DNA of 58,026 bases from Lachnospiraceae bacterium (GTDB taxonomy: Bacteria; Bacillota; Clostridia; Lachnospirales; Lachnospiraceae), in assembly GCA_017553505.1 (NCBI GenBank), contig JAFZLD010000028.1, positions 1 through 58,026 on the forward strand, in the 5' to 3' direction. Positions 1-58,026 of this stretch are shown here, in pieces (the stretch's first letter is position 1; each line of letters opens with the position of its first letter). The position numbers and the translations under genes are program-made. A model generated the notes under the pieces. That model was not told the DNA's origin, ran no database searches, and worked only from the letters and a program-made list of their open reading frames with translations.

Positions 1-2
1 AA

Positions 3-75
3 TCGGAGTGACAAGACTTGAACTTGCGGCCTCCACGTCCCTAACGTGGCGCTCTACCACCTGAGCCACACCCCG
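3..75 (-). tRNA. tRNA-Pro (anticodon AGG)
   Basis: Full cloverleaf on the minus strand. The acceptor stem is CGGGGTG paired with CACTCCG, followed by discriminator A and no encoded CCA. The D stem is GCTC/GAGC. The anticodon stem CCACG/CGTGG carries the loop TTAGGGA, which gives anticodon AGG. The T arm has GTTCAAGT. A34 in a proline tRNA is unusual in bacteria and would need deamination to inosine. It is the third tRNA in a Val-Met-Pro cluster that shares one upstream promoter. Confidence 0.93.
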
Positions 76-84
76 GTATTTAAA

Positions 85-158
85 TAGCGAGAGGGGGATT
101 CGAACCCTCGACACTGCGGGTATGAACCGCATGCTCTAGCCAACTGAGCTATCTCGCC
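85..158 (-). tRNA. tRNA-Met (CAT), elongator type
   Basis: The acceptor GGCGAGA pairs with TCTCGCT, with G1-U72 as in Bacillus elongator tRNA-Met. The anticodon stem TGCGG/CCGCA holds loop TTCATAC, so the anticodon is CAT. The C1-A72 mismatch and the GGG/CCC anticodon stem of initiator tRNA are both absent. A tRNA-Ile2 with lysidine is less likely from the body sequence. CCA is not encoded. It lies 9 bp from tRNA-Pro. Confidence 0.93.
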
Positions 159-180
159 ATATTCATTTAAGTCGAATAAG

Positions 181-253
181 TGGGGCCTATAGGGCTCGAA
201 CCTATGACCCTCTGCTTGTAAGGCAGATGCTCTCCCAGCTGAGCTAAGACCCC
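181..253 (-). tRNA. tRNA-Val (anticodon TAC)
   Basis: Acceptor GGGGTCT/AGGCCCC with discriminator A. The anticodon stem TCTGC/GCAGA holds loop CTTACAA, giving TAC. The T loop is TTCGAGC. It is the first tRNA of the cluster, about 14 bp downstream of the expected transcription start. CCA is not encoded. Confidence 0.95.
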
Positions 254-273
254 GTGTCTCAACCGACTTGATT

Positions 274-302
274 AGTATACAAAAGAGGTGCTTGAATGTC
301 AA
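274..302 (-). promoter_or_regulatory. Sigma-A-type promoter of the tRNA cluster
   Basis: On the minus strand TTGACA (297-302) and TATACT (274-279) are separated by exactly 17 bp. This near-consensus promoter sits just upstream of tRNA-Val, between it and the 3' end of ispF, so the Val-Met-Pro cluster is probably transcribed on its own. Confidence 0.85.
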
Positions 303-352
303 GCATAATTTTCAAAAAAATGCGGAAAATTTCTGTGCCCTAAAATGGCGCA

Positions 353-886
353 TTATGAGAACTTGGGGCACCCCTGACAACCCGCACAACCAAGGCCCGG
401 AGACTGCATATCCTTGTATGATCCGAGCAGGCAAACAGCGTGTGCTGCAATGCCTTCTCCCGCCCCTGTAAAGCCAAGACCTTCCTCGGTGGTGGCCTTA
501 ACGTTAACGCAGGATACCTCTATCTTAAGAGCCTTCGCAATGTTCTCTCGCATGGCATCGATATGGGAGCGCATCTTGGGCGCCTGGGCGAGAATTGTGG
601 CATCTATGTTCTCGACATAGTAGAGTTTCTCCTGGAGCAAATCGCCCACGTGCTCGAGGAGCTTGATGCTGTCGGCGCCTTTGTAGCGCTCGTCGGTATC
701 GGGGAAGTGAAGCCCGATATCGCCAAGAGCGGCAGCGCCGAGAAGCGCATCCATAACGGCGTGGGTAAGGACATCCGCATCGGAGTGTCCGAGGAGTCCC
801 TTCTCGTAAGGGATATCCACGCCGCCTATAATGAGCTTACGACCTTCCGTAAGCTTATGAACATCGTAACCGTGTCCTATTCTCAT
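353..886 (-). CDS. ispF: 2-C-methyl-D-erythritol 2,4-cyclodiphosphate synthase, with a cysteine-rich tail
   Basis: IspF makes the cyclic diphosphate intermediate of the MEP isoprenoid pathway in the cytoplasm. The N-terminal GHGYDVH supplies metal ligands D8 and H10, H34 lies in GHSDADV, and the family motif [11 protein letters not shown] is at 131-141. The family is usually near 157 residues; this protein has 177. The extra 20 residues hold C167, C170 and C173 in a CxxCxxC arrangement. The start codon directly abuts the argS stop (TAAATG), suggesting translational coupling. It is the last gene of the queH-argS-ispF run. Confidence 0.95.
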
Positions 887-2653
887 TTACATCCTTTCGG
901 GTGCTTCAAAGCCAAGCATGCCTATGCATGTCTCAAGCACCTTCTTTGTAAGATTGATAAGTGCAATGTATGAGCCCTGCTTCTTAGAATCTTCCTCGGA
1001 CAGAATCTTGGTCTCGTGATAGAAAGAGTTGAAAGCATTGGCAAGATCGTAGATGAATGCACAAATCTTGCTGGGCGCAAGTTCCTCATAGGCAGCTTCC
1101 ACTGTCTGTGAGAAGTAAGTAAGTTCCTTCATAAGTTCTTTCTCGGAAGCGTTGTCGATGCCGGCAATCCTACAGTCTTCGACCTTCTTGCCTGACTGAA
1201 CATACTTTTCAAGAATAGACTTAATACGAACGATAGTGTACAAAATGTAAGGACCTGAGTTGCCTTCAAAAGAAATAAAGCGGTCCATATCAAAGATGTA
1301 ATCCTTGGAAGGAATATTGGACAAATCGCCATAACGAAGTGCAGCGCGGCCTACTATCTGAGAAATGCGCTTAGCGTCTTCTTCGCTCATATCCCTGTTT
1401 TCTTTGATCTTGGCATAAGTTGCCTCGTTAATATCGTTCATAAGGGTTTCAAGGCGCATAACGCCGCCGTCGCGGGTCTTGAAGGGCTTGCCGTCCTTGC
1501 CGTTCATGGTACCGAAGCCTACGTGCGCAAGGTTGGTATCCTCGTCTACGAGCTTGGTCTTGTGAGCGCAACGGAATACCTGCTCAAAGTATAAGTCCTG
1601 ACGCTTGTCGGTAAGGTAGATGAAGCGGTCGGGATTGTACTTTTCCTTCCTTGCCATGATGGTAGCAAGGTCGGTGGTGTTGTAGAGAGATGCTCCGTCG
1701 GACTTAAGGATAATGCATGGAGGCATTTCCTTGGTATCTGTGTCTTCCTTAACGTCAACTACAAGAGCGCCTTCGCTGATGTAAGCGTAGCCGCCGTCCT
1801 TCATATACTGAACCATGCCGGGAATTACGTCGTGCACGGAAGATTCACCGTTCCAAAGGTCGAAGTGTACACCGAGATTGTCGTAAATGCGACGCATATC
1901 GGTTACGGAAACATTAATGATATGGTTCCAGAGTGCGCGGTATCCGCGAACGCCTGACTGAAGCTTGTAGGTAGCTTCCTGAGCTTTCGCTTTGTACTCG
2001 TCGTCTTCTTTGGACTTCTTGGAAGCGGTAGGATAAATCTCCTCAAGGTCTGATACGGTAAAAGGAGGCTCCGAAGGATACTCTCCCGTGTAAGAGTCGT
2101 CAAAGTACGGAAGGTCGGGCTTGCGCAAAGAAAGCTCATGCATAATAAGGCCCATGGGAGTACCCCAGTCGCCCAAGTGAATGTCGCTGATGGTCTCGTG
2201 ACCCATGTACTTACAGATACGGTTGATTGCATCACCGATAACGCCGGAACGCAAGTGACCTACGTGAAGTGCCTTGGCTACGTTGGGTCCGCCGTAATCA
2301 AGCATAATCTTAAGGGGCTGAGCTGCAGGCTCAAAGCCGAACTTGTCATCCTCACTCATCTTAGCCACGTACTGCGAAAGAAAGTCGGGATTAATGTTTA
2401 AGTTAATAAAACCGGGCATAACAGCATTAACTTCGGAAAATACCTTGCTGTCTTTGAGGTTCTCGGCTACAGCGTTAGCGATGTTAATGGGTGCTGTCTT
2501 TAAAGCCTTGGCAAGAGCCATGGCGCCGTTACACTGGTATTCGCAGAGGTCGGGGCGGTTAGATACGCTTACCTTACCTGCTGCCTTGTCATAGCCTGCT
2601 TTCTCAAAAGCGGACATGACCTCTTCTGATATAAGTTCAAGTATTTTTTTCAT
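887..2653 (-). CDS. argS: Arginyl-tRNA synthetase
   Basis: Charges tRNA-Arg with arginine. It is a class I synthetase: the HIGH-type motif appears as HVGH at residues 130-133, inside the ArgS signature GGPNVAKALHVGHLRSG. An N-terminal additional domain precedes it, and a helical anticodon-binding DALR-type domain ends in LGFEAPERM. The length of 588 residues is normal. As usual for ArgS there is no clear KMSKS. The ATG lies 2 bp after the queH stop, and ispF follows without a gap. No T-box leader was seen. Confidence 0.96.
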   Translation of the reverse strand: MKKILELISEEVMSAFEKAGYDKAAGKVSVSNRPDLCEYQCNGAMALAKALKTAPINIANAVAENLKDSKVFSEVNAVMPGFINLNINPDFLSQYVAKMSEDDKFGFEPAAQPLKIMLDYGGPNVAKALHVGHLRSGVIGDAINRICKYMGHETISDIHLGDWGTPMGLIMHELSLRKPDLPYFDDSYTGEYPSEPPFTVSDLEEIYPTASKKSKEDDEYKAKAQEATYKLQSGVRGYRALWNHIINVSVTDMRRIYDNLGVHFDLWNGESSVHDVIPGMVQYMKDGGYAYISEGALVVDVKEDTDTKEMPPCIILKSDGASLYNTTDLATIMARKEKYNPDRFIYLTDKRQDLYFEQVFRCAHKTKLVDEDTNLAHVGFGTMNGKDGKPFKTRDGGVMRLETLMNDINEATYAKIKENRDMSEEDAKRISQIVGRAALRYGDLSNIPSKDYIFDMDRFISFEGNSGPYILYTIVRIKSILEKYVQSGKKVEDCRIAGIDNASEKELMKELTYFSQTVEAAYEELAPSKICAFIYDLANAFNSFYHETKILSEEDSKKQGSYIALINLTKKVLETCIGMLGFEAPERM

Positions 2654-2655
2654 AA

Positions 2656-3273
2656 TTAATTTCCTCTTTTCGAAAACGGACAGCCGCAGTAGTCCTGGCG
2701 ATAGAGTCCGTATTTGTCGCTTAATTCAACGGAATGCTTAAAGCCTTCCTTCTTTTTAAAGTCGGAGCATAGCCATGAAACGCCTTCTTCACGCGCTATA
2801 CGCTCTCCTATTTCATTAATTAAACGGGCATCCTTAAGGGGGCTTAAAGTTAAGGTGGTGGCAAAATAATCAAAGCCGTCGGCCTTAGCCTTACGGGCAG
2901 TCTCACGTAATCTTAACTCAAAGCACTTGGCGCAGCGGGCTCCGCGTTCCGGTTCCTGTTCAAGTCCGCGGGCGGCGGCGTAAAACTTTTCGGGTTCAAA
3001 GGGGCCTTCCGCATATTCGATGTCGGCACCGGGAAACTCGCTGTTAAGGATACCCACCAGTCTCCTAAGCTCCTCCGCGCGCTTGTCGTGCTCGGTTCTG
3101 TCGGTGATGTTGGGGTTGTAGTAATAAGCGGTAATGCTTATCTTATCCTCAAGTACCGTCAGACAGTGGCTCGAGCATGGAGCGCAGCAACACTGAAGTA
3201 GAAGACTCTTGACGCGGGTGTCCTCGCATGCAAGGATTTCGTCCATCTTCTTTTGAAAGTTTATCTGATTCAT
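2656..3273 (-). CDS. queH: Epoxyqueuosine reductase QueH (DUF208 family)
   Basis: Catalyses the last step of queuosine synthesis, reducing epoxyqueuosine to queuosine in tRNA. Family marks are the LLQCCCAPCSS motif near the N-terminus, YYNPNI, the RCAKCFELRL motif and the C-terminal DYCGC; these cysteines bind an Fe-S cluster and a second metal. I chose the ATG at 3273. A longer reading frame begins at a GTG at 3309, but that codon lies inside a perfect hairpin and adds a non-family extension. No strong ribosome binding site precedes either start. First gene of the queH-argS-ispF set. Confidence 0.9.
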   Translation of the reverse strand: MNQINFQKKMDEILACEDTRVKSLLLQCCCAPCSSHCLTVLEDKISITAYYYNPNITDRTEHDKRAEELRRLVGILNSEFPGADIEYAEGPFEPEKFYAAARGLEQEPERGARCAKCFELRLRETARKAKADGFDYFATTLTLSPLKDARLINEIGERIAREEGVSWLCSDFKKKEGFKHSVELSDKYGLYRQDYCGCPFSKRGN

Positions 3274-3291
3274 GGGAATAAATATAGCACA

Positions 3292-3312
3292 GGCGTGCAA
3301 AAAATGCACGCC
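3292..3312 (-). terminator. Hairpin between purL and queH
   Basis: The perfect inverted repeat GGCGTGC/GCACGCC (3292-3298 and 3306-3312) flanks an A/T-only 7-nt loop, 12 bp after the purL stop. No T-run follows in the minus direction, so it may be a weak terminator or an RNA-processing or stabilising element rather than a full stop. Confidence 0.5.
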
Positions 3313-3324
3313 CGTTTAAAAATC

Positions 3325-6300
3325 TTACTTAAAGTAGTTAACACCGGACTCGAAGATCTTCATGTCCTGCTCGCCGTAGATGTTAACGGCAACGGACTGT
3401 CCTCTTCTCTCCGAGTGAGCCATCTTACCGAGAGCTCTGCCGTCTGCGGAAGTGATACCTTCGATGGATGCGTAAGAACCGTTGATGTTGTACTCCTCAT
3501 CCATTGAGATGTTGCCTTCGGGATCGGCATATCTGGTAGCCACCTGACCGTTTGCAAAGAGCTTATCAATCCACTCTTTGGATGCTACGAAACGGCCTTC
3601 TCCGTGAGATGCGGGGTTACAGTAGGTAGCACCGAGAGTAGCGCCCTGAAGCCAAGGGGACTTGTTGGAAACAACCTTAGTGTAAACCATCTTGGAGATG
3701 TGGCGGTTGATGGTGTTGTATGTAAGTGTGGGCGAATCTGCGCCCTGAGCGTCTATAATCTCGCCGTAAGGAACAAGGCCTAACTTGATAAGTGCCTGGA
3801 AACCGTTACAGATACCGAGCGCTAAGCCGTCGCGCTCACTTAAGAGCTTCATAACAGCCTCTTTAAGTTTCTCGTTTCTGAATGCGGTAGCAAAGAACTT
3901 GGCACTTCCGTCGGGCTCGTCACCTGCGGAGAATCCGCCGGGGAACATGATGATCTGTGCCTGAGCGATTGCTCTTTCAAACTCAGCAACGGAATCTCTG
4001 ATATCCTCGGGATTTAAGTTCTTAAATACTTTGACAATAGTGTTGGCGCCGGCTCTTTCAAAGGCTTTCTTGGAGTCGTATTCGCAGTTGGTGCCGGGGA
4101 ATACAGGGATGAATACGGTAGGCTTCGCAACCTTGTGCTTGCATACGTATACGCTGTCAGCCTTGTAAATCTTGTCTTCAAGAGCTTCGGTACCCTTGTA
4201 AGCCTTGGTGGGGAATACCTTCTCTAGAGGTTTCTTCCAGCACTCAAGCGCATCTGCAAGTGCGAGTGTCTCGTCCTTGTAGGTAAAAGAAGCCGTATCG
4301 TTAACCTTACCTACATATACAAACTCAACCTCCTCAGACTCGGGAAGTGAACTTACCTCGGCAAGGATTCCGCCGAGAGCGTTATCGAAGAGTTCATCAA
4401 GCTCTACATCTGCATTGAATGAAACTCCCAAACCGTTACCGAAAGCCATCTTGGCAGCGGCTACGGCAACACCGTTGGAATCTGTGGTGTAAGCAGCCTT
4501 AATCTTACCTTCGGAAGCAAGCTTGCCTACGAATTCAAACATTGCCATGGTGCTCTCGTAATCGGGCATGTCGTATTCGTCGTGCTCAATCGGGAAGTAG
4601 ATAAGTCTGTCGCCGGCTTTCTTAAGCTCGGGTGTTACTACGTTGCGTTCTTTGGCCACGTCTACAGCAAAAGAAACCAATGTGGGCGGAACATCAATCT
4701 CGTTAAAGGTTCCGGACATTGAATCCTTACCGCCGATGGAAGGAAGGCCGAAGCCTATCTGAGCATCGTAAGCACCGAGGAGTGCGGCAAAAGGCTGGCT
4801 CCAGCGCTTGGGATCCTCTGTCATACGTCTAAAGTACTCCTGGAAGGTGAATCTGATCTTCTTGTAATCACCGCCGGAAGCAACAATCTTGGACATGGAT
4901 GAAAGTACTGCGTAAACGGCACCGTGGTAAGGTGACCAGCTTGAAAGGTAAGGATCGAAGCCGTAGCTCATCATGGTTACGGTATCGCAGTTACCCTCAA
5001 GCACGGGAAGCTTCGCAATCATGGTCTGGGTCTCGGTGAGCTGAGTCTTACCGCCGTAAGGCATGAGCACGGAACCCGCACCGATGGATGCGTCGAAGGT
5101 CTCTACAAGACCCTTCTGTGAGCATTCGTTAAGGTCGGAAAGGGAAGCCTTCAAAGCTTCGCTCATGCTTTCTTTCTTAACTGCCGCGTCAACTTTGTCT
5201 ATTGCAATCTTCTTAAAGTAATTGTTCTTTTCATCGGGCATCTCGACGTAAACGCTGGTCTCCTGATGAGCGCCGTTGGTGTCGAGGAATGCTCTCGATA
5301 AGTTAACGATTTCCTTGCCTCTCCAGGAAAGAACGAGGCGGGGCTCCTTGGTAACCTCTGCTACCTTAACTGCCTCGAGGTTCTCCTCACGAGCATAATC
5401 AAGGAAAGTATCGGCATCCTTGGGGTCTACTACTACTGCCATACGCTCCTGAGATTCGGAGATGGCAAGTTCGGTTCCGTCTAAGCCTGCGTATTTCTTG
5501 GGTACGAGGTCGAGGTTAACTCTTAAGCCGTCCGCAAGCTCACCGATGGCAACGGATACACCGCCGGCACCAAAGTCGTTACACTTCTTGATAAGTCTGG
5601 TAACTTCGGGACGTCTGAAAAGACGCTGAATCTTACGTTCGGTAGGAGCGTTACCCTTCTGAACTTCTGCACCGCAGGTCTCAAGGGAAGCTTCTGTATG
5701 AACCTTCGATGAACCGGTAGCACCGCCGCAACCGTCACGACCGGTACGGCCGCCGAGAAGGATGATGATGTCTCCGGGATCGGAAGTTTCTCTTATTACG
5801 TTGCTTCTGGGAGCGGCACCCATAACGGCACCGATTTCCATTCTCTTGGCAACGTAATTGGGATGGTAAATCTCTTTAACATAGCCGGTTGCAAGACCAA
5901 TCTGGTTACCGTATGAGGAGTAACCTGCGGCTGCACCTTTAACAAGCTTCTTCTGGGAGAGCTTGCCTTTTAAAGTCTCGCTTACGGGAACGGTGGGGTC
6001 TGCCGCACCGGTCACACGCATAGCCTGATATACATAGGAACGACCAGACAACGGATCTCTGATAGCGCCGCCGAGACAGGTAGCCGCACCACCGAAAGGC
6101 TCAATCTCTGTAGGGTGGTTGTGGGTCTCGTTCTTAAAGCTTACGAGCCACTCTTCGGTAACTCCGTTAACTTCAACGGGTACCACGATGGAGCATGCGT
6201 TAATCTCGTCGGTTTCTTCCTGGTCCTGAAGCTTGCCTTCTTTTTTCAATTTACGCATAGCCATGAGAGCGAGGTCCATAAGGCATACGAACTTGTCGTC

Positions 6301-7104
6301 TCTGCCCTTGAAAATCTCTTCTCTGGTATCAAGGTAGCTCTGGTAGGTGGTCTCGATGGGAGTCTTGTAGTAACCATCTTCGAAGGTTACGTTCTTAAGC
6401 TCGGTCGAGAAAGTGGTATGTCTGCAGTGATCCGACCAGTAAGTATCGAGAACGCGAATCTCGGTCATGGAAGGGTCTCTGTCTTCTTCTTTCCTGAAGT
6501 AGTTCTGAATATGTAAAAAGTCCTTAAAGGTCATGGCGAGATTAAGTGACTTGTAAAGGTCTTTAAGCTTATCCTCGGCCATATCCTTAAAGCCGTCGAA
6601 TACGATAACATCGGCGGGCTCGCTAAACTCAGTGATAAGAGTCTCAGGCTTTTCAAGACCTGTCTCTCTTGAATCCACCGGGTTGATGCAGTTAGCCTTG
6701 ATGCGCTCAAACTCATCATCCGTAATATTACCCGAAAGAACATAAGTAACCGCAGTCTTAATAACAGGCTTCTCGTTCTCGTTAAGGAAGCCTATACACT
6801 GAACCGCGGAGTCAGCTCTCTGGTCGAACTGACCGGGCAGGAACTCAACGCTGAATACTCTGTCGCTGTTTCCAAAAGACACATTCTCAAAGAAAATCTC
6901 GTCAACCGGCGGCTCGGAAAAGATAGTCTTGCACGCTCTTTCAAACGTCTCATCCGACACACCTTCAACATCGTAACGAATTAATACACGTACCCCCGTA
7001 ACGCTTTTAATCCCCAGGAAACCGGAAATCTCTTCCTCAAGCTCTCTTGCCTTAACCGCAAAGGGCTCCTTCTTCTCGACATAAATTCGTCTAACGTTTC
7101 CCAT
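3325..7104 (-). CDS. purL: Phosphoribosylformylglycinamidine synthase, single-chain type
   Basis: Converts FGAR, glutamine and ATP to FGAM, step four of purine synthesis. At 1259 residues it is the large fused enzyme: an N-terminal PurS-like part, two AIRS-type synthetase halves (with ETHNHPTEIEPFGGAATC in the first) and a C-terminal class I glutaminase. The glutaminase holds nucleophile C1099 in LGICNGFQ and the SHGEGRF histidine-glutamate motif. Bacillus instead uses separate PurS, PurQ and PurL. The ribosome binding site AAAGGAGAG lies upstream of the ATG. The gene follows the TetR gene across a hairpin, with little room for its own promoter. Confidence 0.96.
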   Translation of the reverse strand: MGNVRRIYVEKKEPFAVKARELEEEISGFLGIKSVTGVRVLIRYDVEGVSDETFERACKTIFSEPPVDEIFFENVSFGNSDRVFSVEFLPGQFDQRADSAVQCIGFLNENEKPVIKTAVTYVLSGNITDDEFERIKANCINPVDSRETGLEKPETLITEFSEPADVIVFDGFKDMAEDKLKDLYKSLNLAMTFKDFLHIQNYFRKEEDRDPSMTEIRVLDTYWSDHCRHTTFSTELKNVTFEDGYYKTPIETTYQSYLDTREEIFKGRDDKFVCLMDLALMAMRKLKKEGKLQDQEETDEINACSIVVPVEVNGVTEEWLVSFKNETHNHPTEIEPFGGAATCLGGAIRDPLSGRSYVYQAMRVTGAADPTVPVSETLKGKLSQKKLVKGAAAGYSSYGNQIGLATGYVKEIYHPNYVAKRMEIGAVMGAAPRSNVIRETSDPGDIIILLGGRTGRDGCGGATGSSKVHTEASLETCGAEVQKGNAPTERKIQRLFRRPEVTRLIKKCNDFGAGGVSVAIGELADGLRVNLDLVPKKYAGLDGTELAISESQERMAVVVDPKDADTFLDYAREENLEAVKVAEVTKEPRLVLSWRGKEIVNLSRAFLDTNGAHQETSVYVEMPDEKNNYFKKIAIDKVDAAVKKESMSEALKASLSDLNECSQKGLVETFDASIGAGSVLMPYGGKTQLTETQTMIAKLPVLEGNCDTVTMMSYGFDPYLSSWSPYHGAVYAVLSSMSKIVASGGDYKKIRFTFQEYFRRMTEDPKRWSQPFAALLGAYDAQIGFGLPSIGGKDSMSGTFNEIDVPPTLVSFAVDVAKERNVVTPELKKAGDRLIYFPIEHDEYDMPDYESTMAMFEFVGKLASEGKIKAAYTTDSNGVAVAAAKMAFGNGLGVSFNADVELDELFDNALGGILAEVSSLPESEEVEFVYVGKVNDTASFTYKDETLALADALECWKKPLEKVFPTKAYKGTEALEDKIYKADSVYVCKHKVAKPTVFIPVFPGTNCEYDSKKAFERAGANTIVKVFKNLNPEDIRDSVAEFERAIAQAQIIMFPGGFSAGDEPDGSAKFFATAFRNEKLKEAVMKLLSERDGLALGICNGFQALIKLGLVPYGEIIDAQGADSPTLTYNTINRHISKMVYTKVVSNKSPWLQGATLGATYCNPASHGEGRFVASKEWIDKLFANGQVATRYADPEGNISMDEEYNINGSYASIEGITSADGRALGKMAHSERRGQSVAVNIYGEQDMKIFESGVNYFK

Positions 7105-7142
7105 GTTTACAAATGCTCTCCTTTGTTAATAAATAAATATTT

Positions 7143-7169
7143 AAAAGGATGAGGCTACTCGCCTCATCC
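7143..7169 (-). terminator. Terminator or attenuator between the tetR gene and purL
   Basis: Stem GGATGAGGC/GCCTCATCC (9 bp, 5-nt loop) followed on the minus strand by TTTTAAATATTT. It lies just after the stop of the TetR-type gene and about 40 bp before the purL start. purL must therefore be read through it or use a promoter overlapping it. Confidence 0.75.
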
Positions 7170-7172
7170 CGG

Positions 7173-7745
7173 TTACTCTTCCACAATAAGGCCGCTTAAG
7201 ATGTACAAAAGATTCTGCTCCACTTCCTTCTCGGTAATACCGAAGGTATGGGCAGCAACCTTGAGGCCTTCAAGGGTGTACATTATATTGCGCGCAGTAA
7301 GGGCGCAGTCTTCGCAGTAAAGCTCTCCGCTGTCGCTACCCTCTTCCAAAATCTTGGTAAGGGTCTCGACCTTGGCCGCGTAATGGTTCTTAAGAACATC
7401 GGCATTCTCGCCGTCTGCGTACTTAAGGAACAGATATTCATAGACTGCCACAGACAGGTCATTGTCCTTATTGAGTACTTCTTTCTTAAGTTCGTTAAGG
7501 AATATGGCAAGCGCGTCGCCTGCACTGTGACCGTTTAAGAGGTCATTGCTTCCTTCGTCGGAAGCGTTAAGGCATTCAAGGAACACCGCCTCTGTACTGT
7601 CAAAATAGATATAAAGACCGCCACGACTGATATCGCAGGCTTCCACAATATCCTTCATGGTAACGTTCTTAAATCCTTTTTCCGAAAAAACTTTTCGTGC
7701 GGTATCTAAGATAAACTGTTTCTTTTTGGCCGCTTTATCGCTCAT
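7173..7745 (-). CDS. TetR/AcrR-family transcriptional regulator
   Basis: A 190-residue dimeric DNA-binding repressor type. The N-terminal helix-turn-helix is seen in NVTMKDIVEACDISRGGLYIYF (in part), the typical TetR recognition region, near residues 22-48. The C-terminal part is a helical ligand-binding domain with no recognisable ligand. It lies 14 bp after the 152-residue unknown gene, likely its operon partner, and upstream of purL with a hairpin in between. Its target is unknown; self-regulation is the usual case for this family. Confidence 0.88.
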   Translation of the reverse strand: MSDKAAKKKQFILDTARKVFSEKGFKNVTMKDIVEACDISRGGLYIYFDSTEAVFLECLNASDEGSNDLLNGHSAGDALAIFLNELKKEVLNKDNDLSVAVYEYLFLKYADGENADVLKNHYAAKVETLTKILEEGSDSGELYCEDCALTARNIMYTLEGLKVAAHTFGITEKEVEQNLLYILSGLIVEE

Positions 7746-7759
7746 AACCTGTCCTCATC

Positions 7760-8218
7760 TCATTTATTTTCATACACTTCAAAAGGTCCGTCCCAATGCT
7801 CGACGATTTCCTTCATACGCTTTACTACAGCTAAGAAGATGCCTTCCCTGACAGCTATTGTCCAAAGGGTGCCCTTGGTCATGCCGCCAAGTACGTACTT
7901 ACTCAATATGGCGCATAAAATAGCTCCGGACTTAATGTCGGCACGCTCGATTGCCTTAAACTCGTCTTCGTGAGTCTTAATGAAGAGCTCTGCGTACACG
8001 TACGGGTAATTGGTGTCCATGAGGCCGGTCTTCTCGGCTTCTTTGACAAAACTCATCAGAGTCGACTCATAAACCGGAAAAGGAACAGAAGTCTCCGCAA
8101 TTCCGTTTCCCGTATAGGTATTCGAAACATTCTCGCCGGACTTGCTCTCAAGCCAGGGTAAATAGGCCGAAAGCTTCTCCACATCTGCGCGATAATCGAT
8201 AAGTTTAAACTCCCGCAT
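7760..8218 (-). CDS. Unknown protein, possibly DUF6508-like
   Basis: A 152-residue cytoplasmic protein with no signal peptide or membrane segment. The start is supported by AAGGAGG 4 bp before the ATG. Notable stretches are YLPWLE near residue 19, YPYVYAELFIKTH in the middle, and a C-terminal amphipathic helix with ILSKYVLGGMTKGTLWTIAVREG. The pattern of an N-terminal PWLE/PYFE-type motif and a late helical region resembles small DUF6508-type proteins, but I am not sure. It is first in a two-gene unit with the TetR gene, so the regulator may act on it. Confidence 0.6.
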   Translation of the reverse strand: MREFKLIDYRADVEKLSAYLPWLESKSGENVSNTYTGNGIAETSVPFPVYESTLMSFVKEAEKTGLMDTNYPYVYAELFIKTHEDEFKAIERADIKSGAILCAILSKYVLGGMTKGTLWTIAVREGIFLAVVKRMKEIVEHWDGPFEVYENK

Positions 8219-8495
8219 ACGTCCTCCTTAAGCAAAGATATGCTCTTTGGAAAAGCCAAATACACGCACATCCCCACAATACTTTTCATATTTTACCACA
8301 CACAGCCAAAAACTCAAGATGAAGTTTCTTACAAAATCGCTTTTTTTGTAGGATTTTTGATACTTTTTTAATTGGCGCGTAATATAATTGCAACGTTAAT
8401 AAATATTCAAAATATTGTGTCTTTTTTGACGAAATTAGAGTACAATAATTCTGTAGGGGAATAAGTATCAATACATTTGTTATTGGAGGTTATTC
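8219..8495 (+). promoter_or_regulatory. Divergent intergenic region upstream of the large unknown gene
   Basis: A 277-bp AT-rich region between two divergent genes. It contains TATAAT at 8383-8388, TACAAT at 8441-8446, and the ribosome binding site GGAGG at 8485-8489 that sets the GTG start at 8496. No matching -35 box at standard spacing was found for either -10 candidate. Acaaaa/ttttgt arms near 8335-8350 may form a weak hairpin. No small gene was recognised here. Confidence 0.4.
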
Positions 8496-10766
8496 GTGGC
8501 AGCACAAGAAGTTGCAAAAGGAAAAATAATCTGCACCGAGGGGCAGCCCCTTGATGCGATACACATTATAGTCGCAGGATCCGTTAATGCCCATTTCTCG
8601 GGTGGCGACATTATCTTACGAAAAGGCGATATTGTAGGTCTTTGCGATATTGCTTTTGATTCAAGTTTCTTTACCTATACCACTTTGGAGACATGTTCTT
8701 TTGTCTCATTCCCGCTTAAGACCAAGACTACACTGGCAGCAATCGCCAAGGCCAATCCGGAAGTCGGCAAAATGATGCTTTCTTCCACCATCAATCAGGT
8801 GGCCTTGATTTTTGCGTCCTTTAAAACCGCCAAGACAAATTGCTCGGCGCTTGTTGAAAAAATTAAATCACTGTATTCCGACTATACCGATTTGTGTGCC
8901 CAGAACAACGTCATCTCCCGCTCTCTTCCCGGAATTGAGGATCTTGCGGAGGTTACTCTTGAAGAGCAGCCCGATGACTGGGTGCTTCCTTATTATGTTT
9001 CCATGAAGGAGTTCCCACCGGAGCTTCGTATCGCACTTTCCGCAAGAATCGCCTTTTTGAACGGACTTATTCACAAGGCTTCCTACGATGTTCATACGGT
9101 CTTCACTCCTCTTTGTGAAATGAGCGATTACCTCGATGAGACGTCGAAGCTTCTTATGCAGGAGTCGGGTCTTGATTTGTTCGATTTGTATTCGTCCCTC
9201 CTTTTTAAGTTAAAGCAAGGTACGCCCGCGGCTGAGAAGGTTAAGGCGACTCTTGACGAAATCGTTAAAATGGCTCGTGAAGGCGGTCATGTGGATGAGG
9301 CTGTCATCGATTCCAAATATGGCGAGCTTACATCCAAGCTTTCGGGATTCACAGGCGAAGCACCGGCAAGTGACGGTGCCACCGCTCCCGCCGGCGAAGA
9401 TTTATCGAATGCTACCGACATAATCCTTGATTACGCCGACATTTCCGAGGAGGAAAAAAACACATTCAAGCAGCTCCTCAACCAATACAAGAAATTAACC
9501 GACAAAGCTTCCACGGAAGATGCCGCAAGAAAGCTTCGTCTCGACCTTACCAAAGCATTTTACAATGTATATAACGAAGCCTTCAAAAGAAGCGTTCTCG
9601 AAGCCAAGGTGCCTAAGATTCTTATGATGTTCTTTAACTTCGGCTTTGTGGATGCGGAGCTTGCGGGTATGGAGAATGCCAATTATCTCTACCGCATCGC
9701 CGAGGACTTCAGGGGTGAGCCTTACAAGGGTGTATACACTATTTACGAATGGTTAAGCGGCATCTATAAGATGTTCAAGGAACCTTGCCGTAACGAGTTC
9801 GACGCCGACTTCACCGCTTACCTCCACGAACAGAAGATTCAGGGTAAAATCACGGCCGCCGAAGAAAAATCCATGGCCAACGATCCCGAAGAGCGCTTAA
9901 ATTTCGAGCTTACCAACATGTTCCCTATGTGTAACAAGGTAACCTACGGACGTTTGAGCTCCTTCTGCCCCGTATTATGCGAGAACGATATCATCAAGCC
10001 TCTCCAGTCCTGCATCGTTACCATCGATTCCATCGAGGAAAGCTACAAGAAGCTTGAAGCCATCGACTACGGTGCTTTCTACAGAGAGACTGTTTACTCA
10101 AATGCAAAGTGCGGCATTACCAAGGAAATGATTAATGTGCGCGTTCTTCCCGATATTATCTTAATGCCCAACGTCGGAACCCGTGGCGTTATGTGGCAGG
10201 AAATCGAAGGCAAGAAACGTACCACCCCTTCCCGCTTCATGCTTTCGGTGTTCCACATCGAAGATCTTCCAACTACCATCGTTCGTCTTGTGGGCGAGTA
10301 CCGTTGGGAAATGTGTAAGCGTGTTCAGGGTGCCCGTTGGAACGATGTATCCGAGCGTTCCCTCACCAGCGAATACTTCGACTACATTCAGTTCTATCGT
10401 AAGAACAACGAACTCAGTGCCGATGCCAAAGAAAAAATCAAGAACAGCCTTACCAAGGCCAAGAATTCCTTCAAGGAAATGTTTGTCCGCGACTACATTA
10501 CCTGGATACTGTTCGAAGGTGCCGGTTCGCCCCGTCTTAACAAGATTGTGCGCGGTATCATGGTAACCTATTGTCCGTTCCCTCAGGCATTGAGACAAAA
10601 GATTGGTGCTAACCCGATGTTTAAGGATTTCATTGAAAGATACGAAATTAAAACGTCCCAGAAGCTCCATCACTACGATAATGTTATCCAAAAAATGACT
10701 GCTTCCGGCGTAGAAGTACCCGAAGAGCTGGTTGAAAACAGGAAATTTATCGAAGGAACTGTTTAG
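8496..10766 (+). CDS. Large unknown protein with N-terminal cyclic-nucleotide-binding-like domain
   Basis: A 756-residue soluble protein on the strand opposite most neighbours. Residues about 8-75 follow the cNMP-binding beta-roll pattern: GKIICTEGQPLDAIHIIVAGSV, then a GDIVGLCDIAF segment where phosphate-cassette residues would lie. The arginine and glutamate typical of cAMP binding are not evident, so ligand binding is uncertain. The remaining 650 residues are mostly helical with no domain I recognise and no helix-turn-helix. The GTG start is fixed by GGAGG 6 bp upstream. It stands alone, with terminators after it. I do not assign a function. Confidence 0.8.
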   Translation: MAAQEVAKGKIICTEGQPLDAIHIIVAGSVNAHFSGGDIILRKGDIVGLCDIAFDSSFFTYTTLETCSFVSFPLKTKTTLAAIAKANPEVGKMMLSSTINQVALIFASFKTAKTNCSALVEKIKSLYSDYTDLCAQNNVISRSLPGIEDLAEVTLEEQPDDWVLPYYVSMKEFPPELRIALSARIAFLNGLIHKASYDVHTVFTPLCEMSDYLDETSKLLMQESGLDLFDLYSSLLFKLKQGTPAAEKVKATLDEIVKMAREGGHVDEAVIDSKYGELTSKLSGFTGEAPASDGATAPAGEDLSNATDIILDYADISEEEKNTFKQLLNQYKKLTDKASTEDAARKLRLDLTKAFYNVYNEAFKRSVLEAKVPKILMMFFNFGFVDAELAGMENANYLYRIAEDFRGEPYKGVYTIYEWLSGIYKMFKEPCRNEFDADFTAYLHEQKIQGKITAAEEKSMANDPEERLNFELTNMFPMCNKVTYGRLSSFCPVLCENDIIKPLQSCIVTIDSIEESYKKLEAIDYGAFYRETVYSNAKCGITKEMINVRVLPDIILMPNVGTRGVMWQEIEGKKRTTPSRFMLSVFHIEDLPTTIVRLVGEYRWEMCKRVQGARWNDVSERSLTSEYFDYIQFYRKNNELSADAKEKIKNSLTKAKNSFKEMFVRDYITWILFEGAGSPRLNKIVRGIMVTYCPFPQALRQKIGANPMFKDFIERYEIKTSQKLHHYDNVIQKMTASGVEVPEELVENRKFIEGTV

Positions 10767-10814
10767 TTTACATAAGATAGCTATTGTGGGTGATATAGTG
10801 TTATTTGCCATCAA

Positions 10815-10941
10815 TATAATTGTAGACCAAGTCCTATATCCGAGTTATACTTTATTTGTACTTGGGAGACACCCCAAGGACTATTCCGAGAAAATTCCCC
10901 TTTTACACAAGCGAAAAGATTAGGCTACGCCTAATCTTTTT
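10815..10941 (+). ncRNA. Possible structured small RNA or 3' UTR
   Basis: A perfect TATAAT lies at 10815-10820 with no good -35. Downstream are overlapping complementary arms: CCAAGT (10827-10832) with ACTTGG (10860-10865), AGTCCT (10830-10835) with AGGACT (10877-10882), and CTTGGG (10861-10866) with CCCAAG (10873-10878). Some of these pairings exclude each other, as in regulatory RNAs. The stretch ends at a strong terminator. It could also simply be the 3' UTR of the gene before it. Confidence 0.3.
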
Positions 10942-10946
10942 GCTTT
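10914..10946 (+). terminator. Rho-independent terminator after the large unknown gene
   Basis: A 12-bp perfect stem (10914-10925 with 10929-10940, arm AAAAGATTAGGC), a 3-nt loop and a T-run. The A-run on the other side makes it potentially bidirectional. Confidence 0.9.
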
Positions 10947-10962
10947 ATACGATTTTTTTGCT

Positions 10963-10986
10963 ACGCGCCTTCCCGGCGCGTTTTTT
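10963..10986 (+). terminator. Second, tandem terminator
   Basis: Stem CGCGCC/GGCGCG with loop TTCCC followed by six T residues, about 20 bp after the first terminator on the same strand. It backs up the first or ends a separate short transcript. Confidence 0.85.
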
Positions 10987-11004
10987 ATTGATTGCGTTGT
11001 ATGT

Positions 11005-11030
11005 AAAAAGGCACCCTCTTCGGGTGCCTT
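11005..11030 (-). terminator. Terminator of the malQ operon
   Basis: Stem AAGGCACCC/GGGTGCCTT (9 bp, loop 11017-11021) directly after the stop of the 215-residue gene, with a T-run on the minus strand. Confidence 0.9.
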
Positions 11031-11033
11031 ATA

Positions 11034-11681
11034 CTATTCCTTTATTCGTGTAACACATATAAGTTTAAATCTGTCCATATTGATCCAGGGGATATAGCGT
11101 GGTTCGGAAGCCCATTCGTCATTGATAAGAAGAAATGTGTAATTGCGACCGGTTCTCTTATCTCTGTAAGTCTCGTACCCGTATACTGTCACGGTGTGAT
11201 CGAAATACACTCCGTAGGCAAGCGATAATAAGAACGGGGTACCCTTATCAAGAAGCTTCAGAGCCTTGTGCATAGGCACCACGTACTCAGCGACGACTTT
11301 TACATCCGGGTATCCGAAAGCCTTTAAAACAGCCTTTAAGAACCTTCTGTTGTTGTATACCGGCACGCCCTTCTCTCGCTCGAAATCATATCCGTACCGT
11401 TCTCCCACTTTCCTGATTGCTTTGTACAATTCCTGTGAGTCTGCGGGAATATTTGAAAATCCCTTTGCATCCCTGTAAAAAGAAAGCAGATTGAACACCC
11501 CTATAAGCGTACAGTTAGAATGGTTGTCAAAATGTTGGCACAAAGCCTTACCGACTGACTCTACCTCTCGCCGACTCTTAAGTTCCAAAGCTGTTTCTTC
11601 AGACTTTTTAACATTCTTCAAATACAAAATCGGGGCAGTCACAAGACCGCCCCGAAGGTTATACTTAATTTCCTTGCCCAT
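11034..11681 (-). CDS. Unknown protein resembling papain-fold (C39-like) peptidases
   Basis: A 215-residue protein with no signal peptide, encoded 2 bp after the malQ stop (TAA-TT-ATG). Three spaced features recall a papain-like catalytic triad: a cysteine opening a helix in NHSNCTLIGVFNLLSFY (near residue 57), a histidine in YFDHTVTVYGYE (near 162), and a polar residue in LLINDEWA (near 187). In C39-like proteins the order is also Cys, His, Asn/Asp. Conserved family signatures beyond this are missing, so peptidase activity is a guess. Co-transcription with malQ is clear, but a link to glycogen or maltodextrin use is not. Confidence 0.6.
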   Translation of the reverse strand: MGKEIKYNLRGGLVTAPILYLKNVKKSEETALELKSRREVESVGKALCQHFDNHSNCTLIGVFNLLSFYRDAKGFSNIPADSQELYKAIRKVGERYGYDFEREKGVPVYNNRRFLKAVLKAFGYPDVKVVAEYVVPMHKALKLLDKGTPFLLSLAYGVYFDHTVTVYGYETYRDKRTGRNYTFLLINDEWASEPRYIPWINMDRFKLICVTRIKE

Positions 11682-11683
11682 AA

Positions 11684-13171
11684 TTACCTTCTGTAGATGC
11701 TCGCCATGGTACGAAGCCAGTCGCGCTTCTCCTCGCTTATGGCGTCATTCCATAAGCGCCACCGCCAGTTGTTGCCGACAGTAGCCGGATGATTCATACG
11801 CGCCTCGTTGCCAAGCGCCAAAATGTCCTGCATCTGTAGTATAACAACATTTGCGATTGATGAATAGGCTAATCTTATGAATGCGTCGGGAATTTCTTCT
11901 TTGTGCTTGATTCCAAGGTATTCATATAGAAATGCCAGCTGGTAATCACTCTTATCCTTAAAGTATCCCACAATCGTATCGCTGTCGTGAGTCGTGCCGT
12001 ATACGACACAGTTCGAGTCCTCGTAATTGTGCGGAAGGTATCTGTTGCCGGGATCCTGGTCGAATGCAAAAAGAAGAACTTTCATCCCCGCCCACTCAAG
12101 CTTGTTCATGAGCTTTCTGACCGTCGGAATCACAACGGTTCCGAAGTCCTCGGCAATAATCGTAGTCTCGCCCGCAGCCTCGCAGATAGCGTCCGTAAGG
12201 AGCTTGCCCGGCGCCTTCTTCCACTTGCCGTTGGTGCCGTCCTCGTCGCCCGCGGGTACGCAATAATCCTTGACAATGCCCACAAAGTGATTGATACGGA
12301 TTACGTCGTAGAGCCTGGTATTAATCTTAATGCGCTCTTTCCACCATTCAAAATCGGTTTCTTCAAATCGTTCCCAGTTATAAAGCGGATTGCCCCAGTT
12401 CTGGCCGCCTTTGGAAAAAGCATCCGGCGGGCATCCCGCTACTTCCGTAAGATTACCCTCTTCGTCAGTTCTGAACAAGTCTCTGTGCGCCCATACATCC
12501 GCACTGTCTTCGGACACATAAAGCGGCACTTCACCGATTATCAAAACGCCACGCTTATTGGCGTATTCCTTAAGCTTGCTCCACTGTATAAAGAATTCGT
12601 ACTGCAGGAATTTCCAGAAAAGGATGTCCCTTTCATTCTCCATTTCAAATGTCTCAAGAAAGGCCTCCTCGCGGTATTTAAGACCGTCGCGGTAATCCTG
12701 CCATCTCGCGTACTGATTGACCTCTTTAATGGCCATAAAAAGGGCGTAATCGTGAAGCCAGAAGACATTGTCCTTGCAGAACTCAAGAAAGTCTTCCGAC
12801 GCGGTGTTGAAGTTATCAAAAGCACTTCTTAACACCTTGAATCTGTTATGAAAAATGGCAGCGTAATCTATTCTGTCGGTCTCATTGCCCCAGCTGTACT
12901 CGCTCATGGTACTAAGGTCGAGTAAACCGTCTGCCGCAAGAGATTCGATATCAATCAAATAAGGATTGCCGGCAAAAGCAGAAAACGACATATAAGGACT
13001 GTCACCGAGTCCCGTGGGGCCAAGCGGCAACACCTGCCAGTAAGTCTGCTTAAGATCCGCAAGCATATCAATAAATCTGTAAGCCTCTGTGCCCATTGTA
13101 CCGATACCGTACTTGGACGGTAAACTCGACACTGCAAGCAATATGCCCGCTCCTCTTTTTAATTGTTTCAT
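11684..13171 (-). CDS. malQ: 4-alpha-glucanotransferase (amylomaltase, GH77)
   Basis: Transfers alpha-1,4-glucan segments between maltodextrins in the cytoplasm and so helps recycle starch or glycogen fragments. GH77 marks are the N-terminal GILLAVSSLPSKYGIGTMG, the substrate motif LGDSPYMSFSAFAGNPYLID, the nucleophile region DVIRINHFVG, the acid/base glutamate in IAEDFG and the YGTTHDSDT motif. The length of 495 residues is normal. It has its own promoter and is followed 2 bp later by the protease-like gene. Confidence 0.96.
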   Translation of the reverse strand: MKQLKRGAGILLAVSSLPSKYGIGTMGTEAYRFIDMLADLKQTYWQVLPLGPTGLGDSPYMSFSAFAGNPYLIDIESLAADGLLDLSTMSEYSWGNETDRIDYAAIFHNRFKVLRSAFDNFNTASEDFLEFCKDNVFWLHDYALFMAIKEVNQYARWQDYRDGLKYREEAFLETFEMENERDILFWKFLQYEFFIQWSKLKEYANKRGVLIIGEVPLYVSEDSADVWAHRDLFRTDEEGNLTEVAGCPPDAFSKGGQNWGNPLYNWERFEETDFEWWKERIKINTRLYDVIRINHFVGIVKDYCVPAGDEDGTNGKWKKAPGKLLTDAICEAAGETTIIAEDFGTVVIPTVRKLMNKLEWAGMKVLLFAFDQDPGNRYLPHNYEDSNCVVYGTTHDSDTIVGYFKDKSDYQLAFLYEYLGIKHKEEIPDAFIRLAYSSIANVVILQMQDILALGNEARMNHPATVGNNWRWRLWNDAISEEKRDWLRTMASIYRR

Positions 13172-13192
13172 AGCTGCCCCCGTAAATACAAT

Positions 13193-13247
13193 TTTCGTAA
13201 TGTTTCGTATTTAATTAAAATTTACCATTTTGAAGCAAAAAAGTCAA
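13193..13247 (-). promoter_or_regulatory. malQ promoter with a repeated TTTCGTA element
   Basis: On the minus strand TTGACT (13242-13247) and TAAATT (13219-13224) are 17 bp apart, upstream of malQ. Two copies of TTTCGTA, 10 bp apart on the plus strand (13193-13199 and 13203-13209), lie between the -10 and the start and could be an operator. No MalR or LacI-type palindrome is obvious. Confidence 0.7.
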
Positions 13248-13271
13248 CTAAACCTGCCCGAAAAAGGTAAC

Positions 13272-13302
13272 AAAAAAAGACGTGCCCTTTTGTACACGTC
13301 TT
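13272..13302 (-). terminator. Terminator of tRNA-Trp
   Basis: Stem AAGACGTG/CACGTCTT with a 10-nt loop, followed on the minus strand by seven T residues, just after tRNA-Trp. It separates the tRNA from malQ. Confidence 0.9.
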
Positions 13303-13306
13303 AAAG

Positions 13307-13377
13307 CAGGGGCAGTAGGAATCGAACCCACATCGATGGTTTTGGAGACCACTGTTCTACCTTTGAACTATGCCCCT
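13307..13377 (-). tRNA. tRNA-Trp (anticodon CCA)
   Basis: Acceptor AGGGGCA/TGCCCCT with discriminator G73, as expected for tryptophan. The anticodon stem GTGGT/ACCAT holds loop CTCCAAA, so the anticodon is CCA. The T loop is TTCGATT. It is a single gene between the lacI-type gene and malQ, with its own terminator. The 3' CCA is not encoded. Confidence 0.95.
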
Positions 13378-13440
13378 ATATAGTCGGCTTTCTTAAGCCG
13401 ACTGTTGAATTATAGCATAGAGATTCCTATGAATCAAGTA

Positions 13441-14436
13441 TTATTTTTTGGCTTTTCCGATAGATTTTCTCTCGACAAATTCAGGGCGTAACATGGTACG
13501 GCTTACCGGAATCTTGTGCATGAGAGAATCAAGCGTAAAGAAAGCAAGACGGCCAAGTTCCAGACGCTCCTGGCGAATGGTGGTAAGCGCCGGCTTAAGC
13601 TGTGAAGCAAGCGGAATATCATCAAATCCCACCACGCTTATGTCCTGCGGAACCTTGAATCCGCGCTTCTTACACTCATCTATTACACCGGACGCGATAA
13701 GATCGTTACCGCAGAGAATTGCGGTAGCTCCCGCTGATATCATACCCGGTACATAATACGGTGCACTCTCCGCTACGTAATAGCCGTGAGCCACGAGTTT
13801 CTCGTCGAACTCAAGTCCATGCTCGATAAGCGCTGCCTTGTAAGCCTCGTCACGCTGATTGGTAATCATGGAATTGGGCGAACCGTTAAGGAACGCAATC
13901 TTTGAATGTCCAAGTTCCACAAGCTTAGCCACTGCTATGCTCATGCCTTCGTAGCTGTCCGTTCCCACATATCCGACATTGGTATTCATCTTCACATAGT
14001 TGTCAAGAAGGGCTGTCGGAATCGTAGTACGGTTCATCTCGTCCATCCACTTGTCCATGAGTGCCATACCCATGACAAAGGCTCCCGAGTAGCCGTGACG
14101 AAGCATATATGTGTCGTAGCGTTCTTTGGCCTGGACGCGGGCGTTGATGGGCACTACTTCCACGTCCCATTTATCTCTGTAGGCCATCTGCTCAAAGCCC
14201 AGAACCAGGTCGTAGCCGAAGTCATCTTCTTTAAGATACTCCATGTTCTCAACTAAAATCGCAAGCTTCTTAAGCTCTTCCTTGCGCATTCTTTTAGTCT
14301 TGTAGCCCATTTCAACGGCAGTATCGAGCACAAGTTGACGAAGATCCTCGCTTATGTCCGGGGCTCCGTTAAGTCCCTTTGATACGGTACTGACCGCTAC
14401 TCCTAACCTGTTTGCTATGTCTTTGATTGTAGCCAT
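13441..14436 (-). CDS. LacI-family transcriptional regulator
   Basis: A 331-residue repressor. The N-terminal helix-turn-helix ATIKDIANRLGVAVSTVSKG is classic LacI, followed by a periplasmic-binding-protein-like sugar-sensing core with the family pattern VVGFDDIPLASQLKPALTTI near residues 270-290. It is encoded 16 bp downstream of the GH51 arabinofuranosidase, in the same transcript. It probably represses that operon until an arabinose-containing sugar binds. Two candidate operators lie upstream of GH51. Confidence 0.93.
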   Translation of the reverse strand: MATIKDIANRLGVAVSTVSKGLNGAPDISEDLRQLVLDTAVEMGYKTKRMRKEELKKLAILVENMEYLKEDDFGYDLVLGFEQMAYRDKWDVEVVPINARVQAKERYDTYMLRHGYSGAFVMGMALMDKWMDEMNRTTIPTALLDNYVKMNTNVGYVGTDSYEGMSIAVAKLVELGHSKIAFLNGSPNSMITNQRDEAYKAALIEHGLEFDEKLVAHGYYVAESAPYYVPGMISAGATAILCGNDLIASGVIDECKKRGFKVPQDISVVGFDDIPLASQLKPALTTIRQERLELGRLAFFTLDSLMHKIPVSRTMLRPEFVERKSIGKAKK

Positions 14437-14452
14437 TTAAACCCTCTTTAAC

Positions 14453-15952
14453 CTATACGGTAACCTCAATGTGCATTACGCTGCACTTAGGCATCTTGAA
14501 GGACAACTTATTGCCTGTAGCCTTGATGCCTGCAAAAGAAGCCGTCTTGACGTTCTCAGGTGCATCGAAAGTGTTGTGCGCATGCATTTCCTCGGTAAGG
14601 ATGTCCGCCTTAACCGACTTGATGTCTGTCTCTGCAAAGAAGCCTTCGATATCGTAGTCTTCGGTGCAGGAAAGATTGGTAAGTGTAACATGAATCTTGC
14701 CGTCTGCCGCAACAGATACGGATTCGGTAAGGTTGGGAACTTTGTACTTGTCGTCAACACCGATGAGTGATGTCTCGACAGAGCTTTCAAGAAGTTCGCC
14801 TTCCTGATGGTACTTGTACATATTGAATACGTGATAGGTAGGTGTCTTAACCATCTTCTCGCCTTCGGTAAGAATAACTGCCTGAAGAACGTTAACAAGC
14901 TGAGCGATATTAGCCATCTTGACTCTGTCGCAATTCTTGTTAAAGAGGTTAAGGTTAATACCTGCAACAAGTGCATCACGCATGGTGCTCTGCTGATATA
15001 AGAATCCGGGATTGGTGCCGGGCTCTACGTCGTACCAGGTACCCCACTCGTCAATCATCATGCCGATCTTCTTGTCGGGATCGTACTGATCCATGATAGC
15101 GCCGTGGCCCTTGATGAGCTTCTCCATGTAGAGAGTACGGCTGAGTGTCTGATACCACAAATCCTCATCGAAATCGGTGGATGAACCCTTGTGAGCCCAG
15201 TCACCTGTAGGAAGCGTGTAGTAGTGAAGGCTTAAGCCGTCCATAAGGCATCCGGGCGCATGGTCAAAGCAGGTTTCAAGAACCTTCTCGGTCCAGTGGA
15301 AGTCACCGGCATTGGCACCGCATGCAATCTTCTTAACGGGCTTAACCGCACCGTAGTTTCTGATATATGTCTGGTAACGACGATACAAATCTCCGTAATA
15401 CTCGGGGCGCATATTGCCGCCGCATCCCCAGTTCTCGTTGCCTACTCCGAAATAGTCAACGGTCCAGGGCTCTTCGTGGCCGTTCTTCTTGCGTAAATCG
15501 GCCATGGGAGAAACTCCCTTGAAGGTCATGTATTCAACCCACTCGCTCATCTCCTGAACGGTGCCGCTTCCCACGTTACCGTTAATGTAGGTCTCACAAC
15601 CGATCTGGCGGCAGAGTTCCATGAACTCATGAGTACCGAAGCTGTTGTCTTCAACAACTCCGCCCCAGTGGGTGTTAATCATTTTCTTACGTGTTTCCTT
15701 GGGACCTATGCCGTCTTTCCAGTGATATTCATCGGCAAAGCATCCGCCGGGCCATCTTAAAACGGGAAGCTTCATTTCCTTAAGTGCTTCCACTACGTCG
15801 GTTCTCATACCGTTTACATTGGGGATATCCGAATTCTCTCCTACGTAAAGGCCTTCATAGATACATCTTCCGAGATGCTCGGAAAAGTTACCGTACAATT
15901 CCTTATTGATGTGTCCCTTTTTGACATTGGGATTTACGTACAATTTGTACAT
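14453..15952 (-). CDS. abfA: Alpha-L-arabinofuranosidase, GH51
   Basis: Removes terminal arabinofuranose from arabinoxylan or arabinan oligosaccharides. There is no signal peptide, so it acts on imported sugars. The acid/base glutamate is E175 in [11 protein letters not shown] and the nucleophile is E304 in [10 protein letters not shown] (numbered from the upstream ATG at 15958); [19 protein letters not shown] is a GH51 signature. Two in-frame ATGs lie 6 bp apart. The one at 15952 stands 9 bp after GGAG; the one at 15958 only 3 bp after it, so 15952 is preferred. The length is normal. Operon with the LacI gene. Confidence 0.95.
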
Positions 15953-15977
15953 CGTCATCGTCTCCTTTAAACTTTAG

Positions 15978-16034
15978 TAAATCGTTTTATTAAATCGTTA
16001 TACAAACTATACTGCATTTTGGAAACAATGTCAA
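15978..16034 (-). promoter_or_regulatory. Promoter and twin LacI-type operators of the arabinofuranosidase operon
   Basis: On the minus strand TTGACA (16029-16034) and TATAGT (16006-16011) are 17 bp apart. The -35 box overlaps the radA stop codon. Between the -10 and the start codon lie two near-palindromes centred on CG, TAAATCGTTTTA (15978-15989) and TAAATCGTTATA (15991-16002), 13 bp centre to centre. LacI-family sites typically have such a CG centre, and the operon encodes a LacI protein. Confidence 0.75.
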
Positions 16035-17401
16035 TGAACCATCGGAATATCCAGCGCATCTTTAATGTTGGAAACAGGAAACAGTTCGATTCCCTTAATA
16101 CTTTTAAGTCTGTCCGAAAGATTGGAAGCAGGAAGCACCACTTTGTCAAATCCGAGCTTGGCCGCCTCTGCCACTCTCTGCTCGGCCTGACTTACGGCTC
16201 TCACCTCTCCGCTTAAGCCTACCTCGCCGAATATGACGGTCTTCTCGTCAACCGCTTTGTTTCTGAAGCTTGATACGATAGCCAGTACCGTGGCAAGGTC
16301 AAGTGAAGGCTCGTTAATCTTTAAGCCTCCCGCTATATTAACGTAAGCGTCGCAGTCGCCTATATTAAGCCCCGCACGCTTTTCAATTACTGCCATAAGC
16401 AAATTCACACGGTTGTAATCCATACCCGTGCTCTGGCGCCTCGGAATGCCGAAATTCGACCTGCACACAAGCGCCTGAATCTCTATCATTACGGGACGGG
16501 TGCCCTCCATGGAGCAGGTAATCACCGAACCGCTGGCATCTCCCGCTCTTCCCGCAAGCATGAACTCCGAAGGATTTGGTACCTCCGTAAGGCCTTCCGA
16601 ACGCATCTCGAATACACCTATCTCGTCCGTCGAGCCGAAACGGTTCTTAACGCCTCTAAGTATCCTGTAAGAAGCATGTCTGTCGCCCTCAAAATAAAGC
16701 ACCGTATCCACCATGTGTTCCAGCACTCTGGGGCCTGCCACCGCGCCTTCCTTGGTCACGTGACCGACGATGAATATATTAATCTCAAGAGATTTTGCTA
16801 TCTGCATGAGAAAAGAAGTCGCCTCGCGTACCTGCGACACACTGCCCGGTGCGGAAGAAACGTCGTCTTTGTACATAGTCTGGATAGAGTCGATTACAAC
16901 AGTCTCCGGCGATTCGGCCTTAATGGCCTCGCCGATGTCGGAAAGATTGGTCTCGCAAAGTATCTTAAGCCCGCCGAAATCCGTGCCGAGCCTGTCCGCA
17001 CGCATCTTAATCTGACGAAGTGACTCTTCGCCCGATACATATAATACCTTATGACCTGACTTGGTAAGATTACGGGTAACCTGCAAAAGAAGGGTAGACT
17101 TACCGATTCCGGGATCGCCTCCGATAAGCACCAGAGAACCCCTTACAATACCACCGCCGAGAACTCTGTCAAGCTCGCCGATACCCGAAGATACTCTCTC
17201 GCTCTCGCTTCCCGTAATGTCCTTAAGCATCACGGGTGCGGTCTGCTTGGATAGATAAGATATCTTGGCGGTCTTAGAGCCCTTGTCGACGGGTTCCTCC
17301 ACAAATGTATTCCATTCTCTGCAGCCCGGGCACTGACCCAGCCACTTGGCCGACTCATAGCCGCAGGACTGACAGAAAAAAGCCGTTGATTTTTTGGCCA
17401 T
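16031..17401 (-). CDS. radA: DNA repair protein RadA
   Basis: A RecA-related ATPase that drives branch migration in recombinational repair. The order is an N-terminal zinc finger (C10, C13, C24, C27), Walker A GGDPGIGKST at 94-103, the RadA-specific KNRFG motif at 252-256 and a C-terminal Lon-protease-like domain. The length of 456 residues is normal. Its ATG overlaps the clpC stop (TAATG), so translation is probably coupled to clpC. This clpC-radA pairing is common in Firmicutes. Confidence 0.97.
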   Translation of the reverse strand: MAKKSTAFFCQSCGYESAKWLGQCPGCREWNTFVEEPVDKGSKTAKISYLSKQTAPVMLKDITGSESERVSSGIGELDRVLGGGIVRGSLVLIGGDPGIGKSTLLLQVTRNLTKSGHKVLYVSGEESLRQIKMRADRLGTDFGGLKILCETNLSDIGEAIKAESPETVVIDSIQTMYKDDVSSAPGSVSQVREATSFLMQIAKSLEINIFIVGHVTKEGAVAGPRVLEHMVDTVLYFEGDRHASYRILRGVKNRFGSTDEIGVFEMRSEGLTEVPNPSEFMLAGRAGDASGSVITCSMEGTRPVMIEIQALVCRSNFGIPRRQSTGMDYNRVNLLMAVIEKRAGLNIGDCDAYVNIAGGLKINEPSLDLATVLAIVSSFRNKAVDEKTVIFGEVGLSGEVRAVSQAEQRVAEAAKLGFDKVVLPASNLSDRLKSIKGIELFPVSNIKDALDIPMVH

Positions 17402-19845
17402 TATTTAACTTCCTTTTTGACAAATACGGTTTCGTTATTCTTTCTTGTGGCGGTAACGGTGTCACCGGGCACAATGTCTTTACGAAGAATATGTTCGGAA
17501 AGCTTGTCCTCAATCTCCGACTGGATGGCACGCTTAATGGGGCGCGCACCCATCTTGGTGTCGGTGAACTTATCGACAATGTATGTCTTAAGAAGCGGTG
17601 AAATGGTAAGCTTAATATCCATCTGCTCCTTGCAACGGCTGATAAGTTTCTTCGAAAGAAGGGTCACAATCTCGCCCATGTCTTTCTTGTTAAGAGCTCT
17701 GAACACAACGATGTCATCGATACGGTTGATGAACTCGGGCTTGAATATCTTCTTAACCTCATCCATAACGTTGTTCTTCATATTGTCGTAATCGCGCTTC
17801 TCGTCGGACTTGGTGGCAAAGCCTAAGTTCTTAGGCTCTACGATTCTTGCCGCGCCGGCGTTGGAAGTCATGATGATAATTGTATTCTTAAAGTTAACCT
17901 TGCGGCCCTTGGAGTCGGTGATGTGACCGTCATCAAGTACCTGAAGCAGGATGTTGAATACGTCGGGATGAGCCTTCTCAACTTCGTCGAAAAGCACTAC
18001 GGAATAAGGATTCCTGCGCACCTTCTCGGAAAGCTGGCCGCCGTCGTCGAATCCTACGTATCCGGGAGGTGAACCGATCATCTTGCTGACCGAATGGCTC
18101 TCCATGTATTCTGACATATCAACTCTGATAAGTGCGTTCTCGTCACCAAACATAGCCTCGGCAAGAGCCTTGGAAAGCTCTGTCTTACCTACACCCGTAG
18201 GTCCGAGGAATAAGAAGGAACCGATAGGTCTGTTGGGATCCTGAAGGCCTACACGCTGACGTCTCATGGCCTTTGAAATCTTAACTACCGCGTTTTCCTG
18301 ACCGATTACGCGCTTGTGAAGAATGGATTCGAGTTTAAGGAGCCTGTCGGATTCTTTTTCCGTGAGTTTCTTAACCGGAACTTTAGTCCAAACCGCTACC
18401 ACGTCTGCGATGTGATTCTCGTTGACTTCGGCGAGGTTCTTCTCGCGGTCGGCGCGTTCTTTGTCCTCAAGTTTCTTAAGCTTGGACTGAAGTGCACGCT
18501 GCTTCTCTCTAAGCTCTGCGGCCTGGGTGAATGCCTCAATCTTAATGGAGCGGGCAATCTGAAGGTCGAGCTTCTGAATCTCTTCCTTGTACTCGTCAAT
18601 CTTGACGGAGTGCTTGAGGCTCTTAAGGCGTACAAGGGCGCCTGCCTCGTCTATAAGGTCGATGGCCTTGTCGGGCAAGTGTCTGTCGTTAATATAACGC
18701 GAAGACAGTCTTACGGCCGTATCAAGGGCCTCGGTGGTGTACTTAACGTGATGGTGCTCTTCGTACTTGTGAGCAATGCCCTGAAGTATTCTTACCGCTT
18801 CCTCTTCGGTAGGCTCGGATACATCAACGGGCTGGAATCTGCGCTCGAGAGCCGCGTCCTTCTCAACGTACTTTCTGTACTCGGTAAGGGTGGTGGCGCC
18901 GATTAACTGAATCTCTCCGCGGGAAAGCGAAGGCTTCAAAATATTGGCCGCGTCAATAGAGCCCTCGGAACCGCCTGCTCCGATAAGCGTATGTATCTCA
19001 TCAAGGAACAATATAATGTCGCCCGCTTCGGTTACCTCCGAAAGAAGGCGCTTCATTCTCTCTTCAAACTCGCCGCGGTACTTGGTGCCCGCTACCATGC
19101 CCGAAAGATCAAGTGTAAGCACTCTCTTACCCAGCACTGTCTCAGGAACGTTGCCGGCTGCGATTCTGGTTGCCAATCCCTCTACGATTGCTGTCTTACC
19201 TACGCCGGGCTCACCTACAAGACAAGGATTGTTCTTGGTACGTCTTGAAAGAATCTGTACCACTCTGGTAATCTCGTCTTCACGTCCCACAACCGGGTCA
19301 AGCTTGCCCTTGGCAGCAAGAGCTGTTAAGTCCTTAGAGTAATTCTCAAGGAAGTTATCCTTCTTCTTGGCCTTGGTCTTCTTAAAGTCTTCCTTGGCAC
19401 TTTGAGGGTCCTCGCCCATTGCCATAAGAGTCTGAATATAAATCTCTGTAGGGTTCTTACGAAGTGCAAGAAGTATCTGAACCGCGCAGTTATTGCCCTC
19501 GCGAATGATTGCAAGCAAAATATGCTCGGTGCCGACTGTGCCCGAATGATACTTCTCCGCAAGAGTCTCCGCGTCCTCTAAGATTCGCTCCGTGCGAGGC
19601 GACATGCCCGCACGTTCCTTAAGAATCGTACCCTTGCCCTGAAGTGTAAGGTCGCTTATAAGATCATAAACCGCCTCGATATCGATAGCCTGGCTTCTTA
19701 AAACCGTACCGGCCACTCCGTCTTGCTCCTTCAAAAGTCCGAGCAAAATATGTTCGCTGCCTATATAATAATGTTTAAGTTTCTTGGATTCACGTTCCGC
19801 CGTTTTAAGTACCGCTTCGGCGCTTTCTGTGTATGGAAGTCCCAT
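17401..19845 (-). CDS. clpC: ATP-dependent Clp protease ATP-binding subunit ClpC
   Basis: An AAA+ unfoldase that feeds proteins to ClpP. It has an N-terminal double Clp repeat (residues 1-145), a first ATPase domain with GEPGVGKT at 211-218, a middle region with a UVR-type motif (FTQAAELRE near 435), a second ATPase domain with GPTGVGKTE near 548, and a C-terminal D2 small domain. The UVR-bearing middle domain marks ClpC rather than ClpA or ClpB. Unlike in Bacillus, no ctsR, mcsA or mcsB gene lies upstream, and I saw no CtsR heptad repeat. radA overlaps its stop codon. Confidence 0.95.
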   Translation of the reverse strand: MGLPYTESAEAVLKTAERESKKLKHYYIGSEHILLGLLKEQDGVAGTVLRSQAIDIEAVYDLISDLTLQGKGTILKERAGMSPRTERILEDAETLAEKYHSGTVGTEHILLAIIREGNNCAVQILLALRKNPTEIYIQTLMAMGEDPQSAKEDFKKTKAKKKDNFLENYSKDLTALAAKGKLDPVVGREDEITRVVQILSRRTKNNPCLVGEPGVGKTAIVEGLATRIAAGNVPETVLGKRVLTLDLSGMVAGTKYRGEFEERMKRLLSEVTEAGDIILFLDEIHTLIGAGGSEGSIDAANILKPSLSRGEIQLIGATTLTEYRKYVEKDAALERRFQPVDVSEPTEEEAVRILQGIAHKYEEHHHVKYTTEALDTAVRLSSRYINDRHLPDKAIDLIDEAGALVRLKSLKHSVKIDEYKEEIQKLDLQIARSIKIEAFTQAAELREKQRALQSKLKKLEDKERADREKNLAEVNENHIADVVAVWTKVPVKKLTEKESDRLLKLESILHKRVIGQENAVVKISKAMRRQRVGLQDPNRPIGSFLFLGPTGVGKTELSKALAEAMFGDENALIRVDMSEYMESHSVSKMIGSPPGYVGFDDGGQLSEKVRRNPYSVVLFDEVEKAHPDVFNILLQVLDDGHITDSKGRKVNFKNTIIIMTSNAGAARIVEPKNLGFATKSDEKRDYDNMKNNVMDEVKKIFKPEFINRIDDIVVFRALNKKDMGEIVTLLSKKLISRCKEQMDIKLTISPLLKTYIVDKFTDTKMGARPIKRAIQSEIEDKLSEHILRKDIVPGDTVTATRKNNETVFVKKEVK

Positions 19846-19869
19846 AGGTCTCTCCCTTCTTTGTCTAGT

Positions 19870-19885
19870 GTGGGCACTATCCCAC
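19870..19885 (-). promoter_or_regulatory. Inverted repeat in the clpC leader
   Basis: GTGGG and CCCAC arms separated by 6 bp lie between a TAAAAT -10 candidate (about 19895-19900 on the minus strand) and the clpC start. It could be an operator or a 5' UTR hairpin. It matches neither the CtsR direct repeat nor the CIRCE element. Confidence 0.35.
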
Positions 19886-19980
19886 GTATGACTAATTTTA
19901 TCATAAATCGGGCAGTTGAATATAATATTTGTATAAAAATTTTTAATCCGTGTCCTGTTTCTTTTCCCTTTCCTGCGCTT

Positions 19981-20015
19981 TTATCCCAATATGAATTTTT
20001 TCTGTATTGGGATAA
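19981..20015. repeat. Isolated copy of the TTATCCCAAT/ATTGGGATAA palindrome
   Basis: Perfect 10-bp arms TTATCCCAAT (19981-19990) and ATTGGGATAA (20006-20015) around a 15-bp AT-rich centre. It is the same element as the four copies at 37482-37709, about 17.5 kb away. It lies between the 3' end of the GH16 gene and clpC. Confidence 0.9.
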
Positions 20016-20031
20016 TTCCGTGCAAAAGAAA

Positions 20032-20063
20032 GAGCCCCATAACAGTTTGTGCTGTCATGAGGC
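20032..20063 (-). terminator. Likely terminator of the GH16 gene
   Basis: An imperfect stem between 20034-20045 and 20052-20063, with two mismatches, followed on the minus strand by CTCTTTCTTTTG. It lies about 40 bp after the GH16 stop. Confidence 0.6.
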
Positions 20064-20101
20064 CTAATTTGCTATGTTATGTAAACCATACGCAACATTT
20101 A

Positions 20102-23100
20102 CTATTTAATTCTAGCTCTTACTTTTAAGAAAGCAAAGGCTCCTGCCACAAGTGCTGCTGCGGTTACCACTATGGCAACGGCAAGGCCGCTTGAACTATT
20201 CTTGGGAGCCGCGAGTGCTACCTCGTCATCTGTGACGGTGCTTGTCACGATCTCGGATGACGCGCTCTCTTCTTTTTCCGATTCACTTTCTTCCTTAACC
20301 GCTTCTTCTGCCAAAGGTGTTTCTTCTTCGATTACAGTTTTTTCTTCTTCCGTGTCGGTATCGGTTGCTTCGTCTGCGGGTGCCACGGTTGCCGGAGTGT
20401 TTCTGCCGGGTCTTGCCGAAGCGATATTGCGCTGTGACGAAGTTCCTGATGACGGAGCTTCTGTCGTAGGATTAGTATAATTTGAAGGAGTTTCTGAAGC
20501 TCCGCCACCGGAGGAACTACCGTTAGCCGAACCGTTGCCGCCTGTTGCGGGCGTCGAAGGAGTCGCAGCCTCTTCCTTGTCATCTTCGAACAGGGCATCA
20601 TCCACTTCATCCTCTTCCGACTCGCCTGCGGGCACTTCTGCCTTAACAACGCTTAAGGTAACATCTTTAAATTCAAAGTATCCGCCGTTAGCCTGCGAAT
20701 CGCCGAAACCAAAGTCAAGATGGCAATCGTCGAGGCTCGCACCGGCTACGAATTCCGTCTCGTAATAATAGTATCCGTCTTCGTCTGCAGTAGCGGGGTC
20801 AGTCACAACTTCCGTCGCGCCGCTTATAACAATCCAGCTTCCGCCGTTCTGCTGAACGATATATTTGTGTGTCGCAAGGTCGGTCTTGTACTTGTAGGAG
20901 AACTTGTACTTAACCCCGGCGGATACCGAGAAATTGCTGCTTCCGATCTGAGGTGAATACCAGCTTCCGCCGCTTACGATACCTGAAAGTTTGGTTGCAC
21001 CGCCGACGTTCTCAAGTGCAAGCTCTGTTCCGCCGCCGTTGTCGCCTCGCCACTCGATGTTCTTTCCTTCGCCGACAGGCATCTCGTCAACGGAAGGTCC
21101 CTGGTTCTTGCCGGTCATAGTCACATTATCAAGCTGCACCGCCGTATTCTTGGCAAAAGAAAGCTTAAGCGCACCTTTGCCAAGATTCTCCGCAGCCACA
21201 AGCGTAACAGTGATATTTCTCACGCCCGCTTCGGGATTGTATGCCACAGTCTTGGCAACCGCTTCGTGACCGTTCTCATCAATCAATGCCACCTTAATCG
21301 CAGTGGCTGTCTCGGAATAAAGGTCAAAGTTTACAGTATATTCATCAGCCACCATAGAGATGCCCGCCTGCATAATCGAAGGCGCAATACCTGCCTCGGC
21401 ACTGATTTCCGCGCGGCGCTCATAATATTTCACGCCACCTGCAACCGCTTCATAATTACTTGCTGAAGCCACATCGATAACTCTGACATCGTCCTCCGCA
21501 AGCTTCTTTGTCGTATAGCGAGGTACCGTAACCGTGGTCTTTGTGCCTGCGGTCCAGTAACCAAGCTTATAGTTGCCCTGATCGAAGGTCGAATTGTAAA
21601 TCATATTGCCGTCCGAAAGAGGCTTTCTGCCGGACTCCGAAACACCGAGAAGCGCGGGATCCACAATCTCAACCTTAACGTTTGAAATGTATACATCGCC
21701 CGTTCCTGCCGCCCCGATGTTGAACTCGATACGACAATTGTTGAAGTTCTCAGTCTGCTGGAACGTATACGAATAAGCTGTAGGCTCGCTCTGAAGTGCG
21801 AACGCCTGCACACCGTAAGTACTCCATCCCGCGTATTCTTTGGAATCGCAGTTAACCGTCTTACCTACGATTTCGCCTGCCGCATAAGCGTCAAAAGAAA
21901 CCTTATAAACATATCCGCTCTTAGCGTCATAATGTCCAATCAACTGCACGGAATAATCGTTGCCGCCTGCCTTAATTACAGAAACCTTGTCCCATGCTCT
22001 GCCGGTCTCATCAACATATACCTCTGCAGTCGCATCCGCATCGGTCTGTGTAGAAAGATACCACTTACCGGTTCCGATTGCCGCGCTGTCATCATGGCCG
22101 CCTGTAGTTGCCACAAGATTGTCTGAGGCTACAGGTGCAATCTGATTAACTCCCGCATAATCTGCCCAGTCATCCGTGGTTCCCTGCGCTTCTCTTAAAG
22201 CATATGCAGGATATCCGTCCGTAAGCTGGTATGCACGCACGTAATCTACGTACATGTTAATCTTGTCTTTGAAATTAGCCTTGTTAGCCTTGCCACCGAA
22301 CTGTCCGCTGTCGATTGCAAGGTTCAGTAGCATGTAGAAAGGCTGATCGAAGGGTGCGTCAAAAGAAAGTGAGCTCGACGCGCCTGTAATCGTGCTTTCC
22401 CAGTTGGTTGATGTATAAACGGGCTTGCCGTCAAAGTACCATGTAATCTGTCCGGGCTGCCAGTCTACGCCGTAGGTGTGGAAGTATGTAAGTGCACTGT
22501 CGAGCGCCACATATCCGCTTCCTTTGTACACATGCGAAGGTGTGCCCCAGTGAAGAGTACCGCAAGCCTTACCTTCCGCAGTCATAGCCGCGGTGGTCTC
22601 CATAATGTCAAGCTCACCGGATACAGGCCATCCGCCGTATATTTCTGTGCTCTGAGGAAGCATCCAGAATGCGGGCCATGCGCCCTGTGTAGCCGGAAGC
22701 GCAATTCGAGCCTCGATATATCCATAGGTTAAGTTAAATAATTCCTGAGTAGGTGAAGTGGTGCGAATACGCGCAGATGTGTAGTGCTTGCTTGACTCTC
22801 CGCCGTACACGTATCCGTTTTCTTCATACGCGCCGGTAATTCTCAATAAGCCGTCGGCGACACCGTCGCCTGTAAGGTCTTCATTGACCGCAATGTTCTT
22901 ACGCTCTTTGGTATAAGCCTGGAGTTCGTTGTTGCCCCAGCCGTAGTTGTTGCAGTCGGTGGAACCGTCGCCGAGCTGGTATGCCCATTTATCAAGGTTT
23001 AAGCCTGTATTGGTATCCACGTTGGCATCACCGTAGTTACCGTCGAATTCGTCATTCCAGATGAGCGTGTAGCCTTCTTTGGCAAGGCCCGAGTCTGCGT

Positions 23101-24616
23101 AGTCGCCGGTGGTGTCGTTAAAGTCATATTCGGGTCCCTTTGGAACATCGATTCCGCCGAGGCCGTCCTTGACTTCCTTGCCCTTAAGATTGGTAATGAT
23201 AACAGTGCCGCTAAGAGCTGCTTCTTCTCCGGGATTCTGTCCCAGCGCAAAGAACATGAAAGGCTTCTCGCTGAATACTCCGCATTCAACTTCCTTGGAG
23301 TAGTGAAGCGTCTCGCCGGCCTTAAGCTCTACGGTTTCAGCGATGAAACCTGCCGCGTCGTCAAGTTTCAAAAAGAACTTCTTATCTATGGTGGATGTAA
23401 CATCCATCTCGATTACATACGAGGTGTTGTTCTTAAGACCTAAGTCTTTGACGATGTACTGAATGCCCCATTCATTACCCCAGCCGAAGTTGGAAGCGGT
23501 TATGGTGACTGTAGCGCCTTCTTCTTTGGCCGAAGCGTCGGCGCCTGCCCAGTCTGAGCCTACGTACAGTTCTGTGTTACTTGCTTCGAAGTTGACAGCG
23601 TCGGCGTCGGCAACTTCTTTGGTCGCTGCCTGCGTGAAGATGCTGTGAGGAACGTCCTCATTAATCTCGTAGATTGAGAAATTATCAATTCTTAAGCTGT
23701 GGTCGCCGGCCTTGTAAGCGTCGTCATTCACTACCATACCGAGACCCGCAAATACTCTTGCGTTAGTCGAAGACTTCGTGAGCTTGCCCGTAAAAGCAGT
23801 CACGGTTGTTCTTTCGCCGGCTTTAAGAGTGTATGTAAGGTCGGTTACGAGCATGTCGTAGTTATTGTTAATGTCGTCCGCGCGAAGCATCGCTGTCTTG
23901 TTCTTGGACGAAATGATGTCGTACTTGATTACGTAATTCTTGCCTTCAGCCAAAGAAAGACCTGCCTGCTCAACCCTGGTCTGGTAAGCCTCGTAACCTT
24001 CGTAGCCGGTAACCTCAATGAAGATTGCACCATTGGCCTCGGTGATGTCTGCGTTAGACCATTCAACCCAGTCCTCGTGCTTGCCTTCAACGCTTACCGC
24101 GAGATTGTCGCTTACGGTTGTATATGCGTATGCTTCCGCAGGAATCTCGGGCTCTGCAGGTGTTTCCGGTTCCGGCTCGGGATTCGTCGGTTCAGGATTC
24201 ACAGGCTCCACAGGTTCAGGCGTCTCAAGCTCCTCCCCTGCCACTGTTACCGTAGCTGTTCCGGCATTCGAAAGAACATCGTCCTTCTGCCCCTGAATGC
24301 TCACGATATAGGTTCCGCCCGGATATGAGTCGGGATACCAATGATACCCGAGATTCTGATCCTTATATACCTTCAAATATCCGTTTTCGGAAGAAATCGT
24401 AACCGTATACAAATCGTATCCGGCCGCGCCCCACACGGCGCCGATTCCCTGCGACGAATCATACTCCGCCACAATACCAAACGGCACTGTCAGCCCGTCA
24501 TCAATGGTCTTACTCTCCGCGAAAGCCGCCAGAGGTATTGAACCCACTGATGACAAAGCAAGAAACAGTGCCGTCAAAAGTGCATAGATTCGCCTTGTAA
24601 CTTTAAACTTTTTCAT
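20102..24616 (-). CDS. Cell-surface multidomain beta-glucanase, GH16 (laminarinase-like)
   Basis: A 1504-residue secreted enzyme expected to cut beta-1,3- or mixed-linkage glucans outside the cell. It starts with a signal peptide ending near AFA (residue 33), then a Pro/Glu linker (about 130-165), two CBM4/9-like carbohydrate-binding stretches, and a GH16 domain (about 505-800) with catalytic GELDIMET, nucleophile E668 and acid/base E673. Three more binding-module-like regions, a Ser/Thr/Glu-rich spacer and a C-terminal membrane helix with a short basic tail (from about 1475) follow. No LPXTG motif was seen, so it is held by the helix rather than by sortase. Monocistronic. Confidence 0.9.
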   Translation of the reverse strand: MKKFKVTRRIYALLTALFLALSSVGSIPLAAFAESKTIDDGLTVPFGIVAEYDSSQGIGAVWGAAGYDLYTVTISSENGYLKVYKDQNLGYHWYPDSYPGGTYIVSIQGQKDDVLSNAGTATVTVAGEELETPEPVEPVNPEPTNPEPEPETPAEPEIPAEAYAYTTVSDNLAVSVEGKHEDWVEWSNADITEANGAIFIEVTGYEGYEAYQTRVEQAGLSLAEGKNYVIKYDIISSKNKTAMLRADDINNNYDMLVTDLTYTLKAGERTTVTAFTGKLTKSSTNARVFAGLGMVVNDDAYKAGDHSLRIDNFSIYEINEDVPHSIFTQAATKEVADADAVNFEASNTELYVGSDWAGADASAKEEGATVTITASNFGWGNEWGIQYIVKDLGLKNNTSYVIEMDVTSTIDKKFFLKLDDAAGFIAETVELKAGETLHYSKEVECGVFSEKPFMFFALGQNPGEEAALSGTVIITNLKGKEVKDGLGGIDVPKGPEYDFNDTTGDYADSGLAKEGYTLIWNDEFDGNYGDANVDTNTGLNLDKWAYQLGDGSTDCNNYGWGNNELQAYTKERKNIAVNEDLTGDGVADGLLRITGAYEENGYVYGGESSKHYTSARIRTTSPTQELFNLTYGYIEARIALPATQGAWPAFWMLPQSTEIYGGWPVSGELDIMETTAAMTAEGKACGTLHWGTPSHVYKGSGYVALDSALTYFHTYGVDWQPGQITWYFDGKPVYTSTNWESTITGASSSLSFDAPFDQPFYMLLNLAIDSGQFGGKANKANFKDKINMYVDYVRAYQLTDGYPAYALREAQGTTDDWADYAGVNQIAPVASDNLVATTGGHDDSAAIGTGKWYLSTQTDADATAEVYVDETGRAWDKVSVIKAGGNDYSVQLIGHYDAKSGYVYKVSFDAYAAGEIVGKTVNCDSKEYAGWSTYGVQAFALQSEPTAYSYTFQQTENFNNCRIEFNIGAAGTGDVYISNVKVEIVDPALLGVSESGRKPLSDGNMIYNSTFDQGNYKLGYWTAGTKTTVTVPRYTTKKLAEDDVRVIDVASASNYEAVAGGVKYYERRAEISAEAGIAPSIMQAGISMVADEYTVNFDLYSETATAIKVALIDENGHEAVAKTVAYNPEAGVRNITVTLVAAENLGKGALKLSFAKNTAVQLDNVTMTGKNQGPSVDEMPVGEGKNIEWRGDNGGGTELALENVGGATKLSGIVSGGSWYSPQIGSSNFSVSAGVKYKFSYKYKTDLATHKYIVQQNGGSWIVISGATEVVTDPATADEDGYYYYETEFVAGASLDDCHLDFGFGDSQANGGYFEFKDVTLSVVKAEVPAGESEEDEVDDALFEDDKEEAATPSTPATGGNGSANGSSSGGGASETPSNYTNPTTEAPSSGTSSQRNIASARPGRNTPATVAPADEATDTDTEEEKTVIEEETPLAEEAVKEESESEKEESASSEIVTSTVTDDEVALAAPKNSSSGLAVAIVVTAAALVAGAFAFLKVRARIK

Positions 24617-24741
24617 CTTTACCCTCCCAATATATTAAGTTTGTACACTAAGGTAGCTTCATTATATCGGAGGGCTTGTCGCAACTTTAAGTTTGTAAAT
24701 TTTATAAAGGTGTCATTATTTTGCCATACCCCTGTAAGCGC
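24617..24741 (-). promoter_or_regulatory. GH16 upstream region
   Basis: Contains the ribosome binding site GGGAGGGT just before the ATG and a TATAAT (24661-24666) in a CGATATAATG context. The best -35 (TTAAAG, 18 bp away) is weak, so an activator may be needed. No other gene was seen here. Confidence 0.5.
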
Positions 24742-24770
24742 AAAAACAGCACGCCCATGCGAGCGTGCTG
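24742..24770 (-). terminator. Terminator of the purine/SH3 run
   Basis: Stem CAGCACGC/GCGTGCTG (8 bp, 8-nt loop) with TTTTTG on the minus strand, about 20 bp after the stop of the SH3 gene. Confidence 0.9.
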
Positions 24771-24788
24771 CCTAAATATAATCAATTA

Positions 24789-26234
24789 TTATTTGTCGAG
24801 ATCAAGGAAACCGTATTCCATATCGTCATCTACGGAAGCCTCGCTGGTACGGTGGTAAGGAACCTGGCGAACTTCGTGAGAAGAAGTGCCCACGCGGGGC
24901 TCTGCGGGAGCAGCAACTGTAGCCTGTGCCTGCTCTGGACGGATAATGGTTCCGTCGGGTCTCTTGATGGTGCCGTCGGGGAACTTAATGGAGCCGTCTG
25001 CAAGCTTAACTGCTACAACAGCCTTTCTGATGGTGCCGTCGGGCATCTGGATGCGTCCGTCGGGAAGGCGAACACCGCCTGCTGCCTTATGAACGTTCGG
25101 GTCTGCCACGGGTCTTGAAGGCTCAGGGCGCTTCTCGGGACCTACTGTAGCACCGATGGTAGAAGGTCTGGAAGCGGGACGAGCGGCGCTTGAAGGGCGC
25201 TCGGTTCTCACATACTCGCGGTCTTTCCTGTCGGACTCTCTGTGCTTGGGTGCGGGTGCGGGCTCCTCGTCCTCATCGCCTGTAAGCCATCTGCGTACGG
25301 TTAAGAATCCGTATACACCTGCTGCAAGCAAAAGAACGATAATAACAATCAAAATGACAATTAAAATCTTCTTGCCCTTAAGGTCCTTCTTATAGTCAGC
25401 CTGCATCTTCTCGAAGTTATCTCTTGAAGCGTAGATATCATCGATTGCGATGGAGGTACCCTTTACATAGTTGTTTAAGTACCACTTAACCTCACCGGTA
25501 GCTTCGTCGGTCTTGTAAACTGCTTCGTAATCCTTGTAAACCTGCTCGGGTTCGGGCTCGGGTTCCGGCTCGGGTTCGGGTTCCGGTTCGGGGTCGGGAG
25601 CTTTCTTCTCAGTAAGCTCACCGTCAAGGCTGATGAAATCACTGCGGATATAGCCGTTAACATCTGTGCCGTTGTCATTGTAGGAAACCTGATACCAGGT
25701 CTTGCCGTCGGATGCGCCTGTAGCGTAACCGATAACGGTAACTACGGTATTGGCCTTGGCTGCGGTCACGATAGCATGTGTGGTAGACGCACCTGCTCTT
25801 ACGTTAACATTGCCTGTAACCTTGGCGGAAACGGGCTCTGCCTCGGTAGGAACGGTAGGCTCGGTGTTGGTAGGCTGAGTAGTTGTAGTTGTGGTAGTGG
25901 TCGTAGTGGTGGAAGCAGAACCGCCGCTTACGCCTTCGGTGGTAACAAGGTCGCTTCTGATGTAACCTGTAACACCGTCTTTGGTCTTAACTTTGTACCA
26001 TGTGTTGCCGGATCCGTCATTCTCAGATCCTAACACATCAAGCACTTCGTTCTTAAATACGCTTCCCACAGGGTTGCCCGAAGCGGCAGCACCGGGACGA
26101 AGGTTAGCACTTGCAGCGGTAACTGTTGCCTTACCGTCCGCAAAAGCAGTAAGCGTAAATATGAAGCAGGCAGCGATAAAAATCGTAATCGCTCCTGTTA
26201 TTCTCCAAATCAAGTTATTTTTTCCCTTTTTCAT
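24789..26234 (-). CDS. SH3-domain membrane protein with PDG-repeat tail
   Basis: About 481 residues; function unknown. A signal peptide or anchor with a hydrophobic stretch is followed by two bacterial SH3 domains (ASANLRPGAAASGN and GNVNVRAGASTTHA regions), joined by a run of threonines, then a Pro-Glu repeat. A transmembrane helix (ILIVILIVIIVLLLAAGVY) comes next, and finally a charged tail with repeated PDG motifs (LPDGRI, MPDGTI, FPDGTI, RPDGTI). SH3 domains of this type often bind cell wall. The ATG at 26234 is chosen because GGAGG sits 5 bp upstream; the TTG at 26249 would place that site inside the gene. It overlaps the preceding gene by 20 bp. Confidence 0.8.
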   Translation of the reverse strand: MKKGKNNLIWRITGAITIFIAACFIFTLTAFADGKATVTAASANLRPGAAASGNPVGSVFKNEVLDVLGSENDGSGNTWYKVKTKDGVTGYIRSDLVTTEGVSGGSASTTTTTTTTTTTQPTNTEPTVPTEAEPVSAKVTGNVNVRAGASTTHAIVTAAKANTVVTVIGYATGASDGKTWYQVSYNDNGTDVNGYIRSDFISLDGELTEKKAPDPEPEPEPEPEPEPEPEQVYKDYEAVYKTDEATGEVKWYLNNYVKGTSIAIDDIYASRDNFEKMQADYKKDLKGKKILIVILIVIIVLLLAAGVYGFLTVRRWLTGDEDEEPAPAPKHRESDRKDREYVRTERPSSAARPASRPSTIGATVGPEKRPEPSRPVADPNVHKAAGGVRLPDGRIQMPDGTIRKAVVAVKLADGSIKFPDGTIKRPDGTIIRPEQAQATVAAPAEPRVGTSSHEVRQVPYHRTSEASVDDDMEYGFLDLDK

Positions 26235-26541
26235 AGGTACCTCCCTCAAGAATCATTCTCCCTCCTTTGGCTTCAATCTTACTCTGCCTTACGAGAAGAG
26301 AAATTGTCTTTTGTGAAACTCCGGTGGCCTTCTCAACCTGAGCGGCCGTAGCACCGGAGTGCTTTTCAAGATAGGCACGCACGAGTCCGTAATCATCGTA
26401 CTCGGTGAACCCGCAAGCATCACACTTATACTCTCCGACGCCCAAGTATCTAAGCATCTTGCCGCACTTGGAGCATCTTACCGGGACTTCATATCCGTCG
26501 TCCCTCAGTAATCCCTCAAGATTAACGTTTTTTGTATCCAT
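26215..26541 (-). CDS. Small zinc-ribbon/helix-turn-helix protein
   Basis: 108 residues. Two CxxC pairs (CSKCGK and CDACGF) form a zinc ribbon near residues 23-44. A predicted helix-turn-helix follows (ATAAQVEKATGVSQKTISLLV). The order of zinc ribbon then HTH recalls YvyF-type flagellar-operon regulators, but no flagellar gene is nearby. Its ATG abuts the purD stop (TAAATG), and the SH3 gene begins within its last codons, so all three are probably translated in sequence. It may be a regulator of its neighbours; the target is unknown. Confidence 0.75.
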   Translation of the reverse strand: MDTKNVNLEGLLRDDGYEVPVRCSKCGKMLRYLGVGEYKCDACGFTEYDDYGLVRAYLEKHSGATAAQVEKATGVSQKTISLLVRQSKIEAKGGRMILEGGTYEKGKK

Positions 26542-27822
26542 TTATACCTCTTCGATAGCCTTACCTATATCCGTTCTCATGTATTTGTTGGCAAAAGAAA
26601 CCCACTTTGTAGCCTCGTATGCCTTGGCTCTGGCTTCTTTAAGCGTAGCGCCGGTAGCGGTTACGCCCAGTACTCTTCCGCCGTTTGTAACTATCTTGCC
26701 TGCCTCATTGAACTTGGTGCCGGCGTGGAAGCAATAGTAATCATCCTTGCCCTCAAAGTTCTCAAGACCGGTTATCTCAAAGCCTTTCTCGTAAGAAAGC
26801 GGGTATCCGTCGCTTGCAAGCACTACGCATACCGCAGCATTGTCGGCAAACTTCAAATCGATATCAGCCAGTTTACCGTCGATGCAGGCATCCACTACAT
26901 CAATTATATCACTTTCCATGCGGGTTAACACCACCTGAGCCTCGGGGTCGCCGAAACGGGCGTTGTACTCGAGTACTCTCGGTCCCTTGGGAGTAAGCAT
27001 AAGTCCAAAGAAAATAACTCCCTTAAACTCTCTGCCCTCTGCCTTCATGGCATCAACCGTACGCTGGTAAATATTCTCCTTACAGAACTTGTCAACTTCT
27101 TCGGTATAGAAGGGGCTGGGTGAGAAGTTACCCATTCCGCCGGTATTTAAGCCTTCGTCATTGTCCTTGGCACGCTTGTGGTCCTGCGCGGAGGACATGG
27201 TCTTAATGGTATTGCCGTCTACAAAAGAAAGAACGGAAACCTCGCGGCCTGTCATGAACTCTTCGATAACAAGTCTGTTGCCTGCGGTACCGAATTTCTT
27301 ATCAAGCATTATCTCTCCGACACCGGCCTTGGCCTCTTCCAATGTATTGCAGATTAATACGCCCTTGCCGAGTGCAAGACCGTCTGCCTTAAGAACAATC
27401 GGCATAGGTGCGGTCTCAAGATATTTAAGAGCATCTTCCGCATTGTCAAAGGTTTCATAGGCTGCGGTGGGAATATTGTATTTCTTCATAAGATCCTTGG
27501 AAAAGGCCTTGCTGCCTTCCAGGATGGCTGCGTTCTTGCGGGGGCCGAAAACTCTTAAACCGCGGGCTTCAAGCACATCCACAATACCGCCTACCAGGGG
27601 ATCGTCGGGTCCCACGATTACAAGATCAACGGACTTTTCAACCGCAAAATCCGCAATCTTTTCAAACTCCATAGCCTTAATATCTACACATTCCGCAATC
27701 GCTGCAATTCCCGCATTGCCGGGAGTCGCATAAATCTTGGAAACACGCTTAGATTTGCTAACACTTGTGGCAATGGCGTGCTCTCTTCCGCCGCCTCCCA
27801 CAATAAGTACTGTCATACCCAT
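26542..27822 (-). CDS. purD: Phosphoribosylamine-glycine ligase
   Basis: Joins glycine to phosphoribosylamine using ATP, step two of purine synthesis. It is an ATP-grasp enzyme: VLIVGGGGREHAIA at the start, PIVLKADGLALGKGV in the ATP-grasp region and FKGVIFFGLMLTPKGPRVLEYNARFGDPE near residue 280 (in part) are PurD signatures. The length of 426 residues is normal. AAGGAGG precedes the ATG by 8 bp. It follows purN in the run and abuts the zinc-ribbon gene. Confidence 0.96.
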   Translation of the reverse strand: MGMTVLIVGGGGREHAIATSVSKSKRVSKIYATPGNAGIAAIAECVDIKAMEFEKIADFAVEKSVDLVIVGPDDPLVGGIVDVLEARGLRVFGPRKNAAILEGSKAFSKDLMKKYNIPTAAYETFDNAEDALKYLETAPMPIVLKADGLALGKGVLICNTLEEAKAGVGEIMLDKKFGTAGNRLVIEEFMTGREVSVLSFVDGNTIKTMSSAQDHKRAKDNDEGLNTGGMGNFSPSPFYTEEVDKFCKENIYQRTVDAMKAEGREFKGVIFFGLMLTPKGPRVLEYNARFGDPEAQVVLTRMESDIIDVVDACIDGKLADIDLKFADNAAVCVVLASDGYPLSYEKGFEITGLENFEGKDDYYCFHAGTKFNEAGKIVTNGGRVLGVTATGATLKEARAKAYEATKWVSFANKYMRTDIGKAIEEV

Positions 27823-27847
27823 TGTACTATCCTCCTTGAGACTATCA

Positions 27848-28447
27848 TTAACCTATAGTAAGTTCTCCCGATACAATCTTTCTTACCGTCTCGGGAAGTA
27901 TAATCCACTCAGCCTGCTCCATGACTCTCTTCTGAAGAATCTCGGGAGTGTCGCCGTCTTCGACGCATACTGCCTTCTGGGCAATAATCTTGCCGGTATC
28001 GATACCTTCATCCACGAAATGCACGGTGGCGCCCGTCACCTTAACCCCGCGAGCCAGCACACCTTCATGCACCTTAAGTCCATAGTACCCCTTTCCGCAG
28101 AAAGAAGGTATTAAGGAAGGATGAATATTTATTATTCTATTCTTAAATTCTCTGATAACGCATACGGGAACGTTCACTAGGAAGCCTGCAAGCACCACAA
28201 GTTCGGGCTTACATTCCTTAAGTCCCGCAAGGAGCGCCTCGTTAAAGGCCTCTCTGTCGGAGAAAGTCTTAGGCGAAATGCAAACGGCTTCAATACCACG
28301 TTTTCTCGCTCTTTCAAGGGCAAAAGCACCGGGATTGTTACTGATAACGCGTACTATCTCCGCTCCGGGAATCTTACCCGCATCGATAGCATCAAATATC
28401 GCCTGAAGATTGGTACCGCCTCCGGATACGCATACACAAATTCTCAT
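27848..28447 (-). CDS. purN: Phosphoribosylglycinamide formyltransferase
   Basis: Adds a formyl group from 10-formyl-THF to GAR, step three of purine synthesis. MRICVCVSGGGTNLQAI at the start, NIHPSLIPSF with the catalytic His-Asn region, and TGATVHFVDEGIDTGKII are diagnostic. The ATG at 28447 has AGGAG 9 bp upstream; a TTG two codons earlier is less likely. About 199 residues, which is normal. It lies between purM and purD. Confidence 0.95.
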   Translation of the reverse strand: MRICVCVSGGGTNLQAIFDAIDAGKIPGAEIVRVISNNPGAFALERARKRGIEAVCISPKTFSDREAFNEALLAGLKECKPELVVLAGFLVNVPVCVIREFKNRIINIHPSLIPSFCGKGYYGLKVHEGVLARGVKVTGATVHFVDEGIDTGKIIAQKAVCVEDGDTPEILQKRVMEQAEWIILPETVRKIVSGELTIG

Positions 28448-28467
28448 AATCAAAAGCTCCTACAGGA

Positions 28468-29499
28468 TTAAATAAGCTTAACGCCCTTCTCGCCGGAAAT
28501 GGTCTTACCGAGTACGTAAGGGGTATCGCCTGCAGCCTTGATGGCGGCAATGGTATCTTCAACATCGTTCTTGTCTACGCATACTACCATGCCGATACCC
28601 ATGTTGAAGGTGTTGTACATCATTTCATCACTGATGTCGCCGGTCTTTTGAAGCATTTTGAAAATAGCGGGTACTTCGTAGCTGTCCTTCTCAATCTCCG
28701 CAACGATTCCGTCGGGAAGCATTCTCGGAATGTTCTCGTAGAAGCCGCCGCCCGTAATGTGGCTGCAGCCCTTAATGGTTACGCCGTATTCCTTGATGCT
28801 CTTTAAAGCCTTAACATAGATTCTGGTAGGCTCGATTAAAGCCTCTCCGAGAGTCTTGCCAAGTTCTTCGTAATAAGTGTTAAGGCTTTCGGTGGTCATC
28901 TCAAACACTTTTCTTACCAAAGAAAATCCGTTGGAATGAACGCCTGTTGAAGCCATTCCTATAAGTACGTCACCGGGTAAAATGTTCTCGCCGGTAATTA
29001 AATTCTTTCTGTCTACTACGCCTACGGAGAATCCCGCAAGGTCGTATTCGTCCTCGGGCATAAGTCCGGGATGTTCTGCCGTCTCACCGCCGATAAGCGC
29101 GCAACCCGACTGTCTGCAGCCTTCAGCCACACCGCCTACGATTGTCGCAATCTTCTCGGGATAATTCTTACCGCATGCTATATAGTCAAGGAAAAACAAA
29201 GGCTCACCGCCTGCGCAGGCTACGTCGTTAACGCACATGGCAACAGCGTCGATTCCGATGGTATCGTGCTTGTCAAGAAGAAATGCAAGCTTAACCTTGG
29301 TACCGCATCCGTCCGTTCCCGAAAGAAGAACCGGATCCTCCATGTCCTTAAAGCTTTCCATAGAAAAGGCTCCCGAAAATCCGCCGATTCCGCCCAATAC
29401 CTCGGGTCTAAAGGTGCTCTTAACCGCTGCCTTCATAAGCTCCACGGATTTGTAACCGGCTTCGATGTCCACTCCGGCATTCTTGTAATCAAGTCCCAT
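28468..29499 (-). CDS. purM: Phosphoribosylformylglycinamidine cyclo-ligase (AIR synthetase)
   Basis: Closes the imidazole ring, step five. The protein begins [15 protein letters not shown], the PurM signature, and carries [15 protein letters not shown] and [13 protein letters not shown] as ATP and substrate motifs. 343 residues, normal length. It lies 17 bp after purE and is followed by purN. Confidence 0.96.
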
Positions 29500-29516
29500 A
29501 ACGTTTCTCCTTGTTA

Positions 29517-30023
29517 TTATTTACTGTAGTTTTTGTAGCCGTTTTCCTGAAGATTTGCATCTTTCTTTTCAACGGCTTCTTTCATCTTCTGTGTGTAATC
29601 TTTGAGTTTATTAAGTAGACCGGCATCACTTACTGCGAGCATCTTAACCGCAAGAAGTCCCGCATTCTGACCGCCGTTAATGGCTACGGTGGCAACTGGA
29701 ATGCCGCTTGGCATCTGAACTATGGAATATAAAGAATCTCTACCGCCAAGGCTGGTGGTATGCATAGGAATACCGATAACGGGCATGGGGAAAATAGCCG
29801 CGCACATACCGGGCAGATGAGCTGCCATGCCTGCGCCTGCGATAATTACCTTAACGCCTCGCTCCTCTGCGGTCTTAGCGTATTCAAAAAATGTATCGGG
29901 CTCTCTGTGAGCCGAAATAATGCGCATCTCGTAAGAAATGCCAAACTCCTCGAGTATGTCTGCGGCCTTGGCCATTACAGGCATATCCGAATCACTTCCC
30001 ATAACGATGGATACTGTAGCCAT
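29517..30023 (-). CDS. purE: N5-carboxyaminoimidazole ribonucleotide mutase
   Basis: Interconverts N5-CAIR and CAIR in purine synthesis. The start [17 protein letters not shown] and the SAHREPD motif with the active-site histidine identify PurE class I; GMAAHLPG also fits. 168 residues, normal. AAAGGA is 7 bp upstream. First of the purE-purM-purN-purD run, downstream of a small membrane protein gene with only 36 bp between. No PurK partner was seen in the window. Confidence 0.95.
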
Positions 30024-30059
30024 ATCAATGTCCTTTCGTAAACCGGTGCTATCCGCCGC

Positions 30060-30377
30060 TTAAATACCAGCGTACAGAATCGCACTCACAATCAGCACGT
30101 CAACCACGTTCCAGGCAATTCCGATATACGAAAACAGGTAGAACTTGTCGGGCTCGGACTTGCCGAGGGCTCCGAGGATAATACCCAATGCGGAGAAAAC
30201 GGTGCATAGAAAGGCCGTTGCTCCGAAAGAGCCGCCCACTTCCCCTCTTCTGGTGTAGGATACGATGATCACAAGCATCAGAAAGACAAAAGAAAGAACC
30301 GCAAGGATAGTGGAAAAAATGCCCTTTTTCGTATGTTCTTTGTTGGAATAGATGTATTTACGCTGCGTTTTTTTCAT
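30060..30377 (-). CDS. Small membrane protein, possibly DUF6142-like
   Basis: 105 residues. A basic N-terminus (KKTQRKYIYSNKEHTKKG) precedes three likely transmembrane helices (about residues 19-41, 52-69 and 80-104). The layout matches small Lachnospiraceae proteins of the DUF6142 type, though I cannot confirm that. No function can be assigned. No clear ribosome binding site precedes the ATG, and a promoter candidate ends only a few bases before it, so the message could be leaderless. It heads the purE-purM-purN-purD run. Confidence 0.65.
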   Translation of the reverse strand: MKKTQRKYIYSNKEHTKKGIFSTILAVLSFVFLMLVIIVSYTRRGEVGGSFGATAFLCTVFSALGIILGALGKSEPDKFYLFSYIGIAWNVVDVLIVSAILYAGI

Positions 30378-30387
30378 AACAATAAAT

Positions 30388-30416
30388 ATTCTATATTCTA
30401 TTTAGGCCCGTGACAA
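30388..30416 (-). promoter_or_regulatory. Candidate promoter for the membrane protein-purEMND run
   Basis: On the minus strand TTGTCA (30411-30416) and TAGAAT (30388-30393) are 17 bp apart, in the 62-bp gap after pyrE. Transcription would start within about 5-10 bp of the start codon at 30377. Confidence 0.5.
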
Positions 30417-30439
30417 TGAGAAATTGCACGAAATCCTTT

Positions 30440-31114
30440 CTAAACTGCGCCGTATTCCTTGTAATATGCGTCAATTGCGGCTGCGATTTCGTCGTTGATT
30501 ACCACGCGGCCTTTGACTTCGCGGTTGGTCAGGTGTTCTTTGACCTCAGCCATGGTAACGATAGCTGCGGTGTCGAATCCGTAAAGGTCTTTAATCTCGT
30601 CAAGCGCGCACTTGGTGCCCTGTCCTCTTTCCATTCTGTTAAGGGATACCATGAGGCCGAGGATTTCAACGTTAGCCTGGGCTCTGATGATGGGGAAGGT
30701 CTCCTCGATGGACTTACCGGAAGTGGTAACGTCTTCGATTATAACCACTCTGTCGCCGTCCTTGAGCTTGGAGCCAAGAAGGATGCCGGTGTCGCCGTGA
30801 TCCTTAACTTCCTTACGGTTGGAGCAGTATCTAATCTCCTTGCCGTATAACTTGGAAAAAGCAATAACCGTTGCAACCGATAACGGAATACCCTTGTATG
30901 CGGGTCCGAAAAGCACATCAAAGTCTGTGCCGAACTTGTCATGAATGGCCTTGGCATAATACTCGCCGAGTCTCATAAGCTGTGAGCCGGTTACGTACGC
31001 GCCCGCATTCATAAAGAAAGGGCTCTTACGACCGCTCTTAAGTGTGAAGTCACCGAACTTAAGAACGTCGGCTTCCACCATAAATTCAATAAATTCCTGC
31101 TTGTAGCTTTCCAT
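30440..31114 (-). CDS. pyrE: Orotate phosphoribosyltransferase
   Basis: Makes OMP from orotate and PRPP. The PRPP-binding motif is RVVIIEDVTTSGKSIEE, and FFMNAGAYVTG near the start is typical of the longer PyrE type. About 224 residues. The ATG at 31114 has GAGAGGA upstream; the earlier TTG overlaps that site. It follows pyrF by 25 bp, forming a UMP-synthesis pair. Confidence 0.95.
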   Translation of the reverse strand: MESYKQEFIEFMVEADVLKFGDFTLKSGRKSPFFMNAGAYVTGSQLMRLGEYYAKAIHDKFGTDFDVLFGPAYKGIPLSVATVIAFSKLYGKEIRYCSNRKEVKDHGDTGILLGSKLKDGDRVVIIEDVTTSGKSIEETFPIIRAQANVEILGLMVSLNRMERGQGTKCALDEIKDLYGFDTAAIVTMAEVKEHLTNREVKGRVVINDEIAAAIDAYYKEYGAV

Positions 31115-31139
31115 TATGTATCCTCTCAATGTACCTTTA

Positions 31140-32057
31140 TTAGAAAATTCTGTTGATATCTTCTCTCATGTCGATAACTGCCTGACGGGCTGCGTCTGCA
31201 TAGCCTGTCTCGCCGAATGACTTGTATTTCTCCTGCTGATAAGCTGCGATGATGCCTCTTGAAGAGTTAACGATAGCGCCTAAGCCGTCTTCGTTAAAGA
31301 AAGGTCTTAAGCCGTCTGCGGTACCGCCCTGTGCGCCGTAACCGGGTACAAGGATGTAAGCCTTAGGCATAACTTTTCTCATGGCAGCGCCCATTTCGGG
31401 ATAGGTAGCACCTACTACCGCACCTACGTAGCTGTAGGAATCGCTCATAAGGTCTGCGCCCCATTCGGCTACCTTCATGGCTACCTGCTCGTATAAGGGC
31501 TTACCGTCGATAAGTCTGTCCTGGAACTCGCCGGAGCTGGGATTAGAGGTCTTAACGAGTACGAATATACCTTTCTTTTCCTTGCGGCATACGTCCATGA
31601 AGGGCTTGATGCCGTCGATGCCAAGGTAAGGGTTAACTGTAGCGAAGTCCTCGCCGAAGCCTTCGTACTTAACTCCTTCAATCTCTACGCCTGATAAGTG
31701 GCCCACTGCATATGCTTCACTGGTGGAACCGATGTCGCCTCGCTTAATGTCACCAAGGACGATGAGGCCTTTGCTGTGGCAGTAGTCAACGGTTTCTTTG
31801 AACGCGATGACGCCTTCTACGCCGAACTGCTCGTACATGGCAATCTGGGGCTTAACGCAGGGTACTAAATCTGCGATGGCGTCCACGATGCCTTTATTGT
31901 ATTCAACTATTGCCCTTGCGGCACCTGTAAGATTGGCGCCGTGTTCCTTGAAGTTCTTCTCCTTAAGGAAGTTAGGCATAAGCTTAAGAGTCGGATCGAG
32001 TCCTACTACTATGGGAGCGTTTGTAGCCTTGATACGCTCGACGAGTTTGTTAATCAT
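31140..32057 (-). CDS. pyrF: Orotidine 5'-phosphate decarboxylase, subfamily 2
   Basis: Decarboxylates OMP to UMP. The protein has VVGLDPTLKLMPNF and the catalytic LIVLGDIKRGDIGSTSEAYA region with its Asp-Lys-Asp pattern, then ILVPGYGAQGG and NSSRGIIAAY for phosphate binding. At 305 residues it is the long subfamily 2 form rather than the 240-residue Bacillus type. GGAGGAACC precedes the ATG. A terminator separates it from nrdD. Confidence 0.95.
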   Translation of the reverse strand: MINKLVERIKATNAPIVVGLDPTLKLMPNFLKEKNFKEHGANLTGAARAIVEYNKGIVDAIADLVPCVKPQIAMYEQFGVEGVIAFKETVDYCHSKGLIVLGDIKRGDIGSTSEAYAVGHLSGVEIEGVKYEGFGEDFATVNPYLGIDGIKPFMDVCRKEKKGIFVLVKTSNPSSGEFQDRLIDGKPLYEQVAMKVAEWGADLMSDSYSYVGAVVGATYPEMGAAMRKVMPKAYILVPGYGAQGGTADGLRPFFNEDGLGAIVNSSRGIIAAYQQEKYKSFGETGYADAARQAVIDMREDINRIF

Positions 32058-32093
32058 TTGGTTCCTCCACGTACTGAATTCTCATATAACTTT

Positions 32094-32124
32094 AAAAAAG
32101 GAGGTTGATTATCTCAACCTCCTT
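32094..32124 (-). terminator. Terminator of nrdD
   Basis: An 11-bp perfect stem AAGGAGGTTGA/TCAACCTCCTT with a 5-nt loop, followed on the minus strand by TTTTTTAAAG. It lies between the nrdD stop and pyrF. Confidence 0.93.
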
Positions 32125-32128
32125 ATAT

Positions 32129-34516
32129 TTATACTGTAACTTGTGCCTCGGTTTCAACATATTTTTTGATATTGGATGCATTTACGTATTTCTTAAACTC
32201 TCCTTTATCAACCACCACAAGAGTCGGCGCCTGCATGATACGGTATCTTTCCACAAGCTCTCTGTTCTCTTCGGCATCTATCAAAATGTAGTCGATTCCT
32301 TCAAGCATTTCCTTGGCAAGTTTACAATTCGGGCAGGTCTTGGTGGTGAAGAGGTACTTAACGTTAACGGGTTCCTCAACACTTACTTCGCGATCCGCAT
32401 CGGCTGAAATCTTGACAATTCTGCTTACAGGTCTCTTGAGGGAGGAATTGGCAATGTCGTAGGTCTTACGATTGGTGTATTCCTGAGCCTTACCGTCATT
32501 CCAGTTCTGAACCGGTCTGTAGTAACCTGTTATACGGCTGTATACTTCTGTGGTCTCGCCGCAGAAAGGACAAACCTTCTTCTCACCTGCGAGGTATCCG
32601 TGATTCTTACAGATAGAATATGTAGGTGAAAGTGTATAGTAAGGAAGCTTGTAATTGTCTGCAATGGTCTTAACAAGGCTTGCCGCTGCCTTCCAGTCGG
32701 GAAGCTTCTCACCTAAGAATGCGTGGAATACGGTACCTGAGGTGTAAAGCGTCTGCAAATCATCCTGAATGTCGAGAGCATCGAAGATATCCGATGTAAA
32801 CTCAACGGGAAGGTGGGATGAGTTAGTGTAGTAAGGTGTGTCACCGGGCTTACCTGCGGTCTTGATGGCGGGCCAGCGCTTCTTATCGTGCTTGGCAAGT
32901 CTGTATGTGGTACTCTCGGCGGGAGTAGCCTCAAGGTTGTAAAGGTCACCGTACTGCTGCTGATATTCGGAGAGACGGTTACGCATGTGATTAAGAACCT
33001 TCTTGGTAAACTCCTGAGTCTTGGGGTCTGTCATGTCTGCTCTTAACCAGTTTGCGTTAAGGCCGACTTCGTTCATACCGATAAGACCGATGGTCGAGAA
33101 GTGATTATCAAATGTTCCGAGGTATCTCTTGGTGTAAGGATAAAGTCCTTCATCAAGGAGCTTAGTAATAACGCCACGCTTAATCTTAAGTGAGCGTGCG
33201 GAAATATCCATAAGTCTGTTGAGACGCTTAAAGAAGTCGTCTTCATTAGTGGAAAGGTAAGCGATACGAGGCATGTTAATGGTAACAACGCCTACGGATC
33301 CCGTGGACTCACCTGAGCCAAAGAAACCGCCTGTCTTCTTACGAAGTTCTCTAAGGTCAAGTCTTAAACGGCAGCACATGGAACGAACGTCCGAAGGCTC
33401 CATATCGGAATTGATGTAGTTAGAGAAATAAGGAGTACCGTACTTGGAGGTCATTTCGAAGAGAAGCTTGTTATTCTCTGTCTCTGACCAGTCAAAGTCC
33501 TTGGTAATGGAATATGTGGGGATGGGATACTGGAATCCGCGTCCGTTGGCATCGCCTTCGACCATGGTCTCGATGAAGGCTTTGTTGATCATATCCATTT
33601 CTTTCTTACAATCCTTGTACTTGAAGGCCTGAGGCTCGCCGCCTACGATAGCGGGAAGTTCTGCAAGATCGGCGGGTACGGTCCAGTCCAAAGTGATGTT
33701 TGAGAAAGGAGCCTGAGTACCCCATCTGGAAGGAGTGTTAACGCCGTAAATAAAGGCTTCGATACACTTCTTAACCTCGGGATATGTAAGGTTGTCTATC
33801 TTAACGAAAGGTGCAAGATAAGTGTCAAATGATGAGAAAGCCTGTGCGCCTGCCCATTCGTTCTGCATGATACCGAGGAAGTTAACCATCTGGTTGCAAA
33901 GTACGGACAAGTGTCTTGCGGGTGCGGAAGTAATCTTACCGGGAATACCGCCGAGGCCCTCTGTAATAAGCTGTTTTAAAGACCATCCGGCACAGTAACC
34001 TGTGAGCATGGAAAGGTCATGTATATGAATATCGGCGTTTCTGTGCGCCTCTGCGATTTCTTCGTCGTAAATTTCGCTCAGCCAGTAATTCGCCGTAACG
34101 GCACCGGAGTTTGAAAGAATAAGGCCGCCTACGGAATACGTAACTGTGGAATTTTCTTTAACACGCCAGTCTTCAACCTTAACATAGCTGTTGACCACGT
34201 CTTTATAATCAAGGATGGTGGACTTCATCTCACGCATCTTTTCATGCTGCTTACGGTAAAGAATATAAGCCTTGGCAACCTCTGAATAGCCTGTCTGCTC
34301 AAGCACTCTCTCTACGCTGTCCTGGATATCCTCCACATGAATTGCGCCGTCTTTAACCTTGGACTGAAAATCTGCAGTAACCCTTAAGGAAAGAAGGTCT
34401 ATGATATCATTGGAATACTCCATCTCCGTTGCCACAAAAGCCTTCATGATGGCATCGCTGATCTTTGTAAGTGTAAAATCCGATGCAGTCCCGTCTCTCT
34501 TAATCACCTGATACAT
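32129..34516 (-). CDS. nrdD: Anaerobic ribonucleoside-triphosphate reductase with fused glutaredoxin-like domain
   Basis: Class III enzyme that makes deoxyribonucleotides without oxygen. Order: an N-terminal ATP cone (YQVIKRDGTASDFTLTKI), the large catalytic barrel, a zinc site with CPFCGE, and the glycyl radical at G664 in RITGYYRP. An extra C-terminal domain of about 75 residues carries C728-P-N-C731 in a thioredoxin/glutaredoxin fold pattern with a cis-proline-like MQAPTLVVV. Total 795 residues, longer than many NrdD. The activase NrdG is not in the window. Two NrdR boxes lie upstream. Confidence 0.95.
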   Translation of the reverse strand: MYQVIKRDGTASDFTLTKISDAIMKAFVATEMEYSNDIIDLLSLRVTADFQSKVKDGAIHVEDIQDSVERVLEQTGYSEVAKAYILYRKQHEKMREMKSTILDYKDVVNSYVKVEDWRVKENSTVTYSVGGLILSNSGAVTANYWLSEIYDEEIAEAHRNADIHIHDLSMLTGYCAGWSLKQLITEGLGGIPGKITSAPARHLSVLCNQMVNFLGIMQNEWAGAQAFSSFDTYLAPFVKIDNLTYPEVKKCIEAFIYGVNTPSRWGTQAPFSNITLDWTVPADLAELPAIVGGEPQAFKYKDCKKEMDMINKAFIETMVEGDANGRGFQYPIPTYSITKDFDWSETENNKLLFEMTSKYGTPYFSNYINSDMEPSDVRSMCCRLRLDLRELRKKTGGFFGSGESTGSVGVVTINMPRIAYLSTNEDDFFKRLNRLMDISARSLKIKRGVITKLLDEGLYPYTKRYLGTFDNHFSTIGLIGMNEVGLNANWLRADMTDPKTQEFTKKVLNHMRNRLSEYQQQYGDLYNLEATPAESTTYRLAKHDKKRWPAIKTAGKPGDTPYYTNSSHLPVEFTSDIFDALDIQDDLQTLYTSGTVFHAFLGEKLPDWKAAASLVKTIADNYKLPYYTLSPTYSICKNHGYLAGEKKVCPFCGETTEVYSRITGYYRPVQNWNDGKAQEYTNRKTYDIANSSLKRPVSRIVKISADADREVSVEEPVNVKYLFTTKTCPNCKLAKEMLEGIDYILIDAEENRELVERYRIMQAPTLVVVDKGEFKKYVNASNIKKYVETEAQVTV

Positions 34517-34560
34517 TTGGTTTATTCTCCCTTTTGTTTATTACCAAACCCCGTGCCTTT

Positions 34561-34645
34561 AGTGTATCAAAGTAGCTATTGAAAGTCAATTGAAAAAACA
34601 CAAAATATCGAGATTTTTATATTATGTAACCCCAATATCTTGTGT
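34561..34645 (-). promoter_or_regulatory. nrdD promoter with two NrdR boxes
   Basis: On the minus strand TTGACT (34584-34589) and TACACT (34561-34566) are 17 bp apart. Directly upstream lie ACACAAAATATCGAGA (34598-34613) and CCCCAATATCTTGTGT (34630-34645), both close to the NrdR-box consensus acaCwAtATaTwGtgt. Their starts are 32 bp apart, about three helical turns, as is typical for paired NrdR boxes. NrdR should repress nrdD when deoxynucleotides are plentiful. Confidence 0.85.
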
Positions 34646-34740
34646 TTTCTTTGTCTGAAAACTATGTGCAAATTTGAGTTTTCCCCGTGGTTGACACATC
34701 TTAATCAAATCGGTCAATTTTTGAGGCGGTTGACATAACA

Positions 34741-34766
34741 AAAACACCCCACCATATAGTGGGGTG
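34741..34766 (-). terminator. Terminator of the TPR lipoprotein gene
   Basis: Stem CACCCCAC/GTGGGGTG (8 bp, 6-nt loop) with TTTTTG on the minus strand, just after the stop codon of the TPR gene. Confidence 0.9.
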
Positions 34767-34773
34767 CGGGTGT

Positions 34774-35835
34774 TTACTGTCGTGTATGTCGTGTTGCGAG
34801 AAACAAAGCTTCGTGCTGAGCGGCCTCGTCCTTGGGGTATTTCTCGAGGTAGGCTTCCATCTTCTCGCGGGCGGTGTCGAAATCGAGCAGGTACTCGTAG
34901 GTTACCGCCTCATTGTACAGGAGTTCTTTCTCCCATTCCGGGGCATCGAGCTTAAGTCCAAAAGAAAATGCCGAGAGGGCGCCTTCGTAGTCGTTAAGCT
35001 TCCAGCGGCAGACGCCGAGCTGATTGTAGACGGCGGCGTTGTTGCCTTTCTTTTCCAGATATGCCGCATAAAGGCTGGCGGCGTAGGAGTAGTCGGACAT
35101 GGCTTCGTAAGTCTTGCCGAGCACGAGGATGGACTCGGGGTCGGTGTCGACCTTCGCCTTCTCTAAGTATACGCGGGCGTTGGAGTAATCGCCCAGGCAG
35201 TAATGCATGCGGCCGCGGTCGTAGTCGGAAATCTTGCGGTTTCCGTCTTCAAGAATAGCCTTGAGATAGGCGTCCGCCTCAGCCTCGAATCCTGCGTTGA
35301 GTATGGAATAGAAAATATCTATATGAAGGTCGTAATTGTCATTGTCTCCCGCCGTAACCTTGGCAAAGTCGGTATCGGCGCCGGTCTTGTCTTCTGTCTT
35401 AAGCCTGCAGAGCGCGCGACGATAATATGCGTCGGTATCCTTGGGTCTGAGATTCACGATGGCGGTATAAACGTCCGCAGCCTCCTGATACTTACCTGCT
35501 TTCTCGTATGCGTAGCCGAGGTAGTAGTTGATGTCGTAATCCACTTCTTTGATACGGCCGTTGCTCTTCTCCAGGGCTTTAATCAGTGCCGCAGCACCCT
35601 CGTCGTACTCGCCGTTGGCTATATAAGCGATTCCGAGGCCTCTGTACGCGTCCTTTCTGTCGTCTTCCTCGGCCAGAGATTTAAGGAAATTGTCTCTTGC
35701 TTCGGGATACTGATTATTCAAAAGATACGCATAAGCGGTATCGTAATACATCGTAGGCTTCTTGCCACAGCCCGAAAGCAATGTGGCGGACGCGACAAAT
35801 GCAGTTGTAATTATGGTTAACAGCTTCTTTTTCAT
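34774..35835 (-). CDS. TPR-repeat lipoprotein
   Basis: About 353 residues. It begins MKKKLLTIITTAFVASATLL with lipobox LLSGC, so it is lipidated and held on the outside of the membrane. The rest is a series of tetratricopeptide repeats (for example AYAYLLNNQYPEARDNFLKS, DAYRGLGIAYIANGEYDEGA and INYYLGYAYEKAGKYQEAAD), which usually mediate protein binding. The ATG at 35835 is chosen because it gives the signal peptide at the very start; a frame opening at 35871 adds 12 residues. No strong ribosome binding site was seen. It stands alone and its partner is unknown. Confidence 0.85.
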   Translation of the reverse strand: MKKKLLTIITTAFVASATLLSGCGKKPTMYYDTAYAYLLNNQYPEARDNFLKSLAEEDDRKDAYRGLGIAYIANGEYDEGAAALIKALEKSNGRIKEVDYDINYYLGYAYEKAGKYQEAADVYTAIVNLRPKDTDAYYRRALCRLKTEDKTGADTDFAKVTAGDNDNYDLHIDIFYSILNAGFEAEADAYLKAILEDGNRKISDYDRGRMHYCLGDYSNARVYLEKAKVDTDPESILVLGKTYEAMSDYSYAASLYAAYLEKKGNNAAVYNQLGVCRWKLNDYEGALSAFSFGLKLDAPEWEKELLYNEAVTYEYLLDFDTAREKMEAYLEKYPKDEAAQHEALFLATRHTRQ

Positions 35836-36027
35836 AGAATTGATTTTAGCATATCTCACATGAAAAAGCATCGTTTGGCAAAAATTTATATAAAACTTAA
35901 CAAATCGTAATTTGCGCCGGAATTTTTCGTTGTGTCGGTGGGGAAAGTATGCTATTTTTTAGATGTATTTTTCCAAAAGCGCGATTCTTACGCGTTAAAC
36001 TAAATATTTACAGAAAAGAGGAGCACA
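35836..36027 (+). promoter_or_regulatory. Divergent region upstream of the PurF-like gene
   Basis: A 192-bp AT-rich spacer. A plus-strand promoter candidate is TTGTGT (35930-35935) with TATTTT (35953-35958), 17 bp apart. The ribosome binding site AGAGGAG precedes the ATG at 36028. I looked for a purine or PRPP riboswitch here and saw none. Confidence 0.4.
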
Positions 36028-37440
36028 ATGGGCGGATTTTTTGGAGTCGCAGCCAAAAAGGACTGCGTATTCGATTTGTTTTTTGGAACGGACTATCACT
36101 CTCACCTTGGCACACGTCGCGGCGGCATGTGTGTATATGACAAGGAGAAAGGATTCGACCGCGCAATCCACAGCATCGAGAACTCACCTTTCAGAACCAA
36201 ATTTGACAAGGAAGTTCAGCAGATGAAAGGCAACCTCGGTATCGGCTGCATATCCGATTACGAGCCTCAGCCCTTAATCGTGCGCTCCCATCACGGCACA
36301 TATTCCCTTACAACTGTCAGCAAGATTAATAATACCGAAGAGCTCGCGGATGAGATCTTCAATCACGGTCACTCCCACTTTCTTGAAATGAGCGGCGGCG
36401 AGATTAACGCTACCGAGCTTGTGGCGGCTTTGATTAACGAAAAGGATAATCTTGTGGACGGTATCACTTATGCCCTCGATAAAATAGACGGTTCGCTGTC
36501 CCTTCTTTTGCTGACGCCCAAAGGCATATATTGCGGACGAGACAAACTGGGCCGCACCCCCATTGTTATAGGACACAAAGACGACGCTTTCTGCGCCGCT
36601 TTCGAGAATTTCTCATATAAGAATCTGGGCTACACCGATTACAAGGAGCTTGGTCCCGGCGAGGTATGCGTCATCACGCCTACTTCCTGCACCACCCTCG
36701 TGAAGCCCGGCGACAAGATGAAGATTTGTACCTTCTTATGGATTTACTACGGATATCCGTCCAGCTCCTACGAAGGCATCAGCGTAGAGAGAATGCGTTA
36801 CATCTGCGGTGAGAAAATGGCCAAGCGCGATTCCGCTAAGCCCGACGTTGTGGCAGGCGTGCCCGACTCCGGTCTTGCTCACGCAATCGGTTATGCCAAT
36901 GAATCGAAGATTCCCTTCTCCCGCCCTTTCATCAAGTACACTCCTACATGGCCGCGTTCTTTCATGCCTACCATGCAGTCGCAGCGTAATCTCATCGCCA
37001 AGATGAAGCTGCTTGCGGTTGAGGATCTTATTCGTGACAAGAAGCTTCTTTTGATAGACGACTCCATCGTGCGAGGCACACAGCTTCGCGAGACCACCGA
37101 GTTTCTTTATAAATCCGGTGCCAAGGAAGTACACATCCGTCCCGCCTGCCCGCCGCTTCTCTACGGTTGCAAGTACTTGAACTTCTCCCGTTCGTCCTCC
37201 GAGATGGACCTCATCACACGCCGCGTCATCGCCAAGCTTGAAGGTACCGCCGACGTTCCCCAGGAAGTACTCGACGACTACGCCAATCCCGACTCCGAGC
37301 GCTACGCCACCATGGTTGAGGAGATTCGCAAGGAACTTAACTTCACCTCCCTCGCCTTCAACCGTCTCGACGACATGCTCGACGCCGTCGGCATCGACAA
37401 GTGCAAGTTATGCACGTATTGCTGGGATGGCAAGGAATAA
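36028..37440 (+). CDS. PurF-like amidophosphoribosyltransferase paralog lacking the glutaminase active site
   Basis: 470 residues, homologous over the full length to PurF. The phosphoribosyltransferase half is intact (PRPP motif LLLIDDSIVRGTQLRET near 340-355). The cysteines that hold the Fe-S cluster in Bacillus PurF have counterparts: C234 in ICTFLWIYYGYP, C381, and C462/C465 near the C-terminus. The glutaminase half is broken: the catalytic Cys after Met is Gly (MGGFFGV), the HVRYST-type motif reads GCISDYEPQ, and HNG reads HHG. It may use free ammonia, another amine, or be regulatory. It is a single plus-strand gene with its own terminator. Confidence 0.85.
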   Translation: MGGFFGVAAKKDCVFDLFFGTDYHSHLGTRRGGMCVYDKEKGFDRAIHSIENSPFRTKFDKEVQQMKGNLGIGCISDYEPQPLIVRSHHGTYSLTTVSKINNTEELADEIFNHGHSHFLEMSGGEINATELVAALINEKDNLVDGITYALDKIDGSLSLLLLTPKGIYCGRDKLGRTPIVIGHKDDAFCAAFENFSYKNLGYTDYKELGPGEVCVITPTSCTTLVKPGDKMKICTFLWIYYGYPSSSYEGISVERMRYICGEKMAKRDSAKPDVVAGVPDSGLAHAIGYANESKIPFSRPFIKYTPTWPRSFMPTMQSQRNLIAKMKLLAVEDLIRDKKLLLIDDSIVRGTQLRETTEFLYKSGAKEVHIRPACPPLLYGCKYLNFSRSSSEMDLITRRVIAKLEGTADVPQEVLDDYANPDSERYATMVEEIRKELNFTSLAFNRLDDMLDAVGIDKCKLCTYCWDGKE

Positions 37441-37453
37441 TTGATTTTATAGG

Positions 37454-37483
37454 CCCCGACATTTGTCTGTCGGGGTCTTTTTT
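37454..37483 (+). terminator. Terminator of the PurF-like gene
   Basis: Stem CCCCGACA/TGTCGGGG (8 bp, 6-nt loop) followed by TCTTTTTTTA. Its T-run touches the first 36-bp palindrome. Confidence 0.93.
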
Positions 37484-37709
37484 ATCCCAATAGCAAATTT
37501 TTCCCGAATTGGGATAAGTTTTGCGAGAAATCCCGTCCATTTTGGGACCGTTTATCCCAATATGAAAAAAGTTCGAAATTGGGATAAGAAATCAGCCAAA
37601 AGTTATCCCAATATTTCCAATTTTTCGTATTGGGATAACTTGGTTTACATAACTATTCAAAAGTATCGTTTTTTTATCCCAAAATCCAATTTTTTTGATA
37701 TTGGGATAA
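37482..37709. repeat. Cluster of four 36-bp palindromes (TTATCCCAAT ... ATTGGGATAA)
   Basis: Copies at 37482-37517, 37552-37587, 37603-37638 and 37674-37709. Each is exactly 36 bp: 10-bp inverted arms around a variable 16-bp AT-rich centre. The last copy has one arm mismatch. A degenerate copy (AATCCC...GGGAC) lies near 37529-37548. Spacers are 34, 15 and 35 bp and unrelated. The cluster fills the gap between two convergent genes (37441-37757, over 300 bp with no gene). A fifth copy is at 19981. This is not a CRISPR array, because the centres vary and the arms are inverted. Confidence 0.92.
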
Positions 37710-37721
37710 CGCAAAAGAAAA

Positions 37722-37743
37722 ACCACCGAAATGAATCGGTGGT
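37722..37743 (-). terminator. Terminator of the RmlC-like gene
   Basis: Stem ACCACCGA/TCGGTGGT (8 bp, 6-nt loop) followed on the minus strand by TTTTTCTTTTG. Confidence 0.9.
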
Positions 37744-37757
37744 AATCGCAAAATCAA

Positions 37758-38291
37758 TTATATATCGTTCAAAAACGGGGCCTCGGCATCGTAATCCGCG
37801 ATTTCGGCAACAGGGATCGGAAGCTCAAGCCCAATTGACGGCTCCTTATAGTTAAGTCTTCCCGTGTAGCCCTTGCCGCCGTGGAAATCGGTTTGGTAGA
37901 GCATGATTACGTCGTCTGATGTAGAAAGAAAGGCGTGCCCGAAGCCTGTGGGAACGTAGGTCATGAGGTCGTTGCCCGCGGAAAGTTCAACGGCTTCCCA
38001 CTTAAGATATGTCGGAGAATTCGGACGTAAGTCGATAATGTAATCCATGCCGCGACCTGTGATGAGGCTTATAAGCTTGGCGCCGGGACGCTCTGCCGGC
38101 TGGAAATGAATGCCAAAGAAAGTGCCTGTGCGGGGCATAGTATAAGTACGGGTCTCGCGGGGTACGAAGTCAATGCCGAAAGCGCGCAATTCATCATCGT
38201 TGCCAAGAACCCGCATGGGACCTCTGTTGTCGTTGCGGGATACAGTCTTAATAAGCTTTGCTTCTTCAAATATTGATTTAACAATCTCCAT
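37758..38291 (-). CDS. rfbC: dTDP-4-dehydrorhamnose 3,5-epimerase-like cupin protein
   Basis: A 177-residue RmlC-family protein; the family epimerises nucleotide-linked 4-keto sugars for cell-surface glycans. H62 in FFGIHFQ matches the catalytic histidine of GLHYQ, and YIIDLRPNSPTYLKWEAVELS and VPTGFGHAFLS are family motifs. The tyrosine pair normally in a TDYY-type segment is replaced here (MLYQTDFHGG), so the reaction may differ from true RmlC. No rmlA, rmlB or rmlD lies nearby. It is followed upstream by a P-loop kinase-like gene and may be co-transcribed with it. Confidence 0.8.
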   Translation of the reverse strand: MEIVKSIFEEAKLIKTVSRNDNRGPMRVLGNDDELRAFGIDFVPRETRTYTMPRTGTFFGIHFQPAERPGAKLISLITGRGMDYIIDLRPNSPTYLKWEAVELSAGNDLMTYVPTGFGHAFLSTSDDVIMLYQTDFHGGKGYTGRLNYKEPSIGLELPIPVAEIADYDAEAPFLNDI

Positions 38292-38303
38292 TACTGCTCT
38301 CCA

Positions 38304-38885
38304 CTACACAGTCAGTCCGAAATCCTTAAGAAACTGCTTAATAACTTCATCGCGGTTTCTGGCGGTCTCATAATACGGTATGTCAAGCTTCTCACACTGC
38401 TCTTTCATGAGAATGCTCTGCTCCACTATATATTCCGCGCCCTCGCGAAGTTCTTCGTCGGACTTGTAAAAAGTGTAGTCCTTCTCGGTATCATATTTCT
38501 TTTGGATTAGGAATCGCTCCTCGGGTGTAACGTCCGAAGTGATGAAATAGACAATATCGCAGTTGGCACCGCGAATATATTTATCGTAATCCTCGGGAAG
38601 CAGCTGGTACATATCAAGCACCATGCCGGGTGTGTGCTCGTCGTACTCTCCGCTTTCTAACATTGCCCGCACAAAAGGCGCCATCTTGCCGCTGATTACG
38701 CGAAGCGTATCCTCAGACGACAGACCCTGATACGTGCTGACACCGGTCTCGGGAAAGCATTTCTCGAAACCTGCGATAATCGAATCCATACTTACATGCT
38801 GATAGCCGTATTTACTTGCAAGCAGATGAGAAACTGTGCTTTTGCCGGCTCTCGGAACCCCCGAAACAATAATATTGTTTTTCAT
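38304..38885 (-). CDS. P-loop kinase-like protein
   Basis: About 193 residues. It starts MKNNIIVSGVPRAGKSTVSH with a clear Walker A motif GVPRAGKST, followed by a nucleoside or small-molecule kinase-like layout (SMDSIIAGFE after the loop, then CDIVYFITSDVTPEERF). The substrate is unknown. The ATG at 38885 is chosen because GAGGGGG precedes it by about 6 bp; an upstream frame to 38942 would overlap the next gene. Neighbours are the RmlC-like gene and a YdcF gene. Confidence 0.75.
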   Translation of the reverse strand: MKNNIIVSGVPRAGKSTVSHLLASKYGYQHVSMDSIIAGFEKCFPETGVSTYQGLSSEDTLRVISGKMAPFVRAMLESGEYDEHTPGMVLDMYQLLPEDYDKYIRGANCDIVYFITSDVTPEERFLIQKKYDTEKDYTFYKSDEELREGAEYIVEQSILMKEQCEKLDIPYYETARNRDEVIKQFLKDFGLTV

Positions 38886-38938
38886 GCGATACCCCCTCAA
38901 AATGTTTATACTCAATGCACGAACAAGTATACCACATC

Positions 38939-39712
38939 TCAATCAAATATGACAAAGAAAGTGTCCTTGATGATTCCGAGCGGCTCACGCAACATATTGG
39001 TAGGAAGGAACCTCGGAACTGAAGGCGCTGCTATGCCTTCAATGGAAAGCCCCGTGATTTTCTTGGCCAGGAACATTCCGCGGAAGACGTGGAAATTACT
39101 GGTGGCTATGCCGATTCTTGATACGTCGGGGCGATTGGCCTTTATGATTTCAAAGGCGTTTTCGATGTTCTCCCTTGTGTTGACGGACTCTGTCTCGGCG
39201 AACACTCTTGATTCATCGATGCCGCGGCCGATAAGGTAGTTTCTGCCACCTTCGCCTTCGCTGATTGACTCGTTGTAACCTTTCGCGCCGGTAACTACGC
39301 AGATTGTATCCGGGTTTTCAATCAGGTAGTCATACGCCGCGTCAAGTCTTTGCTGATATACTACGCTCGGTCCGTTGTCAAGCATCTGCGCGCCGAGTAC
39401 GATCACGCAGTCAAGGCCGGGCTTAGCCTTCGCGTGGAACTTGGACACTATCAGAATTTCGATGATTGAAAAAAGCGTAATTGCAACCACAAGCAGTATC
39501 ACCGCAGTCTTACGGAGCCAAAGCGGAATCTTTTTCCAGCGTCCATTACCCATTAAAAAGGCGCATAAGTAAATAAACGCCGCAACAGCAACCCACAAAA
39601 GATATGAATTTGTGCCGGTCTTCAATACAACCACAAAATACGATTCAAGCATGCAAAATGTACTAAGCATATATAAAAGGCATCGAACAGCTATTAATAC
39701 TTTTTCTTTCAC
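38939..39712 (-). CDS. YdcF/SanA-family membrane protein (DUF218)
   Basis: About 257 residues. Three or four N-terminal transmembrane helices are followed by a DUF218 domain outside the membrane: DCVIVLGAQMLDNGPSVVYQQRLDAA (in part), VVTGAKGYNESISEGEGGRNYLI, and SRVFAETESVNTRENIENA, which is a typical motif run. The family is linked to cell-envelope integrity, but its reaction is unknown. The GTG at 39712 has AGGAG 8 bp upstream. An earlier ATG (39748) lies inside a terminator-like hairpin and is rejected. Confidence 0.85.
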   Translation of the reverse strand: MKEKVLIAVRCLLYMLSTFCMLESYFVVVLKTGTNSYLLWVAVAAFIYLCAFLMGNGRWKKIPLWLRKTAVILLVVAITLFSIIEILIVSKFHAKAKPGLDCVIVLGAQMLDNGPSVVYQQRLDAAYDYLIENPDTICVVTGAKGYNESISEGEGGRNYLIGRGIDESRVFAETESVNTRENIENAFEIIKANRPDVSRIGIATSNFHVFRGMFLAKKITGLSIEGIAAPSVPRFLPTNMLREPLGIIKDTFFVIFD

Positions 39713-39726
39713 TAAATTGTCTCCTA

Positions 39727-39761
39727 AAAAGAAATGTAGCCGGGCCATTATTTAGCCCGGC
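39727..39761 (-). terminator. Hairpin terminator after the 48-residue gene
   Basis: Stem GCCGGGC/GCCCGGC (39739-39745 with 39755-39761), 9-nt loop, followed on the minus strand by TACATTTCTTTTT. It separates the small membrane protein gene from the YdcF gene. Confidence 0.7.
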
Positions 39762-39770
39762 ATGTTTATC

Positions 39771-39917
39771 TTAGAAATCGTCGCTTTGCTCAAGCGGAAT
39801 GTAAGAACGTTTAAGGCTTACATCTCTACCGCCTACTTTTACAATGTTGTTGTAAAAAGCAAGGAAAATCATAAGAATCAGTACTACAATACAACTAATT
39901 AATCTTTTAGCCCTCAT
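39771..39917 (-). CDS. Small single-span membrane protein (48 residues)
   Basis: Not found by length-limited gene calling, but well supported. The ribosome binding site GAGGGGG lies 6 bp before the ATG at 39917, there is a full frame to TAA at 39771, and a terminator-like hairpin follows. The protein reads MRAKRLISCIVVLILMIFLA near its start, giving one transmembrane helix (residues about 6-22) after a basic N-terminus, so the tail should be outside. The tail is polar and ends EQSDDF. No family is recognised. It lies between the acidic repeat gene and the YdcF gene. Confidence 0.7.
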   Translation of the reverse strand: MRAKRLISCIVVLILMIFLAFYNNIVKVGGRDVSLKRSYIPLEQSDDF

Positions 39918-40022
39918 AACAGACCCCCTCATAAGACTAACTGTTTTCTTGTTACAGTTATATCCTATCAGGGGGTTCTAAAGAAGACCTTCATAAAAAA
40001 CTTAAGGTTTTATTAACGTTGA

Positions 40023-41618
40023 TTAGTTCCCTGCAGCTGCTATAAGTGCCGCTATCTGCTCGGGAGTCATCTTCGCGTTGGGGTCTGCAGGCATCTCAAC
40101 TTGAGGTGCCGGAGCGGGCTCAGGAGCAGGTTCGGAAGCCGCTTCTGCTACGGGTTCAGGTGCAGGCTCCGGTGCGGGTGCTTCCGCTACGGGTTCAGGC
40201 GCAGGCTCAAGTGCGGGTGCCTCCGCTACAGGTTCAGGCACAGGCTCCGATGCGGGTGCTTCCGCTACAGGTTCGGGTGCCGGTTCAGGCGCGGGCGCTT
40301 CGGCCTTGGCTGCCTTCTTCGTAGTTTTCTTCGGCTTCTCCGGAGCAGGCTCAGGCGCGGGTTCCGGAGCTGCTTCAGCTACAGGCTCAGGCGCAGGCTC
40401 AGGAGCAGGCGCTGCCTCTGGCACTGCTTCAGCGACAGGCGCTTCTGCCGGAGCTTCCGCAGGTGCTTCCGCGGGAGCCTCACCGAGCTCCTCCGCAACC
40501 GCCTCAGCTACCGCCTCGGCTACAGGTTTCTCCAGAAACTCCTGTACCGCCGCATCCGCTTCGCTTAATACACTATCGGCCATAGCCGCCACATCTTCAG
40601 GAATCACTATATCTTCGGGAACAGCTTCAGCCACTGCTTCTGCCGCAGCAACTTCTTCAGCTCCGCCCGGTAACGCTTCGGTCTCAGCCGCAAGCGCTTC
40701 CAAATTTACTTCTGCATCTGCAACCGCCGCTGCTTCTTCGGGAGCAACGTCAACCGCAATATCTCCAAGCCCATTAAGCAATGCTTCCGCTTCGGCCGCA
40801 ATAGCCTCTGCCGATACATCGCCGGCTGCTTCTTCGGCCACAGGCTCTTCCACTGCTATATTCGCAAGAGCGACATCAAGATTGACATCTTCAACCGCTA
40901 TATCTCCGAGTCCTTCAAGATTAACATCCACAGGAATCTCTTCTGTCGCTATATCGCCAAGTGCACCAAGGTCTACATCGGCAACCGCCTCTTCGACAGC
41001 GACCGTTTCATCAACCGCAATATCTCCAAGTCCCTCAATACCTGCATCAACAGCCACCTCTTCCGTAGCCAAATCGCCAAGTCCTTCAAGCGCGGCCGCA
41101 ATATCACTATCGCTTACTTCTTCCGCACCCGCCTCAAGCGCCACGCTTTCATCTGCGCTAAGCAAAGCTTCAACGGAAGCCGCCAGATCATCAGTATCCG
41201 TAACCGCTTCTGCCTCACCGACACTCAGTCCCAAATCTCCGCTTAAATCAAGCTCACCTTCTTCACCGAGAGCCTCTTCAAGCACCTGTCTGTTTCTGCC
41301 CATGAACCCAAGCGGCTTCATATCAGGTGCTTCTACGCCTTCCGAACCCGCAACAACATCATCCATATGCGGCACATCGCTCATGGCATCAAGCGTCTTC
41401 TTAAGTTCCTCAAAGGTTCTCTTCAAATTATCGTAATCACCGATCTTCGCCTTAAGAGACTCGTTTTCTTTAGCCAGCTCATTCTTTTCTTTTAACGTCT
41501 TATCAAGCAGGCGCGCAAGGAAAAAAGAACTGAAAACATAGTCCTTAAGCATGGGATCGAGGCAACTGATGTTAAGTTCCTCAAGCACTTCCATATCAAC
41601 AGGCAGATCGTTAAGCAT
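40023..41618 (-). CDS. Acidic low-complexity repeat protein
   Basis: 531 residues, very rich in Ala, Glu and Pro. The first 80 residues look folded (MLNDLPVDMEVLEELNISCL) and end in a coiled coil (KTLKEKNELAKENESLKAKI). The middle holds several GLGDIAV(D/E)-type repeats (for example IEGLGDIAVDE and LEGLGDIAVED). The last third repeats PAPEPVAEAPA units, broken by a basic patch (KPKKTTKKAAK). The end MTPEQIAALIAAAGN resembles the short helix at FliM/FliN N-termini. No signal peptide. Function unknown. GGAGAG precedes the ATG. A long reading frame on the other strand is a shadow of the repeats. Confidence 0.75.
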   Translation of the reverse strand: MLNDLPVDMEVLEELNISCLDPMLKDYVFSSFFLARLLDKTLKEKNELAKENESLKAKIGDYDNLKRTFEELKKTLDAMSDVPHMDDVVAGSEGVEAPDMKPLGFMGRNRQVLEEALGEEGELDLSGDLGLSVGEAEAVTDTDDLAASVEALLSADESVALEAGAEEVSDSDIAAALEGLGDLATEEVAVDAGIEGLGDIAVDETVAVEEAVADVDLGALGDIATEEIPVDVNLEGLGDIAVEDVNLDVALANIAVEEPVAEEAAGDVSAEAIAAEAEALLNGLGDIAVDVAPEEAAAVADAEVNLEALAAETEALPGGAEEVAAAEAVAEAVPEDIVIPEDVAAMADSVLSEADAAVQEFLEKPVAEAVAEAVAEELGEAPAEAPAEAPAEAPVAEAVPEAAPAPEPAPEPVAEAAPEPAPEPAPEKPKKTTKKAAKAEAPAPEPAPEPVAEAPASEPVPEPVAEAPALEPAPEPVAEAPAPEPAPEPVAEAASEPAPEPAPAPQVEMPADPNAKMTPEQIAALIAAAGN

Positions 41619-41646
41619 ATATGTTCTCTCCTTTGTGAATAAGATA

Positions 41647-41713
41647 AAAAGCCTTACTAATTCCTCCTTACCTTACCACATTACCTGTTAAAGCCCTATT
41701 AAATAAGGCTTTT
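41647..41713 (-). promoter_or_regulatory. Attenuator-like leader of the acidic repeat gene
   Basis: On the minus strand AAAAGCCTTA (41704-41713) can pair with TAAGGCTTTT (41647-41656), 10 bp perfect, followed by TATCTT as in a terminator. The same first arm can instead pair with the nearby GGGCTTT (41690-41695 and adjoining), giving an exclusive alternative hairpin. The loop holds AAGGAGG. The start codon is 28 bp further on. No known riboswitch class was recognised. Confidence 0.4.
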
Positions 41714-41781
41714 GAGGCCTCCGGCCTATGGCAAAATAAAGTCTGCCCTGCGGATACGCTCTCACTTATGTCCACGCAACA

Positions 41782-41846
41782 AAAGAAAGCGACCGCCCCA
41801 AGCCATGTCACAAACGGAGCATGCACTTAAAGCAGTCGCTTTCTTT
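41782..41846 (-). terminator. Long-stem hairpin after the DUF5692-like gene
   Basis: A perfect 12-bp stem AAAGAAAGCGAC/GTCGCTTTCTTT (41782-41793 and 41835-41846) encloses a 41-nt loop, about 35 bp after the stop of the membrane protein gene. The minus-strand arm ends CTTTCTTTTG. It is probably the operon terminator, although the loop is unusually long. Confidence 0.55.
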
Positions 41847-41881
41847 AGATTTATCTTAATCCAACTTCTTTTACACTGATT

Positions 41882-42958
41882 CTATCTTCTTGCCATAGCT
41901 TCTTCGAAATCCTTGGTTCCTGCGAAAATCTCGAACTTGTAAGGATTCTTGTGAAGGGCCTTGGCGCGCTTGAAGATTACGCCTAAGCAGATGACATTGG
42001 CCGCAAGTGCAAGGATTGCAACTACGCCCTGAGCTGTAGGGTTAGCGGTGATGCCTGCTGCAGTAAGTTCCTGAACGGTCTTGAACTTGGTCATGTCAAT
42101 TGCGGTGATGCCGTGCTCCACAGCTCCTGCGTAAAGTGAAGGAAGTGTTGAGAACGGGGATGTAATCTGGAAGAGCGGGAATACCTGAGCGAACATACAC
42201 CAGATTGCAAGGGTGTTGGCACGGTTCTGAATCCAGCCGCCTTTGTTCCAGAATGCATTGGCAAAAGTAGGTGCGAGAAGCAATGCCACACCACAGTACC
42301 ATGTATGGGTAGGTAAGTTACAGTAAGTATACTCAAAGTTCCATACGTCGTAAGCGATGATGAACCAGAAGGTCATATCGGGCCAGAGCATATCGTCTTT
42401 CTTCTTGGAAGAGTAGATGCCCCACCAGCCGGTCATACAGAAGATGTTGAGTACGCCTGCGATAGCGTTGACAACATTCCACCAGCCACCGTAGAGCCAT
42501 ACGTTCTCGGAAGAGAACCACCAGCCGCCTGCCATGCCGCCTGCGTTGAAACCGTTGACAGCCGACTCAATATCGGAGCCGACAGCGATTAAAATGTTGA
42601 TTGCAACGATAATGAAAGGCCAAGGCTTGAACCAGTCTTTCTTACCGATGCCCCAACCGTATTTAATCATCATGAAGCCGACACATCCGATGTCTGCCGC
42701 ATAGAGCTTAGCGTAGTGGAACCAGCCGTTCATGTAAAGAACCGTCTGATTGGTCTGCGCCCAAGCCGCACCACTCTTATATCCGAGAGTAGCCGCAATA
42801 AAGTAAACAGTCAAAATAATAGGGATGACGATGAATACGCACACACCGCCGACCTTTGTTCTTCTGCCGATTTCGTTCATAAGAATGAGTCCGCAGAATA
42901 CGAGGACGAAGCCCAGAAGCTGCATCATGGACTGATCGCCGTAAAGTTGGAAAAGCAT
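41882..42958 (-). CDS. Polytopic membrane protein, DUF5692-like
   Basis: 358 residues with about nine transmembrane helices and many aromatic residues (AGGWWFSSENVWLYGGWWNV). There is no signal peptide cut. The sequence matches my memory of the DUF5692 family from anaerobic Firmicutes, whose function is undescribed. Histidine and cysteine appear in the conserved-looking stretch EYTYCNLPTHTWYCG, which could bind metal. It is encoded 45 bp after hypA and is the last gene of the hypB-flavoprotein-hypA run. A role in nickel handling or electron transfer is inference from context only. Confidence 0.75.
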   Translation of the reverse strand: MLFQLYGDQSMMQLLGFVLVFCGLILMNEIGRRTKVGGVCVFIVIPIILTVYFIAATLGYKSGAAWAQTNQTVLYMNGWFHYAKLYAADIGCVGFMMIKYGWGIGKKDWFKPWPFIIVAINILIAVGSDIESAVNGFNAGGMAGGWWFSSENVWLYGGWWNVVNAIAGVLNIFCMTGWWGIYSSKKKDDMLWPDMTFWFIIAYDVWNFEYTYCNLPTHTWYCGVALLLAPTFANAFWNKGGWIQNRANTLAIWCMFAQVFPLFQITSPFSTLPSLYAGAVEHGITAIDMTKFKTVQELTAAGITANPTAQGVVAILALAANVICLGVIFKRAKALHKNPYKFEIFAGTKDFEEAMARR

Positions 42959-43003
42959 AATATATCCTCCTTTTTCCTTTTATCCTTTATACATCATCGG
43001 GTT

Positions 43004-43348
43004 CTACGACCCGCTGATCTCTTTAATCATAAATTCGTTCCCCTGCTGTAAGAACGTGTGGGTACTGCCGCAATTCGGACAGGTCTTACCGTTTTCTATG
43101 GTGTCAAAAGAAGTCTTACAGTCTTCACAAAAAGAAATCGCTTCGATGGGCTCTATGATAAGCTCGGCCTCTTTGAGTAAATCAGTCTTCTTGACCGCCC
43201 AGTTCCAGCAGTCGGTAAGGTATTCGGGGATAACCGTCGATACCTTACCAAGCTGCAAAGTTACTGAAGATATTCCTGTCAGATTGTTCTCACGGCCCAC
43301 AGCCGTGACATCATCGATTATGTGAAAAACAACACCTAATTCATGCAT
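43004..43348 (-). CDS. hypA: Nickel metallochaperone HypA
   Basis: A 114-residue nickel chaperone. It begins MHELG, where His2 and Glu3 are the nickel ligands of the HypA family. The zinc site is present as C74, C77, C90 and C93 (FCEDC and TCPNCGS). In known systems HypA works with HypB to load nickel into [NiFe]-hydrogenase or urease. It lies 6 bp after the Fe-S flavoprotein gene. No hydrogenase, urease or other hyp gene is in the window. Confidence 0.93.
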   Translation of the reverse strand: MHELGVVFHIIDDVTAVGRENNLTGISSVTLQLGKVSTVIPEYLTDCWNWAVKKTDLLKEAELIIEPIEAISFCEDCKTSFDTIENGKTCPNCGSTHTFLQQGNEFMIKEISGS

Positions 43349-43354
43349 AATCTT

Positions 43355-46150
43355 TTATTCCCATGTTTCGTTCTTCTTGGGCTTAACATGAACCTTGATG
43401 GCCTGCTTTAAGCCGTTGGGAAGAATGTACTTAAGCTTGTCTTCGCTCTTACGCATGGTTGAAGCTTCAGGAACGTCTCTCTTTAAGTGGATAGCGTCGA
43501 ATTCGCAACGGGTTGTACACAGACCGCAGCCTACGCACTGGTTGTAATCCACAATTGTGGCACCGCAGCCTAAGCATCTTGCAGTCTCTTTCTTAACCTG
43601 CTCTTCGGTGAATACGAGCTTCTTGTCTCTGAAGGAAAGCTTGTCGCCTTCTTTGTATCCCGGAATCTGACGGGAAGAATTGTCGTAGCTTTCGATGGAG
43701 ATATCGTCCTTGTTAAGCTCTACATAGTAGTTCTGATTACGTCCGATGGTAAGGGAAGCATGAGGCTGTACAAATCTGTGGATTGATGTAGCCGCTTCTT
43801 TACCTGCCGCAATAGCGTCGATGGCGAACTTGGGACCTGTGTATACGTCACCGCCTACGAAAATATCGGGTTCGGCGGTCTGATATGTCTTAGCGTCTGC
43901 TACGGCACCGTTACCGCGGCCAAGCTCAACCTTGGAGCCTGCAAGTAAGTCGCCCCATACGATGCTCTGTCCGACTGCGAGAACGATGTGCTTACATTCG
44001 ATTCTCATGGTGTCGTTCTCATCGTACTGAGGATTGAATCTGCCGTCGGCATCCTTAACGCTGGTACATTTCTTGAAGGTAATACCGCATACAGCGCCTT
44101 CGTCGTCCAAGTGAATTTCCTTGGGACCCCAGCCGCCGTGGAACTGTACTCCGTCTTCCTCGGCTTCTGCGATTTCATACTTAGCTGCGGGCATAATCTC
44201 TCTTGTCTCAAGAGAAACCTGCGATACCTTGGGAGCGCCTACTCTTACAGCGTCACGTGAGCAGTCGATGGCAACGTTACCGCCGCCGATTACAACTACA
44301 TCGCCCTTGATGTCGTAAGATTCGTTGGCATTGACTTCGCGAAGGAAATCAACCGCGGTGACAACGCGCTTGCCGTCTTCACCCGGTACTCCTACTTTAC
44401 GCCCGCCTTGGCAACCGATTGCTATATAGAATGCCTTGTAGCCCTGGGCACGAAGTTCATCAAGAGTTACGTCCTTGCCGACTTCTACGCCGCACTTAAA
44501 CTCAACGCCCATGATGCGCATGATTTCAACTTCGGCATCGATAACGCTCTTCTCAAGTTTGTAAGAAGGAATACCGTAGGTAAGCATACCGCCGGGACGT
44601 GCGTTCTTTTCAAATACTGTAGGTCTGTAGCCTTTCTCTGCAAGGTAGTATGCACAGGAAAGACCTGCGGGACCCGCACCGATGATGGCAATCTTCTCTT
44701 CGAACTCGCCGTTAACCTTGGGAATAACCTTCTTGGGGATAAATCTGGTCTCGGCATCTAAATCCTTCATCGCAATAAACTTCTTAACTTCATCGATTGC
44801 GATTGCTTCGTCGATGGTGCCTCTTGTGCAGGCATCTTCACAACGACGGTTACAGATGTGACCGCAGATTGCGGGAAGCGGATTGTTCTTCTTGATAAGT
44901 GCCAAAGCCTCTGTGTACTTACCCTGTGAAGCAAGCTTAAGATAACCCTGAACAGCAATGTGTGCGGGGCAGGCTGTCTTACAAGGTGCGGTACCTGACT
45001 CGTGAGTTTCAATTCTGTTGTTGTCTCTGTAATCCCAGTCCCAGTCGTCCTTGCTCCAAGGCTTGTCGGAAGGAAGCAGGTGCTTAGGATACTTAACGTC
45101 TGTGCCGTCTTTCTTACAAAGCTTCTGGCCGAGAGAAAGTGCGCCGGCGGGACATACTTCTACGCAACGGCCGCAGGCAACGCATTTTTCTTTTTCCACG
45201 TGTGCTCTGTAAGCGGAAGCAGACATGTTGGGAGTGTTAAATAACTGTGATGTACGAAGGGCGTAGCACACGTTAACGTTACAGTTACAGATAGCGAAAA
45301 TCTTGTTCTCGCCGTCGATGTTGGTAATCTGGTGTACGAAGCCGTTCTCTTCACCTTTCTTAAGAATCTCGAGAGCTTCTTCCTTAGTGATGTAACGTCC
45401 GCCCTTGCCGGTCTCGACTACGTAATCAGCCATGTCGCCCACAGCGATACACCAGTCGTGGAAGTCATCCGCACAACCTTCATCATAGGTCATACGTGAA
45501 CGACGGCACGAACAAGGTGAAGCTGCGTACTTGCCTTCATACTTGTCAAGCCAGTGAGAAATCTTTTCGATGGATATTGCTTCGTTGCACATATCCACTT
45601 CTTTCTGCACGGGAATAACGTGCATACCGATGCCGGCTCCGCCTGCGGGTACCATGGGGGTAACCTTCTCAAGGGGAAGTCTTGTCATATGTTCAAAGAA
45701 CATACCAAGCTCGGGATGCTCGTCGATGAGCTTTAAGTTCATGTTGGAGAACTCACCTGAACCGGGCACGAACATGGGAAGTACCCACTGTTTCTCGTGC
45801 TTCTCGTTCTCCCAGTTGTACTCAACAAGACCTGTATAAGAAATCTTGTCAAGCATCTCTGTAAGTTCTTCGTCAGACATTCCGGAGCTTTTCTTTAAAT
45901 CTTCGAAAGTCTTAGGCTGTCTGATAGCCTTAAAATTGTCGATAACAAACTTCGCAATGTTATCGTCGTCATAGCATAAAATGCGCACTGCCCAGTATTC
46001 GGGATCGTCCTTGGTCACTTTGTGAAACTTAAGCTTAATCGGAATACGGTCCGTGATGAGGGCACCAAGCTTTGCAATGTTTTCCTTCATAGGCTCGCTT
46101 ACGTCAACGTAATCGGGTCTTAAAGGATAATTGGGATCTTTTCCTGCCAT
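43355..46150 (-). CDS. Multi-Fe-S, GltD-like NAD(P)/FAD oxidoreductase
   Basis: 931 residues. Residues 1-310 form an N-terminal Fe-S domain with PCSCR (213-216) and ICNCNVNVC (288-295). A ferredoxin-type cluster motif CVACGRCVEVCPAGA lies at 323-336. A dihydropyrimidine dehydrogenase/GltD-like Fe-S region follows (C390, C394, C429, C433, C437, C441). Next are an FAD fold (IIGAGPAGLSCA near 489-500), an NAD(P) fold with VVVIGGGNVAID near 630, and a C-terminal pair of CxxC clusters (C859-C883). It probably passes electrons from NAD(P)H through flavin to Fe-S clusters. The partner is unknown. It sits between hypB and hypA. Confidence 0.85.
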   Translation of the reverse strand: MAGKDPNYPLRPDYVDVSEPMKENIAKLGALITDRIPIKLKFHKVTKDDPEYWAVRILCYDDDNIAKFVIDNFKAIRQPKTFEDLKKSSGMSDEELTEMLDKISYTGLVEYNWENEKHEKQWVLPMFVPGSGEFSNMNLKLIDEHPELGMFFEHMTRLPLEKVTPMVPAGGAGIGMHVIPVQKEVDMCNEAISIEKISHWLDKYEGKYAASPCSCRRSRMTYDEGCADDFHDWCIAVGDMADYVVETGKGGRYITKEEALEILKKGEENGFVHQITNIDGENKIFAICNCNVNVCYALRTSQLFNTPNMSASAYRAHVEKEKCVACGRCVEVCPAGALSLGQKLCKKDGTDVKYPKHLLPSDKPWSKDDWDWDYRDNNRIETHESGTAPCKTACPAHIAVQGYLKLASQGKYTEALALIKKNNPLPAICGHICNRRCEDACTRGTIDEAIAIDEVKKFIAMKDLDAETRFIPKKVIPKVNGEFEEKIAIIGAGPAGLSCAYYLAEKGYRPTVFEKNARPGGMLTYGIPSYKLEKSVIDAEVEIMRIMGVEFKCGVEVGKDVTLDELRAQGYKAFYIAIGCQGGRKVGVPGEDGKRVVTAVDFLREVNANESYDIKGDVVVIGGGNVAIDCSRDAVRVGAPKVSQVSLETREIMPAAKYEIAEAEEDGVQFHGGWGPKEIHLDDEGAVCGITFKKCTSVKDADGRFNPQYDENDTMRIECKHIVLAVGQSIVWGDLLAGSKVELGRGNGAVADAKTYQTAEPDIFVGGDVYTGPKFAIDAIAAGKEAATSIHRFVQPHASLTIGRNQNYYVELNKDDISIESYDNSSRQIPGYKEGDKLSFRDKKLVFTEEQVKKETARCLGCGATIVDYNQCVGCGLCTTRCEFDAIHLKRDVPEASTMRKSEDKLKYILPNGLKQAIKVHVKPKKNETWE

Positions 46151-46221
46151 TAATATCCTCCTAATCTAACTAACAATCTAACTGTACTTGCCTTACATAA
46201 GTCGCAAGGACTTATTCCGGC

Positions 46222-46893
46222 TTACCCTTTATTAATCCGAATTTCTTCTTCCAACCATTTCACAAATTCATCGACTCCCTCGCCGGTCTTCGCGCAAATC
46301 GGAATGACCTTTGCTTGGGGATTGCGAAGTTTTATGTTCTCCTTACATTTCTCCAAATCGAAGTCAAAATAAGGCATAACATCAATTTTGTTAATCAGTA
46401 CCACATCACAAATAGAAAACATGAGGGGGTACTTAAGCGGCTTATCGTCGCCTTCGGGTACCGAAAGAATCATTGCGTTCTTGGTCGCACCCGTATCAAA
46501 CTCTGCGGGACACACAAGGTTACCCACATTCTCTAGTATAGCAAAGTCCACCTTACCATCTATTAACTCGTCAAGTCCCTGTCTGGTCATGCCCGCATCC
46601 AGGTGGCACATACCGCCCGTATGAAGCTGAATTGACTTAACTCCCGTCTCCTTCGCAATAGCGATTGCGTCAACGTCCGAGTCGATATCCGCCTCCATAA
46701 CACCTATGTTGTGGGTGTATTTCATGCGGTTGATGGTGGCTTTAAGGGTAGTGGTCTTACCGCTTCCCGGCGACGACATAAGGTTCAAAAGAAAGATACC
46801 CTTGGACCTAAGTTCTTCTCTTAACCGATCCGCTTCTCTGTCGTTGCTTTCATATACGCTTTTCTTAATCTCTATAACTTTAACTGCGTCCAT
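46222..46893 (-). CDS. hypB: Nickel-incorporation GTPase HypB
   Basis: A 223-residue GTPase. It has Walker A SPGSGKTT at 41-48, the metal site GGMCHLDA with C96 and H97, and ENVGNLVCPAEFD with C128, followed by LINKID and a GTP base motif. The N-terminal high-affinity CxxCGC nickel motif and histidine stretch of some HypB are absent. It heads the hypB-flavoprotein-hypA-DUF5692 run. AGGAGG is just before the ATG. A small hairpin (GCGCTT/AAGCGC) without a T-run lies upstream, so separation from the galactoside operon is not certain. Confidence 0.94.
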   Translation of the reverse strand: MDAVKVIEIKKSVYESNDREADRLREELRSKGIFLLNLMSSPGSGKTTTLKATINRMKYTHNIGVMEADIDSDVDAIAIAKETGVKSIQLHTGGMCHLDAGMTRQGLDELIDGKVDFAILENVGNLVCPAEFDTGATKNAMILSVPEGDDKPLKYPLMFSICDVVLINKIDVMPYFDFDLEKCKENIKLRNPQAKVIPICAKTGEGVDEFVKWLEEEIRINKG

Positions 46894-46966
46894 AGATCAA
46901 ACCTCCTAATGGCTCAGCGCTTAATGAAGCGCCGGCAAGTGTAGTTGTGACCCCAATCCCAATATA

Positions 46967-48430
46967 TTAATTAGCTTTTGCTTTAATCTCTTCGCAGATT
47001 TCCACGTATCTCTTCTCGTCGATCTTGTAGAATCTTCTGTACAAAATTACGGAAATCAGCATGAAACAGCAAGGTACAAGCGTCATTGCAAGAAGCAAAC
47101 CGTTCTTCTGTCCGCCGGATACCGACTTAATAACTTCGTCGATTGCAGCTGCCTTAGCTTCTGCTGTAATCTCGCCCTTCTCAGCGGATGTTTCAAGATC
47201 CGAGATAGCGTTGGTGTACTGAGTAACCTTACATACAAGGTATGAAACTGTAGTGATTATTACGGTAAAAGAACTTGCCATCTTGGTAAGGAAAGGTCTC
47301 ATGGAAGTAATAATCGCTTCGTCTCTGGTGCCGTGCTTAAGCTCGTTGTACTCTACGGTGTTGATAATGGAAATCATCATGATTAAGTAAAGTCCGTACT
47401 GACCGAGGTTAGCAAGCATGAAGCCTCCGGTAAGTACCCAGAACTTAACCATTGTAGCGGGCATAAAGAAGCCGGCGCAAATCTGCATGAGGTAACCGAT
47501 TGTAGCCACGGTACCCATCATGAATACCATTCTTTGTCTGTGAAGCTTCTTGCTGAGTGTGGGATACAGAACCATAAGCACTGCGGTTGCCGCCATACCG
47601 ATGGTCTGGAAGGTTCCGTACAAACCGCCTTCGTAACCAAACTCAAAGTAAATATAATTGGCACCTACGCCACCGAGCACGATACCGTTACCGATCTGCT
47701 GAAGTAAGAAAATAAGGCAGATCCAAAGGAGCTGGTCGTTGCCGCCGATGGTGGTAATAATCTTTTTGAAGCTGACCTTCGGAGCTTCTTTGGCCATATC
47801 GTCTCTGTTTTCACGTACTCCGAAGAGTGTAAAAAGAATGAACAAAGGAGTAAGGATACAGATGATAAGTGCGATACGTCCGTAAGCAATCTTGGTGGTG
47901 CCGCCGAGTGCGAATTCACCTGCGGTAAATACCGGGATAAGCACTGAAGCAAGAGTACCGCCGATACCTGCAAAAAGTGTGGCGCGTGCGGTGAAAGCAT
48001 TTCTCTTGTCGGCATCCTTGGAAAGTGCGGGAACCATTCCCCAGTAGGAAATGTCGTGCATGGTGTAAGTGATACTGTACATAAAGTAAATTACCCCAAA
48101 GAACACGATGAAGTTCCAGCCGGTCAAATCTGTGTTAAAAGCAAGGTACACTACGACGCTGGTCGAAAGGATACCTGCCAAAAGCCAGGGCTTAAACTTA
48201 CCCCACTTACTGCGGGTACGCTCGATGATGTTACCCATAATCGGGTCGTTTAACGCATCAAATACACGCGCGGCCACCATGATGGCGGTTACAGCGGTAA
48301 GCTGTGCCGGTGTTAAGTTTCTCGTGTAAAGGATGTAAAGCATGATATAGTTCGTAAAGAGCGAATATATCATGTCCCTTCCCACTGTACCCAGGGGGTA
48401 GAAAAGCATGTTTTTCTTTTCCTGATTCAT
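46967..48430 (-). CDS. GPH-family sugar transporter (MelB/YicJ-like)
   Basis: 487 residues with about 12 transmembrane helices. The N-terminal pattern LGTVGRDMIYSLFTNYIMLY and the RVFDALNDPIMGNIIERTRSK-like loop (partial) after helix 2 identify the glycoside-pentoside-hexuronide cation symporters. It likely brings in galactosides cleaved by the upstream enzymes. Last gene of the tetR-GH2-GT-like-GH36-transporter operon, 21 bp after GH36. Confidence 0.9.
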   Translation of the reverse strand: MNQEKKNMLFYPLGTVGRDMIYSLFTNYIMLYILYTRNLTPAQLTAVTAIMVAARVFDALNDPIMGNIIERTRSKWGKFKPWLLAGILSTSVVVYLAFNTDLTGWNFIVFFGVIYFMYSITYTMHDISYWGMVPALSKDADKRNAFTARATLFAGIGGTLASVLIPVFTAGEFALGGTTKIAYGRIALIICILTPLFILFTLFGVRENRDDMAKEAPKVSFKKIITTIGGNDQLLWICLIFLLQQIGNGIVLGGVGANYIYFEFGYEGGLYGTFQTIGMAATAVLMVLYPTLSKKLHRQRMVFMMGTVATIGYLMQICAGFFMPATMVKFWVLTGGFMLANLGQYGLYLIMMISIINTVEYNELKHGTRDEAIITSMRPFLTKMASSFTVIITTVSYLVCKVTQYTNAISDLETSAEKGEITAEAKAAAIDEVIKSVSGGQKNGLLLAMTLVPCCFMLISVILYRRFYKIDEKRYVEICEEIKAKAN

Positions 48431-48451
48431 TGTTTCATATCCTCCAATACA

Positions 48452-50794
48452 TTAATCTATACTCTCAATAAAGTACATTCTTGATGAAAAGTCCTGGAAC
48501 AGTCTGGTCTCTTGATTGTAGCCCGTTCCGCCGAAAGCCTGCGTAAGCTTGATGCCTACGTTGTTAAGGAGCTCTCCGCTTACCGTGTAATCCTCGACCT
48601 CTCCGTCCATCTTCACAAACTTCGCAATGGTGTTGTGCATGAGCGAATCCTGCTTAACATGCACGGGAGCCACCTGATTAACCAAGCTTCCGAACTGCTT
48701 GATGTTGTGACGAAGCTTAACGTTGTATACGTGGTAAGTCTTATCCTCCGCAAGCCCCACGGTCTTAATCTTTCTGTAGAATTCATTGGGGTTGCAAAGT
48801 CCGTTCCAGATCATGGTGACCGCTCGCTTCTTATCCGGCGATACCACCATCCACTGAGTGTCGTCCACTCTGTAAAAGTCTCCGCCAAAGAAAACGTCGC
48901 GCCACTCCTTATATGTCTCAATCTGAGCCTTAATCGCCTTGAAATCCTCGGCGTTGCATTCGCCAAGGTTAATCTCATAACCGAGCACTCCGAAAGCCGC
49001 TACGTTGAACCTTGTGTCAAGCGGGGTGTTGCGAAGCGTCTGGTGATTGGGGCAGGCAGACACGTGTGCGGTGACTGTGGACATCGGATAGCCGTAGCTG
49101 TAACCTGTCTGAATGAAGGTACGCTCGTAAGCGTCCGAATCGTCGCTTCCCCAAGTCTGAGGCATGTAAGCCGTCATTCCGAGGTCGAATCTGTTGCCGC
49201 CGGATGCGCAGTTCTCAAAAAGAACATCGGGGAACTCTTCCGTCAGTGCCTTAAGTATTTCGTAAAGTCCGAGGACATATCTGTGAGCGCATTCGCCCTG
49301 TCGCTCGGGAGGAAGTGCCTTGGAGTATACGTCCGAGAACATTCTGTTCATGTCCCACTTAACGTAGCTTACGCCCTTGGCGCCTATAACTCGGCGCATC
49401 GAGTTCTTAACGTACTCTCGTACTTCGGGCTGAGTTAAGTCAAGAATCATCTGATTACGCCCGGGCGAATTGTCGCGTCCGGGAACCGTCATTGCATATT
49501 CGGGGTGAGCTTCGTATAAATCGCTCTTTTCGCTTATCATCTCAGGCTCTACCCAGATACCGAAATCAAGTCCTATATCATTAACCTTGCGGGCAAGTCC
49601 TTCGATACCGCCCGGAAGTTTCTTTTTATCTTCTGTCCAGTCACCGAGGGATGTGGTGTCGTCGTTACGACCTTTGAACCATCCGTCGTCCATTACGAGG
49701 AGCTCTATGCCGGCTTCCTTGGCCTTCTTGGCAAGGCTTAAGATGCGGGATTCGCTGATGTTAAAGTACGCAGCCTCCCAGGAGTTAAGGAGTATCGGTC
49801 TTGCCTTATCCGCGTACTTACCACGCACGATGTGCTTCTTTACAAAGTGCTGCATGTTAAGCGACAGTTCTCTGAAGCCTGCTGCAGAGTAGGTCATCAC
49901 TGCTTCGGGAGTCTCAAACTCTTCACCGGGCTCAAGTACCCACTCAAAGTTCTGAGGGTTGATACCCGTAATGAATCTTGTCTTGTAGAATCCGCTAACG
50001 TCAACCGCTTCGTAGTGATTGCCGGAGTAAATAAGGTTGAATCCGTAGCAGTCGCCGGCTTCCTCGGTTGCATCAGCTTTGGTTAACATAACAAATGGAT
50101 TGCTTCTGTTGGAAGACACACCGGATGCCGTGGCATTCACGAATGTGTGATTCTCAACAATCGTATCCGTGCGCTTCATCTCGCGTCCCCAGTTGCCGCC
50201 GAAGGTAATAGCCTTAAGACCGGCCTCGTCTATGTCGAGCTGAGCGCTCATGATGCGCTTTATAACAATGTTTTCTTTCTCTGAATTTACAAGAACCGCG
50301 CGACGGGTAATTACGTTGCACTTTTCAAAAACCGTGTAGTACAGCACAAGCGTGACATGGCGAACGCGCTCCGTAAGCACTACCTTAAGCTGCTTAACGT
50401 CCTCGCCTGCGGGAATCGCTGAGGGCATTCCTTTGAGCATCTCGGGAGTGTCGAGCACCATGGCTTCTTTGAATATAAAGTCCGAAGTGCTGCTGCCGTC
50501 GGGATATCTTACCAGTATGAAAGGCTCTCGAAGATCGCCCTTGCCCACCGATGACACCTCAAGCAGCATGTCCTCGGTAACGGTCAAAGAATCCTTCGAG
50601 TAATTAATAGTCGTGCCCTTGCCGTGGCTTACCTTCTCACGCATTGCGCGCACGGAGTCGGTCACAGCTTCGTCACAGACATCCACACGCTTGCCGTAAT
50701 GATAGTGCTCGAGAAGACCTTCGTCGGTCACCCCGAATATGTATGATGTATTGTCGGTACTTAAGAAAAATGTGTTACCTCTGACAGTAATCAT
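48452..50794 (-). CDS. Alpha-galactosidase, GH36
   Basis: 780 residues. It cleaves alpha-galactosides such as melibiose or raffinose-type sugars. The nucleophile is D481 in YVKWDMNR, and the acid/base aspartate lies in GSDDSD (551-554). WVEPEMISEKSDLY and ENCASGGNRFDLG are GH36 signatures. There is no signal peptide, so it is cytoplasmic. It lies 9 bp after the GT-like gene and 21 bp before the transporter. Normal length for the large clade-I enzymes. Confidence 0.95.
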   Translation of the reverse strand: MITVRGNTFFLSTDNTSYIFGVTDEGLLEHYHYGKRVDVCDEAVTDSVRAMREKVSHGKGTTINYSKDSLTVTEDMLLEVSSVGKGDLREPFILVRYPDGSSTSDFIFKEAMVLDTPEMLKGMPSAIPAGEDVKQLKVVLTERVRHVTLVLYYTVFEKCNVITRRAVLVNSEKENIVIKRIMSAQLDIDEAGLKAITFGGNWGREMKRTDTIVENHTFVNATASGVSSNRSNPFVMLTKADATEEAGDCYGFNLIYSGNHYEAVDVSGFYKTRFITGINPQNFEWVLEPGEEFETPEAVMTYSAAGFRELSLNMQHFVKKHIVRGKYADKARPILLNSWEAAYFNISESRILSLAKKAKEAGIELLVMDDGWFKGRNDDTTSLGDWTEDKKKLPGGIEGLARKVNDIGLDFGIWVEPEMISEKSDLYEAHPEYAMTVPGRDNSPGRNQMILDLTQPEVREYVKNSMRRVIGAKGVSYVKWDMNRMFSDVYSKALPPERQGECAHRYVLGLYEILKALTEEFPDVLFENCASGGNRFDLGMTAYMPQTWGSDDSDAYERTFIQTGYSYGYPMSTVTAHVSACPNHQTLRNTPLDTRFNVAAFGVLGYEINLGECNAEDFKAIKAQIETYKEWRDVFFGGDFYRVDDTQWMVVSPDKKRAVTMIWNGLCNPNEFYRKIKTVGLAEDKTYHVYNVKLRHNIKQFGSLVNQVAPVHVKQDSLMHNTIAKFVKMDGEVEDYTVSGELLNNVGIKLTQAFGGTGYNQETRLFQDFSSRMYFIESID

Positions 50795-50803
50795 TTAGTC
50801 ACC

Positions 50804-52306
50804 CTATCCCTTATTCTTCTCATTCATCGCAAGCTCAACCACGCGCATCGCGCCGTCATATAAGCCTGCTTTCTTGTTAATTACTATGCTCTCGCACATG
50901 CCCTTAAGCATGTCGCCCGAATTCATGAAAAGATCCACCATCTGAAGTGTGTGCGGAATATCTCTGCACTCAAGCGTTCCATCGCCCATCTCCGCGGAGT
51001 GGATTGCGCCCCACATCTCGTGCTTGCCGACTCTCTTTATAAAGAGCTTGGGCACAGGGTAAAAAGAAAGCTCGCTGGGCTTGGTAACCATTACGTCTGC
51101 GCTTCTCATTAAGAGGTTCGTGCAGTATACCGCTTCGAAAATGTTCTTGTGGCAGAATGCGTGAATACCTTTAACTTCTGTCGCAGGATCGAGTGCCGCA
51201 GCAGCAAAGTTCTCGGTATTTTTCCAGTTGTTAAGATGCTCGGTGTAAAGGCCTCCCATTGCGGGGATCTCACGCTTTAAGTCTTCCCAGACTGCGCCGT
51301 AGTCGCCTACGTTAACGTAGAGAGCCGCTTTTCTCTCCTTGATGAAGGGAATAAGGTAGCTGATGATTGCCGCAAAGATTTCTTTTTGTGCGCCGGCACC
51401 GCCTATGGTAAGTAAAAAGCGCATCGGCTTGCCTTCTTCAAAACGTTTCATGCGGGCTTCGCAGTCTTTCTCGATATTCTCCACAAGCTCATAGTCTACG
51501 TAGTGGCCTGTGTATACGATGCTACCCTCGGGCATGGGCTTGTTAACCTTGTTGCCGTCCATTCCGTTTAAGATACGGTAGCCCTGGTAAGCGTTCTTAC
51601 ACTGAATGGTGTGAATGCCGCCTTCGGTTAAGTGAAGCGCCATGGGCCAGTTATCGGGTATAGCGTTCACCACGTGCTTCATGCCTGCGTGAAGAGCTGC
51701 CTGTGCGGGCCATGCGTGAGTACCTACTACGGGGATGTCCTTGGGCACGTTCTTAAATACGGGGGCCATGAGCTCCGCGTTCTTTTGATCCGAAGAGTTA
51801 TAGGAAAGTGCGCGGAAGCCTTCGTAGTTAAGCGGCTCCCACACGAATTTGTTAAACAAAGGGTTCTTGGAAAGTCTGGAGCCAAGGGAATATAAGTCAT
51901 TCTGAGCGCTGATAACCTTGGTGCAGGTGGTCTCATTGTAGGAGTTAAGGTCCATCCAGTATGGTGTGTAGCCAAGAGCCTTAGCCGCCGAAGCAATCGC
52001 CATGGAAATACGATAATGTCCGAAGCCCATGCGGATATTGCCTACGATGATGCCCTTCTCCATGTCCCAGGCCTCAGCGGATGTCTCAACCGTCTCATCG
52101 TAATGTGCATTGGTCTTGGGATCGCCCACAAGGACGTTAATTACGCCGAGAGAATCGCCGATGTAAGGATTCTTGCTAAGGGTAACCTTATAATCCTTAC
52201 CGGAGTCGTCTCCGTACTTCTTCATGTATTTGGTCTTGGACTTAACAGCCTTTTTGTAAGTCTTATTCGACATTTCATTGCCGAAAATCACTTTAGATCT
52301 GTCCAT
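50804..52306 (-). CDS. GT-B-like protein of unknown function
   Basis: 500 residues, no signal peptide. GIIVGNIRMGFGHYRISMA near residue 85 is like the GxGHxR loop of MurG/diacylglycerol glucosyltransferase (GT28-type) enzymes. FLLTIGGAGAQKEIFA near 300 matches the second GT-B domain start. Together they suggest a nucleotide-sugar or phosphate-binding GT-B fold. In a catabolic operon with GH2 and GH36 it could also be a phosphorylase-like or sugar-modifying enzyme. The family could not be named with confidence. Spacing to both neighbours is about 9 bp. Confidence 0.65.
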   Translation of the reverse strand: MDRSKVIFGNEMSNKTYKKAVKSKTKYMKKYGDDSGKDYKVTLSKNPYIGDSLGVINVLVGDPKTNAHYDETVETSAEAWDMEKGIIVGNIRMGFGHYRISMAIASAAKALGYTPYWMDLNSYNETTCTKVISAQNDLYSLGSRLSKNPLFNKFVWEPLNYEGFRALSYNSSDQKNAELMAPVFKNVPKDIPVVGTHAWPAQAALHAGMKHVVNAIPDNWPMALHLTEGGIHTIQCKNAYQGYRILNGMDGNKVNKPMPEGSIVYTGHYVDYELVENIEKDCEARMKRFEEGKPMRFLLTIGGAGAQKEIFAAIISYLIPFIKERKAALYVNVGDYGAVWEDLKREIPAMGGLYTEHLNNWKNTENFAAAALDPATEVKGIHAFCHKNIFEAVYCTNLLMRSADVMVTKPSELSFYPVPKLFIKRVGKHEMWGAIHSAEMGDGTLECRDIPHTLQMVDLFMNSGDMLKGMCESIVINKKAGLYDGAMRVVELAMNEKNKG

Positions 52307-52315
52307 AGTAACTCC

Positions 52316-54730
52316 TTATAAGCTTTCGGTATTGTCGCAGGTTACGTTGAATTCTATCGTCACGCTCTCTGCATCTGCTGCCTCTATCGTGAGGCTTCCG
52401 CGGCCTTCGCCGAGGGTCTTTACATATGTGCCGCCCATGCCGCCCTTAAGGCTTATTAAGCTTGGTCCGATAAGTTCAATCGCGCCTTCCGCCATAAGTT
52501 TAAGCGGTTCATTGTAAAAGAAAGAGACATTTCCAAACTCATCTGTGGCTTTAATCCTTACAGCCGCAACGTCGTAGGTCTTTCGCTCCACAAGCTCCGT
52601 AAAGTCTGATGTAGCCTCTATAAATATCTTCTTAACGGGCTTCTTGATAAGGGTCTTAACGACCTTACCGTCCTTAATAGCCTCGAAACGATACTCCGTG
52701 GCCTTGGCACCCCAGTCGCCTACATACTTGTTGTAAAGCGGTGTTGCTTTCGACTGGTTCATTGCGTGGAACAGCACAAGCTTGGCCGCAAGTCGCATGA
52801 ACTCTCCCGAAGGATGGCTGAGACCATTCACCGCCACAATATTGAGAGCATTCTTAAGGTCTCTCTTGTAAGCCGCCGAACCGCTCTCGCCTTTCTCTAT
52901 GGCGTCGCCTATGAAGTCATCCACCATGATGGGGCCGTGCGCAAGGTTCTTAAAAGGTGAATCCTCCGCGCGGTATTCCTTAATAAAGCGGTCGTTCTTG
53001 TACATCCTTACGCTGTCGGCGTTCGTATATATCCAGGTAACACCTCTGTTGCACGCGGGATGCTCGCCAATATCCATAGTGGATGAAAGCTCAAGCACCG
53101 GCGTATCTTCCTGAAGCGCGCTGTATATATAAGCCGCAGGCTTTAAATTTCTGAACATGTCAAGAACTCCGTGATAGCAGATTCTGTCTCCGCTTCCGAA
53201 ATCCTTGTGAGTATTGTAATCGGCCATGCACCAGCCAAAAGAACCTGCTATGTCGCTTTCTCCCGCCACAGCATCGAGCACTGTCGCGTGCCGTATCGCA
53301 TGCTCGCGTCTGTGCTCTTCCGTGTCGTAGTTCTTGGTGGGGAACATGTGACCGTTGTATTCGCTTATGAGGTACGCCTTACTCATGTCCGGCGTTACCT
53401 TTTTCTTCTTGTCACAGCCGGCGTTGGTGCCGTCGTGCAGGAAGTCGTTGTATGTGTAGACGTCTTCGAGCAGATTCGACTTCTTAATGCATCTTACGCC
53501 GCCGGTGGCTCTGGTCTTGTCAAGGTCGTGAGCCGCCTGATTGGTAGCCGCATAGAAGAGGTCGTCGTCCGGCGATTCATTGATGCGAACGCCCCAGAGA
53601 ATAATCGAAGGGTGATTACGGTACTGAGCCACCATTTCCCTTGTATTCTCAACGGCTATCTTCTTCCACTCATCATCGCCTATATGCTGCCAGCCCGGAA
53701 TCTCGGTAAAAACAAGCAGACCTATCTCATCACATCTTCTTATAAAGTCATGAGACTGAGGATAATGAGAAGTCCTCACCGCATTAAGCCCAAGCTCACA
53801 CTTAAGCACATCCGCGTCCATAATCTGCATAGACTCGGGCATCGCATAACCCACATAAGGGTAGCTCTGGTGGCGGTTAAGACCGCGAATCTTAATCTTC
53901 TTACCGTTAAGGTAGAACCCGTCAGCCTTAAACGTCGCTGTTCTAAAACCAAAAGCAATCTCCTCGGTATCGAGAATCTCGCCCGACTGCTTTAAAAGCC
54001 TTACCTCAACCGTATATAACTTCGGGTTGTCTATATCCCAAAGGGTAATGTCATCTAAACTTAAGTCAAAAGAAAGCGCCTGCCCGCTCTTTCCTGCATC
54101 AACGGGGCTCTTGCCGAGAAGTTTCTCTTCCAGGTAGGTCGCAACTTCCATGGGTTCTGAAGCGCCTGCCACGGCTCCGCTGTAGGTGAGCTCGGCTGTG
54201 AGAGTCGCTTTATTTTGCGAAAAATCGATGTCGCTGTACACGAATACATCGTCCAAAGAACACTCGTCGGTCACTTCAAGGTATACGTCCCTGTAAATGC
54301 CGCCGTAGGTCATATAATCAATTACAAAGCCGAAAGGGGGCTGGTTAAGCGTTTCGTTACTGTCTACCCTTACCGATATGCGGTTCGGGGCACCGTACAA
54401 AAGCTTATCCGTAAGATCGATTGTAAAAGCGGTATAGCCGCATCTGTGCGTCGTAAGCTTGTCCCTGTTAAGGTAAAGGGTCGCTTCGTGAGCCACTCCT
54501 TCGAAGGTGATTCGCACACGCTTGCCGCGCCAGCCTTCCGGAATCACAACGGTCTTCTCGTAAAGGCTTGTCATCTGATACGCGGACTCGTCGAAACAGT
54601 TAAAGGGAGTGACTGCCACGCTGTGTGGAAGTCTGACTGTCTCGACTGAATTTCCGTCTGTATCGGAAACGAGCTCCGTATCTTCTGAAATGCGGCTGAA
54701 GCGCCAGTCATTATTTAAGTAAATAATCAT
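52316..54730 (-). CDS. Beta-galactosidase-like glycosidase, GH2
   Basis: 804 residues. Order: an N-terminal sugar-binding domain, an immunoglobulin-like domain, and a TIM barrel with acid/base E385 in WGVRINES and nucleophile E457 in ISEYNG. GLNRHQSYPYVG is a GH2 signature. A C-terminal region of about 200 residues adds further beta domains. Beta-galactosidase is most likely given GH36 next door, but beta-glucuronidase or beta-mannosidase cannot be excluded. There is no signal peptide. First enzyme after tetR, 11 bp apart. Confidence 0.92.
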   Translation of the reverse strand: MIIYLNNDWRFSRISEDTELVSDTDGNSVETVRLPHSVAVTPFNCFDESAYQMTSLYEKTVVIPEGWRGKRVRITFEGVAHEATLYLNRDKLTTHRCGYTAFTIDLTDKLLYGAPNRISVRVDSNETLNQPPFGFVIDYMTYGGIYRDVYLEVTDECSLDDVFVYSDIDFSQNKATLTAELTYSGAVAGASEPMEVATYLEEKLLGKSPVDAGKSGQALSFDLSLDDITLWDIDNPKLYTVEVRLLKQSGEILDTEEIAFGFRTATFKADGFYLNGKKIKIRGLNRHQSYPYVGYAMPESMQIMDADVLKCELGLNAVRTSHYPQSHDFIRRCDEIGLLVFTEIPGWQHIGDDEWKKIAVENTREMVAQYRNHPSIILWGVRINESPDDDLFYAATNQAAHDLDKTRATGGVRCIKKSNLLEDVYTYNDFLHDGTNAGCDKKKKVTPDMSKAYLISEYNGHMFPTKNYDTEEHRREHAIRHATVLDAVAGESDIAGSFGWCMADYNTHKDFGSGDRICYHGVLDMFRNLKPAAYIYSALQEDTPVLELSSTMDIGEHPACNRGVTWIYTNADSVRMYKNDRFIKEYRAEDSPFKNLAHGPIMVDDFIGDAIEKGESGSAAYKRDLKNALNIVAVNGLSHPSGEFMRLAAKLVLFHAMNQSKATPLYNKYVGDWGAKATEYRFEAIKDGKVVKTLIKKPVKKIFIEATSDFTELVERKTYDVAAVRIKATDEFGNVSFFYNEPLKLMAEGAIELIGPSLISLKGGMGGTYVKTLGEGRGSLTIEAADAESVTIEFNVTCDNTESL

Positions 54731-54741
54731 TATGGGATCCT

Positions 54742-55326
54742 TTATCTCTTTCGAATTCCTTCAACAACTATGTCAACTACTTCATCAATCGCTTTTTGAT
54801 AAGAAATCTTATTGGAAACTAAGATATCGCGCTGGAAGAATTGCTCAACCGCGGCCTCATACATCAATTTTACCAACAGAATGTTAACGGGTTTCACAAC
54901 GCCTTCCTTCTGTCCCTGCTCAAGAAGGGCTATGGTGGTGTCCCATCCGCTCTCGAGGCGTTTCTCCACTTTCTTGTAGATTACGGGGTACTTGTCCTTA
55001 AGGAGGTAAAGCTTTTCAAAGTCAATCTCCTTGTAGCTCTCGGGCATTACACCGAGAATCTTACGTATCTTATCAAGGGTGGACAAAGAAAGGTCGTTAA
55101 TAACTTCCTGTTCGCTTTTCTTAATACCGTCAAAAAGGTAATCAACCATGGCAAGGAACAGTTCCTCCTTGTCGTTAAAAACAACGTACATGGTCTTCTT
55201 ACTGATATGGCAGTGTGTAGCCACATCGTCCATGGTGAACTTAAGTCCCTTTTTATTGAATAATGTAATGCAGGCCTGCATTATGGATTCTCTTAATTCT
55301 TCTGTACTTTTCTGACTCTTAGGCAT
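54742..55326 (-). CDS. TetR-family regulator of the galactoside operon
   Basis: 194 residues. The N-terminal helix-turn-helix is in FTMDDVATHCHISKKTMYVVF (part), near residues 28-48. The C-terminal ligand domain is not diagnostic. It is the first gene of the GH2-GT-like-GH36-transporter operon, with ribosome binding site GAGGA 6 bp before the ATG. Inverted GGAAAC/GTTTCC half-sites flank its promoter and are good candidates for its own operator, so it probably represses the whole operon. Confidence 0.9.
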   Translation of the reverse strand: MPKSQKSTEELRESIMQACITLFNKKGLKFTMDDVATHCHISKKTMYVVFNDKEELFLAMVDYLFDGIKKSEQEVINDLSLSTLDKIRKILGVMPESYKEIDFEKLYLLKDKYPVIYKKVEKRLESGWDTTIALLEQGQKEGVVKPVNILLVKLMYEAAVEQFFQRDILVSNKISYQKAIDEVVDIVVEGIRKR

Positions 55327-55340
55327 ATTAAATCCTCATT

Positions 55341-55400
55341 GGAAACTGAATTTTAATTTCTGGTTTCCTTTACTGTAACAAATTTTGGAAACTCTTGCAA
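55341..55400 (-). promoter_or_regulatory. Promoter and candidate TetR operators
   Basis: On the minus strand TTGCAA (55395-55400) and TACAGT (55372-55377) are 17 bp apart. Three half-sites of the same motif occur: GGAAAC at 55341-55346, GTTTCC at 55363-55368 and GGAAAC at 55387-55392. The first two form an inverted repeat downstream of the -10, and the last two bracket the -10 box. This spacing suits a TetR-type dimer. Confidence 0.65.
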
Positions 55401-55401
55401 C

Positions 55402-55428
55402 AAAAAAAGCACCGAAAATCGGTGCTTT
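55402..55428 (-). terminator. Terminator of pepD
   Basis: Stem AAAGCACCGA/TCGGTGCTTT with a 3-nt loop followed by TTTTTTTG on the minus strand, about 20 bp after the pepD stop. It isolates pepD from the tetR operon. Confidence 0.93.
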
Positions 55429-55447
55429 CTATTGTGCAAAAGTACTG

Positions 55448-56860
55448 TTACTCTGCTATAACCTTTAATATGTAGTTCCAAACGCGCTCGGCTGAGGATA
55501 ATGATAAGCGCTCCTTGGTAGTATGAATGTCATACATGTTGGGACCAAAACTTATGCAGTCAAGGTCCGGAATCTTGCTTGCAAATACGCCGCATTCAAG
55601 ACCTGCGTGAAGCGCCTGAATCTCAGGCTCTGCGCCGTACATCTCGCGATATACGGAAACCATCTTGTCGCGAAGAGGTGATTCCTTTCTGTATGCCCAG
55701 CCGGGATACTCGCCGCGAACACTGCTGATAGCGTGATGAGTGGTCGCTACATCTATGATGGTCTTGATAAGCTCGTCTTTCTTGGCATCGTCGTTACTGC
55801 GGACGGAAATGCTTAAGGATACACCTCTTTCGTCCATGGAGATGATACCGTGGTTGAGACTGGTCTCTACCAGGCCATCGATGTCCTTGCTCATGGCGAT
55901 GACACCATTCGGGAGACTGGTAAGGAAGTGACTGAGGGTGGTATCGGGATTGCTGTACCACTTAAGGCTCTCGGGCTTAGCAGCAATTCTGTCCATCACG
56001 ATTGAAGCCTTAGTCTCTACGCTTAAGTAATCTTCCAAAGTCTCGTACTTAATAATTTCAAAAAGCTCGGGCTCAACGGGCTTACAAAGAACTATAGCCT
56101 CACAGCAGTTGCAGATAGCGTTATCTGCGGTACCGCCCTTAATATCGTTAAGGCCCATTAAAAGCTTAGCGTCGCTTAATTTCTTAAGTACACGGCCCAT
56201 AAGGACGATAGCATTGGCTCTGCCCTTGTCAATCTCTGTACCTGAGTGACCGCCGAGTAAGCCATCGATAGTAATCTTATAAACAGCGCCGATGTCTCCG
56301 GCAACTTCTGTCATAGGGAACTTAAAATCTACTCTCGCGCCGCCGGCACAACTTACAAGGAAAATACCCTCTTCCTCGGAGTCGATGTTAAGCATTGTCT
56401 TACCCTTACAAGGGGAAACGTCGAGGACAGCCGCGCCGAGCATGCCTACCTCTTCGTCAACAGTTACAACAAGCTCAATTCTCGGCAAAGAAAGTGTCTC
56501 GTCATCCAAAAGCGCAAGACCGTATGCAACGGCTATACCGTCGTCACCGCCAAGGCTGGTTCCTCTTGCATAGAGGAAATCTCCGTCAACCTGAAGGTCT
56601 AAACCTTCGGTAGTCATATCGATGTCTCTGTCTGCATCGTGAACAGCTACCATGTCCATATGTCCCTGAATAATGATGGGAGCCTTGTCCTCACATCCCT
56701 TGGATGCCTCTTTGATAATGATAACGTTATTGGCTTCATCCTGATGATATTCAAGGTTGTGGTCAACTGCAAATTTAACAAGCCAGTCGCTTATTATCTT
56801 GGTATTGCCCGAACCGTGGGGCATGGTGCAGATTTCTTTAAAATAATCTAAATATGTCAT
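55448..56860 (-). CDS. pepD: Aminoacyl-histidine dipeptidase (M20 family)
   Basis: 470 residues. This cytoplasmic zinc dipeptidase hydrolyses Xaa-His and other dipeptides. Metal-site motifs are IQGHMDMVAV, GTSLGGDDGIA and TVDEEVGMLGA, typical of PepD-type M20C enzymes. It starts MTYLDYFKEICTMPHGSGNT, a standard N-terminus for this family. The length is normal. Single gene between rplT and the tetR operon, with a hairpin upstream and a terminator downstream. Confidence 0.94.
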   Translation of the reverse strand: MTYLDYFKEICTMPHGSGNTKIISDWLVKFAVDHNLEYHQDEANNVIIIKEASKGCEDKAPIIIQGHMDMVAVHDADRDIDMTTEGLDLQVDGDFLYARGTSLGGDDGIAVAYGLALLDDETLSLPRIELVVTVDEEVGMLGAAVLDVSPCKGKTMLNIDSEEEGIFLVSCAGGARVDFKFPMTEVAGDIGAVYKITIDGLLGGHSGTEIDKGRANAIVLMGRVLKKLSDAKLLMGLNDIKGGTADNAICNCCEAIVLCKPVEPELFEIIKYETLEDYLSVETKASIVMDRIAAKPESLKWYSNPDTTLSHFLTSLPNGVIAMSKDIDGLVETSLNHGIISMDERGVSLSISVRSNDDAKKDELIKTIIDVATTHHAISSVRGEYPGWAYRKESPLRDKMVSVYREMYGAEPEIQALHAGLECGVFASKIPDLDCISFGPNMYDIHTTKERLSLSSAERVWNYILKVIAE

Positions 56861-56883
56861 TGTCCATTCTCTTTAACGAATCA

Positions 56884-56905
56884 TCCCGCAGATTGCTCTG
56901 CGGGA
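56884..56905 (-). terminator. Hairpin after rplT
   Basis: Perfect 9-bp stem TCCCGCAGA/TCTGCGGGA with a 4-nt loop, between the rplT stop and the pepD start. No T-run follows, so it may terminate weakly or stabilise the ribosomal protein mRNA. Confidence 0.5.
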
Positions 56906-56931
56906 AGTATGTTCGCAATATATACTGTTTC

Positions 56932-57351
56932 TTATGCTTCTGCTGCTTCTGTAGCCTCAGCCTTAGCTGCTGCCTTTTCAGCCTTCTTAGCTTCCTTGTC
57001 GAGAGCCTTCTTAGCTACATCGCAAAGAGTCTTGAAATCCTTAGCATCGTTAACAGCGAGGTCTGCGAGCATCTTTCTGTTCATGTCGATGCCTGCTGCC
57101 TTAAGTCCGAAGATGAACTTTGAATAAGAAAGACCGTTAAGTCTTGCTGCTGCGTTGATACGAGCAATCCAAAGCTGTCTGAACTGACGCTTTCTTTCCT
57201 TACGTCCAGCGTAGGAAGATGTAAGAGCTCTCATAACCGCCTGTTTAGCGGTTCTGTACTGATTAGAACGAGCTCCTCTGTAGCCCTTAGCGAGCTTTAA
57301 TACTCTATTATGCTTCTTCTTGGCATTTAAGCCACCTTTAATTCTTGCCAT
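56932..57351 (-). CDS. rplT: 50S ribosomal protein L20, with Ala/Lys-rich tail
   Basis: Binds 23S rRNA early in large-subunit assembly and usually represses its own operon. The core ([20 protein letters not shown] ... [13 protein letters not shown]) is typical. The family is about 118 residues; this one is 139, the extra being a C-terminal low-complexity run of Ala, Lys and Glu. It follows rpmI by 22 bp. Standard infC-rpmI-rplT order. Confidence 0.97.
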
Positions 57352-57373
57352 TTCTATTCCTCCAATCTACGTC

Positions 57374-57571
57374 TTACATGTAAGGTAAGATCTTCTTCAT
57401 ATTCTTTACATTTGTCTCGTCCGTAATAGCGGGCTTTCTTAAGTTGCGCTTTCTCTTTGTAGACTTCTTGGTTAAGATATGGCGTTTGTAAGCCTTATTT
57501 CTCTTTAACTTACCGGTTCCTGTAACTTTAAAGCGCTTTGCAGCTGCTCTGCTTGTTTTCATCTTGGGCAT
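57374..57571 (-). CDS. rpmI: 50S ribosomal protein L35
   Basis: A 65-residue basic ribosomal protein. It begins [20 protein letters not shown], the family signature, and ends with a KKILPYM-type tail. GGAGGAACAATC precedes the ATG. It lies between infC and rplT, as in most Firmicutes. Confidence 0.97.
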
Positions 57572-57661
57572 GATTGTTCCTCCTAAGTATTTGAAAATTT
57601 TGTTAGTATGGGATGCGTGCTATCGCGACGCTTTCTCTCAACTTATATATTTTATCCGACG

Positions 57662-58026
57662 TTAGTTCTTCTTGCCGGCTAAAAACATGGTCATGGAACG
57701 GCCTTCAACCTTGGGTGCCTTTTCAACTACGGCCGCATCGGCAAGACCTTCCGCAAAATCATCAAGGATGTGTTTAGATGTCTGCATGTGAGCCATCTCA
57801 CGTCCTCTGAAACGAAGTGTTACCTTAACTCTGTCGCCTTCCTTTAAGAACTTTCTGGCGGCATTAATCTTGGTATTTAAGTCATTGGTATCAATATTGG
57901 GTGTTAAACGAATTTCCTTAATCTCAACTACGTGCTGTTTCTTCTTAGCTTCTTTTTCACGCTTCATCTGCTCGTATTTGAACTTACCGTAGTCTACGCT
58001 GCGGCAAACGGGAGGCTGAGCCGTGG
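57662..58026 (-). CDS. infC: Translation initiation factor IF-3, partial (5' end beyond window)
   Basis: Binds the 30S subunit and checks start codon pairing. The frame stays open to the window edge and encodes PPVCRSVDYGKFKYEQMKRE just upstream of the first in-window ATG (57967), matching the IF-3 linker. The gene is therefore cut by the window end rather than starting at 57967. The C-terminal domain is complete (IRLTPNIDTNDLNTKI, VKVTLRFRGREMAH). The autoregulatory L20 leader expected before infC is not in the window. Confidence 0.96.
   Translation of the reverse strand, partial: TAQPPVCRSVDYGKFKYEQMKREKEAKKKQHVVEIKEIRLTPNIDTNDLNTKINAARKFLKEGDRVKVTLRFRGREMAHMQTSKHILDDFAEGLADAAVVEKAPKVEGRSMTMFLAGKKN

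Follow-up and report, generated by a model that had tools for sequence, protein, structure and literature searches.

We report that a four-gene cluster in a Lachnospiraceae genome, encoding the nickel chaperones HypA and HypB, a 931-residue flavo-Fe–S oxidoreductase and a DUF5692 membrane protein, is of the IsrA "clade 9" type of Kronen et al. 2023, an arrangement that was already known. Three features of this family are new here, namely the tie between DUF5692 and IsrA, to which one exception was found, the linkage of an isomerase homologue to isrA in another branch of the family, and the presence of Butyrivibrio, Roseburia and rumen Treponema among the carriers. Gene content, linkage, conservation and co-occurrence are directly observed, and the oxidoreductase is probably an NAD(P)H-dependent reductase metallated by HypA and HypB, whose substrate we infer. 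We propose that the oxidoreductase is a conjugated-diene reductase of the IsrA type, that HypA and HypB are its metallochaperones and that DUF5692 is its membrane partner, with a conjugated fatty acid as the likeliest substrate here, and we hold this explanation with slightly better than even confidence.

The gene cluster and its host genome

The cluster occupies positions 46893-41882 on the minus strand of the window, that is, of the whole 58,026-nucleotide stretch of DNA that was analysed. Specifically, hypB (46222..46893, −) encodes a 223-aa nickel-chaperone GTPase that scores 240 bits against NCBIfam TIGR00073, over the cut-off. It is followed by the isrA-type gene (43355..46150, −), whose 931-aa product matches Pfam Fer4, Fer4_20 and Pyr_redox_2, by hypA (43004..43348, −) for a 114-aa nickel chaperone (PF01155, 101 bits), and by the gene for the 358-aa DUF5692 membrane protein (41882..42958, −; PF18948, 449 bits), with intergenic gaps of 71, 6 and 45 bases in that order. 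HypA starts with MHE (His2/Glu3) and carries two CxxC motifs, and its score against NCBIfam TIGR00100 is 61 bits, under the 88-bit cut-off of that model. The first 40 residues of HypB contain zero His, that is, a His-rich leader is absent. Of the relatives found that bear a name, the closest is a Lachnospiraceae MAG from sheep rumen (locus L089), in which the four proteins are 97-100% identical to those of the window. An Rfam search of the window for a nickel riboswitch gave four tRNAs only. Around the cluster, promoter-like sites number 2 vs 7.5 expected, and terminator-like sites 7 vs 5.4 expected.

Elsewhere in the window, three tRNA genes stand in tandem at its edge (3-253, −), and positions 40023-41618 (−) encode an Ala/Glu/Pro-rich protein of 531 aa that matches no Pfam family and in which EAPAPEPAPEPVA-like stretches recur. 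Upstream of hypB (46967-55326, −), genes for an MFS_2 sugar transporter, a GH36 melibiase, a DUF6937/DUF6938 protein, a GH2 glycosidase and a TetR regulator are collinear with short gaps. A functional tie of the cluster to these galactosidase and transporter genes was considered and rejected: L014, L015 and L017 share this gene order, but L012 does not.

The host genome (3.13 Mb in 28 contigs, listed completeness 99.68%) gives 0 matches to the NiFe large subunit (PF00374), 0 to urease alpha (PF00449) and 0 to HypD (PF01924). HypA and HypB of the window thus share families and metal residues with the pairs that serve [NiFe]-hydrogenase and urease maturation, but, unlike in those systems, the host genome is without HypD, NiFe large subunit or urease; the combination of HypD and NiFe large subunit that marks [NiFe]-hydrogenase maturation is absent from it. 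The window's HypA is the one full-length copy in this genome, a second match being partial (24 bits). Taken together, these results bear out much of an earlier sequence-only reading of the window, which had described four genes close together on one strand, a large protein with Fe–S, FAD and NAD(P) folds, a HypA with intact metal residues and no hydrogenase or urease target.

The IsrA-type oxidoreductase

The oxidoreductase consists of a novel N-terminal domain with a six-cysteine (Cys6) site, a ferredoxin-like motif, a GltD/NfnB-type core of Fe–S, FAD and NAD(P) elements, and a C-terminal CxxC...CxxCxxCxxxC Fe–S motif. PDB relatives, namely NfnA/NfnI, the glutamate synthase small chain and related chains, cover the core alone (residues ~387-872). 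This core is shared with NfnB/GltD/NsoC-type flavoproteins, which, however, are without the ~300-residue N-terminal Cys6 domain of the window protein, and residues 1-300 have neither a PDB relative (best E 0.79) nor an NCBIfam relative. Across 29 chosen homologues, 44-69% identical to the window's oxidoreductase, residues C213, C215, C234, C288, C290, C295 and H273 are each invariant (29/29), as are the remaining Fe–S cysteines, and C226 is kept in 23/29. The six cysteines, encoded within the codons for residues 213-295 (45266..45514, −), form a candidate Fe–S or Ni/Fe–S site and a better metal-site candidate than the motif in DUF5692 that is described below. The spacing of C213/C215 and C288/C290 is close to that reported for the IsrA pairs Cys180/182 and Cys254/256, an equivalence by spacing and not by direct alignment.

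According to Kronen et al. 2023 (PMC10134865), IsrA of Acetobacterium wieringae (VUZ27132.1), a clade 9 oxidoreductase induced on isoprene, is proposed as the isoprene reductase; its isr operon has hypA and hypB, the genome is without HypCDEF and NiFe hydrogenase, and nickel is proposed at the six-cysteine site. The window protein shares several features with this group: a length of ~900 aa, Fer4_20 with the FAD/NAD(P) core, an additional N-terminal domain, a Cys6 site with two CxC pairs, and hypA/hypB as neighbours. Likened by description, IsrA of A. wieringae and the window protein agree in size, in domain order and in six conserved cysteines with two CxC pairs, and in both cases hypA and hypB lie alongside in a genome without hydrogenase or HypD. 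The isr operon differs in having a 4Fe-4S ferredoxin gene and a second hypA, whereas the window set is without a ferredoxin gene, has a single hypA and includes DUF5692. The conjugated dienes isoprene and butadiene are reported to be reduced by A. wieringae Y, which leaves ethene and propene unreduced (PMC9765523), and in a 2025 note the locus is described as a putative cluster for diene reduction that includes nickel chaperones (PMC12509576). Because the domain order, the Cys6 site and the hypA/hypB/DUF5692 neighbours match the isoprene-induced IsrA family, and because these sources indicate a strain selective for conjugated dienes and a putative diene reductase locus, a conjugated-diene reductase is the best explanation of the window set.

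A candidate mechanism follows the layout of the protein. NAD(P)H would reduce FAD in the GltD/NfnB-like core, and electrons would pass from FAD via [4Fe-4S] clusters into the N-terminal domain, whose six-cysteine site would convert a conjugated diene to a mono-ene. HypA and HypB may bring the metal, most likely nickel, to this site, and DUF5692 may either dock the soluble reductase at the membrane or hand over a lipophilic substrate. On the other hand, the solved relatives of the core, which include NfnA/NfnI and the glutamate synthase small chain, are also consistent with an enzyme like NfnB, either electron-bifurcating or a ferredoxin:NAD(P) oxidoreductase. Its N-terminal domain would then be an extra electron exit supplied with metal by HypA/HypB, and any organic substrate would be secondary; bifurcation is discussed by Kronen et al. 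2023 (PMC10134865). We regard such an enzyme as improbable here, because the selective isomerase linkage described below and the induction by isoprene indicate a dedicated organic acceptor, and the NfnB partner subunit is missing from the gene set.

Co-occurrence of IsrA with HypA, HypB and DUF5692

Co-occurrence was examined in an order-level draw of 196 genomes, each at least 90% complete. The IsrA set was read by hand and holds 33 genomes (E <= 1e-190, plus G124 and G026, in which the genes are split over contigs); the HypA set holds 48 (51 less G191, G033 and G085, whose 29-30 bit matches lie within long frames), and the HypD set 42 (44 less two 19-bit matches). A full-length IsrA-type protein is thus present in 33/196 genomes, and HypA accompanies it in 33/33. 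Among the 154 genomes without HypD, HypA occurs in 14, of which 13 have IsrA, and none of the 140 that are also without HypA has IsrA. HypD is present in 20/33 IsrA genomes and missing in 13/33, and therefore the cluster exists both with and without the hydrogenase maturation system. Gene linkage is far beyond chance, the Fisher values on co-occurrence taking no account of genome relatedness. The neighbours of 988 IsrA homologues, as given in PMC10134865, include hypA at a frequency of 0.73, hypB at 0.56 and DUF5692, which is also part of the window set, at 0.40.

In a wider scan of DUF5692, restricted to the best 80 of at least 570 loci, isrA lies within 10 kb in 42; hypA is also there in 41/42 and hypB in 31/42. 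This adjacency is what the sequence-only reading had proposed to look for, and the constant company of a hydrogenase that it had named as contrary to its proposal is not seen, with HypD as proxy and the NiFe subunit searched for in the host genome only. HypA and HypB might conceivably supply some other nickel enzyme encoded far from the cluster (e.g. CODH or lactate racemase), with their adjacency to isrA accidental. We judge this highly improbable, given HypA in all IsrA genomes of the draw, IsrA in nearly all HypD-less genomes with HypA, the frequencies of hypA and hypB at loci with both isrA and DUF5692 among the best 80, and a host genome without hydrogenase or urease. The data support the conclusion that HypA and HypB belong here with the flavoprotein rather than with a hydrogenase, which makes a redox system loaded with nickel or another metal plausible. 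The earlier suggestion of such a system holds up to this extent, but neither the system, proposed by Kronen et al. 2023, nor the neighbourhood, whose membrane protein had been called undescribed, was new: the type was published in 2023 (PMC10134865).

DUF5692 has about eight hydrophobic segments by hydropathy (overlapping peaks merged), no solved relative (best E 0.3), and comparison with Pfam gives no further credible relation. Conservation falls on N28, E29, R32, K84, D189, M190, D194 and R246, which include neither Cys nor His. The EYTYCNLPTHTWYCG region, initially put forward as a possible metal site in the membrane protein, was rejected as such, its Cys and His residues not being conserved across the family. 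Specifically, across a divergent set of 24 DUF5692 proteins, C213, the first Cys, is found in 2/24, H218 in 17/24 and C222 in 17/24, and only Y210, Y212, Y221 and G223 of the region are invariant. Among closer relatives (72/81 sequences taken into the alignment), His218 and Cys222 are each kept in 72/72 but Cys213 in 9/72, and therefore the motif is a subfamily feature.

The distribution of DUF5692 follows that of IsrA. In the order-level draw, 28/196 genomes carry DUF5692, one of them (G153) as fragments only, and IsrA is present in 28/28; DUF5692 occurs in 0/163 IsrA-less genomes. Additionally, the other 38 of the best 80 loci, in which isrA is not within 10 kb, all have an IsrA-type match elsewhere in the genome (38/38, E <= 1e-120), and with nine further tested genomes the count of genomes with such a match rises to 47/47, some of the matches being contig-edge fragments (e.g. 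G241, G243, G246). Because DUF5692 is tied to IsrA in both linked and unlinked settings, it argues for the reductase set proposed here. Against this stand G289, which gives no IsrA match (two candidates scored) although it carries both isomerase and DUF5692, two same-genus DUF5692 genomes, G006 and G015, with isrA absent from the stretch examined, and the 5/33 IsrA genomes without DUF5692. A search of viral contigs for DUF5692 gave 90 pattern matches and 0 relatives.

We entertain, as a lesser possibility, that DUF5692 is a transporter needed by the reductase, either a nickel importer or a protein for fatty-acid uptake or flipping, instead of a membrane anchor. Its obligate co-occurrence with IsrA despite frequent lack of linkage would fit such a role, as would the invariant D189-M190...D194. 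However, DUF5692 is without a relative of known function in PDB or Pfam, and unlinked copies have no other conserved neighbour beyond local synteny (at most 7/40 loci, in a count that misses isrA in two loci positive in the 10-kb survey).

Several side observations concern these loci. In L096, L115, L125, L111 and L143, DUF5692, mostly with isrA, lies in contigs labelled Treponema, Bacteroidales or Cryptobacteroides, which points to lateral transfer or misbinning. A cluster of 10 proteins, of which the sampled member is a dCache chemoreceptor, occurs at 8 loci near isrA or DUF5692 (L064, L066, L067, L071, L084 and others). A Trp/Tyr-permease-like transporter is found near hypB or DUF5692 in L012, L071, L082, L083 and L085, accompanied in 4/5 by a calcineurin-like phosphoesterase (one member annotated in each case). 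The 2.1 Mb goat-gut Clostridia genome G253 (that of L154) has ten IsrA-type matches (E <= 1e-120), a strong paralogue expansion.

Isomerase linkage and the substrate

A recurrent neighbour of isrA in other genomes is a flavoprotein of ~413 aa, often accompanied by an HTH protein of ~335 aa. Among PDB entries the flavoprotein best matches 2b9w (residues 12-398, E 4e-22; next 2e-8), entitled 'putative aminooxidase', which we take to be the Cutibacterium acnes polyenoic fatty acid isomerase that converts linoleate to a conjugated diene. The positions aligned to R88 and F193 of 2b9w, presumably its substrate residues, are invariant in nine copies of the isomerase homologue. In the order-level draw, the homologue (E <= 1e-25) occurs in 9/196 genomes, with IsrA in 9/9; of its 11 copies, 9 directly adjoin isrA/hyp genes or DUF5692, one (G153) lies ~4 kb from DUF5692 fragments, and one (G214) is weak and alone. 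A phylum draw of 358 genomes, of which 8 have IsrA, contains the homologue in 6 genomes, 5 of them with IsrA; among its 8 copies there, 7 stand with isrA, hypA and DUF5692 and one with DUF5692 alone. Both draws together place 17/19 copies beside isrA/hyp genes or DUF5692, and therefore, given the homology to 2b9w, an enzyme that makes conjugated fatty acids (by homology) is a recurrent partner of the reductase. Isomerase-like genes with in-frame TGA were observed beside apparently intact isrA-type genes in L177 and L178 (G358, G321). Oleate hydratase was rejected as a general partner, with full-length copies in 5/33 IsrA genomes vs 14/163 others.

The isomerase linkage belongs to a branch other than that of the window. 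In a tree of 36 IsrA-type proteins (midpoint rooting only), the window's IsrA groups with those of Butyrivibrio proteoclasticus, Blautia hansenii and a Treponema; the isomerase adjoins isrA in 0/13 rows of this half and in 14/23 of the other half, with four changes. No isomerase lies within 10 kb at the best 80 of at least 570 DUF5692 loci, which are those closest to the window's, and the host genome contains neither an isomerase homologue nor an oleate hydratase. This counts against the fatty-acid assignment, and the function is therefore transferred to the window's branch by homology and guild, not by linkage.

The carriers of DUF5692 include Butyrivibrio proteoclasticus, B. hungatei, Pseudobutyrivibrio, Lachnospira, Roseburia inulinivorans and rumen Treponema, a taxonomy that is descriptive because it rests on the best 80 of at least 570 loci. 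Roseburia and rumen Treponema belong to the biohydrogenating guild. Fukuda's 2007 CLA reductase may be a polypeptide well under 100 kDa, which would count against the assignment. PMC4478896 names Butyrivibrio as the rumen's chief biohydrogenating group and describes the CLA reductase of B. fibrisolvens as using NADH 1:1 and as membrane-associated but not integral; in 2015 it could not be assigned to a family in KEGG, COG or Pfam, though its sequence was published in 2007. This enzyme acts on conjugated 18:2 and 18:3 but not on non-conjugated t11,c15-18:2, according to PMC2654759. Likened by description and not by sequence, the c9,t11-CLA (rumenate) reductase of B. fibrisolvens (Hughes 1982; Fukuda 2007) resembles the proposed enzyme in being NADH-linked, membrane-associated and active on conjugated dienes.

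A fatty-acid substrate is favored because the isomerase homologue is tied to IsrA, because the B. fibrisolvens activity, NADH-linked, membrane-associated and selective for conjugated acids, was without a database family as of 2015, and because Butyrivibrio, Pseudobutyrivibrio, Roseburia inulinivorans and rumen Treponema are among the best 80 DUF5692 loci. In the Lachnospiraceae branch, the likeliest substrate would be a conjugated fatty acid, e.g. rumenic acid (c9,t11-CLA), which would be reduced to vaccenic acid, and the physiological role may be detoxification of unsaturated fatty acids together with electron disposal. The window's branch may instead act by the same mechanism on a different alkene, conjugated or activated (isoprene, butadiene, polyenes of plants or hosts), with no relation to fatty acids, which we consider rather unlikely. 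The founding IsrA is tied to isoprene, the window's branch is without linked fatty-acid genes, and two or more IsrA paralogues in several genomes fit divergent substrates; these points are opposed by the isomerase linkage in the other branch and by close relatives in Butyrivibrio and rumen Treponema.

Our literature search found no paper joining IsrA-type proteins to fatty-acid biohydrogenation. Within its scope DUF5692 is mentioned by Kronen et al. 2023 alone, and the words 'linoleic', 'Butyrivibrio' and 'rumen' do not occur in the text of PMC10134865. Preprints and most subscription journals were outside its scope, so this silence is weak evidence of novelty.

Going beyond the conjugated-diene reductase proposed above, we tentatively suggest that the long-sought enzyme for reducing conjugated fatty acids in rumen and gut biohydrogenation is IsrA-HypAB-DUF5692, and that this set represents a new class of nickel enzyme. 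With neither hydrogenase nor urease involved, HypA/HypB would load nickel into the six-cysteine site of a flavo-Fe–S protein, which would hydrogenate C=C bonds. If this is true, HypA and HypB would gain a client beyond hydrogenase and urease, and DUF5692, so far functionless in annotation, would become the membrane partner of the reductase. By hydrogenating polyunsaturated fat from the diet, gut anaerobes shape the composition of milk and meat fat, and, if the cluster is the missing reductase, this trait would become readable from genomes.
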